DNA of 64,000 nt from Sphingomicrobium nitratireducens (GTDB taxonomy: Bacteria; Pseudomonadota; Alphaproteobacteria; Sphingomonadales; Sphingomonadaceae). The translations under genes were made by a program, and so were the position numbers. The notes under the pieces were generated by a model that did not search any database, was not told where the DNA came from, and saw only the letters and a list, made by a program, of their open reading frames with translations. The stretch covers positions 1-64,000 of the forward strand of contig NZ_JANJZA010000001.1 in assembly GCF_026157035.1 (NCBI RefSeq). The letters run 5' to 3'. How positions within the stretch are numbered: position 1 is the first letter of the stretch; each line of letters starts with the position of its first letter. This document shows, piece after piece, positions 1-64,000 of the stretch.

Positions 1-3000
1 AGATCGAGGCCGTAGAAGCACTCGATCGCGCCCGCCGTGCTCAGCTGGTTCTGCGTGTCGAAGTCGAAGTCGTCGAAGCGGACGCGCTCCAGACCCAGGT
101 CGACGTTGCCCGAGGTATCGTAGATGCACTCCAGTTCGAGGAACAGGGTGATGCCGCTGTCGATCGCGCACGTGTCGAACATGCCGTTGCGCGACGAGGC
201 ATCCGCATCGTTGGTGGTCTTGATGACGTTGTCGAAGAAGTACGCATCGTCATACAGGCCGTTCTCGCTGTTCGGGCGGATCAGCAGCGTCCCGTCGAGG
301 TTGGCCGTGTTGACGAACAGCTGCGAGTAGCTCGCCTCCGCCGTCGCCGCGTCCGACCAGGTCGGCAGCTCGTAGATGATCGTGCCGTCGGCCTCGATCG
401 TGAGCGTGTCGAGCCAGCCGCCCGAGGGGCCGTCGTACATGTTGTCGGTACGGTGCGGATCGTCGCGCAGGAACAGCGCGCCGCCATTGCCGATGACGAG
501 GTCGCCGACCAGCTCCATGTCGGGGTTGAACAGACCGTCGAAGCTGGTCTCGCCCATCTCGACATTGACCGTGTCGCCGTCCTGCAGGTGGATGTGCCCG
601 TAAATGTCGCCCTCGCCGTAGAGGTTGAGGATCGACGCGTTGGGCGCATCGCTGACGTCCACCGCAAAGCCGCGCGCGAAGGTCGCACCCCCGTCACCCG
701 ACACACGCGACTGGATCATCCCGCCGTCGTTCGTGAACACGAACGTCTCGGTCGTCGGGGTCGCACCTTCTGCGGCGCCCGTGACCAGCACGCCATAGGC
801 ATTCGCCAGGCCGCCGACATCGGCCGCATCGCCGTTCGCCGTCCAGGCATCGACCATGATCGTGCCCGAGTTGGTGACGCTCGCATCGACCAGCGCACCG
901 TCGAGGTGCACGCCGACCGCACTGGCAAACGAAAGTGCCGTGTAGGTCGTCAGGGTCGACGCGATCGCCGTCCCCGGACCCGAGGTCGTGAGCACCGGCG
1001 TCGTGTCCGACGTCAGCACGCCCGAGGCGACCGCCGCGACCGTGATGTTGCCCGTGTTGACAAGATCGCCCGACAGGGTCGCCGGAATGACCACGTCGTC
1101 CGACGTGCCGGTCAGGGTCCCGAAGTCGATCGTGGTGCCGAGCGCATTGATCTGCACGCCCGTTGCGTAGGCACCTGCGCCGCCCGAGGTCGCGACCGCC
1201 TGCGCCGCCACGTTGATCAGGCCGTCATTGTCGAACCCGAACGTACCGTCGTAGAGGCGGCCGACATAGCCATAACCGCCGGCGAACGCCCTGCCGCCGC
1301 CGACCAGCGACGCCGTCGCAAGCGCGGAAATCGTACCGCTATTGGCGAAATCCATCGCGTAGTCGCCCGTTGCGCTGGAGAACCAGTACGGCCCCACTTC
1401 CTGGACGGCACCGGTCGCGTAGGCTTCGACATAGCCTTCGGATCCGCTGTGCGAGCCGAACGCATTGGCCGCCGCTTCGATATAGCCGCTGTTGGTCATC
1501 ACCGCGACGGCGGACAGGTCGCCAAAGGCGCGCTGGTCGATTCCGCGCGCGTAGGCATTGGCATCCACATAGGACGTGCCCGTGGCGTGACCGGACGCGA
1601 TCGCCAGCACGGTGCCGCTGTTGCTGAGGTAGGCACTTGCCGAACCTCCGCTTCCGCCGTCCACATTCTGGTTGATGCCCTCGGCGTCCGCGTACAAGCG
1701 CGCGACATCACCGCCCAGTGCATTGGCAGTCGCGCTCGCCCAGACGAGGCCGCCATTATAGAGTTCGCCCACGGCCATGCTGCCATAGGAGTACACTTCC
1801 TGTTCGATGCCCGTCGCGTCTGCGGACGCGAAGGCGTAGTCGCCCGCCGACGCATCGGCGAAGGCAGATGCGAATACGCCGCCCGAATTGGACAGGAAGG
1901 CCGACGCCGTTCCTGCTGCCGAAGCCTCCTGGTAGATGCCCTGCTGCGCATCGGCATAGGCCCAGGCGTTCCCGAAGGTAATGGTGGTCGCGGTGGTGCC
2001 CGTGCCGACTTCGGACGTGCCGACACCGACCGCATGCGCGCTAGCCATCGCAGTCACCGAACCGCTGTTGGTGAGCGACGCGAATGCTGCTGCACCGCCG
2101 TGAATCAGCTGGTTCATGGCGTCGTTCGCATCGGCATAGGCCATGACGTCCAAGCCGTTCGCCGATGCACTCGCGTGCATGTAGACCGAGCCGCTGTTGT
2201 ACATCACGCCCGACGCGTTGTCGGCATCGATGTGCTGGTACAGCGCATCGCTCGCCTCGGCGTCCGCCATGACACCCGTGCCCGAGGCCTTCGCGATCGC
2301 CTCGAGAGAGACGATGCCGGCGTTGGTCATCTGGGCAGCAGCCGTCGAAGCGGACAAATACTGGAGAAGGCCGATGGCCGTCGCCTCGGCAAAGCCGTCA
2401 GGCGCGTTAAGGGTGGCCATGGCATCGACCAGCACCGTCCCGCTATTGACGACGGCGCCGTTGACCTCGCTGCCGTTGATGTACTGGCGCGCCGCAGTCG
2501 CGTACGCGACCGCCTCGCGGTAGCCCTCGGTGGCCGAAGCGAACGCCGCCGCCGCGATGTCGATCATCCCGCCATTGGCGAGGCTGACATCGAGCAGGCT
2601 GCCCTCGGCATACTGGTCGATCGCGACGATCGAGGCGTAGGCCGACGCGCCCGAGCCGATCGCGCTGGCGTTCGCCGAGCCCATGATCGTGCCGGCGTTG
2701 CTGATGACCGCATGGCCCGACGTCGCGTTGACATACTGGTCGACGATGGCCGAGCCGTAAGCTTCGACGTAGGCGATGTACGCCGCCTTCGCGTCGCCAT
2801 CGACGTTCAGGCTGATCATGCCGTTGTTGACCATCGACGCGTCGACGGCCGAACCGTCCGCGTACTGATGGAACGCATTGGAGCCGATGGCATAGGCCGA
2901 CGCATCGCCGTAGGTGATCGTCACCGGCGCGGTCAACGGCCCCGTCAGCGTCGTCAGCGAACCGGTCGCCTCGGCGATCGCGCTCATCTGGATGGTGCCG

Positions 3001-4832
3001 TTGTTGACCATGTCGGCATCGATGCTGGTGCCTTCGGCGACCTGCGACATGCCGGCCGTGACCGACGCATCGGCAACAGCATGCGCGCCCGAAGCGTGCA
3101 TCATCGCATAGATGTCGATCATGCTGTTGTTCGACATGACCGCCGCGACGGTCGAGCCGTTCACTTCCTGGTACACGCCGCCAGCGAAGACGTCGCCCGT
3201 GATGGCCCCGTCCGCCGCGGCGTCGGCCATCGCGTGGACCGAGATCACGCCATTGTTGACGAACGTGCCGTTGGCGACCGGCCCGTCGACCTGCTGCCAC
3301 AGGGCCCAGGCGCGTGCATCGGCCCGCGCATCGCCCGAACGCAGGTCGTCGGCCGTCCCGACGATCGCATCGGCGTCGGCGACGACGGCGATCGTGCCGT
3401 CATTGGTCATGTTGGCCGACGCGGCGCTGCCGCCGTCGATATTCTGGACCGCAACGCCCCACGCATCTGCCGAAGCGCGCGCGTAGGAACCGCCGATGGC
3501 TTCGGCGACGAAGACGGCGCTGATCGTGCCGCTGTTGGCGATCGTGCCGGCCGCAGTCGCGGCCTCGACGTCCTGCCGGATCAGCGCGTCGTTCAAGCCG
3601 AACGACTGCTGAGCATAAGCCTGCGCGTCAGAGCCTTCCGCGAACGCGCTGACGTGCGCCGCGATCGTCCCGTCATTGTCGATCAGCGCGTTGCCCGAAC
3701 CGATCGAGGTGACGTCCTGGTAGAGGAGGTGATCGATGTCCGCGTCGGCGTAGGCCCACGCGCCCTTGTTGCCAGCCTCGGCGTCCGCCTGGACGTTCAC
3801 GTCGATCGAACCGGCATTGACGAGCGAAGCGTCGGCGTCGTCCACGCCGGCGGCGAGCTGGTACATGGCGCTATTGACATGCCCATCGGCGCGTGCGGTC
3901 CCGCCGTCTGCGGTCGCGAGCGCCGAGAAGTTCATCGTGCCGTTGTTGACGATCGACACTTCGCCGTGGTCCATCAGGCTGTAACGGGCTTCGTTATCGA
4001 TGCCGTAGCCGATGACTGCCGACGCATAGGCTTCGCTGTCGGCATTCGCGATGGCGGCCGCACCGATCGTGAGCGTCCCGTCGTTGAGAATGCCCGCATG
4101 GCCGCTCGTCTCGCCGGCGCCCACTGCGGTCACGCCGACATAGATGCCGAAATCGACATTCGCGTCGGCGTCCGCCAGGTTCGTTCCGTTGGCGATCGCG
4201 GTCGCCACGAACGCGAGGCTGGCATCGGTCGTGCCCGATGCGGTGGCCGGCCCGACATGGAGATCGGCGTTGAGATCGCCCTGCCCGTAGGCCCACTCGT
4301 TGATGCCGTCCACTTCGGCGTACGCGTCGGCGGTGCCTTCGGTGTTGTTCGCACTCGCCAGCGCATGGATCAGCGCATTGCCATTCACGTCGAGCGCGAC
4401 ATTGGCGACGGCCGACGCGGTCGTCGCCACATAGCCCTGGTCGATGGCCCAGCCGATGGCGGCGTTCGCAGTCGCGACATCGGACACCGTGCCCGCGATC
4501 GCGCCCAACTCGACGTCGGTGAGGATCATCTGGAGATCGCCGCTCGTGCCGCTATCGACCTGCACGATGAGACTGCTGGCCACCGCGTTGCTGGTATCGA
4601 CGACACCGCAGAATGCGTCGGCATTGTCGCATACATAGACCGCCGCCGTGTCGGTGCCGCCGAGCCCGCCGACCACCACCAGGTCGTTGCTGGTGTTGAC
4701 GCCGGTATAGACACCGGGATCGGGATGGGCGTGGGTCGCCACGATCTGTGCCAGAGCATGGGTCGGGGCAAGGATGCCCACCGCCGCCAGAGAAACACCC
4801 GTGAGCAGCGTGCTACGCGTCTTGGTCGCCAT
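1..4832 (-). CDS. Giant repetitive exported protein, probable autotransporter passenger (3' end beyond window)
   Basis: Reading the minus strand from ATG at 4832, the frame stays open to the left edge, giving at least 1610 residues. Residues 1-29 form a signal peptide (MATKTRST, a hydrophobic stretch, then ALAQ cleavage site). The body is Ala, Asn, Gly and Asp rich and built of about 45-50-residue degenerate repeats, each with an N(N/S)GT(I/M) turn followed by alternating Ala strands and a motif like GIxQ. This is typical of beta-helical surface passengers. The last visible residues (RVRFDDFDFDTQNQLSTAGA) resemble the linker just before a type V autotransporter barrel, so the barrel should lie to the left. 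A GGGGA ribosome site precedes the ATG. The product is inferred to be cell-surface exposed; adhesion is possible but unproven. A 1492-codon frame on the opposite strand is a compositional shadow. Confidence 0.85.
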   Translation of the reverse strand, partial: MATKTRSTLLTGVSLAAVGILAPTHALAQIVATHAHPDPGVYTGVNTSNDLVVVGGLGGTDTAAVYVCDNADAFCGVVDTSNAVASSLIVQVDSGTSGDLQMILTDVELGAIAGTVSDVATANAAIGWAIDQGYVATTASAVANVALDVNGNALIHALASANNTEGTADAYAEVDGINEWAYGQGDLNADLHVGPATASGTTDASLAFVATAIANGTNLADADANVDFGIYVGVTAVGAGETSGHAGILNDGTLTIGAAAIANADSEAYASAVIGYGIDNEARYSLMDHGEVSIVNNGTMNFSALATADGGTARADGHVNSAMYQLAAGVDDADASLVNAGSIDVNVQADAEAGNKGAWAYADADIDHLLYQDVTSIGSGNALIDNDGTIAAHVSAFAEGSDAQAYAQQSFGLNDALIRQDVEAATAAGTIANSGTISAVFVAEAIGGSYARASADAWGVAVQNIDGGSAASANMTNDGTIAVVADADAIVGTADDLRSGDARADARAWALWQQVDGPVANGTFVNNGVISVHAMADAAADGAITGDVFAGGVYQEVNGSTVAAVMSNNSMIDIYAMMHASGAHAVADASVTAGMSQVAEGTSIDADMVNNGTIQMSAIAEATGSLTTLTGPLTAPVTITYGDASAYAIGSNAFHQYADGSAVDASMVNNGMISLNVDGDAKAAYIAYVEAYGSAIVDQYVNATSGHAVISNAGTIMGSANASAIGSGASAYASIVAIDQYAEGSLLDVSLANGGMIDIAAAAFASATEGYREAVAYATAARQYINGSEVNGAVVNSGTVLVDAMATLNAPDGFAEATAIGLLQYLSASTAAAQMTNAGIVSLEAIAKASGTGVMADAEASDALYQHIDADNASGVMYNSGSVYMHASASANGLDVMAYADANDAMNQLIHGGAAAFASLTNSGSVTAMASAHAVGVGTSEVGTGTTATTITFGNAWAYADAQQGIYQEASAAGTASAFLSNSGGVFASAFADASAGDYAFASADATGIEQEVYSYGSMAVGELYNGGLVWASATANALGGDVARLYADAEGINQNVDGGSGGSASAYLSNSGTVLAIASGHATGTSYVDANAYARGIDQRAFGDLSAVAVMTNSGYIEAAANAFGSHSGSEGYVEAYATGAVQEVGPYWFSSATGDYAMDFANSGTISALATASLVGGGRAFAGGYGYVGRLYDGTFGFDNDGLINVAAQAVATSGGAGAYATGVQINALGTTIDFGTLTGTSDDVVIPATLSGDLVNTGNITVAAVASGVLTSDTTPVLTTSGPGTAIASTLTTYTALSFASAVGVHLDGALVDASVTNSGTIMVDAWTANGDAADVGGLANAYGVLVTGAAEGATPTTETFVFTNDGGMIQSRVSGDGGATFARGFAVDVSDAPNASILNLYGEGDIYGHIHLQDGDTVNVEMGETSFDGLFNPDMELVGDLVIGNGGALFLRDDPHRTDNMYDGPSGGWLDTLTIEADGTIIYELPTWSDAATAEASYSQLFVNTANLDGTLLIRPNSENGLYDDAYFFDNVIKTTNDADASSRNGMFDTCAIDSGITLFLELECIYDTSGNVDLGLERVRFDDFDFDTQNQLSTAGAIECFYGLD

Positions 4833-5295
4833 TTAAAATTCCCCTGTTTGGGCCGTGATCTCGGCCCGAAAAATACACACGGCATTTCCGAAAGGGACGG
4901 AAAAGTCGCCATTACATGCTCCCACGAATAGTGCGGGGCGGCGTAATTCGCAATAACCTGCGTTAAGCTGACGCCTCTTTTCGACCGATTGATTAAGCCG
5001 CTGATCCGGCATCCTTTTTCGTCGAAGTCCGGGATTCTGCCGCGCGCGGCCCCAGGATGTCGCTCGCATGATGTAACTTTGGCGCAACACCTGCAAAAAG
5101 GCCCGGGAGTTTCCTCCCGGGCCCGTTCGTGCCGTATGGCGGCGCCGTGTTGGCGGGGCCGCTTCTGATCTGAAGGTCGTCCTAAGCAGCGAGTGTCAAA
5201 TAGCGGTAAAAGCAGGCGCGATAATGGTCGACGACGAGCGTTGCGCGGCGGCCGCGCGACCCGTGGCGATTCGCGAGAAGGGGACAAGCGCGCAC
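4833..5295. other. Intergenic region between surface-protein gene and tRNA-Ser
   Basis: No convincing gene is present. It holds the upstream leader of the minus-strand surface-protein gene, which is noticeably A/T-richer than the neighbours, and a strong terminator at 5095-5123 that ends minus-strand transcription from the tRNA gene. About 260 bases remain for a promoter and long 5' leader of the surface protein; I see no unambiguous -35/-10 pair. Confidence 0.6.
5095..5123 (-). terminator. Rho-independent terminator downstream of tRNA-Ser
   Basis: A perfect 10-bp stem (GGCCCGGGAG at 5100-5109 pairing with CTCCCGGGCC at 5114-5123) encloses a 4-base loop. On the minus strand the stem is followed directly by a run of five T. 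It lies about 170 bases downstream of the tRNA and before the surface-protein gene on the same strand. Confidence 0.85.
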
Positions 5296-5388
5296 TGGCG
5301 GAGACGGAGGGATTCGAACCCTCGGTACGGGATTTACCCGTACGCCGGTTTAGCAAACCGGTGGTTTCAGCCACTCACCCACGTCTCC
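5296..5388 (-). tRNA. tRNA-Ser (anticodon GCU)
   Basis: The minus strand folds into a class II tRNA. The acceptor stem is GGAGACG/CGTCTCC. The anticodon arm CCGGT-TTGCTAA-ACCGG shows anticodon GCT, reading AGC/AGU. A long variable arm (TACGGG/CCCGTA) follows, then the T arm with GGTTCGAATCC, and an encoded 3' CCA. Length is 93 bases including CCA. The long variable arm and the anticodon identify serine. Confidence 0.97.
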
Positions 5389-5478
5389 GGAGCCCGGCTA
5401 GGAGGCGCGACTTAGCGAAGCTTTCCACCTTGTTCAATGGGGAGCTTTTGGCTTTTCCCCTCGTTGACACGCCAACAG

Positions 5479-5502
5479 GGGAGCGATGCGTCCTTCGCTC
5501 CC
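5479..5502 (+). repeat. Inverted repeat upstream of the Crp-family gene
   Basis: GGGAGCGA (5479-5486) and TCGCTCCC (5495-5502) form an 8-bp perfect inverted repeat with an 8-base spacer, ending 21 bases before the regulator's ATG. It could be a leader hairpin or an operator for autoregulation; the sequence alone does not decide. Confidence 0.5.
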
Positions 5503-5523
5503 GTTTCTGGCGGGAGTTCACCC

Positions 5524-6288
5524 ATGCCCTATTCCCCCGATGTCGAACTCGACGACGGCATCCGCTTCTCGGAAAACCTGCTCCTCGCCATGATGCCGGA
5601 AAGGCTGCGCGAAAAGCTCGAGCCGCATGGCAAGCACGTCATGCTCGAGGTCGGCGACATCCTCTTCGCCAGCGGCGACAATGTCGAATATACCTTCTTT
5701 CCCTACAAGCCGACCATGATCTCGCTGCTCGTCGATCTCGACGACAAGCGCCGCGTCGAGGTCGCCTCGATCGGACAGGAAGGCGCGATCGGCGGCATCG
5801 TGAGCTGCGGCGACCTTCCCGCCTATACGCGCTCGGAGGTCCAGGTTGCGGGGACCGCACTCAAGATCCCGATGCACATCGTCGAGGAACTGAAGCGCGA
5901 CAGCCTGTTCATGCGCGACCTCTACTGCCGCTACGCCGACTATCTCCTCGCGCAGGTGATGCAGTCGGTGGCGTGCAACGCCTTCCACCCGATCGAATGC
6001 CGCGCCGCGCGCTGGCTGTTGACCGCGCAGGATCGTTCGGGAGACCGGCTCGAACTGACGCAGGAAGCGCTTGCCGGCCTGCTCGGCGTCCAGCGCACCA
6101 CGGTCAACGCGGTCGCGCGCCAGCTCCAGGCCGAAGGGCTTATCTCCTACCGCCGAGGCGTCATCACGGTAAAGGATCGCGAGGAACTCGAGCACCGCTC
6201 GTGCGAATGCTACGCGAGCGTCCACAAGCATTTCCGCAAGGTGCTCGGCAGCAAGGAGTCGAGCTGGATCGCGTCCTGCGAAGCCTAG
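5524..6288 (+). CDS. Crp/Fnr-family transcriptional regulator
   Basis: This 254-residue protein has an N-terminal cyclic-nucleotide-binding-type beta-roll (about residues 30-120) and a C-terminal winged helix-turn-helix (about 178-200) containing [20 protein letters not shown], the usual Crp-family recognition region. There is no N-terminal cysteine cluster, so it is not a classical oxygen-sensing Fnr. Many short sphingomonad members of this type have unknown effectors. The start at 5524 follows GGGAG and matches the domain boundary; longer in-frame starts run into the tRNA side. Its stop codon shares a CTAG with the convergent pyrC stop. The regulated genes are unknown. Confidence 0.85.
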
Positions 6289-7328
6289 GCGAGCCGCCAG
6301 CCCAGCGTCATCCCCGCGCAGAATGGGACCAGCGTCTCCTCGCCCGCTTGCACCGCGTCGGGCACCATCGCCGGCGCCTTCTCCAGCGTCACCGTCCCCT
6401 CGTTGAGCGGTAGGTCGTAGAACGCCGGGCCGTGCACGCTCGCGAACGCCTCGAGCCGGTCGAGCACGCCCTCTTCCTCGAACACGGTCGCATAGGTCTC
6501 GAGCGCGAACGGCGCGTTGAAGATGCCCGCGCATCCGCACGAACTTTCCTTGGCGTGGCGGGCGTGCGGCGCGCTGTCGGTGCCGAGGAAGAATTTGGGG
6601 CTCCCCCCGGTCGCGGCGCGGCGCACCGCGCGGCGATGCTCCTCTCGCTTGACCACCGGAAGGCAGTAGGCATGCGGCCTGAGCCCGCCCTCGAACAGCG
6701 CGTTGCGGTTGAGCATCAGGTGCTGCGGGGTGATGGTCGCCGCCACATTGTCCCCTGCCGCGAGCACGAAATCGACCGCATCCTTGGTCGTGATATGCTC
6801 GAACACGACCTTGAGGCCCGGGAAATCGGCAAGCGTCGGGATCAGCACGTCCTCGATGAACACGGCCTCGCGGTCAAACACGTCGACGTCGGCGCGCGTC
6901 ACTTCGCCGTGGACGCACAGCACCATGCCCTGCTTTTCCATCTCGGCCAGCACCGCGCGGATATTGGCGATGTCGGTCACGCCGTGCGCGGAATTGGTCG
7001 TCGCGCCCGCAGGATAGAGCTTGGCCGCGACGAAGCTGCCGCGCTGGAACCCGTCGGCGAGTTGGCCCGGCACCGTCTCGTCGGTCAGGTAGCAGGTCAT
7101 CAGCGGGGTGAAATCCATCCCCTCGGGCAGCGCGTCAAGGATACGCTGGCGATAGGCGTCGGCGGCATCGGGCGTTGTCACCGGCGGGGCAAGGTTGGGC
7201 ATCACGATCGCGCGCGCGAACTGACGCGCCGTGTAAGGCAACACGCCCGCCATCATCGCGCCGTCGCGCAAGTGCAAGTGCCAGTCGTCGGGGCGGCGGA
7301 TGGTGAGGCGCATCGTCTCGGCGGTCAT
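6285..7328 (-). CDS. pyrC: Dihydroorotase
   Basis: This 347-residue enzyme catalyses reversible cyclisation of N-carbamoyl-aspartate to dihydroorotate in pyrimidine synthesis. It has the class II (E. coli PyrC-like) layout: metal ligands in HLHLRDG (H17, H19), the carbamylated lysine in AAKLYPAG, further ligands in VHGE and [10 protein letters not shown], and the catalytic aspartate in FLGTDSAPH. The start at 7328 puts HLHLRDG where class II enzymes have it; a much longer upstream reading frame is antisense to ygfZ. It is divergent from ygfZ, with 45 bases between the starts. Confidence 0.95.
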
Positions 7329-7373
7329 GATCGTCCCATTGCGAAAGTGTCGCGCGCTCCCTAGCTCAACCCC

Positions 7374-8072
7374 ATGGCCGCGACCACCCTCACCGACCGC
7401 AAGCTGCTTCGCCTGTCGGGCGACGGCGTCACCGACTTCCTCCAAGGCCTCGTCACCAACGACGTGGCGGGCGACCTCCCCGTCTGGGCGGCGCTCCTCA
7501 CCCCGCAGGGCAAGTGCCTGTTCGACTTCCTCGTCTGGCGCGAGGGCGACGACCTGCTGCTCGACTGCGAAGCCGACGCGGCCGGCGACCTCGCCACCCG
7601 CCTCGGCCTCTACCGCCTGCGCCGCAACATCGCGATCACGCCGGAGGACGCACTCGCGGTCCACTGGTCGCAAGAGGGCGAGGAAGGCGTATCCGATCCC
7701 CGCCTCGAAGCCCTCGGCCGCCGCTGGCTCGCCCCGGCGGGCGAGGCCGCCACCGGCTGGCACGAACACCGCCTTCGCCTCGGCGTATGCGAAGGCCGCG
7801 CGGAATTGGGCGACCTCCTCTGGCTCGAATGCAATGCGGGCGAACTCAATGGCGTCGACTTCAAGAAAGGCTGCTTCGTCGGCCAGGAAAATACCGCGCG
7901 CATGAACTGGCGCTCGAAGGTCAATCGCCGCCTGTTCGTCATCGACGGCGCGCACGACAAGGCCCGCGCGGCCTATCCCGACCTCGGCCTGTCGGTCGTC
8001 CATGCGCGCAAGGACGCGGTGCCCGAACAGGCGATCGTTCCCGACTGGCTGGAAAAGGCGTTGTCCGCCTAG
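7374..8072 (+). CDS. ygfZ: YgfZ/GcvT-like folate-binding protein
   Basis: This 232-residue protein belongs to the YgfZ (Caf17) family, which uses tetrahydrofolate to support assembly or repair of certain iron-sulfur enzymes. The hallmark K-G-C-[FY]-x-G-Q-E appears as KGCFVGQE, with Cys167. It is shorter than E. coli YgfZ (326 residues), as is common in alphaproteobacteria. The nearby aconitase and QueG are Fe-S enzymes, which is suggestive only. The stop overlaps the convergent rhodanese stop in a shared CTAG. Confidence 0.88.
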
Positions 8073-8482
8073 GGAGTGACGACCGGCAGGCCCGCGTCGG
8101 TCCAGGCGGTGATCCCACCGTCCATGTGGACGACTTCCTCGCCGCGATGCTCTGCCAGTTTGGCTGCTGCCTCGGCCGAGCGCCGTCCGGAGTGGCAGTA
8201 GAGGACCACCTGGTCACCATCGAGCGCCGCCGGGTCGAACGTGTCGAGCGGGAGGTTGACCGCGCCTTCGATATGGCCCTCGGCGAACTCTTCGGGCGTG
8301 CGCACATCGACGAGCTTCGTGTCGCCCGCCTCCAGCAGCGCCGCCAGCTCGGTCGGCGCGATGGTCGCGACGCTGACCGCCGCCGGCTGCGCGGTCTCGA
8401 CCGTGGCTGCCGCCGCGCGCCCTTCACGGTCCCCGCACGAAGCGAGGGAGGCGAGAAGAGCGAGCGGCAGCAGACGGATCAT
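8069..8482 (-). CDS. Rhodanese-domain lipoprotein
   Basis: This 137-residue protein begins with a lipoprotein signal ([16 protein letters not shown], lipidated Cys16) followed by one rhodanese domain. The domain carries [14 protein letters not shown] and the active-site loop CHSGRRS with Cys96. It should be tethered in the periplasm and handle sulfane sulfur or act as a thiol-based accessory. It follows acnA by only 3 bases on the same strand, so the two are probably co-transcribed. The substrate is unknown. Confidence 0.85.
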
Positions 8483-8485
8483 CGA

Positions 8486-11158
<2,673 letters not shown>

Positions 11159-11344
11159 CGCCTGTTCTAGTCCTTCATCTGATACGGGTACGAAGCGGAA
11201 ATATCGGGTGCGCCCGAGGGAATCCGGGCGGCGTGCGCGCCCCTAGCAGCCTCGGCTCGAATTGACAAAGGGCGAGCACGCCTCCGCGTTCCGCGATTCT
11301 TCGCCCGGTGCGCGGGAGGATGCGACGAACGGAGGGAGTGAACC

Positions 11345-11373
11345 TTAACCTCGCGCAACTTTTCTGCTATGGT
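11345..11373 (+). promoter_or_regulatory. Candidate promoter for a leaderless small gene
   Basis: TTAACC (11345-11350) and TATGGT (11368-11373) are separated by 17 bases and each matches the sigma-70 consensus at four of six positions. The expected start site would fall within a few bases of the ATG at 11382, and no Shine-Dalgarno sequence precedes that ATG, so the mRNA may be leaderless. Confidence 0.45.
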
Positions 11374-11381
11374 CGCCGACC

Positions 11382-11558
11382 ATGATGACAGGCCGTGACA
11401 GCTCCTATTTCGAGCGGCGGGCCAAGGAGGCCAGGGGGGCCGCCGATCACAAGAATGGCGGACGCGCCGCGCGCGTCGCCGGCCATCTCGCACTCGCCTA
11501 CGAGGCGCTGGCGCGGATCAAGCGGCAGCGCGAAGGCCTGCCGATCACGAAACATTAG
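11382..11558 (+). CDS. Small conserved-looking basic protein, unknown function
   Basis: A 58-residue protein starting at tandem ATGATG (11382 or 11385). It is rich in Arg, Lys and Ala and probably helical (YFERRAKEARGAADH then AARVAGHLALAYEALARIKR). It has no signal peptide or membrane segment. The coding pattern, placement in a gap of the right size and the 4-base TTAG overlap with the convergent corA stop support it being real. I do not recognise a family; a small cytoplasmic DNA- or RNA-associated protein is only a guess from charge. Confidence 0.6.
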   Translation: MMTGRDSSYFERRAKEARGAADHKNGGRAARVAGHLALAYEALARIKRQREGLPITKH

Positions 11559-12523
11559 AGCCAGCCTCGCGAGCGCGCGTACCGGTACGGCAGGATCGCG
11601 CTCGCCAGCATCAGTCCGATCGCGAGCGGATATCCCCACGGCCAGTCGAGTTCGGGCATGTGGCGAAAGTTCATGCCGTAAATCCCCGCGACCAGCGTCG
11701 GCGGCATCAGCACTACCGCGACCACCGAGAAGATCTTCATCACGACGTTCTGCTGCACCCCGATCAGCCCGAGCGCGGCATCGAGCAGGAAGGTGATGTT
11801 GTCGGACAGGAAGTTGGTGTGCTCGTCGAGCGCCTTGAGGTCGCCCGCCAGCGCCCGCACTTCTTCCGCCAGTTCCCCGTCCTCGCGGATGCGCCGGCGC
11901 GCGCCGAAGAAACTCAGCAGTCGCCCGGTCGAGATCGACGTTTCGCGCACCTTGGAGAGCAGTTGCTGGACTCGCCCGATCCGCAGGATCAGCGCCTCCA
12001 GCTTGAGCTCGGGCGAGCGCGCGTCGCTGTCATGTTCGAAGATACGGCGGCTGACCGCCTCGATCTCCTCGCTCGCGGTCTCGAGCTGATCGGCGAGCCT
12101 GTCGACCATCGCGTCGATCAGCCCGACCATCACGCCCGCCGGCCCCGCATAGGCCTCGGGTTCGGCGTGTAGGCGGTTGAGGAAGGTGGCGAACGGCTTG
12201 GGGTCGACCGCGCGGATCGTCACCAGCCGGTCGCCCGACAGGAGAAAGCCGACCGGGCCCGACTGGGGCTGGCGCGCATCGACCCCGAACAGCACCGACA
12301 AGGTGAGGAACAGCGTGCCGTCCTCCTCGTAGAGGCGGCTCGACGGCTCGATCTCGGCTAGGTCCTCGAGACTCGGCAGGCTGCGTCCGACCGCCGCCGC
12401 GACCCGCGCGCGTTCTTCGTCGGTCGCGTCGAGGCAGTCGATCCATTGCGCCCGCGCGAGAGCCTCCTCGTCGCAGCCCGTATCGCTGGCGGGCTCACCG
12501 TCGATCAGGAAGCAGCGCAACAT
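11555..12523 (-). CDS. corA: CorA-family divalent cation (Mg2+) transporter
   Basis: This 322-residue protein has a long soluble helical N-terminal funnel domain and two C-terminal membrane helices. The family-defining YGMN motif lies at about 282-285, followed by the periplasmic loop FRHMPELDW and a short cytoplasmic basic tail. CorA proteins form pentameric inner-membrane channels for Mg2+ (some carry Co2+, Ni2+ or Zn2+ out). The start at 12523 gives the usual length; an upstream in-frame start adds only a 12-residue unlike extension. Confidence 0.92.
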   Translation of the reverse strand: MLRCFLIDGEPASDTGCDEEALARAQWIDCLDATDEERARVAAAVGRSLPSLEDLAEIEPSSRLYEEDGTLFLTLSVLFGVDARQPQSGPVGFLLSGDRLVTIRAVDPKPFATFLNRLHAEPEAYAGPAGVMVGLIDAMVDRLADQLETASEEIEAVSRRIFEHDSDARSPELKLEALILRIGRVQQLLSKVRETSISTGRLLSFFGARRRIREDGELAEEVRALAGDLKALDEHTNFLSDNITFLLDAALGLIGVQQNVVMKIFSVVAVVLMPPTLVAGIYGMNFRHMPELDWPWGYPLAIGLMLASAILPYRYARSRGWL

Positions 12524-12588
12524 GGCGCCAGTGCTGGGACGCGCAAAGCCGCTTGGCAAGCGCCAATATCGCGGATAGCCCGAACGCC

Positions 12589-13161
12589 ATGGTCCGCGTT
12601 CGCCTCCCCTACCTGCTCGTCGCCCTGCTTCTTGCCGCCGCCACCGCGGCGGTGCTGCTAGGCATGGGCCAGCCGCTGACCTGCACCTGCGGAACGATCG
12701 AGCTATGGGCGGGCGGAGCGTCGAGCCCCAAGACGAGCCAGATGATCGCCGACTGGTATGCTCCCAGCCACATGATCCACGGCTTCCTCTTCTTTGGCCT
12801 ATTCTGGCTGGTCGCGAGGAAGCGCCCGGTCGAGCATCGCTTCTTGTGGGCGGTGATGCTGGAGGGCCTGTGGGAGATCGTCGAGAATTCGCCGACGGTG
12901 CTCGAGCGCTATCGTTCGGTCACCATCGAGGTCGGCTATTATGGCGACAGCGTCGTCAACTCGATGGCCGACCTTGCCTTCATGTCGCTGGGATTCCTGC
13001 TCGCGCGCAAGTTGCCGCTGTGGGCCAGCATCGCCTTCATCGTCATCGCCGAGGTCGCGGCCGCGATCGCGATCCGCAACAACCTGTTCTTCTCGAGCCT
13101 GATGCTGATCGCGCCGCAGCAATGGGTGCTCGACTGGCAGTCGGGCGGCTCGCTCTTCTAG
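12589..13161 (+). CDS. DUF2585 (UPF0314) integral membrane protein
   Basis: A 190-residue membrane protein with about five hydrophobic helices. Between helices 1 and 2 it carries TCTCGTIELWAGGASSPKTSQMIADWY, shown here in two halves as TCTCGTIELW and KTSQMIADWY, and then SHMIHGF and GLWEIVENSP, all typical of DUF2585. The function of this alphaproteobacterial family is unknown. The start at 12589 gives a normal signal-anchor N-terminus. Confidence 0.8.
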   Translation: MVRVRLPYLLVALLLAAATAAVLLGMGQPLTCTCGTIELWAGGASSPKTSQMIADWYAPSHMIHGFLFFGLFWLVARKRPVEHRFLWAVMLEGLWEIVENSPTVLERYRSVTIEVGYYGDSVVNSMADLAFMSLGFLLARKLPLWASIAFIVIAEVAAAIAIRNNLFFSSLMLIAPQQWVLDWQSGGSLF

Positions 13162-13164
13162 CCC

Positions 13165-13695
13165 CTAGTCGGTGCGGTCGATCGCGCGGACCTGGCCTTC
13201 CAGCAGCTGGGCGCCCATCTGGGCCACAGGCCGCAGCGTGGGGCTGTCGCCCCGGCGTGCGTAGGTACGATGGAAGTCGAGCGCGTCGGGCACGAAGCCG
13301 CGCTGCTGCTGGAGATAGGTGTGGTCGAACGTCGGCGTCGAACGCAGCGAGCGCAGCATTGCCTTGTGTTCGGGAAGCAGTTCGGCGCGCGGCAACAGGT
13401 TGAGCCGCCGGCCCGCAAAGCTCAGCTGGCCCGCGATGCCGAGCGCGTTGCGGCGCTGCAATTTGGCAAGCGCGCGCACGTCGCGATCGCGCGACCGGGC
13501 GCGGGCGATATCCGCAGCCTTGACCGAATAGAGCGCAGAGGACGCTGCCACGTTGACGAACAGCGCCGCCGACAGGGTCGCACCCGACTGGCTCGCTGCC
13601 GCCTGAGGGACGATGGGAGCGGCGGGATTGCCCGGCGCGATAGAGGCCAAGAGGCCCAGCGCGACCGTCGCGCCCAGAAACTTTGCGTTTACCAA
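13165..13695 (-). CDS. DUF4142-type exported protein (paralogue 1)
   Basis: A 176-residue protein with an N-terminal secretion signal (MVNAKFLGATVALGLLASIA) and a helical DUF4142-type domain. It shares the blocks FAGRRLNLLPRAELLPEH and ALDFHRTYARRGDSPTLRP with the neighbouring 178-residue lipoprotein, so the pair arose by tandem duplication. This copy has a Sec-type signal without an obvious lipobox. DUF4142 proteins are ferritin-like periplasmic helical bundles of uncertain role, often linked to envelope stress. Confidence 0.75.
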   Translation of the reverse strand: MVNAKFLGATVALGLLASIAPGNPAAPIVPQAAASQSGATLSAALFVNVAASSALYSVKAADIARARSRDRDVRALAKLQRRNALGIAGQLSFAGRRLNLLPRAELLPEHKAMLRSLRSTPTFDHTYLQQQRGFVPDALDFHRTYARRGDSPTLRPVAQMGAQLLEGQVRAIDRTD

Positions 13696-13717
13696 GATTT
13701 CCCTACCCCCTAGTTAA

Positions 13718-13741
13718 CCGGACAGGTTCATTCCTGTCCGG
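13718..13741. repeat. Perfect 9-bp inverted repeat between the DUF4142 paralogues
   Basis: CCGGACAGG and CCTGTCCGG flank a 6-base loop, about 20 bases upstream of the 13165-13695 gene start. There is no T run on either side, so it is more likely a leader hairpin or operator than an intrinsic terminator. Confidence 0.6.
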
Positions 13742-13791
13742 CTAAATGTCCCGATTTGGGATATATCGGAGTAAGTCCCTGGTTACAACGC

Positions 13792-13820
13792 AAAAAAGCA
13801 CCGCCCTTTCGGGCAGCGCT
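13792..13820 (-). terminator. Rho-independent terminator after the fumC/DUF4142 unit
   Basis: On the minus strand a 10-bp stem AGCGCTGCCC/GGGCGGTGCT with a GAAA tetraloop (two G-T pairs) is followed by six T. It lies about 50 bases downstream of the DUF4142 lipoprotein stop, separating it from paralogue 1. Confidence 0.85.
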
Positions 13821-13867
13821 TTCCCTTCGCTCGGCGTCCCGGCGGGTGGCCGCGCCCGGCCGCTGCT

Positions 13868-14404
13868 TCAGTCGGCGTCGTCGATCGCCTCGACCTGGTT
13901 CTCGAGCAGGTCGGCGCCCAGTTCGGCAACCGGGCGCAAGGTCGGGCTCTCGCCCCGCGCGGCATAGGTGCGGTGGAGGTCGAGCACGTCGGGAACGAAC
14001 GTGCGCTGCTGCTCGATATAGGTGCGATCGAAATCGGACGCGTACTGGAGCTTGCGCAACAAGGCCTCGTGTTCGGGCAACAGTTCCGCGCTCGGCAGCA
14101 GGTTCAGGCGCCGGCCCGCAAAGCTCAGCTGGCCCGCGATCCCCATCGCGTTCTCACGCTGGAGGGTCGCCAGCGCGCGCACCTCGCTATCCGCCGATCG
14201 CGCCTCGGCCAGTTCGGCCGCCTTGACCGCGTAGAGCGCCGCCGACGAGGCGATCGCCACGAACGCGGCCGCGGTGGTCGGGCCGAGCGCCGCCGACGGC
14301 ACTGCGGTCGCGACCATCGGCGCCGGTTTCGACGAACAGCCCGCCACCATCAGCGCCAGCGCCGCGGCCGCGAGGAGCGGCCCTTTCCTCGTGAATGGCC
14401 GCAT
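13868..14404 (-). CDS. DUF4142-type lipoprotein (paralogue 2)
   Basis: A 178-residue lipoprotein (MRPFTRKGPLLAAAALALMVAGC, lipobox VAGC, Cys23) with the same helical domain as the downstream paralogue, including FAGRRLNLLPSAELLPEH and DRTYIEQQRTFVPDVLDLHR. It lies 25 bases after fumC on the same strand and is followed by a terminator, so it is probably co-transcribed with fumC. A ferritin-like periplasmic bundle is expected; no metal-ligand set is evident. Confidence 0.78.
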   Translation of the reverse strand: MRPFTRKGPLLAAAALALMVAGCSSKPAPMVATAVPSAALGPTTAAAFVAIASSAALYAVKAAELAEARSADSEVRALATLQRENAMGIAGQLSFAGRRLNLLPSAELLPEHEALLRKLQYASDFDRTYIEQQRTFVPDVLDLHRTYAARGESPTLRPVAELGADLLENQVEAIDDAD

Positions 14405-14429
14405 CCTCGTTTCTCCTGCTGCTGGGGCC

Positions 14430-15833
14430 TTAGCGGCCGATCATCTTCTCGGGCTTTACCACGCGGTCGAAGGTTTCCTCGTCGACCAGCTCGAGGTCAA
14501 GCCCGGCTTCCTTCAAGGTCATGCCCTTCTTATGAGCGTGCTTGGCGATGGTCGCCGCATTGTCGTAGCCGATCTCGGGCGCGAGCGCGGTGACCAGCAT
14601 CAGCGAGCGGTTCATCAGCTCGGCGATGCGCTCCTCGTCGGGCTCCATCCCGTCGAGACAGCGCTCGGTGAAGCTTTCCATGCCCACCGTCAGGAGGTCG
14701 ATCGAGCGGATCGCGTTGGCCCCGATCAGCGGCTTGAACACGTTCAGTTCCATGTGCCCCTGCAGCCCGCCGACCGTCACGGCCATGTGATTGCCCATCA
14801 CCTGCGCGGAGACCATGGTCAGCATCTCGCACTGTGTCGGATTGACCTTGCCCGGCATGATCGAGCTGCCCGGCTCGTTCTCCGGCAGCTTGAGTTCGCC
14901 CAGCCCGCAACGCGGTCCCGAGCCGAGCAGGCGGATGTCGTTGGCAATCTTCGACAGCGACACCGCGATCGTGTTGAGCACGCCCGACAGCTCGACCAGC
15001 GTATCGTGCGCGGCCAGTTCGGCGAACTTGTTGGGCGCCGAGGTGAAGGGCAGCTGGGTGAGGTTGGCGACTTCCTTGGCGAACTTCTCGGCAAAACCCT
15101 CGGGCGCGTTGAGCCCGGTGCCGACCGCAGTGCCGCCCTGCGCGAGACGGTAGAGGCGCGGCTGCACCGCCTTCACCCGCTCGATATTGTCGGCGATCTG
15201 CTGCGCGTAGCCCGAAAATTCCTGGCCCAGCGTCAACGGCGTCGCGTCCTGCAAGTGCGTGCGCCCGATCTTGATGATCCGGTCCCACGCCACCGCCTGC
15301 CGGTCGAGCGTCCTGTGGATGCGCTTGAGCGCCGGGATCAGGCGACGCTCGACCGCGACCGCAGCCGCAATGTGCATCGCCGTCGGAAAGGTGTCGTTCG
15401 ACGACTGGCCGCGATTGACATGGTCGTTGGGGTGCACCGGTTCCTTGCCACCGCGCCTGCCGGTCAGCGCCTCGTTGGCGCGGCCCGCGATCACCTCGTT
15501 GGCATTCATGTTCGACTGGGTGCCCGAGCCGGTCTGCCAGATGACCAGCGGGAACTGGTCGTCGAGGTCGCCGCGCGCGACTTCGCCCGCCGCCTGCTGG
15601 ATGGCTTCGGCCAGGTCGGCGTCGAGATTCTTGAGCCGCCCGTTGGTGCGCGCGGCCGCCTGCTTCACCACGCCCAGCGCATGGACGATTTCCTTGGGCA
15701 TGCGCTCGCGCGGGCCGAAGGGAAAGTTGGCGATCGAGCGCTCGGTCTGCGCGCCCCAATAGCTTTGCGCCGGCACCTCGATGGGGCCGAAACTGTCATG
15801 TTCGGTACGGGTGGGTTCGCCCACGTCATTCAC
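14430..15833 (-). CDS. fumC: Class II fumarate hydratase
   Basis: This 467-residue Fe-S-independent fumarase interconverts fumarate and L-malate in the TCA cycle as a homotetramer. It carries [13 protein letters not shown], the catalytic-histidine region [17 protein letters not shown] and the superfamily signature [13 protein letters not shown] at about residue 320. Length and motifs match FumC well. Together with acnA 3 kb away it shows TCA genes scattered in this region rather than in one operon. Confidence 0.96.
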
Positions 15834-15903
15834 TCCCGAGCCAATGGAAAAAGGATCGGCGCCCGATTAGGCGGGCGGCGCGCGCGAGTCGAGGGGGCGC
15901 TCG

Positions 15904-16392
15904 CTACTTCTTCTTGGTGAAGTCGACCGACACGACGTTCGAACCGTCCTCGATCGGTTCGGCCCGGAGCGGCTCGTCCCCGGCCTCGTCCTCGTCGTCG
16001 AACAAGTCGTCGTCATCCTCCTCGTTCGCCTGGAACTTGAGGCTGAACTCGACCGCCGGATCGACGAAATCGGTCACCGCGGCGAACGGGATGAACAGCG
16101 TCGAGGGTACGCCGCCGAAGCTGAGGCCGACCGAAAATCCGGTATCGGTCACCTTGAGGTCCCAGAAGCGGTGCTGGATGACGATGGTCATCTCTTCCGG
16201 GAAGCGCTCGGACAGGTGCTTGGGGATCTCGACCCCCGGCGCCTTTGTGCGGAAAGTGATGTAGAAATGGTGCGTGCCGGGCAGTTCGCCGGTCGCCGCG
16301 ACTTCGCTCAACACCCGCCCGACAACTGCGCGCAGCGCCTCCTGGACGATCTCGTCGTAGGGAATCAGGCTTTCGGGCGCATCGTCGGTCAT
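15904..16392 (-). CDS. sspB: ClpXP adaptor SspB (alphaproteobacterial type)
   Basis: A 162-residue adaptor that delivers ssrA-tagged and other substrates to ClpXP. The N-terminal substrate-binding domain (SLIPYDEIVQEALRAVVGRV, then HFYITFRTKAPGVEIP) is followed by an acidic flexible linker rich in Asp and Glu (about 118-145) and a C-terminal ClpX-binding tail, VVSVDFTKKK. This architecture is characteristic of SspB. The start at 16392 matches the usual N-terminus; a longer frame continues antisense to the cupin gene. Confidence 0.92.
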   Translation of the reverse strand: MTDDAPESLIPYDEIVQEALRAVVGRVLSEVAATGELPGTHHFYITFRTKAPGVEIPKHLSERFPEEMTIVIQHRFWDLKVTDTGFSVGLSFGGVPSTLFIPFAAVTDFVDPAVEFSLKFQANEEDDDDLFDDEDEAGDEPLRAEPIEDGSNVVSVDFTKKK

Positions 16393-16434
16393 GGCCTGCG
16401 GGATGAACTCCGCACCCCACGGGGTCAAGGGGCA

Positions 16435-16842
16435 ATGGACAGCGCCGCGCGATGTCGCCATGGTCGCGCGATGCGCAACGACTGGCACCGCTCCTACAAC
16501 CATTTCCGCCGCGGTCTCGATGCGACCCGCGACCCGTTCTTCGCGGGAATGGGTCACGGCAGCATGTCGGTCGAATTGTTCGAACCGCGCGGGCGCGACA
16601 TGCAGACGCCCCACCCGCAGGACGAGATCTACATCGTGCGCCAGGGCAAGGGCTGCATCGAGAAGGAAGGCGAAGTCATCGCAGTCGATGCCGGCGACGT
16701 CATCTTCATCGAGGCCGGCGCGCATCATCGCTTCGTCGAGTTCAGCGACGATTTTTCCGTCTGGGTCGTCTTCTACGGGCCCGCGGGAGGGGAAGGACAG
16801 GACCATCATGCCGATCGACGCGACGAAACCGTACGATCCTGA
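16435..16842 (+). CDS. Small cupin-domain protein
   Basis: A 135-residue single-cupin protein. The two cupin motifs are visible: TPHPQDEIYIVRQGKG (His and Glu ligands) and GDVIFIEAGAHHRFVEF. Such proteins bind a divalent metal, and their substrate varies. Start choice is uncertain: 16435 has a purine-rich AAGGGG very close, and 16471 (MRNDWHRSYN) is also plausible. Its end overlaps the start of the downstream HIT gene by 35 bases in another frame, suggesting translational coupling. Confidence 0.75.
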   Translation: MDSAARCRHGRAMRNDWHRSYNHFRRGLDATRDPFFAGMGHGSMSVELFEPRGRDMQTPHPQDEIYIVRQGKGCIEKEGEVIAVDAGDVIFIEAGAHHRFVEFSDDFSVWVVFYGPAGGEGQDHHADRRDETVRS

Positions 16843-17185
16843 CAATATCTTCGCCAAGATCCTGAAAGGCGAGATTCCCTGTTCGAAGGTCGACGAGACC
16901 GCACACAGCCTCGCTTTCCACGACATCAACCCGCTTGCCCCGATCCACATCCTCGTCATCCCCAAGGGCCATTACGTCAGCTGGGACGACTTCTCGGCGA
17001 CGGCGAGCGATGCGGAAATCCTCGATTTCACGCGTTTCGTGGGCAAGGTCGCGCGCGACAACGGGTGCGTCGAACAGGGCTACCGGATGCTCGCCAACAT
17101 CGGCAAGCGCGGCGGACAGGAGGTCCCGCATCTCCACGTCCACCTGTTCGGCGGCGCACCGCTCGGGCCGATGCTCGCACGTTAG
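16808..17185 (+). CDS. HIT-family nucleotide hydrolase/transferase
   Basis: A 125-residue histidine-triad protein of the Hint branch, with DNIFAKILKGEIPC at the N-terminus and the active-site triad HLHVHLFGG near the C-terminus. Hint proteins hydrolyse purine nucleoside phosphoramidates, including AMP-lysine. The start at 16808 gives standard length. It lies directly after, and overlaps, the cupin gene. Confidence 0.92.
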   Translation: MPIDATKPYDPDNIFAKILKGEIPCSKVDETAHSLAFHDINPLAPIHILVIPKGHYVSWDDFSATASDAEILDFTRFVGKVARDNGCVEQGYRMLANIGKRGGQEVPHLHVHLFGGAPLGPMLAR

Positions 17186-17233
17186 GGATTGAAAGCGCGC
17201 CAGAGCGCGCTAGGCTCGCCTTCTTTTCACGGT

Positions 17234-17260
17234 CGGTTCCCCGGGGGAACCGGCTTTCTT
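17234..17260 (+). terminator. Weak hairpin terminator after the HIT gene
   Basis: CGGTTCC (17234-17240) and GGAACCG (17246-17252) form a 7-bp stem with a 5-base loop followed by a T-rich TTTCTT. It lies between the HIT gene and the permease gene. Confidence 0.5.
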
Positions 17261-17276
17261 GTTAGGGGAGCCCCTC

Positions 17277-18857
17277 ATGATCCTAGGGCGCGTCAAGCCG
17301 CTGGAAGCCATCCTGGCCACCGCGGAAAAGAAATCGCTGCATCGTTCTCTCGGCGCGATCCAGCTGATGCTGTTCGGCATCGGTTGCATCATCGGAACGG
17401 GCATCTTCGTGCTGACCGCCGCGGGTGCGCAGAAGGCCGGTCCCGGCCTCATGCTCGCCTTCGTCATCGCCGGCCTCGTCTGCGTCGTCGCGGCGCTCTG
17501 CTATGCCGAGATCGCCTCGATGATCCCGGTCGCAGGCTCGGCCTACACCTACTCCTACGCGACCATGGGCGAGTTTCTCGCCTGGACGGTCGGCTGGGCG
17601 CTGATCCTCGAATATGCCATCGCCGGCGCGGCCGTCTCGGTCGGCTGGTCGGGCTATTTCGCGGGCACGATCCTCAACGAGTTTATGGGGGTCCAATTGC
17701 CCACATGGCTCGCCGGCGGCCCGCTCGCACTGGGCGGCATCGAGGGCGGGTTCATCAACCTGCCCGCCGCGATCATCGCGCTGCTCATCACCTGGCTGCT
17801 GATGATCGGCACCAGCGAGAGCGCCAAGGTCAACGCCGTGCTCGTCGCGATCAAGGTCACCGCGCTCACCGCCTTCATCGGCTTGACTCTAACCAGCGCC
17901 TATTTCGATCCCGACAAGTTCAACCCGTTCCTGCCCGCGGGCGTGTTCGGTGGTTTCGGCACCGGGGTCGGCGCGGTCGGCGCGGCGGCAACGATCTTCT
18001 TCGCCTATGTCGGTTTCGACGCGGTCTCGACTGCGGCGGAAGAGACCAAGAACCCGCAGCGCAACGTGCCCATCGGGCTCGTCGGCTCGCTATTGTTCTG
18101 CACGGTCTTCTACATCCTCGTCGCGGCGGGCGCGATCGGCACCATTGGCGGCCAGCCGATCATGGGGCCGAACGGCATTCCCTTCCCGGCGGGTTCGGAA
18201 GAACTCGCGCTGCAGTGCGCGATGCCCGAGCACGCGGCCGCGCTGGTCTGTTCGGACGAGGCGCTCGCGCACGTCCTCAGGCAGATCGGCTTCTCCGGGA
18301 TCGGCAACATGCTCGGCATCGCCGCCTTCCTCGCGCTGCCGTCGGTCATCCTGGTGCTGCTGTTTGCGCAGACCCGCATCTTCTTCGTGATGAGCCGCGA
18401 CGGCCTTCTTCCCGAAGGCCTCTCGGCGGTCCACCCGAAGTGGAAGACCCCGTACAAGGTGACGCTGATGACCGGCCTCCTTGTCGCGATCGGCGCGGCC
18501 TTCTTCCCGGTCGGGCAGCTGGCCGACATCGCCAACGCGGGCACGCTCTACGCCTTCTTGATGGTGGCGGTCGCGGTGATGCTGCTGAGGAAGCAGCGCC
18601 CCAACTTCAAGCGCGACTTCAAGACCCCGGCGATCTGGCTGATCGGCCCGGCCACCGTGTTCGGTTGCGCCTTCCTGTTCCTCAACCTGCCGTCGGCGGC
18701 GATGCTCGTCCTGCCGATCTGGTCGCTGATCGGGTTCGTGGTCTATTTCGGCTACAGCCGTCGCAACAGCCATCTCGGCAAGGGCATCGTCGAAGTGGTC
18801 GACGACGTCGCGGGCGAGGAGACGATGATCCCGATCCATCCGCCTGCGGACGAATAG
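17277..18857 (+). CDS. APC-family amino-acid permease (cationic amino acid transporter-like)
   Basis: A 526-residue inner-membrane transporter with about twelve hydrophobic helices. The first helix contains GIGCIIGTGIFVLTAAGA, the unwound substrate-binding GxGxxxGxG segment of the APC superfamily. Helix 6 (FFAYVGFDAVSTAAEETKNP) matches the CAT/YfnA group. The substrate is probably an amino acid, but its identity cannot be read from sequence. AGGGGAG lies 6 bases before the ATG at 17277, favouring it over an upstream TTG. A long stem-loop terminator follows. Confidence 0.88.
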   Translation: MILGRVKPLEAILATAEKKSLHRSLGAIQLMLFGIGCIIGTGIFVLTAAGAQKAGPGLMLAFVIAGLVCVVAALCYAEIASMIPVAGSAYTYSYATMGEFLAWTVGWALILEYAIAGAAVSVGWSGYFAGTILNEFMGVQLPTWLAGGPLALGGIEGGFINLPAAIIALLITWLLMIGTSESAKVNAVLVAIKVTALTAFIGLTLTSAYFDPDKFNPFLPAGVFGGFGTGVGAVGAAATIFFAYVGFDAVSTAAEETKNPQRNVPIGLVGSLLFCTVFYILVAAGAIGTIGGQPIMGPNGIPFPAGSEELALQCAMPEHAAALVCSDEALAHVLRQIGFSGIGNMLGIAAFLALPSVILVLLFAQTRIFFVMSRDGLLPEGLSAVHPKWKTPYKVTLMTGLLVAIGAAFFPVGQLADIANAGTLYAFLMVAVAVMLLRKQRPNFKRDFKTPAIWLIGPATVFGCAFLFLNLPSAAMLVLPIWSLIGFVVYFGYSRRNSHLGKGIVEVVDDVAGEETMIPIHPPADE

Positions 18858-18876
18858 GGACATCTGAAGCCGACAC

Positions 18877-18920
18877 GAAGAAGGGGCGGCCCGCACGCAA
18901 GCGGGTCGCCCCTTCTTCTT
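18877..18920. terminator. Bidirectional terminator between permease and PfkB-kinase genes
   Basis: An 18-bp near-perfect stem (18877-18894 with 18901-18918, one G-T pair) closes on a 6-base loop, with T-rich TTCTTTA after it on the plus strand and A-rich sequence before it. The two flanking genes converge here. Confidence 0.9.
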
Positions 18921-18936
18921 TACGACATGCGCCGGT

Positions 18937-19929
18937 TCACAGAATGGCGGACGCCAGTTCCCTGAGGTCGGCTTCGGGCCGCGCGCCGTAGTGCTGGATC
19001 ACCTCGGCCGCCGCGATCGCGCCGAGCTTGAGGCTCTGTTCGAGGTCGAGACCCTTGGCCTGGCCGGCGAGGAACCCCGCGGCGAACAGGTCGCCCGCGC
19101 CCGTGGTGTCGACCAACTGCGAGATCTTTTCGGCCGCGACGCGCGCGCGGTGACCGTCCTCGACCGCGATCGCGCCCTTCTCGGACCGCGTGACGACCAG
19201 CAGCGGCACCTTGGGTCCGATCGCTTCGACCGCTTCGTCGACATCGCCCTTCTTGGCCAGCTCGACGATCTCCGCCTCGTTGGCGAACAGGATGTCGATC
19301 TTGCCCTCCTCGATGAGCCGCAGGAAGTCGGCGCGGTGACGCGCGATGCAGAAACTGTCGGACAGGGTGAAGCTGACCTTGCGGCCCGCCGCGCGCGCGA
19401 CGTCCATCGCCTTTTCCATCGCTTCCTTTGCGTGGGGCAGGTCCCACAGGTAGCCTTCGAGATAGACGATGCCCGCATCGGCCACCGCCGCCTCGTCGAT
19501 GACGCCCGGCTGGAGCTGGTTGGCCGCGCCGAGGAACGTGTTCATCGTCCGCTGCGCGTCGGGGGTGACCAGGATCAGGCAGCGCGCGGTCGCGCCGACA
19601 TCGCCGCGCGGTTCGACTAGGAAGTCGACGCCCGACGCCTCGATGTCGTGCTTGTAGATCGCGCCGAGCTGGTCGCTGGCGACTTGCCCCGCGAACGCGG
19701 TTCGGCAGCCCAGCGCCGCGAGTCCCGCAGCGGTATTGCCCGCCGAGCCGCCCGAGATCTCGCGCCCCGGCCCCATCGCCTCGTAGAGGCTCTCCGCCTC
19801 GGCTTCGTCGATCAGCCGCATCGATCCCTTGTCGAGCCCGTGGCTCTCGAGGAACGCGTCGGTCGCGTCGGAAATCACGTCGACGATGGCATTGCCGATG
19901 GCGAGCACGTCGTAGCGGGGGTCGGTCAT
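18937..19929 (-). CDS. PfkB-family sugar/adenosine kinase
   Basis: A 330-residue ribokinase-fold kinase. The N-terminal GG motif appears in ISGGSAGNTAAGLAALG and the C-terminal catalytic signature in DTTGAGDLFAAGF (274-286), with Asp280 as the expected base. The order and N-terminus (YDVLAIGNAIVDV) resemble the adenosine-kinase branch found in alphaproteobacteria. Adenosine or another nucleoside or sugar is the likely substrate; this is inferred from family resemblance. Confidence 0.88.
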   Translation of the reverse strand: MTDPRYDVLAIGNAIVDVISDATDAFLESHGLDKGSMRLIDEAEAESLYEAMGPGREISGGSAGNTAAGLAALGCRTAFAGQVASDQLGAIYKHDIEASGVDFLVEPRGDVGATARCLILVTPDAQRTMNTFLGAANQLQPGVIDEAAVADAGIVYLEGYLWDLPHAKEAMEKAMDVARAAGRKVSFTLSDSFCIARHRADFLRLIEEGKIDILFANEAEIVELAKKGDVDEAVEAIGPKVPLLVVTRSEKGAIAVEDGHRARVAAEKISQLVDTTGAGDLFAAGFLAGQAKGLDLEQSLKLGAIAAAEVIQHYGARPEADLRELASAIL

Positions 19930-20043
19930 GAAGGTCGGTCCGGTGTCAGGAGAAGCGTGAATTGCGATAAAGCGCGCGCCCTAGCCGCCGGACGGCGAAG
20001 GAGCAAGCTTGCGCCGCGCCGCGCGCCGCGCCATCCCCTTGGC

Positions 20044-20391
20044 ATGCGCCGCCTTCTCCTCGCCCTGCCGCTCGCCCTTGCCGCCTGTGCCGGCCCCGCC
20101 GAACGCCCGACCTCGCCGCCCCCGCCTGCCCCACCGCAGGTCCAGCGGGGCGGCGCGCTGATCGGGCTGACCGCAGGCACCGTGCTCCAGCGCTTCGGCC
20201 AGCCCGAACTCACCATCCGCGAAGGCGACGGGCTCAAGCTCCAATATCGCGGCGCGTGCGTGCTCGACGTCTACCTCTATCCCGGCCAGGGCGGCCGCGA
20301 GGCGACCGTGCGCCATGTCGATGCGCGCGACGTCTATGGCCGCGACGTCGACCGCGAGACCTGCGCCCTGTCGCTCGACCGCGCGCTCTAG
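20044..20391 (+). CDS. Small putative lipoprotein, unknown function
   Basis: A 115-residue protein with lipoprotein signal MRRLLLALPLALAAC (Cys15), a proline-rich linker (PPPPAPPQVQ) and a compact domain (LIGLTAGTVLQRFGQPELTIRE, here LIGLTAGTVLQRFGQP, then LQYRGACVLDVYLYPG). The domain resembles SmpA/OmlA-like small outer-membrane lipoproteins in which a G-x-t-x-x-x-v-x-x-x-F/LG-x-P segment recurs. Its stop shares a CTAG with the convergent queG stop. Two cysteines (residues near 77 and 110) could pair. Confidence 0.75.
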   Translation: MRRLLLALPLALAACAGPAERPTSPPPPAPPQVQRGGALIGLTAGTVLQRFGQPELTIREGDGLKLQYRGACVLDVYLYPGQGGREATVRHVDARDVYGRDVDRETCALSLDRAL

Positions 20392-21419
20392 GCCAGCCGC
20401 TCCATCGCCCAGCGCGCCGCCTCGGCGACGACCGGGTCGGGATCCTCGAGGTGCGGCGCGACATGGGCGCGCATTGCCGCATCGCCGCTATTGCCGGCCG
20501 CGATCAGGCAGTTCCTGACCATCCGGTCGCGCCCGATCCGCTTGATCGGCGAGCCCGAGAATTTCGCCCGGAACGCCGCATCGTCGAGCGCCAGCAACTC
20601 CGCCAGCCTGGGCGCGACGAGGTCTTCGCGCGGCAGGAATTTCGCGTTGGCCTGCGCGGCCTTCGCAAACGAATTCCACGGGCACACGGCAAGGCAGTCG
20701 TCGCACCCGTAGATGCGATTGCCCATCGCCGCGCGATATTGCTCCGGGATCGGCCCGTGCAGCTCGATCGTCAGGTAGGAGATGCAGGCGCGCGCATCGA
20801 TCCGCCCGGGCGCGGTGATCGCGCCGGTCGGGCACGCCTCGATACAGCGCGTGCAGCTCCCGCAATGCTCGCTCGCCGGCACGTCGGGCTCCAACTCCAT
20901 GTCGGTGTAGATGACGCCGAGGAACAGCCAGTTGCCGTGGGTGCGGTTGAGCAAGTTCGTATGCTTGCCCTGCCAGCCGATCCCCGCCGCCGCCGACAGC
21001 GGCTTTTCCATCACCGGCGCGGTATCGACGAACACCTTCAACTGGCACTTGGCTTCCTCGGCCAGCCAGCGCCCCATCGCCTTGAGCTTCTTCTTGACGA
21101 CGTCGTGATAGTCGCGCCCCTGCGCGTAGACCGAGATGCGCCCCACATCCCCCTCGCCTGCCAGCCGCAACGGGTCCTCGGCCGGCGCATAGCTCATCGC
21201 CAGCGCGATCACCGATTTCGCCTCCGGCCAGAGGCCCTGCGGGTGCGCGCGCTGCTCCTTGCGCCCCTCCATCCAGCCCATCTCGCCATGCCGTCCCTCG
21301 GCGAGCCATTCGTAGAGGTCCTCGCCCGCCCCTACCGCTGCGTCTGCGCGCGCGAACCCGCAGGCGCAAAAGCCCAGTTCCTCGGCTTTTCGGCGAATGG
21401 CGGTCTCTAGGCTTGTCAT
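20388..21419 (-). CDS. queG: Epoxyqueuosine reductase
   Basis: A 343-residue cobalamin- and Fe-S-dependent enzyme for the last step of queuosine synthesis in tRNA. It has two 4Fe-4S binding motifs, CGSCTRCIEACPTGA and CDDCLAVCPWN. The N-terminal domain carries AEELGFCACGFARAD, and the C-terminal HEAT-like segment ends the protein. The ATG at 21419 has a GGAG site, so it is preferred over an upstream TTG at 21440. Confidence 0.93.
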   Translation of the reverse strand: MTSLETAIRRKAEELGFCACGFARADAAVGAGEDLYEWLAEGRHGEMGWMEGRKEQRAHPQGLWPEAKSVIALAMSYAPAEDPLRLAGEGDVGRISVYAQGRDYHDVVKKKLKAMGRWLAEEAKCQLKVFVDTAPVMEKPLSAAAGIGWQGKHTNLLNRTHGNWLFLGVIYTDMELEPDVPASEHCGSCTRCIEACPTGAITAPGRIDARACISYLTIELHGPIPEQYRAAMGNRIYGCDDCLAVCPWNSFAKAAQANAKFLPREDLVAPRLAELLALDDAAFRAKFSGSPIKRIGRDRMVRNCLIAAGNSGDAAMRAHVAPHLEDPDPVVAEAARWAMERLA

Positions 21420-21448
21420 CTCGGCTCCAGCCTCTACCAAATTGGCCC

Positions 21449-22378
21449 ATGCAGGAAAGCCGCTTCGCCGCCGAGGCCACCAATCTCGTCAAGACCTTCG
21501 ATGGAAAACGGGCTGTGGACGGGGTCAGCCTCGCCGTCCCCGAAGGCAGCATCTTCGGCTTCCTCGGGCCCAATGGCGCGGGCAAGACGACGACGCTACG
21601 CATGATGCTCGGCATCATCGATCCAGACGAGGGAAGCCGCAGCCTCCTCGGCCACGACCGCCCGCTCGAAGCGGCGCACGACGTCGGCTATCTTCCCGAG
21701 GAACGCGGCCTCTACCCGGCCATGACCGCGCGCGAGGCGATCGCGTTCATGGGCGCGCTGCGTGGCCTTCCGCTCGATGCGGGCCGCACCCGTGCAACGC
21801 AATTGCTCGAGGAGAACGGGCTCGGCGACTGGACGATGAAGCCGATCCGCTCGCTTTCCAAGGGCATGGCGCAGACCGTCCAGCTGCTCGGCACCATCGT
21901 CCACAATCCAAAGCTCATCATCCTCGACGAGCCCTTCTCGGGCCTCGACGCGATCAACCAGGGCAAGCTCGAAGGCCTCATTCGCGCGCAGGCCGCCGCG
22001 GGCACCACCGTCATCTTCTCGACCCACGTCATCGCCCACGCCGAGCGATTGTGCGAGCAGGTCGCGATCATCGCCAAGGGCAAGCTCGCTTTCTCGGGCG
22101 GGGTCGCCGCGGCGCGCGAACGGCTCAATCCGATCGTCCGGCTCAAGACCCGCGCCACCGACGGCCCGTGGCGCAGCGCGCTTCCCGCCGCCGCCACTCG
22201 TGACGGCGAGGAATGGCATTTCGAACTGCCCGACAGCGGCCCCGAACCGCTATTGAAGGCCCTCATCGAGGGCGATGCGGGCATCGAGACCTTGTCGATC
22301 GAACGCCCCGGCCTCCACGACGCCTTCGTCGCGATCGCGGGCGAGGCCGCCGCCGCCGAAATGGAGGAAGGCAAGTGA
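21449..22378 (+). CDS. ABC transporter ATPase, NatA-like
   Basis: A 309-residue ATP-binding subunit. Walker A is GPNGAGKT (40-47), the signature region is RSLSKGMAQTVQLL (a weakened LSGGQ, common in this branch), Walker B is LIILDEPFSGLD, and the switch is STHVIAHAE. A C-terminal extension follows, as in exporters of the NatA/Ccm type. The downstream permease starts with GTG overlapping this gene's TGA (GTGA), so the two form one export system. Confidence 0.9.
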   Translation: MQESRFAAEATNLVKTFDGKRAVDGVSLAVPEGSIFGFLGPNGAGKTTTLRMMLGIIDPDEGSRSLLGHDRPLEAAHDVGYLPEERGLYPAMTAREAIAFMGALRGLPLDAGRTRATQLLEENGLGDWTMKPIRSLSKGMAQTVQLLGTIVHNPKLIILDEPFSGLDAINQGKLEGLIRAQAAAGTTVIFSTHVIAHAERLCEQVAIIAKGKLAFSGGVAAARERLNPIVRLKTRATDGPWRSALPAAATRDGEEWHFELPDSGPEPLLKALIEGDAGIETLSIERPGLHDAFVAIAGEAAAAEMEEGK

Positions 22379-23595
22379 AGCTTCCCGAACTGCTGCGCGC
22401 CGCGCTCGTCATCGCGCGCCGCGACTATAGCGCGACCGTCCTATCGAAGACCTTTCTCTTCTTCCTGCTCGGCCCGCTCTTCCCGCTCGCGCTCGGCTTC
22501 ATGTTCGGCAACCTTGGCGGCAAGATCGTCAAGGAAGCCGACCAGCCGCGGGTCGCGGTGGTGTCGAGCCAGGCCGATTACGACGCGCTCGTCGCCGCGC
22601 GCGACCGCCTCGCGCCGCTGGCCGAGGAGCGACCGATGGTCGGCCTCGTGCACCGCCTGCCCGAAGCCGACGCGAAAACCCAGCGCGAGGCGCTCCTCGC
22701 CGCCAAGGACACGCCCGTCCTCGGCGTCCTCGAAGGCGGGCTCGACGCCCCGCATTTCACCGGTGACGTCGACGAGGAGGGCCGCACGCTCAAGCAGCTT
22801 GCCTCGTTCGTCGATCTCGCCCGGCAAAGCGCTCTCGCCGCGCCGCCCGGCGGCGCCCCGCTCGGCTTCACCGCGACCAACGAAAGCGCGGGCTCGCTTG
22901 TCTCGATCCGCATGCTGACCGCGCGCGCGGGCCAGTTCCTGCTCTTCTTCCTGACCCTGCTGCTCGCCGGCATGCTTTTGTCCCAGATGCTCGAGGAGAA
23001 ATCGAACAAGGTGATCGAGGTGCTAGCTTCCTCGGTCCCGGTCGATGCCATCTTCGTCGGCAAATTGTTCGCCATGCTCGCCATCTCGCTGACAGGCATC
23101 GCGGTGTGGTTCGCGGCCGGCATCGGCGCTTTCGCCATCTACGTCGATGGCGGGCTCGCCGCCGCACCGCCCGCCCCCGCGGTCGGCTGGCCGCTCTTCC
23201 TCGTCCTGCTGCTGGTCTATTTCTCGATGAGCTACCTGCTCGTCGGCGCGGCCTTTCTCGGCATCGGCGCGCAGGCCTCGACCGTGCGCGAAGTGCAGAC
23301 CATGTCGATGCCGGTGACCATGCTCCAGGTCGTGCTCTTGCTCGGCGCGCAAGCGGGCGTGGGCAAGCCCGACAGCATCGAGGCGCTCGCTGCCGCCGTC
23401 TTCCCCTTCACTTCGCCCTTCGCGATGATCGCGCGCGCCGCCGAGCAGGATGCCATCTGGCCCCATCTCGTCGCGCTCGGCTGGCAAATGCTGTGGGTCG
23501 CGCTGATCCTCAAGCTTGCGGCCAAGCTGTTCCGCAAGAGCGTGCTCAAGTCGGGCAAGCCGTTCCGCTGGCCCTGGATGCGCAAGACCGCCTGA
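22375..23595 (+). CDS. ABC-2-type transporter permease, NatB-like
   Basis: A 406-residue permease starting with GTG at 22375, overlapping the ATPase stop by 4 bases. One N-terminal membrane helix (VLSKTFLFFLLGPLFPLALG) is followed by a large extracytoplasmic domain (about 55-175) and a cluster of five to six helices beginning at MLTARAGQFLLFFLTLLLAG. MLEEKSNKVIEVLASSVP is the conserved cytoplasmic ABC-2/NatB loop. NatAB-type exporters move Na+ or other small substrates; the substrate here is unknown. Confidence 0.88.
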   Translation: MKLPELLRAALVIARRDYSATVLSKTFLFFLLGPLFPLALGFMFGNLGGKIVKEADQPRVAVVSSQADYDALVAARDRLAPLAEERPMVGLVHRLPEADAKTQREALLAAKDTPVLGVLEGGLDAPHFTGDVDEEGRTLKQLASFVDLARQSALAAPPGGAPLGFTATNESAGSLVSIRMLTARAGQFLLFFLTLLLAGMLLSQMLEEKSNKVIEVLASSVPVDAIFVGKLFAMLAISLTGIAVWFAAGIGAFAIYVDGGLAAAPPAPAVGWPLFLVLLLVYFSMSYLLVGAAFLGIGAQASTVREVQTMSMPVTMLQVVLLLGAQAGVGKPDSIEALAAAVFPFTSPFAMIARAAEQDAIWPHLVALGWQMLWVALILKLAAKLFRKSVLKSGKPFRWPWMRKTA

Positions 23596-23976
23596 TCAGG
23601 CGTCGGGCGCGGGCCCGATCTGCTCCCACAGCTCGATCTTGACCCCGTCGGGATCGAGCAGCCACGCGAACTTGCCGTAGGGCTCGTCGGCGCGGCCGAG
23701 GATCTCGACGCCCTTGTCCTCCAGCTCCTTCTGGAAGCTGTCGAGGTCGTCGACGCGGAAATTGATCATGAAGGGCTGCGTGCCGGGATCGAGATAGGTC
23801 GTATCCGCGGCAAAGCTGGATAGGAGCGAGAAGGGATCGTCCTGCGGCTCGTCCTTCCAGCGGAACACGGGCCCGTATTCGCCCGCGATGCCAAGCACGT
23901 CCTTGTACCAGGCGCTGGTCTTGTCGGGATCGGCGCGCTTCACGAACACGCCGCCCAGTCCGGTAATCCTGCCCAT
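23596..23976 (-). CDS. VOC-family (glyoxalase-like) protein
   Basis: A 126-residue protein made of paired beta-alpha-beta-beta-beta modules: ITGLGGVFVKRADPDKTSAW at the start and AWLLDPDGVKIELWEQ at the end, the latter with the usual metal-ligand glutamate. VOC proteins include glyoxalases, dioxygenases and antibiotic-binding proteins; the substrate cannot be assigned. It abuts the convergent permease gene with stops joined in the palindrome TGATCA. Confidence 0.85.
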   Translation of the reverse strand: MGRITGLGGVFVKRADPDKTSAWYKDVLGIAGEYGPVFRWKDEPQDDPFSLLSSFAADTTYLDPGTQPFMINFRVDDLDSFQKELEDKGVEILGRADEPYGKFAWLLDPDGVKIELWEQIGPAPDA

Positions 23977-24029
23977 CAGTCCCTCCTGTCCCCCGCGTCC
24001 GTAGCAGACGCGGGGGAGGTGAGACAGGG

Positions 24030-25700
24030 TCAGACGTTCTCGGGGTAGATCGGACGGATGTCGATCGGGATGTCCCCCATCGTCCCCGTCACGGTCTCGG
24101 CTTCCGGATCGTAGGCGCCCCAGTCTTCGAACAGCTTGACCGCGCCGTCATAGTCGCCGTCGCCCTGGAGAACGACGATCCGGCGAACCAGCTCGGCGAG
24201 CGCCTCGTCGAACTTCTCGTCGACGACGTGGAAGCGCTTGGCCTTGGCGTCCCACTCGATCGCGCCGAGGTCGCGCAGGATGCGGTACTGCATCGCCGCG
24301 CCCTTGCCGTGCGCCTCGTTGGTGCCGAAGCGCATCGCGCGGAACAGGCCGACCACATAGGTACGGCGCAGCGCGCCCTTCTCCTCGGCGGGCAGCAGCC
24401 CCTCGTCCATCATGTAGAGGATGTTCCAGGCACCCATCGCGTCGGCCTTGGCCTCTTCGAGCCCCGAGCTCATCTCGGCCATGACCTTGTCGACCGTGGT
24501 CTCCTTGCCGTCGACCGTGATCGTGCCCGGCCCGAGGCTGTGCGAGAGTTCGTGGAACAGCGTCTCCATCGTCATGTACTTCTTGGAAACCTGCGCGGCG
24601 TCTTCCTTGGTCAGCACCAGCTCGGCCATCGGCGCGAGGATGCGGTCGTATTTCGCGCCCAGTACGTTGGCGAGGATCACCTTCTTGGCGCCCTTGGCCT
24701 CGCGGACCCGCTCGTCATTGGGCAGGTTAAAGGCGATCGTCTGCACGCCCGGCACATTGTCGCCGCCACCGTGGATCTGCTCGACCACGCTGATCGGGCT
24801 CTCGAAGCCGCGACGGAAATTCTTGTACTTCTCGTCGACCGGGAGATTGGCCTCCATGTCGCGCAGCTTCGCCTTGTAGACGTCGAGGGCGGCCGATTCC
24901 TCGGGATCGCGCAGGGTCACGAACGCCTCGAACGCGGTCTTCCGCGCATAGAGCGTGTCGGTGTAGACTTCGTACGGCCCGATCGCGACCTCGATCGGCG
25001 TGTCCTTCAAATCCATCCACGCCAGCTCGCTCTCGTAATAGTCGTCGGTGCGGAACGCCTCGGCGCGCAGCGTCAGGAACTTCTTGAGGCTCGGGTTGGT
25101 GGTGATCTCGGCAGCTTCCTCGAGCAGCTTGGCGGCCGGCTCGAGCCACTCGGCATATTCCTCGGAATAGGGCACCGCGACCAGGCGATCGCCGTCGCGC
25201 TTGACCACCGTGTAGGGCGACAGCAGCGCTTCTTCCTCGTCGGGGTGGGCGGCGATATAGGCGTCGAGATCGGCCTTGGTGAGGTCGGTCGGGTAGAAGC
25301 CCGCGCCGACCGGGCGCGCCTTGTCACCGTAGAAGGGCTTGTCCTCCTCGAGGCTGTCCCAGCTGCCGAAATAGGTGTCGAACCGCTCGAGCAGCGCGTC
25401 CTTGTCGGGCGCGTTCGAAGCGAGGATCGCCTCGCGCTTGGCGGGGTTCTCGGCATCGACCTGGCGGAGGTAGATCTCGCTCATCAGGTTGGCGGCTTCG
25501 ATCAGCTTGTTGACCACCTGCTTTTCCTCGTCGGTGAGGAAGCTGGTGTCGGTTTCCATCTCGACGCTCGCCAGCTTGGCGAGCGCGGCAGCATCCGAGC
25601 CCTCCGCGGGCGCTTCGAGCTGCTCGCCCGTGTTGCAGGCGGCGAGCGGGAGGCTGAGGGACAGGGCGGCGGCGGCGCTGAGCCAGAGATGCTTTTTCAT
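24030..25700 (-). CDS. M49-like zinc metallopeptidase lipoprotein
   Basis: A 556-residue protein with lipoprotein signal MKKHLWLSAAAALSLSLPLAAC (Cys22). HELSH (H383, E384, H387) supplies the zinc site, and EEAKAD (415-420) lies where DPP III-like enzymes carry their third ligand. These features and overall length resemble the DPP III-related bacterial M49-like group, in which the HExxGH of eukaryotic DPP III is replaced by HExxH. It probably cleaves peptides in the periplasm. The start at 25700 gives a proper lipoprotein signal; an open extension upstream is antisense to the MATE gene. Confidence 0.82.
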   Translation of the reverse strand: MKKHLWLSAAAALSLSLPLAACNTGEQLEAPAEGSDAAALAKLASVEMETDTSFLTDEEKQVVNKLIEAANLMSEIYLRQVDAENPAKREAILASNAPDKDALLERFDTYFGSWDSLEEDKPFYGDKARPVGAGFYPTDLTKADLDAYIAAHPDEEEALLSPYTVVKRDGDRLVAVPYSEEYAEWLEPAAKLLEEAAEITTNPSLKKFLTLRAEAFRTDDYYESELAWMDLKDTPIEVAIGPYEVYTDTLYARKTAFEAFVTLRDPEESAALDVYKAKLRDMEANLPVDEKYKNFRRGFESPISVVEQIHGGGDNVPGVQTIAFNLPNDERVREAKGAKKVILANVLGAKYDRILAPMAELVLTKEDAAQVSKKYMTMETLFHELSHSLGPGTITVDGKETTVDKVMAEMSSGLEEAKADAMGAWNILYMMDEGLLPAEEKGALRRTYVVGLFRAMRFGTNEAHGKGAAMQYRILRDLGAIEWDAKAKRFHVVDEKFDEALAELVRRIVVLQGDGDYDGAVKLFEDWGAYDPEAETVTGTMGDIPIDIRPIYPENV

Positions 25701-25817
25701 GGGCGCGGGGTGTAGCGCCTCTTGCAGCTTCCCCCAAGCGGGATTTCGACGGGCGGACTTGCGGGCGCGGTGCGTCTGCGCCAAGCGAAGACGCAGACGG
25801 GGCGAAAGCGGGCGATC

Positions 25818-27152
25818 ATGACGACCATCCGGCACGGTATCGACACGCGCATCATCTGGGCGATCGCAATCCCCGCGATGCTGACCAATGTCGCGACCGC
25901 GCTGATCGGCATCGGCGACATGTGGATCGTCGGGCGGCTCGAGGATGCCGCGACGCAAGGCGCGGTCGACGTCGGCGCGCGCCTGTTCGCGCTGCTGTTC
26001 ACGGTCATGAATTTCCTCAAGACCGGCACTACCGGCCTCGTCGCGCAGGGCGGCACGCGCCACGGTGTCCACGCGCAGGCCGAAACGCTCGTGCGCGGCC
26101 TCGTCATCGGGTTCGGCATCGCCGCCGCGCTTCTCCTCGCCAAGCCGGTGCTCCAGCCGCTCCTGCTCTCCGCCCTCGGCGCGCAAGGCGACGTCCTCGC
26201 CGCCGCGCGCGTCTATGCCGACATCCGCTATTTCACCGCGCCCGGCGTGATGGCCAACCTTGCCCTTGTCGGCTTCCTCGTCGGGCGCCGCCAGGTGCGC
26301 ACCGCGATGGCGGTCGAGATCGGCTACAACCTCCTCAACGTCGGGCTCGGCCTGTGGTTTGTGCTCGGGCTCGACATGGGCATCGCGGGCATCGGCTGGT
26401 CGAGCTTCGCCGCCGAATATGCCAAGCTCGCGCTCCTCGCCCTGCTGGTCCTGCGCGGCGCGGCGGGCGGAGAGGTGCTCGCGGCCCTGCGCAACCGCTC
26501 GGTCATCGCATGGGCCTCGCTCAGGCCCTTCCTGTCGATCAACCGCGACCTGTTCCTTCGGACCGTCATCCTGATGATCGCGGGCGCCGCGCTGACCCGC
26601 ATCGGCGCAGAGCGCGGCGCGGTCACGCTCGCGGCCAACGGCATCCTCTACCAGCTTTTCGTCTTCATGGCGCTGCTGCTCGACGGGTTCGAGAATGCCG
26701 CGCAGGTCCTCAACGGCGAGCGCTACGGCGCGCACGACCGCGTCGGCTTTCTCAGGGTGACCAAGGCGATCTTGTGGCGCGGCTTCGCCGTCGCCTTTCT
26801 GCTCGCCGCCGCCTTCCTGGTGACCGCCGGCCCCGTCATCGTCAGCTTCGCCGCCACCCCCGCGGTCGCGATCGCCGCCTTCAAGGTCGCGCCGTGGATG
26901 GTCCTCATCCCGCTCGCAGGCGTCGCCAGCTTCGTCTTCGACGGCGTCTTCGTCGGCGCCAGCTGGACGCGCGCGCTGCTGCTCTCGATGGCCGGCGCCG
27001 CGCTCGTCTACGCGCTCGCGATCTGGGCGACATGGAGCATGGGCAACCAGGGCCTGTGGGCCAGTTTCGCCCTGTTCCTCGTCGCCCGTGCCGCGCTGCA
27101 GGCGCTGATGCTCCCGCGCCTTGCCGAAGGCATCGCGGACGAGCGGCGCTAG
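25818..27152 (+). CDS. MATE/DinF-family efflux transporter
   Basis: A 444-residue protein with about twelve membrane helices in two homologous halves. Helix 1 carries IIWAIAIPAMLTNVATALIG with the following IGIGDMWIVGRLE, typical of the DinF branch of MATE exporters, which use Na+ or H+ gradients to expel cationic or other compounds. The start at 25818 has a helix close behind it; a longer reading frame begins at 25722 but lacks transporter features. It ends in a CTAG shared with the response-regulator gene. Confidence 0.88.
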   Translation: MTTIRHGIDTRIIWAIAIPAMLTNVATALIGIGDMWIVGRLEDAATQGAVDVGARLFALLFTVMNFLKTGTTGLVAQGGTRHGVHAQAETLVRGLVIGFGIAAALLLAKPVLQPLLLSALGAQGDVLAAARVYADIRYFTAPGVMANLALVGFLVGRRQVRTAMAVEIGYNLLNVGLGLWFVLGLDMGIAGIGWSSFAAEYAKLALLALLVLRGAAGGEVLAALRNRSVIAWASLRPFLSINRDLFLRTVILMIAGAALTRIGAERGAVTLAANGILYQLFVFMALLLDGFENAAQVLNGERYGAHDRVGFLRVTKAILWRGFAVAFLLAAAFLVTAGPVIVSFAATPAVAIAAFKVAPWMVLIPLAGVASFVFDGVFVGASWTRALLLSMAGAALVYALAIWATWSMGNQGLWASFALFLVARAALQALMLPRLAEGIADERR

Positions 27153-27949
27153 TGGACGAAGCGCGCGACGACGTCGCGATAGGAGCGGCTGACCTTCACC
27201 TCGGCACCTGAATCGAGCACCAGGAAGCATTCGCCGTTGGTGTGCGGGCGGACCTGCTTGACCTGGTCGAGGTTGACGATGGTCGAACGGTGAACACGCT
27301 GGAAGCGGCGCGGATCGAGCCTCTTCTCGAGGTCCTTCATCGTCTCGCGCAGGATCAGCGTGTTGTCGCCGGTCTGGATGCACATATAGTCGCCCGCCGC
27401 ATCGATACGCTCGATATCGCCGACGTCGACCCGGAAGATCTGACCCTGGTCGCGGATGTTGATGACCTGCTCGTAGCGGCTCGCCGCCGGGCGTTCGGAA
27501 CCGTCGGTGATCGTCTCGGCCGCCTCCGGGGCGTGTTCCTCGAGCGCGGTCTGGAGCTTCTCCGCCTTGCGCGCGGCGCCCTTCTCCGACAGTCGCTCGC
27601 GTACCCTGTCGAGCGTCGCGGCGAGCCGGTCCTCGTCGACCGGCTTCATCAGATAGTCGACCGCCTGCGCCTCGAAGGCCTTGAGCGCGTGCTCGGAATA
27701 GGCGGTGACGAACACGAACAAGGGCGGCTCGACCTCCATCAGGCCGCTGATCACCGAAAACCCGTCGAATCCCGGCATCTGGATGTCGAGGAAGACGAGG
27801 TCGGGCTTGTGCGTCTTGACCGCGCGGATCGCCTCGCGTCCATTGGCCGCGGTGGCGATCACCTCGACGTCGTCATGCGCCTCGAGCCTCAACTGGAGGC
27901 CCTGGGTTGCAAGCGGTTCGTCGTCGACGAGGATGGTGCGGATGGTCAT
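27149..27949 (-). CDS. LytTR-type response regulator
   Basis: A 266-residue regulator with an N-terminal receiver domain (phosphoacceptor Asp55 in VFLDIQMPG, acidic pocket VDDEP, switch VTAYSEHAL, KPVD) and a C-terminal LytTR DNA-binding domain (about 165-266; RRFQRVHRSTIVNLDQVK). LytTR regulators bind direct repeats through a beta-sheet fold. The ATG overlaps the sensor kinase stop by 4 bases, so both are translated from one message and are a cognate pair. Confidence 0.93.
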   Translation of the reverse strand: MTIRTILVDDEPLATQGLQLRLEAHDDVEVIATAANGREAIRAVKTHKPDLVFLDIQMPGFDGFSVISGLMEVEPPLFVFVTAYSEHALKAFEAQAVDYLMKPVDEDRLAATLDRVRERLSEKGAARKAEKLQTALEEHAPEAAETITDGSERPAASRYEQVINIRDQGQIFRVDVGDIERIDAAGDYMCIQTGDNTLILRETMKDLEKRLDPRRFQRVHRSTIVNLDQVKQVRPHTNGECFLVLDSGAEVKVSRSYRDVVARFVH

Positions 27950-29154
27950 GAATTGTCTTCCGTTTCGTAGGGGATTTCAACCACAACGCTGAACCCCCCA
28001 TGTTCGTTCGTTCTGGTCGAGAAACCGTGTGCGGCGCCATAAGCCTGGCTCAGCCGTTCGCGAATGTTGGCGAGCCCGACGCCGGTCGAGAGCGCATCGC
28101 CTGTCTGACCGCCTGGCCCGGGGCCGCTGTCGGCGACCTCGATCCGCACCGCCCGCCCCTCGCGCCGTGCGGTCACCCAGATGTCGGCGCCTTCTTCGGA
28201 GGGCGTCACCGCATACTTGATCGCATTCTCGATCAGCGGCTGGAGCAAGAGCGAGGGCAGACGCGCATTGACCGTGTCGGCATCGATCCTGAAATGCGGC
28301 TTCAACCGCTCCTCGAAGCGCATCTTCTCGATTTCGAGATAGAGCTTCAAGGTCTCGACTTCCTTGGCCAGCGGGACCTTGGCGGTCGGCTCGTTGACCA
28401 GCGTGTAGCGCAGGAAGGAGGACAGGCGCGAGAGCATCGCGTTGGCGCGCTCGACCTGCTTCAAGAGCACCAGCGTCGAGATCGAATTCAGGGTGTTGAA
28501 CAGGAAATGCGGGTTGAGCTGGTAGCGCAGCATCGCCAGCTGCGCGCTCGATGCCTGCATCTCCAGCTTGGCGCGCTGGTCGATCTGTTCTTCCAGCAGC
28601 AGGTAGTAGTTGATCCCGTAATAGAGCGCCGACCAGGCCGCGAGCAACGAGAAGTCGAGGATGATCGCGCCGAGGAAGGCGACCCCGACCGGCTGGAAGT
28701 TCGGGTTGACGAAGGTCGACAGGCTCCACGTCTCGATGAACGAGAAGACCGCCGCGGCGATGGCGACCGTCGCCAGCGACACGATCGCGGTCAGCGTCAC
28801 GCGCATCGCGATCAGCCGCTTGTAGAGCGAGGCCATCAGCAGCGTCAGCGAATAGCCGGTCGCGGTCAGCAGCAGGCAGTGCACGACGAACATCGCGCCC
28901 ATCGAATTGGCGAGGCCGGACAGCGAGCGCAGGATGAAGAAGCCCGACCAGCCGAAACTCTGCAGTAGCCAGAAGGCGCGGTTCTTGTCGGCGAAGAAGG
29001 GCTGTTCGAGCCCGACACCCTCAAGGATCGGGCGCGCGGGGCCGGTGCCGCGGGGATCGGGGCGCGCGACCTTGGCCTTGAGCGACGCGACGCCGCGCGC
29101 CGCATTCTCGATCCCGACCGGGTCCTTCAGGCTGGAGACAGGCTCACTCGCCAT
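27946..29154 (-). CDS. LytS/YehU-type sensor histidine kinase
   Basis: A 402-residue membrane kinase with about four hydrophobic helices (residues 65-180) and then a His_kinase domain with the phospho-accepting His216 in QLNPHFLFNTLN. The ATPase N box is LLLQPLIENAIKYAV, with G-box GVGLANIRERL. There is no large periplasmic sensor domain, so the signal is probably sensed in or near the membrane. It precedes and overlaps its LytTR partner. Confidence 0.92.
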   Translation of the reverse strand: MASEPVSSLKDPVGIENAARGVASLKAKVARPDPRGTGPARPILEGVGLEQPFFADKNRAFWLLQSFGWSGFFILRSLSGLANSMGAMFVVHCLLLTATGYSLTLLMASLYKRLIAMRVTLTAIVSLATVAIAAAVFSFIETWSLSTFVNPNFQPVGVAFLGAIILDFSLLAAWSALYYGINYYLLLEEQIDQRAKLEMQASSAQLAMLRYQLNPHFLFNTLNSISTLVLLKQVERANAMLSRLSSFLRYTLVNEPTAKVPLAKEVETLKLYLEIEKMRFEERLKPHFRIDADTVNARLPSLLLQPLIENAIKYAVTPSEEGADIWVTARREGRAVRIEVADSGPGPGGQTGDALSTGVGLANIRERLSQAYGAAHGFSTRTNEHGGFSVVVEIPYETEDNS

Positions 29155-29330
29155 GGATGGAGCAATGACCTTTCATGTGCGTAACATAAGCGCATGCACC
29201 GCGCGCGCATAGTGGTGGCGATGCTGCGTTCGTGGCGCTAGGGTCGCGCGACGGATCGAGGGTGCCGGGCGGCGAGCCGCCTGCTCCTCGCCCGGCGACC
29301 CTATCGCCGCCCAATTGAGGAGTTCGACCA
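29155..29330. other. Divergent promoter region with nested inverted repeats
   Basis: The interval between the sensor kinase and the aminopeptidase gene contains GCCGGGC (29264-29270) with GCCCGGC (29290-29296), and GGGTCGC (29241-29247) with GCGACCC (29295-29301). These could fold into alternative leader structures for the aminopeptidase transcript. I see no small gene here. Confidence 0.4.
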
Positions 29331-31250
29331 TTGGCTTTCCGCGTCCTGACCGTTTTCGCCGCAGCCCTCTCGCTGGTCTCGTGCCGCGGGGGCGAGGAGA
29401 CGCCGCCGCCGGCCCCCACGCCCAAGGTCGAGATCGCCCCGATCCTCGACCGTGAGGACGCGGTCGACACGCACAGCTACGCCAAGCCGCTCGAGGCGCG
29501 CGTCTACCATGTCGCGCTCGACCTCGACGTCGACTTCCAAAGCCAGCGGGTGAAGGGGACCGCCACGCTCGCCATCGACGCCAAGCCCGACGCGACCGAG
29601 ATCGTTCTCGACGATCGCGGCCTCGAAATCGAGAAGGTGACCGACGCCAAGGGCGCGCCGCTCGATTTCGCCATCGGCGAGGTCGACGAATCGCTGGGCG
29701 CCCCGCTCACCGTCAAGATCGGCAAGGCGCGCAAGATCGTGGTCCACTACACCTCCGCCGAAAACGCCAGCGCGCTGCAGTTCCTCACCCCGCAGCAGAC
29801 CGCGGGCAAGAAGCATCCCTTCCTGTTCAGCCAGGGGCAGGCGATCGAGAATCGCAGCTGGATCCCGACGCAGGACAGCCCCGGCATCCGCCAGAGCTGG
29901 GAAGCGCGGATCCGCGTGCCCAACCCGCTCGTCGCGGTGATGAGCGCGCCGAAGGCCGGCGACAAGATCCCCGACGGCGACAGCCACACCATCTACCGCT
30001 TCAAGATGGACAAGTCGGTGCCACCCTACCTGATCGCGCTCGCGGTCGGGAACCTCGAATTCCGTCCGCTCGGCCTGCGTACCGGCGTCTGGGCCGAGCC
30101 CGAGACGCTGCCCAAGGCGGCCGCCGAGCTCGCCGACACCGAAAAGATGGTGACCGCCGCCGAGGACCTGTTCGGCCCCTATCTGTGGGACCGCTACGAC
30201 ATGCTCGTCCTGCCGCCCTCCTTCCCGTTCGGCGGGATGGAGAACCCGACGCTGACCTTCCTCACCCCGACCTTCATCGCGGGCGACAAGAGCCTCGTCA
30301 GCCTGATCGCGCACGAACTCGCGCACAGCTGGTCGGGCAACCTCGCCACCAACGCCACCTGGTCGGACTTCTGGCTCAACGAGGGCATGACCGTGTGGGC
30401 CGAACAGCGCATCATCGAGAAGGTCTACGGCAAGGAGCAGTACGACCAGAAGGTGCAGCTCTCGCTCGACGACATGAAGAGCGAGATCGACGGACTGGAA
30501 AAGCCCGGCGACAGCGCGCTCGCGCTCGACCTCAAGGGGCGCCACCCCGACGACGGCTTCACCGGCGTGCCCTACGACAAGGGCGCCGCCTTCCTGCGCA
30601 CGCTCGAGGCCGCGGTCGGCCGCGACAAGTTCGACGCCTTCATGAAGGGCTGGTTCGAGCGCCATGCCTTCGCGCCCGTCACCTCGGGCATGTTCATCGA
30701 GGAAGTGAAGGACAAGCTGTTCGCCAACGACGAGGAGGCCTTCGAGGCTCTCGGGATCGAGGAATGGGTCTACAAGCCCGGCATTCCCGACAATCTCGAG
30801 CCCGGCAACACCGAGGCCTTCGCCGAGGTCGACGCCGCGATCGCCGCGTTCAACGAAGGCGGCGCCCCCGATGCCGCGGCCTGGAAGGGCTGGAGCACCG
30901 ACGAGCGCCTGCGTTTCCTCGGCCGCATCGAGGAGGAGCAGACCACCGAGCGCATGGCCGCGCTCGACAAGGCATTGGGCCTGACCGGAACCGGCAACAA
31001 CGAAGTGCTTTTCCTGTGGCTCAAGAAGGTCGTCGCCAACCGCTACGATCCCGCCGTGCCGCGCCTCGAACAGTTCCTCACCAGCCAGGGCCGCCGTAAG
31101 TTCGTGCGCCCGCTGATCGAGGCGCTGGCCGAGGACAAGGCGTGGGGCCGAGAGATCGCCGAACGGGTCTATCCCAAGGCGCGGCCGCTCTATCACCCGA
31201 TGACGACGCGCGATCTCGACCTCTTGGGACTGCTCCCGGATGCCGGATAG
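29331..31250 (+). CDS. M1-family aminopeptidase, lipoprotein (LTA4H-like)
   Basis: A 639-residue zinc peptidase that starts with TTG at 29331, with GAGGAG about 9 bases upstream. It has a lipoprotein signal ending LSLVSC (Cys18). The catalytic HELAHSW (H328, E329, H332) is followed 19 residues later by Glu351 in WLNEGMTVWAE, and the exopeptidase motif is GGMENPT. A C-terminal helical domain completes the leukotriene A4 hydrolase-like layout. It probably trims N-terminal residues from peptides in the periplasm. Confidence 0.92.
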   Translation: MAFRVLTVFAAALSLVSCRGGEETPPPAPTPKVEIAPILDREDAVDTHSYAKPLEARVYHVALDLDVDFQSQRVKGTATLAIDAKPDATEIVLDDRGLEIEKVTDAKGAPLDFAIGEVDESLGAPLTVKIGKARKIVVHYTSAENASALQFLTPQQTAGKKHPFLFSQGQAIENRSWIPTQDSPGIRQSWEARIRVPNPLVAVMSAPKAGDKIPDGDSHTIYRFKMDKSVPPYLIALAVGNLEFRPLGLRTGVWAEPETLPKAAAELADTEKMVTAAEDLFGPYLWDRYDMLVLPPSFPFGGMENPTLTFLTPTFIAGDKSLVSLIAHELAHSWSGNLATNATWSDFWLNEGMTVWAEQRIIEKVYGKEQYDQKVQLSLDDMKSEIDGLEKPGDSALALDLKGRHPDDGFTGVPYDKGAAFLRTLEAAVGRDKFDAFMKGWFERHAFAPVTSGMFIEEVKDKLFANDEEAFEALGIEEWVYKPGIPDNLEPGNTEAFAEVDAAIAAFNEGGAPDAAAWKGWSTDERLRFLGRIEEEQTTERMAALDKALGLTGTGNNEVLFLWLKKVVANRYDPAVPRLEQFLTSQGRRKFVRPLIEALAEDKAWGREIAERVYPKARPLYHPMTTRDLDLLGLLPDAG

Positions 31251-31330
31251 CGCGTTTTTCGCCGAAGCCTTAACCGGGAAGTAACGCTCTTTGCCCTAGT
31301 GTTCCGCCATGATTCGACGCGGAATGGGCA

Positions 31331-33664
31331 ATGTATCAAGCACCTGACCGGTATAAGCGCATGATTTCGGCGCGCCTTCCCGATGGCGCGGCGCTTGGCG
31401 TGTCCAGCGCGGACGACAAGAGCGGCTCCAGTCCGCTGCGCGACGTCCAGCTGATTTCGCGCGCCCAGCTCGCGCCCTTCTTCTGCGCCGCCAACATCGT
31501 CGCCTCGCTGCTGGTCGCTGCCTCGCTCCATGCCGCGCTCGACCTCGCCACCATGGCTGGCTGGATCCTCGCCGTGGGCGGGGTCAACCTCGCCGCGATG
31601 TTCGTCGCGCGTCGCCAGGCCGTGACCCATATCGGCCGTTCGGGCCGCCGCGTGCCGACCTGGGTGATGATCGGCGAAGTCGGCGCGCGCGCCGCGGTGT
31701 GGCTGTCGCTCCCCGTCTATTCCTTCTCCGGGCTTACGGGCCCCGACCAGGTCATCCTCGCCTCGATCATGGCGGGGCTCGGCATTGGCGGGCTCGGGCT
31801 CGTCGTGGTGCCGACCGCGGCCACCGTCTGGCTCGCCTCCTTCACCGCGGCCCTGTCCTATTCGCTCATCATCGCGCGCAACGCGGTGCCGTTCGAACAC
31901 ATGCTCTCGATCCTCTTCACGCTCGGCGTGGCGGTGATCGGCGTGATGACCGTGTCGCGCTGGGCGTTCCATCAGCTCAAGACCAACGCCGACGTCGGCT
32001 CCGCCAACGAAAGCGCCGGGCTGCTGCTCCAGGAATACGAGAAACGCGGCGTGGGCTGGCTGTGGCAGTCCGACGAGGACAACCGCGTCGCCTATTTGTC
32101 GAGCCGCATGGTCGCGCTTCTCGGCAAGCCCTCGAACGCGATCATCGGGCACAGCCTGCCCTCCCTGCTCGGCGGCCGCGCCGAACTGGGCAAGGTGCTG
32201 CTCGAAAAGAACAGCTTCACCAACCTCGAGATGGAAGTCGACACCTCGCGCGGCAAGCGCTGGATCTCGATGGCGGGCGACCCGATCATCGACACGGCGG
32301 GCCGGTTCGTCGGCTATCGCGGGGTCGGCTCCGACATCACCGAGGTGCGCGCCCAGCAGGAACGCCTGACCCACCTCGCCAACATGGACGTGCTGTCGGG
32401 ACTGCCCAACCGCGGCCGCGTGCGCCAGCTTCTCGGCGAGGCGCTGCGCGAAGCGACCACGTCGAACGTGCCGTGCGCGATCATGTTTCTCGACCTCGAC
32501 GGATTCAAGCCGGTCAACGATACGTTCGGCCATCCCAAGGGTGACGCCGTCCTCCAGGCGGTCGCCAAGCGGCTATGCGACGAGGTCGGCGACCGCGGCC
32601 ATGTCGGCCGCATGGGCGGCGACGAATTCGCGATCATCCTCAACGACGGCCAGTCGCGGAACAATGTCGAACATCTCGCCGAGCGCATCGTCGCCTCGAT
32701 CGCCGAGCCCTACATGATCGACCAGATCGAGATCCGCATCGGCGTCTCGATCGGCTGCGCCTTCGGCCCGATCGACGGCGCGACCGTCGACGACCTCATC
32801 CTCAAGGCCGACCTTGCGCTCTACGAGGCCAAGGGTGCGGGCCGCGGCTGCGTCAAGTATTTCTCGTCCGAGCTCCAGTCGGAACAGGAGGACCGCGTCC
32901 GCCTCGAAAGCGATCTTCGCAATGCGGTCACCGCCAACCAGTTCCACCTGCTCTACCAGCCGCTCGTCTCGGCCAAGGACCAGAAGCTGGTCGGCTTCGA
33001 AGCGCTCATCCGCTGGAACCACCCGACCCGCGGGCTCGTACCGCCGCCCGTCTTCATCCCCATCGCCGAGGAAAACGGCCTGATGATGCAGATCGGCGAA
33101 TGGGTCATCGAGGAAGCCTGCCGCACGCTCGCCAAGTGGCCCGAGCCGATCACGGTGGCTGTCAACGTCAGCCCCAAGCAGATCGTGATGCCCGCGCTGC
33201 CGAACATCGTCAGCCAGGCGCTCGCGCGGCACCGCCTGCCCGGCAACCGCCTCGAACTCGAAGTGACCGAGGGCGTGTTCCTCGGCGACAACGGCCCCAC
33301 GCTCGACGTGATGAAGCGCCTGCGCCAGCTTGGCGTCGGCATCGCGCTCGACGATTTCGGGACCGGCTATTCCTCGATCGGCTATCTCAACAAGGCCGTT
33401 TTCCACAAGCTCAAGATCGACGGCAGCTTCGTGCGAGAAGCCGGCACCCGCGAGGAGAATGTCGCGATCATCCAGTCGATCGTCCAGCTCGCCAAGTCGT
33501 TCCGCATGAACGTCACCGCCGAAGGTGTCGAGACGGCCGAGGACTTCGAGCGCATGCGCGATCTGGGCGTCGACACGATCCAGGGCTACCTGTTCGGCCG
33601 CCCCTTGAGCTACGAGCGCGCCAGCCAGATGGTCGAAAGCTACGCCCACCGCAAGGCGAGCTGA
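31331..33664 (+). CDS. GGDEF-EAL cyclic-di-GMP protein with membrane and PAS domains
   Basis: A 777-residue protein. An N-terminal region of several hydrophobic helices (about 50-210) is followed by a PAS-like domain (about 230-340; GWLWQSDEDNRVAYLSSRM), a GGDEF domain (MGGDEFAI, G429-F433) and an EAL domain (FEALIRWNHP, E557-L559; DDFGTGYSS). Both signatures are intact, so diguanylate cyclase and phosphodiesterase activity are both possible, with the net direction unknown. The PAS segment suggests control by a bound ligand or redox signal. The upstream spacer is 80 bases. Confidence 0.9.
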   Translation: MYQAPDRYKRMISARLPDGAALGVSSADDKSGSSPLRDVQLISRAQLAPFFCAANIVASLLVAASLHAALDLATMAGWILAVGGVNLAAMFVARRQAVTHIGRSGRRVPTWVMIGEVGARAAVWLSLPVYSFSGLTGPDQVILASIMAGLGIGGLGLVVVPTAATVWLASFTAALSYSLIIARNAVPFEHMLSILFTLGVAVIGVMTVSRWAFHQLKTNADVGSANESAGLLLQEYEKRGVGWLWQSDEDNRVAYLSSRMVALLGKPSNAIIGHSLPSLLGGRAELGKVLLEKNSFTNLEMEVDTSRGKRWISMAGDPIIDTAGRFVGYRGVGSDITEVRAQQERLTHLANMDVLSGLPNRGRVRQLLGEALREATTSNVPCAIMFLDLDGFKPVNDTFGHPKGDAVLQAVAKRLCDEVGDRGHVGRMGGDEFAIILNDGQSRNNVEHLAERIVASIAEPYMIDQIEIRIGVSIGCAFGPIDGATVDDLILKADLALYEAKGAGRGCVKYFSSELQSEQEDRVRLESDLRNAVTANQFHLLYQPLVSAKDQKLVGFEALIRWNHPTRGLVPPPVFIPIAEENGLMMQIGEWVIEEACRTLAKWPEPITVAVNVSPKQIVMPALPNIVSQALARHRLPGNRLELEVTEGVFLGDNGPTLDVMKRLRQLGVGIALDDFGTGYSSIGYLNKAVFHKLKIDGSFVREAGTREENVAIIQSIVQLAKSFRMNVTAEGVETAEDFERMRDLGVDTIQGYLFGRPLSYERASQMVESYAHRKAS

Positions 33665-33732
33665 ACGCCGTCCGAGCGCGCACGTGACAAGCGCGCCTAG
33701 CCGTGACACAACCTCCATCAAGCAAGGGGGTC

Positions 33733-35715
33733 ATGGCGTTGGCGGATATCTTCCTTTCCTATTCGAGTGCGGACCGCGACCGCGTGTCCGAGATCGCGAC
33801 CGCGCTCGAGGCCGCCGGCCATAGCGTCTGGTGGGATCGCCAGCTCGATGGGGGCGACGAATTTTCCAAGGATATCGAAAAGGCCCTGACCGAGGCCAAG
33901 GCGGTCGTCGTGTGCTGGTCGCCGGCCGCCGCAGACAGCCACTGGGTGCGCGACGAGGCCAGTTACGCCCGCGACGCCCACAGCCTCGTGCCGATATCGC
34001 TCGACGGCAACCCGCCGCCGCTGGGCTTCCGTCAGGTGCAGGCGATCGATTTCTCCCACTGGCCCGAGCGTCCCGGCGCGCTCGAGCGGCTCGAGAGCGC
34101 GCTCGCCAAGCGCGGTCTCGGCAATGGCCAGGCCGTCCAGCCCGAGCGCGTCGCTGCAGCCGGCGGTCGCCCGCGCTGGCTGGTGCCCGCGATCCTCCTC
34201 ATCCTGGTCGCCGTGGCCGCCACCGCCTACATGATGATCGGCGGCGGCACCGCGAGCCGCGTCGAGGCGTCGAACGACCGTCCCGTGATCGCGGTCCTTC
34301 CCTTCCGCGCGCTGTCGAATGGCGACGACGACGCCTACTTCGCCGAAGGCCTGACCGAAGAACTCACCAATCGCCTCGCGACCCTGCCCGAGCTGATCAC
34401 CGCGGCGTCCAGCTCGACCGCCTTCTTCCGCGGCAAGGACGTGCCGCCCGCCGAAATCGCCGCGCAGCTCAATGCCGCCTATCTCGTCACCGGATCGATC
34501 CGGCGCAGCGGCGAAAAAGTGCGCGTCTCCGCCCAGTTGATCGATGCCAGGGACGGCACGACCATGTGGGCCGACACCTATGACAGCAGTGTCGCCGACG
34601 CGCTTTCGGTGCAAGCCGACATCGCCGAGAAGGTCGCCGGCGCACTGGACGTCCTCCTCGACGGCGACAAGCGGGCGCAGATGGAAGCGGTCGGCGCCAA
34701 GAATCCGGAAGCCTATATCGAACTCGCCAAGGGCAACGAGATTTTCGAGCGTGCGCATGCCGACGGAACCTACGAGGATCTCGAGGAAGCCAACGTCCAT
34801 TACGCGCGCGCCTTCGATCTTGCGCCCAATTTGTGGCAGGCCCCGCTCGCGGCGATCGACCATTGGGGCCATGTCGTGCTTGGCTATGCCCAAGGGTTTC
34901 CCTCCCGGCCCGGCGATCCGACCGCCGCAGATGCACAGCGCCGCATTCGCGAACTCGCCAATCAGGCAGAAAGCGCGCATCCCGACGGCCATGCGCCGCT
35001 CGCCCAACTCGTAGCCGTGGCGACAAGCGACGATTGGAGCGGGCTCCAGCGCCAGCTCCAGCAGATCAAGGCGCTCGATTGCCCGCCAGCCTCGTGGGCG
35101 CCCAACCTGACGCTCCCCTACGGACGCGTGGACGAATATGGCGACACGTTCCTGCGCAAGGAAAAATGCGCGGTTCTCGATTCCGGCACCTGGTACGACA
35201 TTGGCAAATACTGGCTCGCCAAGGGCGACGGGGCCAAGGCGCTCGTGGCACTCGATCGCGACGCCGACCTTCGGGGCGCCGGACCGGTCATCGAGTTTCA
35301 CCGCGTCGTCGCGCTGCTGATGCAAGACCGCGTCTCCGATGCCCGCGTTGCGGCCGGTCGAATCGATCAGGAGGATTTCCGCAAGCCGCCGACCGTCGCC
35401 ATGCTCAATGCTTTTACGGGCGAGGATCGGCCGATCCCGCCTTTTGCCGAAGGCGGCAACGTCTACACGAAAATCTGGGTCGCCGCGCTGACGGGCGACC
35501 GCGAAACCGCCAACCGCGTCGCGGCCGAAGTGGATGCGCGGCCCAGCGGCCCCTTCCTGCTGGTGCTGCTGGGATCCGACTGTTTGTGCGGCGCGCCGTT
35601 CGACCTCGACGCCACGCCCAACCTCAAGCGCCAGCTGAAGCAAGGCGGCTTGCAGTGGCCGCCCTACGACCCGCTCGGCCTGCAGGCGAAGATCGCGAAA
35701 CGCAAGAAGGGCTAG
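33733..35715 (+). CDS. TIR-domain, TolB-like, TPR-repeat membrane protein
   Basis: A 660-residue protein with three parts. Residues 4-115 are a TIR domain (ADIFLSYSSADRDRVSEIA, WWDRQLDGGDEFSKDIEKAL), with Glu49 at the position of the TIR NADase glutamate. One transmembrane helix follows (about 147-168). Then comes a TolB/FlgO-like domain (PVIAVLPFRALS, FAEGLTEELTNRLA, YLVTGSIRRSGEKVRVSAQL) and a helical TPR-like region. The start is at 33733, with a GTG at 33703 possible. Sphingomonads commonly carry TIR or adenylate-cyclase domains in front of this TolB-TPR module; the role is unknown. It is not in a recognisable defence operon. Confidence 0.82.
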   Translation: MALADIFLSYSSADRDRVSEIATALEAAGHSVWWDRQLDGGDEFSKDIEKALTEAKAVVVCWSPAAADSHWVRDEASYARDAHSLVPISLDGNPPPLGFRQVQAIDFSHWPERPGALERLESALAKRGLGNGQAVQPERVAAAGGRPRWLVPAILLILVAVAATAYMMIGGGTASRVEASNDRPVIAVLPFRALSNGDDDAYFAEGLTEELTNRLATLPELITAASSSTAFFRGKDVPPAEIAAQLNAAYLVTGSIRRSGEKVRVSAQLIDARDGTTMWADTYDSSVADALSVQADIAEKVAGALDVLLDGDKRAQMEAVGAKNPEAYIELAKGNEIFERAHADGTYEDLEEANVHYARAFDLAPNLWQAPLAAIDHWGHVVLGYAQGFPSRPGDPTAADAQRRIRELANQAESAHPDGHAPLAQLVAVATSDDWSGLQRQLQQIKALDCPPASWAPNLTLPYGRVDEYGDTFLRKEKCAVLDSGTWYDIGKYWLAKGDGAKALVALDRDADLRGAGPVIEFHRVVALLMQDRVSDARVAAGRIDQEDFRKPPTVAMLNAFTGEDRPIPPFAEGGNVYTKIWVAALTGDRETANRVAAEVDARPSGPFLLVLLGSDCLCGAPFDLDATPNLKRQLKQGGLQWPPYDPLGLQAKIAKRKKG

Positions 35716-35719
35716 GCGC

Positions 35720-38083
35720 TCAGCAGCCGCTGCACACGGCGCGGATCGCCTCGACCAGTGTCTCCGCCTTGAACGGCTTGGGCAGGAAACCCGCGTGGGG
35801 CGCGGCGGCGCGGATCGCATCGGTCTCGCTGTACCCGGACACGAACAGGATCGGCTGCTCGGGCCGCATCTCGAGGATCGCGTCGGCCACCTCGGCGCCC
35901 GACATGCCGGGCATGATATAATCGAGGATCACCATGTCGGGCCGCGCCTCGGCAAACGCGTCGAGCCCGTCACGCCCCGACACGGCCTCGCGGACCGAGA
36001 AGCCGTAATCCTTGAGGCTCTCGACGATGAAGGCGCGCACCACCTCGTCGTCGTCGATGACGAGCACGCTGCGCCCGTCGCTCGGCGCGGCGCGCTGCTT
36101 GATGTCGGAGCGCTCGTCGTCGCGCCCGTGGCGTCCCTCGACGCAGCGGAAATAGAGACGCACCACCGTGCCCTCGCCCGGCCGGCTCTCGACCCGCGCG
36201 GTGCCGCCCGACTGGCGCGCCATCCCGTAGACCATCGACAGGCCGAGCCCGGTGCCCTTGCCGACCTCCTTGGTGGTGAAGAAGGGCTCGAACACGCGCG
36301 CGAGCACGTCCTCGTCCATCCCGTGCCCGGTGTCGGTCACCGACAGCTCGACATAGTCGCCATCCTCGAGCACCGGATCGTCCTCGATGTTCCGGGTCTT
36401 CATGGCGATGGTCAGCGTGCCGCCCTCGGGCATCGCGTCGCGCGCGTTGATCGCGACGTTGAGCAGCGCCACCTCGAGCTGCGTCGGATCAGCCATCACC
36501 CACGGCACCGCATTCTGGAGGTCGTATTCCTTCTCGATGCCCGGTCCCAGCACGTTGCGCAGCAGCGGACGCATCTCCTCGACGAGATCACCGATGTCAG
36601 TCGGGCGAACCTCGAGCCGCTGGACCCGGCTGAAGGCGAGCAACTGCCCCGTCAGCCGCGCCCCGCGCTCCGCCGCGGCCAGCGCATTGGTCGCGTAGCG
36701 CAGCAGCTTCTCGTCCTCGATCCGCTTGGCGATCATGTCGAGCCCGCCCACGACCACCGTCAGGAGGTTGTTGAAATCGTGCGCGATGCCGCCTGTCAGC
36801 TGGCCCAGCGCTTCCATCTTCTGCGCCTGCCGCAGCTGGTCCTGCGCCTGCCTCAGCTGGGTCACGTCGCGCGATTCCAGCAGCAGGTAATGCAGCTTGC
36901 CGTCCTCGTCGTGAACAGGCTGGATGGTCGTGGAGAGATGGCTCACCGGCCGTCCGGGCGCTTCGAGCGTCACGTCGTGCGACACCGTCTCGCCGCTCGC
37001 TGCGCGCGCCACCAGCCGCTTGAGTTCGGCGACATGGTCGGGATAGGCGTCCATCGTCGGGGTTTCCCAGATCGGCTTGCCGATCTCGCCCTCGTCGCCG
37101 TGCGGGCGCCAGTCGGTGTGGCGCGCGTTGGTCTCCAGCACGGTGCCCTTCTCGTCCATCAGCACGATCACCGTCTGGACCGAATTGAAGATGGCGCGCA
37201 GGCGAAGGTCGCTGTCGGCGGCATAGGCGCGCAGCCGCTGCTCGTCGCGCCGCGCGACGGTCACGTCGTTGGCGACCCCGATATAGCCGACCAGCCGCCC
37301 TTCCGCGTCGATCCGCGGCCGCGCGTCGACCTGCAGCCATCGCGTCTCGCCGCCGGCCACCTCGAACCGCGCGACGAAGTCGTAAGGACTGGCTTCGTTG
37401 CTCGCCGCCGACACCAGCGCGCGCACGTCCTCGCGGTCCTCGTCCGAAATCTGGTCATGCCAGCCTGCCGCCCGCGCCTCTTCGGGCGACAGGCCGAACA
37501 TGTCCGCAAAAGCCTCGTTGATAAAATCGCACGTCCCGTCGCGGCGGCTCACCCAGATCGGGATCGGCGCGCTGTCGGCGATCCGGCGGAAGCGCGCCTC
37601 GCTCTCGCGTAGCGCCTGTTCGGCGGCGCGCTGCTCGGTAATGTCCTGGACGACCATCACGACGCCCACCACCGCCCCATTCTCGAGGTGCGGCGTGTAA
37701 CGCGCCTGGGTCGTCAACATGCCGCGCGTGGGATGTTCGAACTCGGCCGCGAACCACTGCTTCTCGCCCGCAAGTGCCGCCTGCAGGTGGTGCCCGCGCG
37801 CCGCATAGGCCTGCTCGCCCATCACCTCGCGTACGCTCTTGCCGAGGATGTCGCCGCGCTCGCGCTCGAACCAGTCGGCGATCGGCTTGTTGACGAAGCG
37901 GTAGCGCTCGTTCGTGTCGCAATAGGCGACCATCACGGGCAGCGCGTCGGCGACCGACAGGAGCAGGGAGAAGTCGGGCGGTGAATCGAGGTCGTGCGCG
38001 GAAGGCGTCTCGTCCCCCGGCGCCGCCGGCCTGATGGCCTCACCGATTCCACTCGGCGACTCGCGGTCCCCCCAGCTAGCCAT
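35720..38083 (-). CDS. Hybrid sensor histidine kinase with three PAS domains
   Basis: A 787-residue soluble kinase. Three PAS/PAC modules (about 45-165, 170-290, 305-420) precede the HisKA region with His435 in LTGGIAHDFNNLL. The ATPase domain has the N box NVAINARDAM, G1 DTGHGMD and G2 GKGTGLGLSMVYG. A C-terminal receiver domain has Asp721 in MVILDYIMPG. No membrane segment is visible, so it senses cytoplasmic ligands or light/redox signals. The start at 38083 is preferred because a longer frame runs antisense to the neighbouring gene. No separate output regulator is adjacent. Confidence 0.9.
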   Translation of the reverse strand: MASWGDRESPSGIGEAIRPAAPGDETPSAHDLDSPPDFSLLLSVADALPVMVAYCDTNERYRFVNKPIADWFERERGDILGKSVREVMGEQAYAARGHHLQAALAGEKQWFAAEFEHPTRGMLTTQARYTPHLENGAVVGVVMVVQDITEQRAAEQALRESEARFRRIADSAPIPIWVSRRDGTCDFINEAFADMFGLSPEEARAAGWHDQISDEDREDVRALVSAASNEASPYDFVARFEVAGGETRWLQVDARPRIDAEGRLVGYIGVANDVTVARRDEQRLRAYAADSDLRLRAIFNSVQTVIVLMDEKGTVLETNARHTDWRPHGDEGEIGKPIWETPTMDAYPDHVAELKRLVARAASGETVSHDVTLEAPGRPVSHLSTTIQPVHDEDGKLHYLLLESRDVTQLRQAQDQLRQAQKMEALGQLTGGIAHDFNNLLTVVVGGLDMIAKRIEDEKLLRYATNALAAAERGARLTGQLLAFSRVQRLEVRPTDIGDLVEEMRPLLRNVLGPGIEKEYDLQNAVPWVMADPTQLEVALLNVAINARDAMPEGGTLTIAMKTRNIEDDPVLEDGDYVELSVTDTGHGMDEDVLARVFEPFFTTKEVGKGTGLGLSMVYGMARQSGGTARVESRPGEGTVVRLYFRCVEGRHGRDDERSDIKQRAAPSDGRSVLVIDDDEVVRAFIVESLKDYGFSVREAVSGRDGLDAFAEARPDMVILDYIMPGMSGAEVADAILEMRPEQPILFVSGYSETDAIRAAAPHAGFLPKPFKAETLVEAIRAVCSGC

Positions 38084-38210
38084 GACCACATTAAGACTCG
38101 ATTCACCGGATTTGTCACGACCTCTGTGGATAAGTCGGGAAGCCGACATAGCGAATCGGGATTCGGGGCGCTTCCTGCTAGGATCGACTCGACCCGTCAG
38201 GAGTATCGCC

Positions 38211-38999
38211 ATGCACCGCGCCGCCATCCTCGCCGCTTCGCTGACCCTTGCCGCCTGCGCGTCGGGCCCACCCGCCGACCCGTTCGCCGCTGGCCGCTGG
38301 GTCGACCTCACCCACAGCCTTGGCGACGACACGCTGTTCTGGCCGACCGCCGACCCGTTCCGCCACGAACCGGTCTCCGTCGGACGCACGCCCGGCGGCT
38401 GGTATTACAGCGCCTACAATGTCGAGACGTCGGAGCATGGCGGCACCCATATGGACGCGCCGATCCACTTCCACGAAGGCGGCATCACCGCCGACCGGGT
38501 CCCGCTCGAAAGGCTGGTCGGGCCGGCCGCCGTGATCGACGTGCGCGAGGCCAGTCGCGATCCCGACTATCGCTTCTCGACCGCCGACATCGCGCGCTGG
38601 GAGAAGAAGCATGGCCGGCTCCACCCCGGCACCATCGTCCTGTTCGACACGGGCCGCGCGTCGCTGTGGCCTGACGCGGTACGATATCTCGGCACTGCCG
38701 AGCGGGGCGAGGCGGCGGTCGCCAAGCTCCACTTTCCAGGCCTTTCCGAAGACGTCGCGCATCTTCTCGTCACGCGTGGCGTCGCCGCCATCGGCCTCGA
38801 CACGCCCAGCCTCGATTACGGCCAGTCGAAGGATTTCATCGCCCACCGCATCCTCTCCGCGGCGGGCATCCCGGGCTTCGAGAATGTCGGCGACATGAGC
38901 GCGCTGCCCGCGCGCGGCGCCACCATCGTCGCGCTCCCCGCCAAGATCGCCGAAGGGAGCGGTGCCCCCTTGCGGATCATCGCCTTCGTGCCGCGCTAG
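38211..38999 (+). CDS. Cyclase-family (kynurenine formamidase-like) lipoprotein
   Basis: A 262-residue protein with lipoprotein signal MHRAAILAASLTLAAC (Cys16) and a cyclase-family hydrolase domain. The metal-binding HGGTHMDAPIHF supplies H76, H80, D82 and H86. The family hydrolyses N-formylkynurenine and related amides, or acts as isatin hydrolase. An exported lipid-anchored form is less usual than the cytosolic KynB type, so the substrate may differ. AGGAG lies 8 bases before the ATG. It ends in a CTAG shared with the convergent methyltransferase gene. Confidence 0.85.
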   Translation: MHRAAILAASLTLAACASGPPADPFAAGRWVDLTHSLGDDTLFWPTADPFRHEPVSVGRTPGGWYYSAYNVETSEHGGTHMDAPIHFHEGGITADRVPLERLVGPAAVIDVREASRDPDYRFSTADIARWEKKHGRLHPGTIVLFDTGRASLWPDAVRYLGTAERGEAAVAKLHFPGLSEDVAHLLVTRGVAAIGLDTPSLDYGQSKDFIAHRILSAAGIPGFENVGDMSALPARGATIVALPAKIAEGSGAPLRIIAFVPR

Positions 39000-40387
39000 C
39001 GCTGGTAGCGCACCAGCAGCCGGTGCCCGCCGACCAGCCGTAGCTCGTCGACGATCTTCCCGCGCTTTTCGACCGCCTTGCGGAAATCGCTTTCCGTATA
39101 GTCGTCGAAAATATCCTCGCGCATCGCCAGCAGCGTCTTCACCATCGCGTCTTCCTTGTCGGGAAACTCGATGATGCCAGCGGGCGCCATGTCCATGAGC
39201 CAGCCGACCACTTCGTCGAGCGGCACGTTGCGGCCGATGGCGATGTGGTGGACGACCGCAAGCGCCACCATCGCGTCCCCGCGCACGCGCCTGGCGAACC
39301 CTTCGCGCTCGCGCTGGGCCCAGCCCTGGTCGGGCGAGGGATTGGCGGCATCGAGCCACAGCGGGGTGAAAGCGATCTTGCCCGCCTGCGCGCGGCTGAC
39401 CGCGAGATTGAGCGCATTATGGTCGAAGTCGAACCCGATCACGCGGTCCGCTCCCGCCTCGATCGCCGCGAGGGAATAGTCGCCGCTGTTGCACCCGATG
39501 TCGAAGGTCAGGCCCCTGGTGTCTGCGGCAAGCTTGCCGATGAAGGCGGCCTTGGCCCGCCGTTCTTCGCCCGAATAGCTCGTATTGTCGGCATAATCGC
39601 CCCAGACGCTCTCTCCGCCCGGCGGCTGCAATCCCTCGATATAGGCTTTGAGCCCTTCGAGGATGGCGACGAAACGCGCCTTGGGGAGCCTGGCGTCCTT
39701 CCTCGCTTCGCGCGCCTCTTCGTGGCTGGTCGCCATTCGCCGCTTCTGAAGCGAGGCGAGCCCGACGACGTGCGCCAGCACGGTTGGCGACAGCTTCGAC
39801 TTCCACGGCAGCAGCTTCGCCAGGTCCTCGGGCGCGATGCCTTCGAGGTTGCCGCGCATCCAGTGGTTGGGCGCGACCCCGAGCTTGACCCACATCAGCA
39901 GCGGCCCGAGGAATTGCGACACGAACTGGTAGTGCCCGATCCATGCCTCGCCCTCGCGGTAGGGCTGGATCGAGAGATGGTCGATGAACAGCGGGCGCAC
40001 CCCGTCGAACTGGATATTGTAGGCGGTCGCATCGGACAGGGTGAAGCCGTCCTTGAGCGCCTCGAGGTGGACGCGCAGCTGGGTCAGCGCTGCCTTCTTC
40101 CACAGCGCGAACGGCCATTCGTAAGGATGCGAGATAAACGGCAGGCGGGGATGTTCGAGCCAGTAAGCGACGCCGTCGTCCGCCAGGCCGGAAGGTGCCT
40201 CGACCTCCTCGAGCCCGACCAGCAACCCCTTCTTGACCAGCCGCGCATACAGCCCTGCGTCGCGCGCCTCCTCGTAGGCCTTTGCCGCCTTGCCCGCGGC
40301 GACCGAGCGCAGCACGCGCCCGTCGACGAGGTGCACCTGTCCTGCCCGGTCACGAAAGGACCCGGCGACACGTCCCCCTTCGCTCAT
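38996..40387 (-). CDS. Class I SAM-dependent methyltransferase with long N-terminal domain
   Basis: A 463-residue protein. The C-terminal half is a Rossmann methyltransferase with motif I FDIGCNSGDYS (295-305) and the acidic end of strand 2 in VIGFDFDHNALN. The roughly 290-residue N-terminal part (SFRDRAGQVHLVDGRVLRSV, LSIQPYREGEAWIGHYQFV) is like that of NoeA-type and related proteins. The substrate is unknown. It is preceded by a small membrane protein gene 10 bases away. Confidence 0.82.
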   Translation of the reverse strand: MSEGGRVAGSFRDRAGQVHLVDGRVLRSVAAGKAAKAYEEARDAGLYARLVKKGLLVGLEEVEAPSGLADDGVAYWLEHPRLPFISHPYEWPFALWKKAALTQLRVHLEALKDGFTLSDATAYNIQFDGVRPLFIDHLSIQPYREGEAWIGHYQFVSQFLGPLLMWVKLGVAPNHWMRGNLEGIAPEDLAKLLPWKSKLSPTVLAHVVGLASLQKRRMATSHEEAREARKDARLPKARFVAILEGLKAYIEGLQPPGGESVWGDYADNTSYSGEERRAKAAFIGKLAADTRGLTFDIGCNSGDYSLAAIEAGADRVIGFDFDHNALNLAVSRAQAGKIAFTPLWLDAANPSPDQGWAQREREGFARRVRGDAMVALAVVHHIAIGRNVPLDEVVGWLMDMAPAGIIEFPDKEDAMVKTLLAMREDIFDDYTESDFRKAVEKRGKIVDELRLVGGHRLLVRYQR

Positions 40388-40397
40388 CGGCGAGATC

Positions 40398-40640
40398 CTA
40401 TTCGGCCTTGGTGTCGGGTTCGGCCTCGACGCTCTCGTCGATCTCGAGTTCGGGCTGCTTGATCCCGAACAGGCCCTTCACCCAGCCGATCGCGCGGCGC
40501 GAATAGAGGCCCCAGGCCGCGAAGAATCCGATGATCGCCTGAAGGACGATGCTGGCCGTTGCCCCGTCGAGATAGGCGAACGCCGGGCTTGCCACGCTCC
40601 CCAGGATCGCCACGGCGGCCAAATAACGCGCAAACTTCAT
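40398..40640 (-). CDS. Small exported/membrane protein, unknown function
   Basis: An 80-residue protein with a signal-like N-terminus (MKFARYLAAVAILGSVASPAFA), one further hydrophobic helix (ASIVLQAIIGFFAAWGLYS) and an acidic C-terminal tail (ELEIDESVEAEPD). It lies between the sulfatase-fold gene and the methyltransferase gene on the same strand with short gaps, so it is probably co-transcribed with one or both. I do not recognise the family. Confidence 0.65.
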   Translation of the reverse strand: MKFARYLAAVAILGSVASPAFAYLDGATASIVLQAIIGFFAAWGLYSRRAIGWVKGLFGIKQPELEIDESVEAEPDTKAE

Positions 40641-40710
40641 CGTGAACCGTCCCCTGCTGTGCGGGCCCCCGCCCTTCACGCTGCTCCGAAACTCGGGCAT
40701 CGCGGAGAGC

Positions 40711-42315
40711 TTACTCGGAAGCGGCCGTCCCTTCCAGTGTCCAATCGAGCGACGTCGCGTCGAGGCGCGCGCCGTTGGCCCGCTTGTCCTCTATCGTCGC
40801 GCCCGTCTCGCTCTCGACCACCTCCAGCGAGGCGAACCGCGTCGCCGACAGGCGGTCGAGCAGTGTTTCGACCGCCACGATTTCCTCGCGCCGCGCGGGC
40901 TCCTGACCGGGCAGCGCGACCGCGAACAGGGTCGAGAAGTTGTGCAGTTTCTCCTGCTCGCTGGCACGGCGAACGCCTCCGCTGGGCAGGCGACGCCCGA
41001 TCCGCGACCCGTGATCGCCGTGGACGATCATGACCACATCGTCGCCCGCGACGCGGCGGGCGGCGGCGTACAGGCGTTCGATCTGCGTCATGACACAGCG
41101 CACTTGCTCGCCATAGGCGCGCTGGCGTTCGGCCACCGCATGGCGCTTCCAGCTGATCCGCCACTCGCCGAACGGGAGGACGCGGCAATCCCGACCGAGT
41201 GCAAACGGGAAATGGGGCAGCAGCAGGTGGGCGACATAGGCCTCGCCGGGACGTCCTTCGGCCTCGATCCGCGCCTGCAGCCGTTGAAGCTCGAGCAGCG
41301 AGTTGATCGCGCCGGCGTCGCCGCGATTGACCAGCTGGATGCGGTGCGAGGCGTCGACCAGCTTCCATCTGCCCACCGCATAGACGTCCCAGAGCGCGGC
41401 CGTGTAGAGCACCGAGCGCATCGAGCGGCCGATGCTGACGAGGATTGCGCGCGCACGGCTCGTCGCGTCGAGGTCGACCTCGCGCAGCCCGGCGAGGTCG
41501 TCGCGCCAGTAGGTGCGGCAGCTCGCCACCGGATTGTCGCTGCAGAAGTCGATGTAGCTGCTCTGGACGAAGTGGACCGGATATCCCTGGTCGGACAGGC
41601 GGGCCAGGTAGCGCGCCGGGCCGGTCGCGCCGCCGTCCGGGCTGTCTCCGTGTCCGCTGTCGGGCAACCCGAAATTGAGCATCGAGGGCATCGAGTTGAC
41701 CGACAGGTGATAGCGCACGTGCGCGTTGGCGAAGGTCGTGAACCCGGCCCCGCGCAGCCGCCGGTCGACCTCGTGTGCCAGTCCCGGCGCGCCGTCCATC
41801 GCCGCCATCCCGCGCAGCCCCTCCTGCTCGTCGAGGATGATGTGCACGATCAGCGGCCGTGCGAGATCGGGGGCGGGGACCTTGCGCGTCGTCACGGTCG
41901 CGGGATCGCGCCGCTCGGTAAGGCCGAACAGGCTGGTCAGCCCGATCACCACCGCCGCGGTGGCCAGGAAACGGAACAGGCCCTTGCCCATCCTGAAATA
42001 GGCGATGGCCGCCACCACGCCGATCGCTGCGGCCACTTTCCACTCGTCCGCCGCCCAGTCGGCGAGAAGGAAGACGAGCAGTCCCGCCAGCAGCGCCTGG
42101 ACAGCGAAGCGGACCTTCGAGGTGACCGCCGCGAAGGCAAGGCTTGCCGCCAGCAGCACGCAAGTGACCATCGCGACTTCGGGCGTCAGCAGCGGGTAGC
42201 GGTGATAGAGAAGCAGGTTGAGAAGGCTCGCCAGCGAGCCGGCCACCGCCGCGCTCAGGGCGAGCCGGAACAGGCCCTCGTCCCGCTCGGCCGCCGTCGT
42301 CTTGCCCTCGCTCAA
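40711..42315 (-). CDS. Membrane-anchored sulfatase/phosphatase-fold protein (second of pair)
   Basis: A 534-residue protein starting with TTG at 42315, whose TTG overlaps the TGA of the preceding gene (TTGA). About five N-terminal membrane helices (15-155) are followed by an alkaline-phosphatase-superfamily domain starting at LIVHIILDEQEG and containing HLLLPHFPF and VHGDHGSRIG. These match the partner gene closely, so the pair is a tandem duplication. This fold hydrolyses or transfers sulfate, phosphate or phosphoglycerol groups; here an envelope-modifying role is only an inference. Confidence 0.78.
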   Translation of the reverse strand: MSEGKTTAAERDEGLFRLALSAAVAGSLASLLNLLLYHRYPLLTPEVAMVTCVLLAASLAFAAVTSKVRFAVQALLAGLLVFLLADWAADEWKVAAAIGVVAAIAYFRMGKGLFRFLATAAVVIGLTSLFGLTERRDPATVTTRKVPAPDLARPLIVHIILDEQEGLRGMAAMDGAPGLAHEVDRRLRGAGFTTFANAHVRYHLSVNSMPSMLNFGLPDSGHGDSPDGGATGPARYLARLSDQGYPVHFVQSSYIDFCSDNPVASCRTYWRDDLAGLREVDLDATSRARAILVSIGRSMRSVLYTAALWDVYAVGRWKLVDASHRIQLVNRGDAGAINSLLELQRLQARIEAEGRPGEAYVAHLLLPHFPFALGRDCRVLPFGEWRISWKRHAVAERQRAYGEQVRCVMTQIERLYAAARRVAGDDVVMIVHGDHGSRIGRRLPSGGVRRASEQEKLHNFSTLFAVALPGQEPARREEIVAVETLLDRLSATRFASLEVVESETGATIEDKRANGARLDATSLDWTLEGTAASE

Positions 42316-43715
42316 CGCGGTGCGCTCGCTTCGGCGGTCGCGGCCGCGACCAGCTCGGCGAGGTTCTCGCCCTCGGGCAGCGCCACCCCGCGCACCGCGA
42401 CCAGCGGCGCGCGCATCGACACTTCCTGTTCGGCAAGGCTCTTGTGGTCGCCGCGGATCCGCGCCCCGTGATCGCCATAGGCGAGGATTACCGTGTCGCG
42501 GCCCGCCGGGCTGGCCTCGATCGCCGCGACCAGCCGCGCCATCACGCGGTTGGTGCACTCGAGCTGCGCCGAATAGGCGCGCGCGCGCATTTCGATCGGC
42601 ACCGCGCTGTCCTCCGACAGCCACTGCGCGATCGGCCGCGTCGTGCAGTCCTCGCGCAGCGCATAGGGAAAATGCGGCAGCAGCAGGTGCACCACCCACG
42701 CCTCGCCTGGCTGCAGCCGCGCCAGCTCTTCCTCGAGCCAGCCCGCCGCCCGCTTCGCGTTGACGGTGTTCGCGCGCGGCCGCGTGACGAGGTCGCGATA
42801 GGGCGCCAGCGCCCCCGGCCAGGCCGGCCCGTCGCGCACCAGCCCCGTCACCCAGCGCCCGCTATGCGCCAGCTTGAGGAAGCTCCCGCCGAGGAACGCC
42901 GCGCGGTGTCCCAGCGGCGCCTCCATCCCCGCCACCAGGTCGAGCCGGTCGAACCCGTACGTGTCGCACCGGTCGACCGCCCGCGCCTCGGCGCAAAGAT
43001 CGAAGAAGGTCGACTGCACGACCCGCACGCTGCGCCCCGGCGCCGCCATCGTCTCGGTCAGGTCGCGCGCCGCGCCCAGCCGCATCAGCTGCGGAATGCT
43101 CTCCTTGGTCCGCGAATAGTCGCTGCGCGGATGCGGCGCGATCGCGAACCCCATCGCCCGCCACGGCGCGAGTTTCTGCGCGATCCCCGGTGCGCTCGGC
43201 TCGAGCAGCGCGAGCCCGTCGGGCCCCGCCTGCTCGTCGAGGATGAAGTGGACGATCGCGCGCTGTGAGCGGTCGCCCGCCTTCATCGCGCCCGCGCTCT
43301 CCATCGGCCGCGTCGTCGCCGACCAGCCCGCCAGCGCGAACAGCAGCACGCTCGCGAACATCACGGTCGCGAACTTGAACAGCGCCAGCCCAAACTTCTC
43401 GTGCACCGCCACCGCGACCAGCGCCAGCAGCAGCCACCAGCCGTTCTCGGGCTGGGCGAAGTCGACGATCGCGATCCCCAGCAGCAGCACCCACGCCAGC
43501 CGCAGCATCCGAGGCCCGCGCGCATAGAACCACGCCACCGCCGCCGCCGACGCCACCAGCAGCCCCGCCACGATCAGGCTCTCCGCTCGCCACATCGGAT
43601 AGTCGCGATAGCGCAGGAAGGTCGCGAAATGCCCCAGCAGCACCATCGCGTTCGCCGCCAGCACCCACGCAAAGCGCGTGCCCACCGGCGAGCGATCGGG
43701 ATCCCACCCTGTCAT
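42312..43715 (-). CDS. Membrane-anchored sulfatase/phosphatase-fold protein (first of pair)
   Basis: A 467-residue protein with about five N-terminal membrane helices and an alkaline-phosphatase-superfamily C-terminal domain. Corresponding motifs are AIVHFILDEQAGPDG, HLLLPHFPYALREDC and AYGDHGARIRG. The canonical sulfatase C-x-P-S-R nucleophile motif is not visible; a Thr or Ser would have to serve, as in phosphoglycerol transferases. The start at 43715 gives a normal hydrophobic N-terminus. It is translationally coupled to the second gene. Confidence 0.75.
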   Translation of the reverse strand: MTGWDPDRSPVGTRFAWVLAANAMVLLGHFATFLRYRDYPMWRAESLIVAGLLVASAAAVAWFYARGPRMLRLAWVLLLGIAIVDFAQPENGWWLLLALVAVAVHEKFGLALFKFATVMFASVLLFALAGWSATTRPMESAGAMKAGDRSQRAIVHFILDEQAGPDGLALLEPSAPGIAQKLAPWRAMGFAIAPHPRSDYSRTKESIPQLMRLGAARDLTETMAAPGRSVRVVQSTFFDLCAEARAVDRCDTYGFDRLDLVAGMEAPLGHRAAFLGGSFLKLAHSGRWVTGLVRDGPAWPGALAPYRDLVTRPRANTVNAKRAAGWLEEELARLQPGEAWVVHLLLPHFPYALREDCTTRPIAQWLSEDSAVPIEMRARAYSAQLECTNRVMARLVAAIEASPAGRDTVILAYGDHGARIRGDHKSLAEQEVSMRAPLVAVRGVALPEGENLAELVAAATAEASAPR

Positions 43716-43820
43716 CGATCTGTCATGGAACCCCTCGCGCCCCTGCGCAATCCCCGCCCGCGCCGCGCCGCCCACAAACCATTTTCCTACTGCGTACCAG
43801 ATAGGTTACTCGCGTCGATC

Positions 43821-44738
43821 ATGAAGAACCAACCCCCCATCCCGGTCCTGTGCGACCAGTGCCGCGCCGAGGGCTATGCCGGCGACCCGCTCTTCGCCGA
43901 GCTTGCCGGCCTTCTCGACTTCGAGCCGGTCCCGGTGCGCCGCCACGTCAACAACTGGACCCCCGCCCACCAGCGCGCCTTCATCGCCGCGCTCGCCACG
44001 CTCGGCAACGTCAAGCCCGCCGCGCGGGTCATCGGCCGCTTTGCCAACGGCGCCCAGCGGTTGCGCAAGACGCCCGGCGGCCGGGGGTTCGCCGAGGCGT
44101 GGGACAATGCGCTCGACCTTTATGACGAGCGGCTCGCGGCGGGCCTCGCCGGCAAGATGCGCGAGCTGGCCGCGGGCCATCGCGAACGCGCCGCGCACGA
44201 CGCGGACGTCGTCGACGCGATCAGCTACGACCGCCGGGTCGAGGACGCGAATGGGGGCGCGGGGTGGGACGAGCCCGACGCCGAGGACCGCCGCGAGCAG
44301 CTCGCCGACGCCCGCCGCGTCATCGCCCAGCGCCTCGCCGCCGCGCGCCGCCTGTTCCTCGAGGGGATCGCCGACGACCCGGCCAGCCGCGCCGCGTGGG
44401 AGACGTTATGCGGCCGCGTCGACTGGGACGAGGTCGCCGCGGGCAACACCCCGCCCCCCGCCACGGCGAGCCTGCGCACCCCCGACATGGTCGTCGCGCT
44501 GGCGAACGCAGAGGTGACGGTGGACGGGGAGCCGGACGCGAAGCGGCAGACGCAGCAGGTGCGGGAACCCAGGGCCCTCCCCGCCCCCGACCATCCGGCG
44601 GTGGCGATCGAACAGGCCCAGGCCGCCCAGATCACCGGCGAGCGCTCGCCCAAGGACTATCGCGACTGCAGCGCGGAGGAGCTGGTGGAGCGGGGGTTCG
44701 TATGCGGGCCCGGCGGGGTTTGGTTGAAGCGGCTGTAG
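43821..44738 (+). CDS. Hypothetical protein with HTH-like N-terminal region
   Basis: A 305-residue cytoplasmic protein, rich in Ala and Arg. A segment near residues 40-85 (NNWTPAHQRAFIAALATLGN, then AARVIGR, then RKTPGGRGFAEAWDNALD) is a pattern I recall from sphingomonad proteins that resemble the HTH of phage terminase small subunits. The remainder is coil-rich with no catalytic motif. Function is unknown; a DNA-binding role is an inference. The start at 43821 follows no strong ribosome site. It precedes the A/T-rich island. Confidence 0.6.
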   Translation: MKNQPPIPVLCDQCRAEGYAGDPLFAELAGLLDFEPVPVRRHVNNWTPAHQRAFIAALATLGNVKPAARVIGRFANGAQRLRKTPGGRGFAEAWDNALDLYDERLAAGLAGKMRELAAGHRERAAHDADVVDAISYDRRVEDANGGAGWDEPDAEDRREQLADARRVIAQRLAAARRLFLEGIADDPASRAAWETLCGRVDWDEVAAGNTPPPATASLRTPDMVVALANAEVTVDGEPDAKRQTQQVREPRALPAPDHPAVAIEQAQAAQITGERSPKDYRDCSAEELVERGFVCGPGGVWLKRL

Positions 44739-44756
44739 CGCTGTAGCGCTGGAGCG
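44733..44756 (+). repeat. Three tandem 8-base repeats over a stop codon
   Basis: CTGTAGCG occurs twice in tandem (44733-44740, 44741-44748), followed by CTGGAGCG (44749-44756). The first copy contains the TAG stop of the upstream hypothetical gene, so copy-number change would leave the protein unaffected. Confidence 0.75.
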
Positions 44757-45011
44757 CCGAGGCCAAGGGTGGCGAGCGCAGCGGAGCGCCCTTGGTCCGA
44801 GAGTCGCGAAAGCTCGGCCAGCGGGTCGCGCTAGCGAACCCGTCCGACGGGAAGGCAGGCCGCCCTGCCGACCAAGGCCGGATGGGGTTTGGATTAAGGA
44901 CCTCTAGCGAGGAAAATTGTAGGCTAAAAGCAATCTTGGGCGACATCTTCATAAAGCAGGTTGCCACCACTTGCTCTCTCGACATAAGAAATCGGGAGAA
45001 GGGGCATCATT
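44739..45011. other. Left boundary of the A/T-rich island
   Basis: No gene is supported. The interval holds a long hairpin with 7-bp arms CCAAGGG (44764-44770) and CCCTTGG (44790-44796), then the left copy of an inverted repeat at 44818-44870. Composition turns clearly A/T-rich from about 44890. AGAAGGGG precedes the island gene's ATG as its ribosome site. Confidence 0.6.
44818..44870 (+). repeat. Left inverted repeat flanking the GHKL island
   Basis: The segment ends in GGCAGGCCGCCCTGCCG (44854-44870). The reverse complement of this 17-mer occurs at 47022-47038 on the other side of the island gene. The neighbouring CGAACCCGTCCGACG also has a 14-of-15 inverted match at 47041-47055. Each copy can form its own hairpin (GGCAGG/CCTGCC). 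Confidence 0.8.
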
Positions 45012-46985
45012 ATGACATCAATCGGCATTGACGGACTAGATCCACTTTCATTCTCAAACGAGGAGAGCGAAAAGTTAATCGCTGAAGCGAATAAGAGGAT
45101 TATCAATAACATCCTAAAGTCGTATACTGGATATTACGATGGCTTCTCGGAATTAATACAGAACGCACTTGATGCGACTGAGAATAAATTCCGCGACTTA
45201 GGAGATTCTTTCACGCCGAAAGTTTGGATTTACATAGATATCGAAGCTGGGAAAATCCGCGTTGTAGACAACGGCACCGGACTTTCCTCCGATGAGTTCA
45301 AATACTTCCTTAAACCGAATGTGAGTTTTAAGCGCCCAAAAGATTGTCGCGGCCAGAAAGGCGTCGGCGCGACTTTCCTGGCATACGGCTTCTCGTTTCT
45401 TCGTGTGCATACTCGAAACGAAGGAATTGAAGTCGCGGCTATCATGCGGCAAGGTCGTCAATGGGCGCAAGATCAGAGTGACAGTATTCCTCGGCCAGTA
45501 TTTGAAGAAGAGAAATTCAACGTCCCGGAATTGGGGAACGACGAAGATGGTACGAGTGTCGAAATTCTGATCACTGGCATAGCCGGAGAAAAACCCGGAA
45601 AGCTAGACTGGATCGGAGCTCGAACCGCCGAACAGTGGCTGGATTTACTTCGAATTAAGACACCGCTCGGTGGCGTCTACTTACACACGGACGCATTCTC
45701 CCCAGAGGTCCATATTCAGGTTCGTGATGCCAATGGCGACACTTCAAAGAAAGATGTCACGAAGCCTGAATACTATTACCCTCATGAGATGCCTGTTGCG
45801 GACAAGGTCGCAACGGTTAAAGACATTGAAGCCGGACTTTCAAAGATTCAAGGTAGTTCCGAAGAAAAGTTCTCCCGCTTGCCGGCCGAACTTAAGCGAC
45901 TTGACGCGTTGTGGGAAATCTATCCAAAGCAAGCTATATTGGATCCAGAAGGCGCTTTTGCATCATCGAGTCTAACTGACGAACACCGTAGTCTTATCGA
46001 ACGACACAATGTAGTCGTTTACGCTTCCTTTTTTCGGTCTGCAAAGCTCTGGAATGAGTTCAACGAACAGACTTTGAAACTGAGGCCAGGTGTTCGTGTA
46101 ATCCATGGGGGCCTTCAAATGGCGTCGGATTTCATGGTTCAAGGCGATCTCTCAATCATCCCACTCACGAGCACGATTGGCTATCAGGCAAACTCTCACG
46201 TCATCGTGCATTTTACCGACGGCAGCCCCGACATGGGACGGAAAGTTTTCCAGCCAGAACTGAAAGAGCTTGCCGAAATTCTGGCGGTGCGGTGTGTGAC
46301 GGTGTTCAAGAGATATCTGCAACATCTCAAACCAGATACCGGCGCCACAATTGTAACTCCCGACAAGGAGCTGCACGAGTGGAAAAAGTCACAAGAAATT
46401 TTACGGGACAAGTCTCCTCTCTCCTTAAAGACCGCGTCTGGAAGAGTAACGCTGCTATCAGAACCGCAGCAAGAACAGGATGTGATTGCCCTGTATCACC
46501 AGCTGATTGGTCTTGGAGTAATTAAGGGCATAGACTTTTTGGCTACATCGCAGAGCGACCGATATGACTCGCTTTACATCCTCGACTACGCAGACGAGAC
46601 ATTTCGATATTCGAAATCGACAAATCCGTTGGGTGTAAACAGCAGTTACGGTTTCCCCCACAATTCAGAACCGCGGGTCCTAGAGTACAAATACGACCTT
46701 GATGCTTTGGTACGTGAATTCGCCAATGAAGTTAAGTTCGCTAACCACATAAATCTGGTAGTTTGCTGGCAGGCCACCAAGCAATTCAGTGAGAAGTTTT
46801 TTCTGAACTCTCTACTTGTCGGCGACGAGGGGTCAGGCAGGCAGGTTTACGCGGCCACTCATCAGGCCTACGCCAGCGGATCACAAACTTTAGCTTTCGA
46901 GGTCTGCATCTTGAGCGATCTTTTGCGGTTCATTCAAAATCCCGCCGACGAAGAAGCTCGGCAGAAAACCAAGTACAAAGATTAG
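45012..46985 (+). CDS. GHKL (Hsp90/gyrase/MutL-fold) ATPase with possible PD-(D/E)xK-like C-terminus
   Basis: A 657-residue protein with A/T-rich codon use unlike its neighbours. The N-terminal Bergerat ATPase shows the N box in ELIQNALDAT (E47, N51, D54), VDNGTGLS (D86, G88, G90) and GQKGVGAT (114-121), so nucleotide binding is well supported. The middle is a mixed transducer-like region. Near the C-terminus, YDSLYILDY (D519, D525) followed by VLEYKYDLDALVREF (E558-x-K560) and INLVVCW resembles the core of a PD-(D/E)xK nuclease fold; this is inference. Such two-part proteins occur among prokaryotic MORC-like ATPases. It sits alone between inverted repeats, which suggests transfer. Confidence 0.8.
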   Translation: MTSIGIDGLDPLSFSNEESEKLIAEANKRIINNILKSYTGYYDGFSELIQNALDATENKFRDLGDSFTPKVWIYIDIEAGKIRVVDNGTGLSSDEFKYFLKPNVSFKRPKDCRGQKGVGATFLAYGFSFLRVHTRNEGIEVAAIMRQGRQWAQDQSDSIPRPVFEEEKFNVPELGNDEDGTSVEILITGIAGEKPGKLDWIGARTAEQWLDLLRIKTPLGGVYLHTDAFSPEVHIQVRDANGDTSKKDVTKPEYYYPHEMPVADKVATVKDIEAGLSKIQGSSEEKFSRLPAELKRLDALWEIYPKQAILDPEGAFASSSLTDEHRSLIERHNVVVYASFFRSAKLWNEFNEQTLKLRPGVRVIHGGLQMASDFMVQGDLSIIPLTSTIGYQANSHVIVHFTDGSPDMGRKVFQPELKELAEILAVRCVTVFKRYLQHLKPDTGATIVTPDKELHEWKKSQEILRDKSPLSLKTASGRVTLLSEPQQEQDVIALYHQLIGLGVIKGIDFLATSQSDRYDSLYILDYADETFRYSKSTNPLGVNSSYGFPHNSEPRVLEYKYDLDALVREFANEVKFANHINLVVCWQATKQFSEKFFLNSLLVGDEGSGRQVYAATHQAYASGSQTLAFEVCILSDLLRFIQNPADEEARQKTKYKD

Positions 46986-47149
46986 CACACCATCAGTCGG
47001 GATTTTCCAAAAAGTAGTAGACGGCAGGGCGGCCTGCCGTCGTCGAACGGGTTCGGGCGACTAGCGCCCGATCCGCCGGCCGGCTGGGGCGCGCTCTTAG
47101 GACTAACTCACGATTGCTGGCGCAATCGCTTCGCTAGCCTCGGCGCGCC
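46986..47149. other. Right boundary of the island and lepA downstream region
   Basis: No gene is supported. Composition returns to GC-rich at about 47020 where the right inverted repeat begins. Further hairpins are CGGGCG/CGCCCG (47054-47070) and CGATTGC/GCAATCG (47111-47128), and GGCGCGC (47088-47094) faces GCGCGCC (47143-47149). The minus-strand lepA ends at 47150 and has no clear T-run terminator here. Confidence 0.55.
47022..47092 (-). repeat. Right inverted repeat flanking the GHKL island
   Basis: CGGCAGGGCGGCCTGCC (47022-47038) is the exact reverse complement of the left copy at 44854-44870. The following CGTCGAACGGGTTCG matches the left copy at 14 of 15 positions in reverse complement. 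Similarity fades beyond about 47090. The two copies lie about 2.2 kb apart and enclose exactly one gene. Confidence 0.8.
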
Positions 47150-48973
47150 TTAGCTCTCATCACCCATCTTCAGGGCGGCGATAAACGCCTCCTGCGGGAT
47201 CGAGACGTTCCCGTACTCGCGCATCTTGGCCTTGCCCTTCTTCTGCTTCTCCAGAAGCTTGCGCTTGCGCGTCGCGTCGCCGCCGTAGCACTTGGCCGTC
47301 ACGTCCTTGCGCATCGCGCTGATCGTTTCGCGCGCGATGATCTTGCCGCCGATCGCCGCCTGGATTGGGATCTTGAAGAGGTGCCTCGGGATCAGCTCTT
47401 TCAGCCGCTCGCACATGCCGCGCCCGCGTTCCTCGGCGGTGCCGCGGTGGACGATCATCGAGAGCGCGTCGACCGGCTCCTCGTTGACCAGGATGCTCAT
47501 CTTGACGAGGTCGCCCTCGCGATAGCCGATCTGCTCGTAATCGAAGCTCGCATAGCCCTTCGAAATCGACTTCAGCCGGTCGTAGAAATCGAACACCACT
47601 TCGTTCAAGGGCAGCTCGTACACCACCTGCGCGCGCCCGCCGACATAGGTCAGTTCTTTCTGCACCCCGCGCCGATCCTGGCACAGCTTGAGGATGCCGC
47701 CGAGATACTCGTCGGGGGTGTAGATCGTCGCCTTGATCCACGGCTCCTCGATGAAGTTGATGCGGTTGACGTCTGGCATGTCCGCGGGGTTGTGCAGCTC
47801 GATCACCTTCGCGTCGTCCGTCTTGGTGTGCGCGAGGTCCATCCGGTAGACCACGCTCGGCGCGGTGGTGATGAGGTCGAGGTCGTATTCGCGGGTCAGC
47901 CGCTCCTGGATGATCTCGAGGTGCAACAGGCCGAGGAAGCCGCAGCGGAAGCCGAAGCCCAGGGCCGCCGACGTTTCCATCTCGAAGCTGAACGAGGCGT
48001 CGTTGAGCCGCAATTTGTAGAGGCTGTCGCGCAATTTCTCGAAGTCCGCGGCGTCGACCGGGAACAGGCCGCAGAACACGACCGGCTGGACTTCCTTGAA
48101 GCCCGGCAGCGGGGTTGCGGTCGGGTTCTTCACCGTGGTGATCGTGTCGCCGACCGCGGTCTGGCTGACTTCCTTGATCTGCGCGGTGATGAAGCCGATT
48201 TCGCCCGGGCCCAGCTCGGAAAGCTCCACGCGCTTGGGGGTGAAGCAGCCGACGCGGTCGACGAGGTGCTGCGTGCCCGCGTTCATGAACTTGATCTGCT
48301 GGCCCTTCTTGAGGACGCCGTCCTGGACACGCACCAGGATGACGACGCCCAGATAGGGGTCGTACCAGCTGTCGACGAGCATGGCCTTCAGGGGCGCGTC
48401 GCGGTCGCCCTTGGGAGGCGGGATGCGGTCGACGATCGCCTGGAGGATGTCCTCGATGCCGATCCCCGACTTCGCGCTCGCCTCGACCGCGCTTTCCGCG
48501 TCGAGCCCGATCACTTCCTCGATCTCCAGCTTGACCTTGTCGGGGTCGGCCGAGGGCAGGTCGATCTTGTTGATCACCGGCACGATCTCGTGGTCGTGCT
48601 CGATCGACTGGTAGACGTTCGCGAGCGTCTGCGCCTCGACCCCCTGCGCCGCGTCCACCACCAGCAGCGCGCCCTCGCAAGCTGCGAGCGAACGCGAGAC
48701 CTCGTACGCGAAGTCGACGTGACCCGGCGTATCCATCAAGTTGAGCTCGTAAGTCTCCCCATCCTGAGCGACCCAGTTCAGCCGCACCGTCTGCGACTTG
48801 ATGGTGATCCCGCGCTCCTTCTCGATGTCCATGTTGTCGAGCACCTGCTCGCGCATCTCGCGCGCGGTCAGGCCGCCCGTGGTCTGGATCAAGCGGTCCG
48901 CCAGCGTCGACTTCCCGTGGTCGATATGGGCGATAATCGAGAAATTCCGGATTCGAGAAAGTTTGGTGCTCAT
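47150..48973 (-). CDS. lepA: Elongation factor 4 (LepA)
   Basis: A 607-residue translational GTPase that back-translocates stalled ribosomes. G1 is AHIDHGKST, the switch [10 protein letters not shown]3 DTPGHVDF and G4 NKIDLP, and the C-terminal domain carries [20 protein letters not shown], typical of LepA. The start at 48973 ([16 protein letters not shown]) matches the family N-terminus; in-frame starts at 48991 and 49045 are also possible and no ribosome site settles the choice. The gene is divergent from the DUF1206 gene. Confidence 0.96.
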
Positions 48974-49115
48974 TTCGCCAACATTGGACATATCGCCCAC
49001 ACGACCGGGGCGTTCGAGCCGCCCGCTAGCAGGGAACGCGCGCACTGTCAGCCATTTACCGGAACCAGCCGCTCACTTCGCCCGTCTCTAGGCGAACAGG
49101 GAAAAGGAGCAGCGC

Positions 49116-49880
49116 ATGTCCAAGGCCACGCAACTGGGAACCTGGGCCCGGCTCGGATATGTCGCGCGCGGCCTGATCTTCATTCTCGTCGGCTATGTCG
49201 CGCTGACGTCGCCACGGGCGAAAAGCGGGTCGGACCTGTTCGAGACCGTCGAGACCATGACCTCGGGAACGCTTCTCCTCGCGATCATTGCCGTCGGTGC
49301 GTTCGGCTACGGCCTGTTCAAGCTCTATGACGCGGCCAAGAATCTCGAAAATCACGACGACGATGCGACCGGCAAGGCCAAGCGCGCCTTCATTGCGGTC
49401 GGCGGGCTGAGCTACTGGATCCTGGCCTACCTGGCGCTCAAGCAACTGTTCGGCAGCGACGGTGGCGGCACGTCCAAGGAGGAAGCGGCAGAGGCAGTCA
49501 GCCAGGCGGGCGGCGATTTCCTCATTATCGGTCTCGGCCTCGGCCTCCTCGTTGCCGGCGCGTTCCAAATCAAGAAAGCCGCGACCAAGGAGTATATGAG
49601 CAAGCTCGTCGGCAGCACGCCGCCCGGTGTCGAGTGGGCGGGCCTCGGCGGCTATGTCGCGCGGGGAATCACCTTGCTGGTGACCGGCTGGTACGTTTTC
49701 CAAGGTGGGCTCGGCAGCGGCGAGGAAGTGAAGGGCCTTGGCGAGACGCTGGATACCATGCGCGATACCGGGCTGCTCTACACCGCGCTGTGCGTCGGCC
49801 TCATCCTGTTCGGCCTGTTCAGCCTGGTCGAGGCGAAATACCGGACGGTCCCCGACGAAGATGTCAGGCCCGGCCACTGA
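49116..49880 (+). CDS. DUF1206 membrane protein
   Basis: A 254-residue protein with six hydrophobic helices arranged as three two-helix repeats. Each repeat starts with an aromatic/Arg-Gly segment (ARLGYVARGLIFILVG, VGGLSYWILAYLAL, GGYVARGITLLVTGW), the DUF1206 pattern. It is an inner-membrane protein of unknown function. AAAAGGAG precedes the ATG. Confidence 0.85.
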   Translation: MSKATQLGTWARLGYVARGLIFILVGYVALTSPRAKSGSDLFETVETMTSGTLLLAIIAVGAFGYGLFKLYDAAKNLENHDDDATGKAKRAFIAVGGLSYWILAYLALKQLFGSDGGGTSKEEAAEAVSQAGGDFLIIGLGLGLLVAGAFQIKKAATKEYMSKLVGSTPPGVEWAGLGGYVARGITLLVTGWYVFQGGLGSGEEVKGLGETLDTMRDTGLLYTALCVGLILFGLFSLVEAKYRTVPDEDVRPGH

Positions 49881-49982
49881 CCGTTCGTCGGCGCTTCCCG
49901 ACCGTTCGTCGAAGCCGACGCGTCAGAGCGACGGCCCGCTCATAACCGCACCCGGCGGCCAACGGGGGAACAACCGTTCGTC
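49881..49982 (+). repeat. Three dispersed copies of CCGTTCGTC
   Basis: Identical 9-mers lie at 49881-49889, 49902-49910 and 49974-49982. The first two are spaced 21 bases (two helical turns) apart. They sit between the DUF1206 stop and the convergent purK 3' end, so a promoter role is unlikely; they may be a degenerate intergenic repeat. Confidence 0.6.
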
Positions 49983-49997
49983 ACGCGTTGGGGCGCG

Positions 49998-51056
49998 TCA
50001 TCCAAGCCGGGTGACGTGCCCCATCTTGCGTCCGGCCCGTGCTTCGCGCTTGCCGTAGAGGTGCAGATGCGCGCCGGGCTCTGCGAGCAATTCCTCCCAC
50101 CGCTCGACGTCATTGCCGATGAGGTTGTCCATCGTCACGCGCGGCGCGGCGAGCGAGGTATCGCCGAGCGGCAGGCCCGCGATGCAGCGGATATGCTGTT
50201 CGAACTGGCTCGTGACCGATCCCTCGATCGTCCAGTGCCCGCTATTGTGGACGCGCGGCGCGATCTCGTTGACCAGCGGCCCTTCCGCCGTCGCGAAGAA
50301 TTCGACGGCCATCACCCCGACATGCCCCATCGCTGAGGCAAGGTCGCAGGCGAGGTCCACCGCGGCTGCCGCCTGTTCGTCGATCGGCTTGCCGGCCGGC
50401 ACTTCGGAGCGCCGCAGGATGCCGCCGTCATGGATGTTGCGCGGACAGTTCCAGACCTTGAGCTCGTCGTTCGCGGTGCGCGCCACGAGCACCGAGAACT
50501 CCGCCTGGAAGTCGATCGCCTGCTCGGCGATCGCCGGTTCGCGCCCGATCGCATCCCAGGCATCCTCGAGATGGTCGACATCGCGCAGCCAGGCCTGGCC
50601 TTTGCCGTCATAGCCCAGCCGTCGGCTCTTGATCACGAGCGGGAGCCCCAGCGCCTCGACCGCGTCGGCGAGGTCCGCGACGCTGTCGATCTGGCGCCAA
50701 CCGGCGACGCGCCCGCCCTGCTCCTCGACGAAGCTCTTCTCGTGCGCGCGGTCCTGCGCGATGGCAAGCGAGCGGGTCGTGGGCCGCATCTTGTCTCCCA
50801 TCGCTTCGAGCGGGCCGACCGGCAAATTCTCGAATTCGTAGGTGACGACGTCGCATTCGGCCGCGAACGCGGCGAGCGCATCGTGATTGTCGTAGGCCGC
50901 GCATACGTACATCGACGCCACCGCGGACGCGGGCGGCGCCGGGTCGGGCGCGTAGACGTGCGTGCGATAGCCAAGCTGGCTCGCCGCCTGGCACAGCATG
51001 CGTCCGAGCTGGCCGCCGCCGACGATGCCGATCGTCGAGCCTGGCGCGAGGCTCAT
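49998..51056 (-). CDS. purK: N5-carboxyaminoimidazole ribonucleotide synthase
   Basis: A 352-residue ATP-grasp enzyme converting AIR, bicarbonate and ATP into N5-CAIR in purine synthesis. It has [17 protein letters not shown] at the N-terminus, the ATP-grasp segments [14 protein letters not shown] and [15 protein letters not shown] [11 protein letters not shown], and [18 protein letters not shown], diagnostic of PurK. The start at 51056 overlaps the purE stop by 4 bases (ATGA). Confidence 0.95.
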
Positions 51057-51532
51057 CGCGGGGTCTCCGCGACGCTGTCGGTCTGGGCGGCACGCCACAC
51101 GTCGAGCCGCGCCGCGAGCGCGTCGTCGGTGGTGGCGAGGATCGCGGCCGCGAGCAGCCCCGCATTCTTCGCGCCCGCCTCGCCGATGGCCAGTGTTCCG
51201 ACGGGAATGCCGCCGGGCATCTGCGCGATCGACAGGAGGCTGTCGAGGCCGTTCAACGCCTTGGACCGGACCGGCACGCCGAGCACCGGCAGCGGAGTTT
51301 TCGAAGCGACCATGCCCGGCAGGTGCGCCGCGCCGCCTGCACCCGCGATGATGACGTGGAGCCCGCGTCCCTTCGCCTCCTCGGCATAGGAAAACAGCCG
51401 GTCGGGCGTCCGGTGCGCGGACACGATCTTCACTTCATGCGCGACGCCCAGCGCGTCGAGCGCGTCGGCGGCATGGCGCATCGTTTCCCAGTCCGACTGG
51501 CTGCCCATAATGATCCCGACCTTCGCGGCCAT
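51053..51532 (-). CDS. purE: N5-CAIR mutase
   Basis: A 159-residue class I PurE converting N5-CAIR to CAIR, the step after PurK. It carries the signatures [26 protein letters not shown] and [15 protein letters not shown], and forms octamers. The start at 51532 gives the standard N-terminus. The gene is translationally coupled to purK, so the two steps are made together. Confidence 0.96.
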
Positions 51533-51645
51533 GAAATTCCCCTCGCCTGTTGAACGGGCCGTGTAGGCGAAAGCGGGGGGCCCACGCAACTTGAAGCCAT
51601 GCTGCCATGTTTCTCAGCCGTTCAATTTGCGGTATGCCGTGATTC

Positions 51646-52221
51646 GTGAGCGACGAGACAATGAGGGGGGAGCGCGTGGAGCTCGAAGAGGAGATCGCGC
51701 GGCTCAGGCAGGAAGTGGCGCGGCTCGAAACCCGCGTCGCCGAACTCGATCATCTCGCCCATTCGGACAGTCTGGTCGACCTTCCCAACCGGCGCGGCCT
51801 CGATCGCGCGCTCGAAGCGGCGATCGCCGCCAACGAGCGGCATGGCGTTGGCGCGGCGCTGCTCTACGTCGACGTCGACAATCTCAAGATGATCAATGAC
51901 GGATTCGGCCACGGTGCAGGCGATGCCGCGCTGATCCACGTCGCCCGGCGACTGGTCGAGGGGACGCGTCCGGGCGACACGGTAGCGCGGCTCGGCGGCG
52001 ACGAATTCGTTGTCCTTCTGACCCATGTCGATGCCGAGGACGCGTGCGCGAGCGCGCAGCGGCTGGTCGACGAAATTGCGGGCGACGGGTTGATCCACGA
52101 GGGTCAGCCGGTGCCGCTGTCGGTCGCGATCGGCATCGCGCCGATCGAGAAGGGCGACCGTCCCAACGAGGCGCTCGCGCGCGCCGACGCGGCGATGTAC
52201 GCGAAGAAGCGGGCGGCCTAG
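51646..52221 (+). CDS. Soluble GGDEF diguanylate cyclase
   Basis: A 191-residue protein with a short N-terminal coiled coil (ELEEEIARLRQEVARLETRV) and one GGDEF domain (DSLVDLPNRRGLD, LLYVDVDNLKMIND, RLGGDEFVVLL). The active site is intact, so it should make cyclic-di-GMP. No inhibitory RxxD site is obvious at the usual position. The start is GTG at 51646 or ATG at 51661; neither has a decisive ribosome site. The stop shares a CTAG with the convergent gpmA stop. Confidence 0.85.
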   Translation: MSDETMRGERVELEEEIARLRQEVARLETRVAELDHLAHSDSLVDLPNRRGLDRALEAAIAANERHGVGAALLYVDVDNLKMINDGFGHGAGDAALIHVARRLVEGTRPGDTVARLGGDEFVVLLTHVDAEDACASAQRLVDEIAGDGLIHEGQPVPLSVAIGIAPIEKGDRPNEALARADAAMYAKKRAA

Positions 52222-52904
52222 CCCTCGCCCAGGTAGGCGCGACCGAGCGCGTTCAACTCGTCATCCAGCTTGTAGACGATCGGCTTGCCGGTCGGGATCT
52301 CGAAGTTGACGATGTCGTCGTCGCCGATGTTCGAGAGGTGCTTGACGAGGGCGCGCAGGCTGTTGCCGTGCGCCGAGACGATCACCCGCTCGCCCCGCCG
52401 GAGCGCCGGCGCGATTTCCGCTTCGAAGAACGGCAGGACCCGCGCGATCGTGTCCTTGAGGCTCTCGGTGGAAGGCACGTCGACCCCGGCATAGCGGCGG
52501 TCGGACGAGAGATCGAACTCGCTGCCCTTCTCGAGCGGCGGCGGCGGCGTGTCGAACGAACGGCGCCAGATCTTGACCTGTTCGGCCCCGACCTTGTCGA
52601 TCATCTGCTGCTTGTCGAGCCCGGTCAGCCCGCCATAGTGCCGCTCGTTGAGGTGCCAGTCCTTGGTCACGGGCAGCCACAGCGAACCCATTTCATGGAG
52701 CATCAGGTGGAGCGTGCGGATCGCGCGCGTCTGGAGCGAGGTGAAACAGCGGTCGAACTCGTGGCCCGCCGCCTTCAATGCCGCGCCCGCCGAGCGCGCC
52801 TCGGCGATCCCCTTGTCCGTCAGGTCGACGTCCCACCAGCCGGTGAAACGGTTCTCGAGGTTCCACTGCGACTGGCCATGGCGGACGAGGACGAGGGTCG
52901 GCAT
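52218..52904 (-). CDS. gpmA: 2,3-bisphosphoglycerate-dependent phosphoglycerate mutase
   Basis: A 228-residue glycolytic enzyme interconverting 3- and 2-phosphoglycerate. The phosphohistidine motif is VLVRHGQSQWN (His9), followed by FTGWWDVDLTDKG, the catalytic RHYGGLTGL-like HYGGLTGLDK and the second-histidine region VSAHGNSLRAL. It lies 8 bases after the M14 peptidase gene on the same strand. Confidence 0.95.
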   Translation of the reverse strand: MPTLVLVRHGQSQWNLENRFTGWWDVDLTDKGIAEARSAGAALKAAGHEFDRCFTSLQTRAIRTLHLMLHEMGSLWLPVTKDWHLNERHYGGLTGLDKQQMIDKVGAEQVKIWRRSFDTPPPPLEKGSEFDLSSDRRYAGVDVPSTESLKDTIARVLPFFEAEIAPALRRGERVIVSAHGNSLRALVKHLSNIGDDDIVNFEIPTGKPIVYKLDDELNALGRAYLGEG

Positions 52905-52912
52905 CGCGTAGT

Positions 52913-54055
52913 TCAGCCCTTCTTCTTGCGGGCCTGGAGGTCGGGGACCAGCGCGTGGAGCGCGTCCATGCAGCTGTAGGCGAGATACTTGCAGCGCTCG
53001 GTCGACCAGCCGTAGATCGGGTCGGGCAGGTCCTCATTGTCCTTGAAGGGCATTTCCAGCGTCATCGCGATCGCGCCGTAACGCTCGGCGACCTGGGTGG
53101 TCGACATGGAAAGGTTCGCCTCGCCCGGCTTGGCGATCTCGTAGCCCTTCTCGGTCTGGAAATCGGGCGAGAGCGCCTCGAGCGTCTCGCCGAACTTGTC
53201 GAACAGGGCAGCCTGCGCCTCGTTCCACGAGGGAATACCCTCGAAGCCCGCAAGGAAGTTGGCCGGGATTGCCTCGTCGCCGTGCACGTCCATCGCGAAA
53301 TCGACGCCGGTTTCGTCCATGCGATTACGCACGTAGAGGACTTCCGGGCACTCGGTCTCGTTGGGCTCGTGCCATACGCGGTTGAGGTTGACCCCCGCCG
53401 CGTTGGTCCGAAGGTGCCCGCGGCGCGAGCCGTCCGGGTTCATGTTGGGCATGACGTGGAAGGTGCAGTCGCGGCGCAGCGCGCGGCTCACCGGATCGTC
53501 GGGATCGGTGAGCTTTTCGAGCGCGCCTTCCATCCACCACTCGGCCATGCTCTCGCCAGGATGCTGGCGGGCATAGAGCCACACGGTGAGCGGGCCTTCG
53601 CCGATGGTGAGGCAGTCCATGTCCTGCCCGTCGAGGGTCTTGCCGAGGCTGCGATATTCGACACCCGGCAGCGAGGCGACAGTGGCCACGAGGTCGTGAT
53701 GCCGCTCCATCGAGTAGGGCACGAAATAGGCAAGGTAGATGCTGTCCGTCTCGGGCACGAGGCGGATGGTGAGAACGCCGTCCTCGTAGCTCGTCGCATC
53801 GACGCGTACCCATTCCTCGCGGTCGACTGTCATCAGCGCGCGATAGCCGGGCCAGCCGTCGGGATAGGCGGCCGACCCCGCATTGGTGATCTTCAGCGTC
53901 ACGTCGCGGCCCTGGGCGCCGGCGAGGCGGAAGTAGAACCACTGGTGGAAGTCCGACTTGTGATCCTTGACGATTTCCAGTTCGACTTCGTCTCCCTGGA
54001 TCGAGACGAGACGGATGTTGCCGGCGTCGAACGCGCTGGAAATGGTGATGCTCAT
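52913..54055 (-). CDS. M14-family carboxypeptidase, cytosolic CCP/Nna1-like
   Basis: A 380-residue zinc carboxypeptidase. An N-terminal beta domain (FHQWFYFRLAG region) precedes the catalytic domain. Zinc ligands are H165 and E168 in RQHPGES and the later His in MDVHGDE; the catalytic Glu lies in AMTLEMPFKDNED. This matches the bacterial relatives of cytosolic carboxypeptidases, which lack a signal peptide as here. The natural substrate is unknown. It is probably co-transcribed with gpmA. Confidence 0.9.
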   Translation of the reverse strand: MSITISSAFDAGNIRLVSIQGDEVELEIVKDHKSDFHQWFYFRLAGAQGRDVTLKITNAGSAAYPDGWPGYRALMTVDREEWVRVDATSYEDGVLTIRLVPETDSIYLAYFVPYSMERHHDLVATVASLPGVEYRSLGKTLDGQDMDCLTIGEGPLTVWLYARQHPGESMAEWWMEGALEKLTDPDDPVSRALRRDCTFHVMPNMNPDGSRRGHLRTNAAGVNLNRVWHEPNETECPEVLYVRNRMDETGVDFAMDVHGDEAIPANFLAGFEGIPSWNEAQAALFDKFGETLEALSPDFQTEKGYEIAKPGEANLSMSTTQVAERYGAIAMTLEMPFKDNEDLPDPIYGWSTERCKYLAYSCMDALHALVPDLQARKKKG

Positions 54056-54246
54056 GGAACCTGGAACCCTGTGTGCATTGTCGTGTGTGGCGTCCTGATA
54101 GTCGCGGGCGCTGCAAGTGGAAACCCCCCGGTCGACGCCCCGAGCCCGCTCGTCGAACCCCCTGTCCTTCGGTCTGGCTTCGCATTATTGACGAGGGCGA
54201 TACAAGACGGGCGTCCCTGTCGCCCTTTTCGGAGTACCCCTGACCC

Positions 54247-55905
54247 ATGAAATTTCGCCTGACTGCCGGGTGCGCGCTGGCGCTGTCCGCCACCCCGCTG
54301 CTCGCCGCCGAGCCCGATGTCGCGTCTATCGACCGCGTGCGCGCCGACGTCGAGTTCCTCGCCAACGACCTGCTCGAAGGCCGCGAGGCGGGGACCCGTG
54401 GACACGAGATCGCGGCGCTCTACGTCGCGTCGCGGTTCAAGGCGCTCGGGCTCGAACCGGCGGGTGACGAGGGGACCTATTTCCAGCAGGTGACGCTGCG
54501 CGCGGCGACGCTCGTCCCCGAGCAGTCGTCGGTCGTCCTGACCCGCGGCGGCAAGGCGCGCACGCTACCCGCGAACCTCCTGCGCCCGCGCCCGAGCCTC
54601 AGCGCCACGGACGTCACGATGGAAGGCGAGCTGGTCTTCGCGGGCTACGGGCTCGATGCGCCCTCGCTCGGGATCGACGACTATGAAGGGCTCGACGTGA
54701 AGGGCAAGATCGTCGTGGTGCTGGAGGGGGCGCCTCCCGGGCTTCCCGCCGACATCAAGTCGCACCTCGACAAGTCGCGCAGCGACATGGCCGCGGCGCA
54801 CGGGGCGATCGGCTACATCGCGGTCTCGACCTCGGCCGCCGACCGCGCGCGCCGATTCTACGAGATGGGCGAAACCTACCCCTCGTCGAGCTGGATCTCG
54901 CCCGACGGCAGCACCGGCGCGCTCGCCGACGGGCTCAAGCTGCGCGTCTCGATCTCGCCCGAGGGAGCCGAAACGCTCTTCGAGGGAAGCGACGTGTCGC
55001 TCGACAAGCTGTACGACCTCGCGCGCGGCGACGCGGCGCAACTGCCCCGCTTCGCCCTGCCCGGTACGCTCAAGGCGCACGCGGTCAGCACCTGGGACGA
55101 CTTCACCAGCCCGAACGTCGTCGCGCGTCTTCCCGGAACCGATCCCGCCCTCGCCGACGAGCATGTCGCGATCGTCGCCCACCTCGACCATCTCGGCACC
55201 AGCGAGGGCGACCACGGGCACGGCGGTTACGGGCGTCTCGGCGACAAGGAGACGAAGGACAAGGTCTACAACGGCGCGCTCGACAATGCGGCGGGCGTCG
55301 CGGGGATGCTCGAGGCGGCGCGGATGTTCGTCGAAGGCGAAGGGCCGCAGCAGCGCTCGATGCTGTTCATGGCGGTCACCGCGGAGGAAAAGGGCCTGCT
55401 CGGCGCGGGCTATTTCGCGGACAATCCCACCGTGCCGGTCGAGGACATTATCGGCGTGATCAGTTCCGACATGCCGGTGCCGCTCTACGATTTCGGCGAC
55501 ATCGTCGCGTTCGGGACGGAGCACAACACGCTGTCCGAGACGATCGCCGCCGCGGCGGGGACGCTGGGCGTGAGCCTGTCACCCGACCCGATGCCCGAGC
55601 AGTCGATCTTTACGCGCTCGGATCATTACCAGTTCGCGCGCAAGGGGATCCCCGCCACGCTGCTTTTCACCGGCTACGGCAATGGCGGTCAGGAAATCTG
55701 GGCCGACTTCTTCTCGCGCTGCTACCACAAGCAGTGCGACGACCTGTCGCTGCCCATCAAATGGGACATGCTGGCGCGCTTCGCGACGATCAACTACCGA
55801 ATCGCGAACATGCTGGCCGATGCGAACGGTCGCCCCCTCTGGTACGCCGACAGCCCGATGAGCGAGATGCTCGCCCCGGGCGCCGCGCGCGCGAAAAGGC
55901 CGTGA
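54247..55905 (+). CDS. Exported M28-family zinc peptidase with PA domain
   Basis: A 552-residue protein with a Sec signal (MKFRLTAGCALALSATPLLA). A PA-domain insertion (about 110-220) interrupts the peptidase domain. Di-zinc ligands appear in VAHLDHLG, GALDNAAGV and TAEEKGLLGAGYF, with a further Asp in ISSDMP and His in RSDHYQFA. The family includes aminopeptidases and glutamate carboxypeptidase-like enzymes; here a periplasmic aminopeptidase is likely. It has its own 190-base divergent upstream region shared with the M14 gene. Confidence 0.9.
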   Translation: MKFRLTAGCALALSATPLLAAEPDVASIDRVRADVEFLANDLLEGREAGTRGHEIAALYVASRFKALGLEPAGDEGTYFQQVTLRAATLVPEQSSVVLTRGGKARTLPANLLRPRPSLSATDVTMEGELVFAGYGLDAPSLGIDDYEGLDVKGKIVVVLEGAPPGLPADIKSHLDKSRSDMAAAHGAIGYIAVSTSAADRARRFYEMGETYPSSSWISPDGSTGALADGLKLRVSISPEGAETLFEGSDVSLDKLYDLARGDAAQLPRFALPGTLKAHAVSTWDDFTSPNVVARLPGTDPALADEHVAIVAHLDHLGTSEGDHGHGGYGRLGDKETKDKVYNGALDNAAGVAGMLEAARMFVEGEGPQQRSMLFMAVTAEEKGLLGAGYFADNPTVPVEDIIGVISSDMPVPLYDFGDIVAFGTEHNTLSETIAAAAGTLGVSLSPDPMPEQSIFTRSDHYQFARKGIPATLLFTGYGNGGQEIWADFFSRCYHKQCDDLSLPIKWDMLARFATINYRIANMLADANGRPLWYADSPMSEMLAPGAARAKRP

Positions 55906-55921
55906 CGCGAGGCGTGGCGAC

Positions 55922-55950
55922 TTGACTTTGGCGCGCCCTCTTCCTAGTTG
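55922..55950 (+). promoter_or_regulatory. Candidate sigma-70 promoter for rpmJ
   Basis: TTGACT (55922-55927) and TAGTTG (55945-55950) are separated by 17 bases. A start near 55957 would give rpmJ a leader of about 57 bases. The -35 is nearly consensus; the -10 is weak. Confidence 0.5.
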
Positions 55951-56013
55951 AGCGCCGGATTCGGTAACCCCGACATTTGAAACCCATTTTTTCCGAGGCA
56001 AGGTGCTCCGGCC

Positions 56014-56139
56014 ATGAAAGTTCGTAATTCTCTCAAGTCGCTCAAGTCGCGCCACCGCGATTGCCGGGTCATCCGTCGCCGCGGTCGCGTTTACGTGATC
56101 AACAAGACCAACCGTCGCTTTAAGGCGCGCCAGGGCTAA
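56014..56139 (+). CDS. rpmJ: 50S ribosomal protein L36
   Basis: A 41-residue basic protein ([17 protein letters not shown], ending [12 protein letters not shown]). It has only one cysteine (Cys17), so it is the zinc-independent C-minus form of L36, usual in alphaproteobacteria. Start and stop give the exact family length. It has its own promoter-like sequence and terminator and is not part of a ribosomal-protein operon. Confidence 0.97.
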
Positions 56140-56168
56140 CAGCCCCGGGCACACGGTTGCGTGAAACG

Positions 56169-56197
56169 GGCGCGTCCTTTCGAGGGCGCGCCTTTTT
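56169..56197 (+). terminator. Rho-independent terminator after rpmJ
   Basis: GGCGCGTCC (56169-56177) pairs with GGGCGCGCC (56184-56192) with one T-G pair and a 6-base loop, followed by five T. It separates rpmJ from the convergent kinase gene. Confidence 0.9.
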
Positions 56198-56205
56198 CGT
56201 GCCCG

Positions 56206-57084
56206 TCATCCGCGTGCGAGGTGCGCCTCGAGAAGGTCGAGCGCCTCCCCGGAGCGCGCGAAATCGAGCGGGCGTGCGAATCGGTAGACGTCTGCCTGCC
56301 GCGCGAGATCGAGGCAGCGTTCGAAGATCCACGCGTCGCCGCCATGCCACTGGTTGGCGACCTCCCAGCGATAGGCATTGTCGAGCACCAGCCGTGCGGC
56401 CTCGGCGCCCGTGACCTTCTCGATCCGCGCTTCCCCGACCTCGAGCAGGTAGATGCGCTTCAATTGCAAGGGCGGCGGCGGACGCATCGCCTCGCCCTTC
56501 GCCAGCGGCATCTGCCACTTGCCCTCGCCCGCGACCACCGGTTCGAGGGTTCCGCGATCGACGCCCAGCGCGTCGACCGCCGCGTCCCACAATTTCACCC
56601 TCGGAATACCGCGATGGACCGCGGGGCCTGCCGGGTCGATCGCACAGATATCGTCGCACAGGATATCGTGCCCCCGCGCCGCCAGCATCGCGGCCAAGGT
56701 CGACTTGCCGGCCCCGCTCGGCCCGACGAAGGCCGCCGCCCCGCCATCGAGCGCGACCGCATTGGCATGAAGCGGCAACCTGCCGCGCTGGACGATCAGT
56801 GCCGCCGACACAGTGCCGAGCAGCCAGGCGCGGATCTCGTCTCCCGCGCGGCCCGGCGGCGCATGGATGGTCACTGCCTCGCCGCCCTCGACTTCGAAGC
56901 GAATGCCATCGAGTTCGGCGACCAGCGTATCGCCTTCGCGCGCGACGTTGTAGAAATCGGGCCGCGCCAGCGCCGATGCGCGCTTCGTGCGCACCACGAC
57001 ATCGGGCTGGCCTTCGCCCGGCGGCAGCTCGGGAAGCGCAAGGTCGCTGTCGATCACGAGGCCGAAGGCGCGGGTCAGCGGCAT
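56206..57084 (-). CDS. HPr-kinase-like lasso peptide C-terminal serine kinase
   Basis: A 292-residue protein with the fold pattern of HPr kinase/phosphorylase. LPLHANAV carries the family histidine (His106), Walker A is GPSGAGKST (121-129) and ILCDDICAID carries the paired aspartates (144, 145). There is no HPr/PTS locus nearby; instead the gene is divergent, 47 bases from lasso-peptide genes. In paeninodin-type clusters a kinase of this fold phosphorylates the side chain of the precursor's C-terminal serine, and the precursor here ends in Ser. AAGGA precedes the ATG at 57084. Confidence 0.82.
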   Translation of the reverse strand: MPLTRAFGLVIDSDLALPELPPGEGQPDVVVRTKRASALARPDFYNVAREGDTLVAELDGIRFEVEGGEAVTIHAPPGRAGDEIRAWLLGTVSAALIVQRGRLPLHANAVALDGGAAAFVGPSGAGKSTLAAMLAARGHDILCDDICAIDPAGPAVHRGIPRVKLWDAAVDALGVDRGTLEPVVAGEGKWQMPLAKGEAMRPPPPLQLKRIYLLEVGEARIEKVTGAEAARLVLDNAYRWEVANQWHGGDAWIFERCLDLARQADVYRFARPLDFARSGEALDLLEAHLARG

Positions 57085-57131
57085 CCATCTTCCTTGCACC
57101 GCCGCCCGCAAGGAGGCTAGCCCCTTGGGTC

Positions 57132-57422
57132 ATGTCCGCGCCGCTCCTCGACGACACCAGCCGCATCGTCCAGCGAAAGACCCTGCCCAGCGGGGAAATC
57201 GATGGCGAGCTGCTTGCACTCGACGTCAAGCGCGGCACCTGCCTCGGACTCGACCGGGTCGGGACCGACATCTGGCGCCTTGCCGCGCAGCCGATCACGC
57301 TCGCCACGCTGATCGAGAAGCTGGTCGAGGACTATGACGCGACCCCGGACGAGGCACGCGCCGACGTCTTCCCTTTCGTCGCCGAGCTGGTCGAAGCGGG
57401 TTTGCTCGACCTCGTGCCATGA
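57132..57422 (+). CDS. Lasso peptide B1 protein, PqqD-like RiPP recognition element
   Basis: A 96-residue winged-helix protein of the PqqD family (LDVKRGTCLGLDRVGTDIW, then TLATLIEKLVEDYDATPDEA). In split-B lasso systems it binds the precursor leader and delivers it to the B2 peptidase and cyclase. Its stop overlaps the start of the exporter gene by 4 bases (ATGA), so it opens the biosynthetic operon. Confidence 0.9.
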   Translation: MSAPLLDDTSRIVQRKTLPSGEIDGELLALDVKRGTCLGLDRVGTDIWRLAAQPITLATLIEKLVEDYDATPDEARADVFPFVAELVEAGLLDLVP

Positions 57423-59068
57423 AAGACGTGAGGGAGCTTCTCGCCGATTTTCTCGCGCGCACCCGCGCTGCGCCGCTGCTGTTCGCACTGCTGCTCGCAG
57501 GTGCGCTGGTGGAAGGGCTCGGCATCCTCCTCCTCGTGCCCCTCGTCGCGCTCGCCGCAGGCGAGGCGCCGCCCCCGACCTGGATGCCATTCGCGCCCAA
57601 ATTTTTCGACGCGCCCGAGCGCGCGCTGTTCGTCGCCGCATTTTTCTTCCTCGCCGCCATGGGGCTGCGCTCGGCGATCCTCTACGCGCGAGACCGGCTG
57701 CGCGTGCGCGCCGTCACCGCCTACGAACAGGGGCTCAAGCTGCGCCTCCTGTCGGGCGTCGCCGCGCAGGGCTGGCGTTTGGCAAGCAGGCTCGGCCAGG
57801 CACGCCTCCAGCGCAGGATGCTGGTCGACACGCCGCGCGCAATCGTCGCGCTCCACTACGCGCTTCAGGCTGCAGTCGTGGCCGTGATGATCGCGGTGCA
57901 GGGCCTCGTGGCGCTTTACCTTTCCCCCGCGCTGACGCTGGTCGCGGGCGGGCTGATGCTGGTCGGCATCCTCCTCGCCTGGCCGTGGGTGCGCGCGGGC
58001 CAGCGCCGCGGCCTGTCGCTCGGCGAGGCTGCCGCCGACAGCAGCGAAGAGGGTTTCCGTCTCTACGCCAGCCTCAAGAGCGCGCTCGCCGAAGGCGCCG
58101 TCCTGCGCTTCCTCGACCGCTACGCCGCCAGCGCGAAGCGTCTCGCGGGCGAAGAAATCGCGCTCGAGGCAGGCCGTGCGGGCGCGCGTGCCATCATGGC
58201 GCTGGTCGCCGCGACCGCCGCGGTCGTCCTGATCCTCGCAGGCCTGCTGTGGCTCGATCTCGACCTTGCCATCCTCGTTCCCCTCCTCGTCCTGTTCGCG
58301 CGGCTGAGCGGTCCCGCCCAGCAACTCGTTCAGGCGCTCCAGGGCATGGCCGCATTCGGCCCCGCCTTCGCACCCATCGCCGCCCAGGCGGGCAGTGCGG
58401 TGCCATCCGCGACACGCTCCGTGCCCCCGCGCGACTGGTCGCGCCTCGACTTCGACCGCGTCACCCACGAGGCAGACGACGGCTTCACGCTCGGCCCGCT
58501 CGACCTCTCGCTCGCGCGCGGAGAATGGGTCGCGCTCGAAGGGGTGTCGGGGGCGGGCAAGACGATGCTGGTCGATCTCGTCGCCGGGTTGATCGCTCCC
58601 GATGGCGGCACGATCCGGCTCGACGGCGAGCCAATCGACCTCGCGACGCTCGACGGCTGGCGCGAAGGCCTCGCCTATGCCGGGCAGGACGAAGTGCTGT
58701 TCGCGGCCAGCCTCGCCGACAATCTCGGCGGCGATCCAGGCAAGGCGGCTGCTGTCACCGGCCTCGAAGCGCTGCTCCAGCGCCTTCCCGACGGGCTCGG
58801 CACGATGCTCGGCGAAGGCGGCGCGCGCCTGTCGGGCGGCGAGCGGCAGCGCGTCGCGATCGCCCGCGCGCTCTTGCGCCACCCCCGCCTCCTGATCCTC
58901 GACGAGGCCACCTCGGCGCTCGATCTGGCCGCCGAAAAGCAAATGCTCGACAGGCTGCGCGCCTATGCGCCCGACCTGTCGGTTCTCTTTGTCAGCCATC
59001 GCCCCCAAGCCCGTGCGCTTGCCGATCGCGTCGTCGCGTTGCAGCGGGGTCGCACCGAACTGGGTTAA
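57419..59068 (+). CDS. Lasso peptide ABC exporter (membrane plus ATPase domains)
   Basis: A 549-residue half-transporter. The N-terminal membrane domain has about six helices (to residue 300), followed by an ATPase with Walker A GVSGAGKT, the signature LSGGERQRVAIARALL, Walker B LLILDEATSALD and switch VSHRPQA. This is the D protein of lasso clusters, which exports the mature peptide and gives self-immunity. It dimerises in the inner membrane. Its stop is followed by 93 bases before the precursor gene. Confidence 0.9.
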   Translation: MKDVRELLADFLARTRAAPLLFALLLAGALVEGLGILLLVPLVALAAGEAPPPTWMPFAPKFFDAPERALFVAAFFFLAAMGLRSAILYARDRLRVRAVTAYEQGLKLRLLSGVAAQGWRLASRLGQARLQRRMLVDTPRAIVALHYALQAAVVAVMIAVQGLVALYLSPALTLVAGGLMLVGILLAWPWVRAGQRRGLSLGEAAADSSEEGFRLYASLKSALAEGAVLRFLDRYAASAKRLAGEEIALEAGRAGARAIMALVAATAAVVLILAGLLWLDLDLAILVPLLVLFARLSGPAQQLVQALQGMAAFGPAFAPIAAQAGSAVPSATRSVPPRDWSRLDFDRVTHEADDGFTLGPLDLSLARGEWVALEGVSGAGKTMLVDLVAGLIAPDGGTIRLDGEPIDLATLDGWREGLAYAGQDEVLFAASLADNLGGDPGKAAAVTGLEALLQRLPDGLGTMLGEGGARLSGGERQRVAIARALLRHPRLLILDEATSALDLAAEKQMLDRLRAYAPDLSVLFVSHRPQARALADRVVALQRGRTELG

Positions 59069-59161
59069 ATCTCGCAAACCTAGTCCATTATGGACAGATT
59101 CAACCCTCCGAATTAATAAAAGCCAAGCGCCGGCGTAGGCGGCGATGCTCGGAGGGGATCA
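59069..59161 (+). promoter_or_regulatory. Leader region of the precursor gene
   Basis: An A/T-rich patch in an otherwise GC-rich cluster. It contains a small palindrome GTCCATTATGGAC (59083-59095) and an in-frame 8-codon mini-frame MDRFNPPN starting at 59091. GGAGGGG (59151-59157) lies 4 bases before the precursor GTG. The distance from the exporter gene leaves room for an internal promoter or a processing site that would raise precursor mRNA relative to the enzymes; no firm -10/-35 pair is seen. Confidence 0.45.
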
Positions 59162-59290
59162 GTGTCAGCTCGGGAACAGCGGAGGAAGCCGTGGTCGACG
59201 CCGCGCCTGCGCATCATGGACGCGAAGAACGCGCGCATGCCCGGGGGATCGCCCTTTCAGGAAGGCAATTCCACCAAGGGAAAAAGCTGA
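59162..59290 (+). CDS. Lasso peptide precursor (A protein), GTG start
   Basis: A 42-residue peptide with a strong GGAGGGG ribosome site. The leader (MSAREQRRKPWSTPRLRIMD then AKNAR) has the P-x-L pair (P14, L16) and an Asp (D20) exactly five residues before the predicted cleavage, as in paeninodin. Predicted core: MPGGSPFQEGNSTKGKS, 17 residues, with core Glu9 (E34) placed for a 9-residue macrolactam from the core N-terminus and an 8-residue tail ending in Ser, the expected phosphorylation site. Residue -2 is Ala rather than the usual Thr. Alternative cleavage before G28 (ring to position 7) is possible. It overlaps the cyclase start. Confidence 0.78.
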   Translation: MSAREQRRKPWSTPRLRIMDAKNARMPGGSPFQEGNSTKGKS

Positions 59291-60975
59291 CCGCGCCCAT
59301 CGGTTGCTGGGAGCCAGGCAACGCTCCCACGCCGCCATCCGGCGCCTCCAGCGCGGGCGGTCGCTGGTGCTGGCTAGATGCCGACCTCGACAACCGCGAC
59401 GCGCTCGCGAGCGAACTGGACCTTCCTCCCGATACCGATGACGCGACACTCGTCCTGGCGTTGTGGCGCGGGCGGGGCAGTGCGATGTTCGCGGCGTTGC
59501 GCGGCGAATTCGCCATTGCCCTGTGGGACGGCGAGCGCCTGATCATCGCCCGCGATGCCCTCGGACGCCGACCGCTTTTCCTGAGACGCCGCGACGGATT
59601 GCACTTCGGCCCCTCGGCTCGGGCGCTGGCCGGCGAGCGCCCCGAAGCCGACCCGGTGCGCCTCGCCCAATTCCTCCTCACCCTCCCCGAGCGCGGCGCG
59701 CGCAGCCATTTTGCCGGCGTCGACCGCGTGCTTGCGGGCGAGTGGATCGAGGCGCGCGCGCCCGACCGGATCGAACGTCGCCGCTGGTGGCGCCCCGACC
59801 TCTCGCGCCTGTCGATCGGGCTCGAGGAGGCGGCGGGCGAAGCGACCCGGCTGCTCGACCGCGCGATCGGCGGCATGGCGCACGGGCGCACCGCGATCCA
59901 GCTGTCGGCCGGGCTCGACAGCAACCTGCTGCTCGACCGCATGGCAGCGCGCGGCGTGCTCCCCTCGGTCGCGATCACCGGCGCGCCCGACGGGCCGGTC
60001 GAATGCCCGCCCGCCATGCTGTTCGACGAAACCCGTCTCGCGGCCGAAGCGGCGGCGGCGGCCGGCGTCCCGCACGTCCGTGCCGGCGCGCCGCCGAGCG
60101 GCCTGGCGCTCGCCGTGGCATGTTTCGACGACGTCGAACGCCCGCTCTTCAACCCATCGAATCTCGGCTGGATCGACGCGACGCTTTCAGCCGCGCGGGC
60201 GGACGGTGCGGCCGTTATGATCGAAGGCCTGTGTGGCAATTACGGTGTCAGCTGGGACCCGCCCAAGGCGCTTGCCGGGATGATCTCGGATCGCGACTGG
60301 TCCGGCGCTGCCGCCCTGGCGGGAGGCATTCGAGGCAATGCGCTCGAAGCCCTGCCGCGCGCGGTGCGGCGCCGCCTCGGCGGCGCTGCCGCCTGGCGCC
60401 TTTCGACCCCGCGTTTCGTGCGTCCCGGCGCGTTCGCCGACCAGGCACTCGCCCCGTTCCTCGAGCGCGGCCTGTTCGTCGACGACCCTGCCGATCGCAG
60501 CTGGCAGCCCCGGCGCAGGCTCGAGGACTTTTATCTCGACCTCGACCAGGCGAGCATCCTTCGCGCCCACAAAGCGCGCCATGGCGTGCGGCTGCGCGAC
60601 CCGTTCGCCGATGTCGAACTGGTCGAATTCACGCTGCGCCTGCCGACCCGCATCTTCCGAACGGGAAGCGAACGGCGGCGACTTGCCAAGGCGATGCTCT
60701 CGAAGCGCGTTCCCGACGCCATCCGTCGCGGCGACGTTCGCGCGGTGCAGGGAGCCAACTGGCGCGCCGCGATGAAGGCGGAGCGCGATACCTACGCCGC
60801 GCTCGTCGCCTACGCCCGCGCGCACCGCTGGCTTCCACGCCTGATCGACCTCGACGCCCTGGGCGAAGGAATCGCGCGATGGCCGCGCGAAGACACGAGC
60901 TTCGGCTCGGTCGCGGCCTCGCATCAGATGCGCGCATTGGTCGCGATAGCCTTCGTCCGCTGGGTCGAGGAATGA
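59287..60975 (+). CDS. Lasso peptide macrolactam synthetase (asparagine-synthetase-like C protein)
   Basis: A 562-residue protein. An N-terminal glutaminase-like domain (LRGEFAIALWDGERLIIARD) is followed by the ATP-binding synthetase domain with the PP-loop LSAGLDSNLLLD (S207-S212). In lasso systems it adenylates the core Asp/Glu side chain and closes the ring with the core N-terminus. No ATG or GTG fits the family N-terminus; the best candidate is CTG at 59287, 5 bases after AAGGGA and overlapping the precursor stop as CTGA. The start is therefore less certain than the gene. It ends with an ATGA overlap into the B2 gene. Confidence 0.88.
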   Translation: MTAPIGCWEPGNAPTPPSGASSAGGRWCWLDADLDNRDALASELDLPPDTDDATLVLALWRGRGSAMFAALRGEFAIALWDGERLIIARDALGRRPLFLRRRDGLHFGPSARALAGERPEADPVRLAQFLLTLPERGARSHFAGVDRVLAGEWIEARAPDRIERRRWWRPDLSRLSIGLEEAAGEATRLLDRAIGGMAHGRTAIQLSAGLDSNLLLDRMAARGVLPSVAITGAPDGPVECPPAMLFDETRLAAEAAAAAGVPHVRAGAPPSGLALAVACFDDVERPLFNPSNLGWIDATLSAARADGAAVMIEGLCGNYGVSWDPPKALAGMISDRDWSGAAALAGGIRGNALEALPRAVRRRLGGAAAWRLSTPRFVRPGAFADQALAPFLERGLFVDDPADRSWQPRRRLEDFYLDLDQASILRAHKARHGVRLRDPFADVELVEFTLRLPTRIFRTGSERRRLAKAMLSKRVPDAIRRGDVRAVQGANWRAAMKAERDTYAALVAYARAHRWLPRLIDLDALGEGIARWPREDTSFGSVAASHQMRALVAIAFVRWVEE

Positions 60976-61394
60976 GCAAGCGTCCCGGCCCCCTGCTCCT
61001 CGCCGAGACGTTCGGCGACCTCGTCGCGGCCAGCCTCGCGCTGCGCCTCAGATCGTTCGAAGCGATCGTGTCGGGTCGCGACGCGCCTGCGAACCTTCCG
61101 CAGGTCGCACCCCACGACGCGGTGATGCTCGAACGTGCGCTCAAGGCCTGGAACCGCCGTCTGCCGTGGCGCACCTTGTGCTTCGAGCAAGGCCTGGCCG
61201 CCGAGCGCTGGCTGAGGCGCCGCGGGCTTGCCTCGCGGCTTCACTACGGCGCGGCGGGGCGCGGCGAAGGACCGGTGGCGCATGTCTGGGTGACCTCGGG
61301 CACGGTGCCGGTCGTCGGGTGCGAACAAGCTGGCGAATTCGTCGAACTGGCGCAATTCCCGCATGCAGAAGCGCCGCAAAGCCGGGAAAATTGA
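60972..61394 (+). CDS. Lasso peptide B2 leader peptidase (transglutaminase-like)
   Basis: A 140-residue cysteine protease of the lasso B2 family. Catalytic Cys70 lies in RTLCFEQGLAAERWLRRRG, His104 in PVAHVWV, and the C-terminal acidic residue in the VGCEQAGEF region. With the B1 protein it removes the precursor leader. It overlaps the cyclase stop by 4 bases and closes the cluster. Confidence 0.92.
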   Translation: MSKRPGPLLLAETFGDLVAASLALRLRSFEAIVSGRDAPANLPQVAPHDAVMLERALKAWNRRLPWRTLCFEQGLAAERWLRRRGLASRLHYGAAGRGEGPVAHVWVTSGTVPVVGCEQAGEFVELAQFPHAEAPQSREN

Positions 61395-61444
61395 ACGCAA
61401 TCGCTTCATCGACCGTTCACCCTCCCTATGCGAGGATTCAAGCC

Positions 61445-61708
61445 ATGATGACGAAGAAGACCCTTCTGGCGATCGGCGTGACGAGCCTTGCGGTGCTGGG
61501 CGCGACGTCGGCCTACGCACAGGCGCGTTCGACCCCCAAGGGGTTCGATTACGAGATCATCGACGGCAAGCGCGTTCCCAAGGCAAAGCGCACCGTCAAC
61601 GCGGACGGCAGCTGGCGCGAGGAGCGTCGCCAGGGCAACTGCTCCGAGGTCAAGGAAAAGACCGCGAGCGGGGAGATCAAGATCACCCGCACCTGCGACC
61701 CCGACTGA
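61445..61708 (+). CDS. Small exported protein, unknown function
   Basis: An 87-residue protein with a signal peptide (MMTKKTLLAIGVTSLAVLGA then TSAYAQ) and a basic mature domain of about 60 residues containing two cysteines that may form a disulfide (near residues 64 and 84; QGNCSEVKEKT, TRTCDPD). It lies 50 bases downstream of the lasso B2 gene but separate from it. I do not recognise the family, and a link to the lasso locus is not shown. Confidence 0.65.
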   Translation: MMTKKTLLAIGVTSLAVLGATSAYAQARSTPKGFDYEIIDGKRVPKAKRTVNADGSWREERRQGNCSEVKEKTASGEIKITRTCDPD

Positions 61709-61709
61709 T

Positions 61710-62117
61710 CTAGTCGATTGGCGGCTCGGCGACTTCCGCCGTGCTGTCGTGTGCGGTGATCTCGCACGCGGGCAGGCCCGCTTCCACCACATCCTTGCAT
61801 TCGCGAATCTGTGCGGTGTCGTCGGCCCCGATGAACACCGCCCAGTCGCGCCCGTCGTCGCACGAGGCGGTCCACATCATCAGGTTTTCATAGTCGGTGA
61901 CATAGCCAGAGCGCGTCACGCGCTGGCAGCGGAAACCCGCGCCGGTGATGGCGCGGCGCATCGCGATGTCACGGTTCATCGCCGAGAGTTCGGACAACTT
62001 GTCCTGCGCCTCGCTGCGCACCTCGATCGGCGTATCGTTGGTGGTGGACGTATCGCCGCAGGCGCAAAGCGCGAAGGGCGCGGCGATCGCCAGCGCCGCT
62101 AGTGCAAGTCGCGCCAT
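61710..62117 (-). CDS. Putative lipoprotein, unknown function
   Basis: A 135-residue protein with lipoprotein signal MARLALAALAIAAPFALCAC (lipobox ending at Cys20). The mature part has several cysteines (FRCQRVTRSG, TASCDDGRDW, IRECKDVVEAGLPACEI) that could form two disulfides, as expected in the periplasm. It overlaps the 3' end of the preceding 55-residue gene by 19 bases. Its role is unknown. Confidence 0.7.
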   Translation of the reverse strand: MARLALAALAIAAPFALCACGDTSTTNDTPIEVRSEAQDKLSELSAMNRDIAMRRAITGAGFRCQRVTRSGYVTDYENLMMWTASCDDGRDWAVFIGADDTAQIRECKDVVEAGLPACEITAHDSTAEVAEPPID

Positions 62118-62266
62118 CGCTCGATCTTCCCTCGCTTGGACAACTCTTCCTGCTCGACGAATTCGGCGAGACTGGTGAGCGCGTCGCGGATCACCGGGTC
62201 GTCCGTATCGGCGGCCATCGCCCGAAGGTCGGCGGGCTTGCAGTGCCTGAATTCTTCGCGGGTCAT
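62099..62266 (-). CDS. Small acidic/helical protein, unknown function
   Basis: A 55-residue protein starting MTREEFRHCKPADLRAMAAD and ending KRGKIERWRDLH, predicted helical and cytoplasmic. It lies 31 bases after purT on the same strand and overlaps the following lipoprotein gene by 19 bases, so the three may form one transcript. I do not recognise the family; it could alternatively be a coding artefact. Confidence 0.5.
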   Translation of the reverse strand: MTREEFRHCKPADLRAMAADTDDPVIRDALTSLAEFVEQEELSKRGKIERWRDLH

Positions 62267-62297
62267 CGAGAGAGCAATGCGCCAGCGGCCATTTGGT

Positions 62298-63473
62298 TCA
62301 CTTGCCGGTGACCACGCGCACGCAGGCGGCTGCCTTCTCGGCGAGCGCGCGCGCCTCGTCCGCACTCTGCGCCAGCGCCAGCGCGATCCCCATCCGGCGA
62401 CCGGGCCGCGTGTCGGGCTTGGAGAACAGGCGCACGTCGACGGGGGCCCCGGCGCTCCCCAAGGCCAACGCGTCGCCCAGTCCCTCGAACGCGAAGTGGG
62501 TGCTTTCCTCGCTTGCCAGGATGACCGCGCTCGCCGATCCGCCTGCCGGCCGCACGATCGCGGGGATGGGCAGGCCGAGGATCGCGCGCACGTGCAGTTC
62601 GAACTCGTTGGGCGACTGGCCGATCAGCGTGACCATGCCGGTGTCGTGCGGGCGCGGTGACAGTTCGGAAAAGATGGCGCGGTCGCCCGCGATGAAGAAT
62701 TCGACCCCGAAAATGCCGTGCCCGCCGAGCGCGCCGACGACCTTCTCGGCCTGCGCCTGCGCCGACGACAGCGCCGCCGCGCTGATCGCGGAAGGCTGCC
62801 AGCTCGAACGATAGTCGCCACCTTCCTGTACGTGGCCGATGGGATCGCAGAACAATACGCCGTCCTTCGTCGCGACGGTCAGCAGCGTGATCTCGCTGTC
62901 GAAGCGGATGAATTCCTCGACGATGACGCGTGGACGGTCGCCGCGCATGTTGGCGACCGCATAGGCCCAAGCCTTGCGCAATTCGCCCTCGTCCGTGGCC
63001 GTGCTCTGCCCCTTGCCCGACGAGGACATGACGGGCTTCACCACGCACGGAAAGCCGGTATGCGCGGCGGCCGCGACCGCTTCCTCCTCGCTCTCGGCGA
63101 AGCGGAATTTCGACGTCTCGAGCCCCAGCTCGTCGGCAGCAAGGCTACGGATATTGTCGCGGTTCATGGTCATGCGCGCGGCATTGGCGGTCGGCGCGAC
63201 GCGCCAGCCCTCTTCCTCGAGTGCGACCAAGGTGTCGGTGTCGATCGCCTCGATCTCGGGCACGATCACGTTGGGGCGATGCTTCTCGACCGCGGCGCGC
63301 AGCGCGGCCCCGTCGAGCATCGAGAAGGTCTCGTGGGCGTCGGCGACCTGCATTGCGGGCGCGCCTTCGTAGCGGTCGCAGGCGATCACCTTCGCGCCGA
63401 GGCGCTTGGCGGCAATGGCGAATTCGCGGCCCAGTTCGCCCGACCCGAGCAGCATCAGCGTGGCGATATGCAT
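62298..63473 (-). CDS. purT: Formate-dependent GAR transformylase
   Basis: A 391-residue ATP-grasp enzyme that makes formyl-GAR from formate, GAR and ATP in purine synthesis. It shows LMLLGSGELGREFAIAAKRLG (first 20: LMLLGSGELGREFAIAAKRL), VIVPEIEAIDTDTL, FPCVVKPVMSSSGKGQS and FFIAGDRAIFSELSPRPHDTG, matching PurT. The start at 63473 gives the usual N-terminus. Purine genes in this window (purT, purE, purK) are dispersed. Confidence 0.95.
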   Translation of the reverse strand: MHIATLMLLGSGELGREFAIAAKRLGAKVIACDRYEGAPAMQVADAHETFSMLDGAALRAAVEKHRPNVIVPEIEAIDTDTLVALEEEGWRVAPTANAARMTMNRDNIRSLAADELGLETSKFRFAESEEEAVAAAAHTGFPCVVKPVMSSSGKGQSTATDEGELRKAWAYAVANMRGDRPRVIVEEFIRFDSEITLLTVATKDGVLFCDPIGHVQEGGDYRSSWQPSAISAAALSSAQAQAEKVVGALGGHGIFGVEFFIAGDRAIFSELSPRPHDTGMVTLIGQSPNEFELHVRAILGLPIPAIVRPAGGSASAVILASEESTHFAFEGLGDALALGSAGAPVDVRLFSKPDTRPGRRMGIALALAQSADEARALAEKAAACVRVVTGK

Positions 63474-63553
63474 GGCCAGTTGCCTAGCCCCCCTTGCGCT
63501 CGGCCCGCAAGCCGCCATGGTGGGCGCCAAGCATCAACAGGGGGTCTTCCGTC

Positions 63554-64000
63554 ATGCCGCTTTCGTTCATCGCTCTTGCCGCTTCGCTTGCCGTCCAGGA
63601 CACGCCGCCGCCGCGCACGCCCGCCGATCCGGTCATGGAAGCCCCCGACAGCGCGTGGCAGGAAATTTCTCCGGAAGACCTCGTCGTGATGGATGTGGAC
63701 GGCAAGCGCGTCGTGATCCAGCTCGCGCCCGCGTTCGCGCCGAGCCACGTCGCCAACGTGCGCACCTTCGCGCGCTCCGGCTACTGGGACGGCGCGACCG
63801 TATACCGCGTGGTCGACAACTGGGTCACCCAGTGGGGCGTCGGCGGCAACCCGGCCTATGAGGAAGAAGACAAGCCGCTGCCCGAAGGCGCGATCGAGGC
63901 CCCGCCCGCCGACTACTCGCGGCCCCTCTCGAAAACCGACATCACCCCGCTCGGCTCGTCGGACAGTTTCTCGGCGATGGCCGGGTTCGAGAACGGCTGG
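63554..64000 (+). CDS. Secreted cyclophilin-type peptidyl-prolyl isomerase (partial)
   Basis: The frame is open to the right edge (149 residues visible). A short signal-like N-terminus (MPLSFIALAASLAVQD) is followed by the cyclophilin core start: DGKRVVIQLAPAFAPSHVANV, seen here as GKRVVIQLAPAFAPSHVANV, and SGYWDGATVYRVVDNWVTQWG, with the active-site Arg region (TVYRVV). Sphingomonad members of this type have an acidic extension. The isomerase loop and C-terminus lie beyond the window. Confidence 0.85.
   Translation, partial: MPLSFIALAASLAVQDTPPPRTPADPVMEAPDSAWQEISPEDLVVMDVDGKRVVIQLAPAFAPSHVANVRTFARSGYWDGATVYRVVDNWVTQWGVGGNPAYEEEDKPLPEGAIEAPPADYSRPLSKTDITPLGSSDSFSAMAGFENGW

What the first reader, a model, noticed from the sequence alone, without database searches (positions are those of the whole stretch)
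56206..61394. Complete lasso-peptide cluster with an HprK-like kinase and a hidden GTG-initiated precursor
Six genes fit one pathway: a divergent kinase, a PqqD-like B1, an ABC exporter, a precursor, an asparagine-synthetase-like cyclase and a B2 peptidase. The precursor is only 42 codons and starts with GTG, so routine gene callers could miss it. Seen directly: the leader P-x-L-x3-D followed by five residues and then a core with Glu at position 9 and a C-terminal Ser. Known: paeninodin has the same leader spacing, a 9-residue ring and C-terminal serine phosphorylation by a kinase of this fold. Inferred: the product is a phosphorylated 17-residue lasso peptide with core MPGGSPFQEGNSTKGKS, starting with Met, and an Ala at -2 where Thr is usual.
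Basis: partly seen in the sequence, partly recalled or inferred. Interest (0 to 1): 0.88.

Follow-up and report, generated by a model that had tools for sequence, protein, structure and literature searches.

The report
Kinase-tailored lasso peptide gene cluster
A sphingomonad bacterium carries an intact, easily overlooked gene set for making a probably phosphorylated knotted peptide, and it belongs to a family of such sets in which the usual cutting signal and parts of the enzyme pocket that reads it appear to have changed together.

Summary
In detail: window 56206-61394 holds six intact genes of a kinase-tailored lasso-peptide cluster. The GTG-started precursor is real. Eight further same-genus clusters have the same gene order; the nine carry 13 homologous precursors between exporter and cyclase: Ala(-2) in 13, Met1 in 12, Glu9 in 11, C-terminal Ser in 11. 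A database that holds this genome's B1 lacks the precursor. Phosphorylation and threading remain inference.

Both sites match published Thr(-2)-pocket residues of McjB. I propose a naturally re-cut pocket. Against it: this is mainly one clade; L066 and L198 have Ala(-2) with the unchanged pocket, and L203 and L207 have Thr(-2) with the changed post-Cys residue. Verdict: new variant of a known kind, paeninodin-like lasso clusters.

The parts
56206..57111 (-). lasso-precursor kinase K (301 aa from the TTG of the mechanical ORF list; an ATG lies at codon 10, so the start is uncertain); H115, GPSGAGKS 130-137, D153 D154
57132..57422 (+). B1 / RRE (PqqD-like, 96 aa); Cys37 stands where TbiB1 and the lasso chaperone of 9x90 have Tyr and McjB has F23
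   Evidence: PF05402 55.4 bits
57419..59068 (+). ABC exporter D (549 aa)
59162..59290 (+). precursor A, GTG start; leader VSAREQRRKPWSTPRLRIMDAKNAR, core MPGGSPFQEGNSTKGKS
59287..60975 (+). lasso cyclase C (asparagine-synthetase-like, LSAGLDS; start uncertain: CTG 59287 or GTG 59191)
   Evidence: PF00733 46.5 bits, PF13537 44 bits
60972..61394 (+). B2 leader peptidase (140 aa; Cys70 followed by Phe71, His104 followed by Val105)
   Evidence: NF033537 43.7 bits over cut-off 33; PF13471 55.9 bits

Best explanation
This is an intact paeninodin-like lasso-peptide cluster. B1 binds the WxxP leader of the 42-residue precursor; the HprK-like kinase phosphorylates the C-terminal Ser17 of the linear precursor; B2, with B1 completing its S2 pocket, cuts between Arg(-1) and Met1; the cyclase joins the Met1 amine to the Glu9 side chain around the tail; the ABC protein exports the product. 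The confidence given below is for this pathway. A further step, which I hold at about 0.42 on its own, is that the pocket that normally grips Thr(-2) has been re-cut for Ala(-2): the RRE aromatic residue has become Cys (Val in sister clusters), the B2 residue after the catalytic Cys has become Phe and the one after the catalytic His has become Val. Shown here: the genes, the precursor family, the register-consistent Ala(-2)/Met1/Glu9/Ser pattern and the residue differences. Inferred: every enzymatic step, the phosphorylation, the threaded fold and the pocket mechanism.
For: Domains and conserved kinase residues. Nine same-genus clusters with order K(-) B1 D A C B2 and 13 homologous precursors between D and C (L032); the search pattern asked for W/Y-xx-P but not for Ala(-2). 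PbaA, a paeninodin-like precursor, has W-15 (PMC13381572 passages), which fixes the register. RRE site Cys 15/Val 5 in 20 Ala(-2) loci against Tyr in 12 of 12 Thr(-2) loci. Of 85 B1 columns compared it is the only one that is at least 90% one residue in the Thr set with no overlap with the Ala set; in B2, 5 of 124 columns are at least 90% one residue in the Thr set with overlap of 0.1 or less, two of them the residues right after the catalytic Cys and His. McjB F23 and L151, two of four modelled Thr(-2)-pocket residues (PMC11420955 section 10 read), align with the B1 column and the post-Cys column. PadeB1 Y38A binds leader with near-normal affinity but gives very little or no cleavage (PMC5067487 passages); that Y38 is the same column is my inference from its spacing to W49 and the 9x90 alignment.
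Against: For the pocket step: the Ala/Cys-Val loci are one clade (21 rows with L172, 100/99, B1+B2 tree; 19 rows, SH-aLRT 99, cyclase tree), so the correlation is mostly one event and independent pairs give no support (sign test p=1). Ala(-2) occurs with the unchanged Tyr/Leu/Ala pocket in L066 and L198. Thr(-2) occurs with Phe after the catalytic Cys in L203 and L207, and L207 has Phe at the RRE site. L135 has Cys at the RRE site but keeps Leu and HAW; L043 has Ser(-2), Tyr, HVW. McjB S181 falls on an Ala that does not differ and M108 could not be aligned. Five loci with Cys or Ala at the RRE site (L035, L162, L168, L189, L190) gave no plausible precursor and so test nothing. For the pathway: 2 of the 13 precursors do not end in Ser; the 8-residue tail has no aromatic plug; there are no expression or mass data.
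Confidence: 0.72

Rival explanations
1. Same cluster, but B2 cuts one residue later, after Met: core PGGSPFQEGNSTKGKS with a Pro1-Glu8 ring and Arg(-2).
For: In L032 and L158 the same cut would give the canonical Thr(-2)-Met(-1)|Gly1 and an 8-residue ring.
Against: The window would have Arg(-2) and a secondary-amine Pro1; position -2 would vary over the 13 precursors (R, T, L, G, Q) while the Ala before it is constant; W would lie at -16, not at the -15 of PbaA; many precursors of the sister AGSAE group would need 7-residue rings.
Confidence: 0.12
2. The residue differences in B1 and B2 are ordinary divergence of one clade and have nothing to do with Ala(-2); B2 simply tolerates Ala.
For: One clade; L066 and L198 have Ala(-2) with the unchanged residues; L203 and L207 have Thr(-2) with Phe after the catalytic Cys.
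Against: Of five B1 columns nearly invariant in the Thr set only the pocket Tyr is switched completely; two of the few switched columns coincide with pocket residues published independently; in BsfA, I(-2)A completely blocked cleavage, so Ala is not freely tolerated there (PMC10368454 Results read).
Confidence: 0.4
3. The product is a branched cyclic, unthreaded phosphopeptide and not a lasso.
For: The tail GNSTKGKS (and GTSGKS in L133) has no large residue except Lys.
Against: Split B1/B2 and a lasso-type cyclase; a phosphorylated Ser could add bulk (inference).
Confidence: 0.15
4. The kinase acts on another residue (Ser5 or another ring residue), as BsfK acts on Ser3.
For: BsfK and LppK phosphorylate Ser3 (PMC10368454 Results read; PMC13381572 passages).
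Against: C-terminal Ser in 11 of 13 precursors of the syntenic clusters and in 25 of 31 pattern-selected Ala(-2) candidates, three of the 31 probably spurious; BsfA ends in Asp.
Confidence: 0.12

Closest known systems
Paeninodin and paeninodin-like clusters of Bacillota (PadeA/K, ThcoK, PbaA)
   Same: split B1/B2, HprK-like kinase, WxxP leader with W at -15 (PbaA), C-terminal Ser as kinase target; the 9-residue ring of paeninodin is recalled
   Different: the five Bacillota loci compared have Thr(-2), RRE Tyr, B2 CL and HAW; here Ala(-2), Cys37, CF and HVW, Met1, and a GTG-started precursor between D and C
SyanA/SyanK cluster of Sphingobium yanoikuyae (PMC9266682 passages)
   Same: proteobacterial cluster with a kinase that phosphorylates the C-terminal Ser
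   Different: I did not retrieve its sequence, so its -2 residue and pocket were not compared
Bradymonas bsf cluster (PMC10368454 abstract, Results, Discussion read)
   Same: kinase cluster with a non-Thr(-2) leader; its authors infer a changed B1/B2 selectivity
   Different: Ile(-2), Ser3 phosphorylation, C-terminal Asp; its B1 keeps Tyr37 at the pocket site
Microcin J25 McjB (L188; model in PMC11420955 section 10)
   Same: peptidase whose modelled Thr(-2) pocket has F23 (RRE) and L151 (B2), the two sites that differ here
   Different: fused B protein, Thr(-2); no kinase among the six features of the 5 kb stretch fetched

Membership tests
lasso peptide biosynthetic cluster | transglutaminase-like B2 leader peptidase | tested here: met
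   NF033537 43.7 bits over cut-off 33, PF13471 55.9 over 26
lasso peptide biosynthetic cluster | lasso cyclase of the asparagine-synthetase type | tested here: inconclusive
   PF00733 46.5 over 21; lasso model NF033535 hit at 56.6 bits, below its cut-off 525; same place in nine syntenic clusters (L032)
lasso peptide biosynthetic cluster | RRE (PqqD-like B1) | tested here: met
   PF05402 55.4 over 23.4; best solved relatives are a lasso PqqD chaperone and TbiB1; lasso model NF033536 50.5, below cut-off 80
lasso peptide biosynthetic cluster | precursor with [Y/W]xxPxL leader and Asp/Glu at core 7-9 | tested here: met
lasso peptide biosynthetic cluster | Thr at leader -2 (94% of leaders per PMC11420955; typical, not strictly defining) | tested here: not met
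   Ala(-2) here and in the sister clusters; such exceptions had been predicted within the class
lasso peptide biosynthetic cluster | threaded, isopeptide-closed product | not testable with these tools
   needs mass spectrometry and structure
paeninodin-like kinase-tailored lasso peptides | HprK-like kinase with His, GxxGxGKS, Asp-Asp | tested here: met
paeninodin-like kinase-tailored lasso peptides | C-terminal Ser in the core | tested here: met
   window core ends in Ser; 11 of 13 precursors of the nine syntenic clusters
paeninodin-like kinase-tailored lasso peptides | phosphate on that Ser | not testable with these tools
   needs MS/MS
paeninodin-like kinase-tailored lasso peptides | WxxP with W at -15 | tested here: met
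   Trp in all 13 syntenic precursors although the pattern also allowed Tyr; at -15 in the register chosen; PbaA W-15

The most novel reading that the evidence does not exclude
The window belongs to a lineage of lasso clusters in which leader residue -2 and the composite S2 pocket were re-cut together: Thr to Ala in the leader, aromatic to Cys/Val in the RRE, Leu to Phe and Ala to Val beside the catalytic Cys and His of B2. That makes a naturally orthogonal RRE/peptidase pair that should cut Ala(-2) leaders and refuse Thr(-2) leaders. Bolder: with no aromatic plug in the tail, the kinase-made C-terminal phosphoserine is itself part of the steric lock of a Met1-Glu9 lasso.
Probability: 0.42. Interest if true: 0.7.

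Novelty: new variant of a known kind. Interest (0 to 1): 0.52.

Why it matters
Thr at leader position -2 is found in 94% of lasso leaders (PMC11420955), and its pocket, shared between the RRE and the peptidase, has been called elusive (PMC10368454). A lineage in which the leader residue and both halves of the pocket differ gives a natural test of that pocket and a possible orthogonal leader/peptidase pair for peptide engineering. It also adds a family, found in 19 of 71 genomes of one genus, of predicted phosphorylated lasso peptides whose precursor genes are short, in part GTG-started, and in the window's case absent from a very large protein database.

Tried and rejected

Rows dropped before counts: the 20-versus-12 comparison left out L066 (Ala-2, Tyr), L172 (Ala-2, Phe, HVW), L176 (Val-2, Phe, HVW), L043 (Ser-2, Tyr, HVW), L036 and L060 (register unclear), L044, L049, L050, L166 (another leader type), L035, L162, L168 (no plausible precursor; one implausible pattern hit each in L035 and L168), L128 (same contig and precursor as L053), and other loci where no precursor was assigned. 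With L066 counted the B1 column is 20 of 21. Thr(-2) was read in register 15 for nine loci and in register 16 for L178, L065, L171. A further 20 loci were taken to test the rule: 8 gave a usable precursor. Thr(-2) in five (L196, L201; register 16 in L197, L203, L207; RRE site Tyr in four, Phe in L207; after the catalytic Cys, Leu in three but Phe in L203 and L207; after the His, Ala in four and Cys in L196); Thr(-2) only in register 17 in L202 (Tyr); L198 against the rule (Ala-2, Tyr, CL, HAW); L194 unclear. Twelve gave none, among them the only two with a non-aromatic RRE site (L189 Cys, L190 Ala), so no new Cys/Val locus could be tested. Fisher p 3.7e-8 (L066 included) ignores shared ancestry and is not used as proof. 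The one search list required Ala(-2) and so cannot show that Ala is conserved; that rests. One search listed only cores ending in S, A or T; one search had no such filter for cores with an acceptor.

Literature: Zhu 2016 (JBC), Kretsch 2023 and Hegemann 2018 are not held; whether they report the co-change is unknown to me. That I saw no report of it rests on the listings of searches and on the passages and sections read. PMC12670498, PMC13352647, PMC8498205 and PMC10885120 were seen as passages only.

Full report

The precursor. The 42-codon ORF starts with GTG behind GGAGGGG and has the third-position GC of a coding frame. Of 71 genomes of the same genus 49 have a B2 match at E<=1e-5 (some are B2-like proteins with no cyclase nearby). 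I read the B2 locus of 44 of these 49 (the window). Nineteen genomes have a precursor with Ala at -2 beside B2/cyclase genes. Nine clusters, the window's included, have the order K(-) B1 D A C B2; all nine carry one or two homologous precursors between D and C, 13 in all: Trp in the WxxP motif and Ala(-2) in 13, Met1 in 12, Glu at core position 9 in 11, C-terminal Ser in 11 (L032). The patterns asked for W/Y-xx-P and an acceptor, not for Ala or Met. The nearest relative in the B1+B2 tree, L132, also starts its precursor with GTG. A recent paper names Gly, Cys, Ser and Ala among observed first residues and adds Asn (PMC12670498 passages); Met1 was not mentioned in the passages I saw.

Register. 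Cleavage could be set 15 or 16 residues after the start of WxxP. Fifteen gives Ala(-2) throughout, Met1 in 12 of the 13, and rings of 8 or 9; sixteen gives a variable -2 residue, Pro1 in the window, and 7-residue rings in several sister precursors. PbaA, a paeninodin-like precursor, has W-15, and Trp is nearly invariant at this place in that class (PMC13381572 passages).

The pocket. Duan et al. state that the RRE forms part of the S2 pocket for residue -2, with a Tyr (FusE Y33) suspected to engage Thr(-2), and mention predicted Ile/Val/Ala(-2) leaders (PMC10368454, Results and Discussion read). I tabulated this RRE site and the B2 active-site neighbours against the -2 residue. In 20 loci with Ala(-2) the RRE residue is Cys (15) or Val (5); in 12 loci with Thr(-2) it is Tyr in all. 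In B2 the residue after the catalytic Cys is Leu in 12 of 12 Thr loci and Phe 12, Ile 4, Tyr 2, Met 1, Leu 1 in the Ala loci; the residue after the catalytic His is Ala in 12 of 12 and Val in 19 of 20. Over all columns, one of 85 in B1 is at least 90% one residue in the Thr set and never shared with the Ala set, and it is this one; in B2 five of 124 have overlap of 0.1 or less, including both active-site neighbours. A model of the microcin J25 complex puts Thr(-2) between McjB F23, M108, L151 and S181, with a rescue experiment at M108 (PMC11420955 section 10 read). I fetched McjB and aligned it: F23 falls on the B1 column and L151 on the post-Cys column; S181 falls on an Ala that does not differ between the sets; M108 could not be aligned. 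That C150 and H182 are McjB's catalytic residues is recalled; the letters agree.

How far this goes. The Ala/Cys-Val loci are one clade in trees of B1+B2 (trait columns removed; 21 rows with L172, 100/99) and of the cyclase (19 rows, SH-aLRT 99; L156 and L172 fall outside). So I can show a lineage signature at published pocket positions, not repeated coevolution. Results against a strict rule: L066 and L198 have Ala(-2) with Tyr, Leu and HAW; L203 and L207 have Thr(-2) with Phe after the catalytic Cys; L207 has Phe at the RRE site; L135 has Cys with Leu and HAW; L043 has Ser(-2), Tyr and HVW. L172 and L176 (Phe, HVW, Ala or Val at -2) group together in the cyclase tree (SH-aLRT 100) and may be a second lineage, but their cores do not end in Ser and their register is uncertain. 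A further 20 loci gave eight usable precursors: five Thr(-2), all with an aromatic RRE residue, one more Thr only in register 17, one exception (L198), one unclear (L194), and no new testable Cys/Val locus.

Mechanism. By analogy with PadeK, ThcoK and SyanK, which phosphorylate the C-terminal Ser of the precursor (PMC9266682 passages), and with BsfB1, which helps both kinase and peptidase (PMC10368454), the order would be: RRE binding, Ser17 phosphorylation, B2 cleavage at Arg(-1)|Met1, Met1-Glu9 macrolactam, export. None of this was tested. The tail GNSTKGKS has no aromatic plug, so threading is the least certain step.

Verdict. A sound first reading. The cluster is a member of the kinase-tailored, paeninodin-like lasso clusters, already known from a Sphingobium, and a variant by its Ala(-2) leader, Met1 core and altered pocket residues.

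Noticed in passing
window 59191-59290: The cyclase lacks an ATG/GTG/TTG near its conserved start: CTG 59287 overlaps the precursor's stop (CTGA), or GTG 59191 (behind GGAGGA) lies inside the precursor in another frame. The cyclase frames of L146 and L148 appear to run on across the precursor's end in the same way (read from the N-termini).
   Followed up: partly
L128/L053, L130, L131, L135, L137, L139, L152, L156, L160: A second precursor group in the same genus (AGSAE or AGAAE, then a ring closed by Asp at 8 or 9, ends mostly K/N/R-S), with a different gene order where enough contig is held, also Ala(-2).
   Followed up: partly
L146 9880-10272, L148 9914-10320: Two precursors per cluster; all four cores hold two Cys residues that could form a disulfide.
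   Followed up: no
L144, L155, L159, L161: B2-like protein beside an HprK-like kinase with no cyclase found in the stretch: perhaps a different peptide system of the HprK/PqqD kind.
   Followed up: no
L034 3682-3822 and 7911-8051: The 46-residue precursor is present in two copies of identical translation, 4 kb apart.
   Followed up: no
L066 15855-16067, L198 12373-12597: Ala(-2) leaders with an unchanged Tyr/Leu/Ala pocket: an apparent second route to Ala(-2).
   Followed up: partly
window 56014-56139: Short basic ORF resembling ribosomal protein bL36 (name recalled, not from a call) just beyond the kinase's 3' end, with a terminator-like hairpin at 56168-56193 between them.
   Followed up: no
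B2 alignment: The position of McjB's Asp194 is Gly in all 12 B2 proteins aligned there, so McjB's presumed triad is not kept as such in this group.
   Followed up: no
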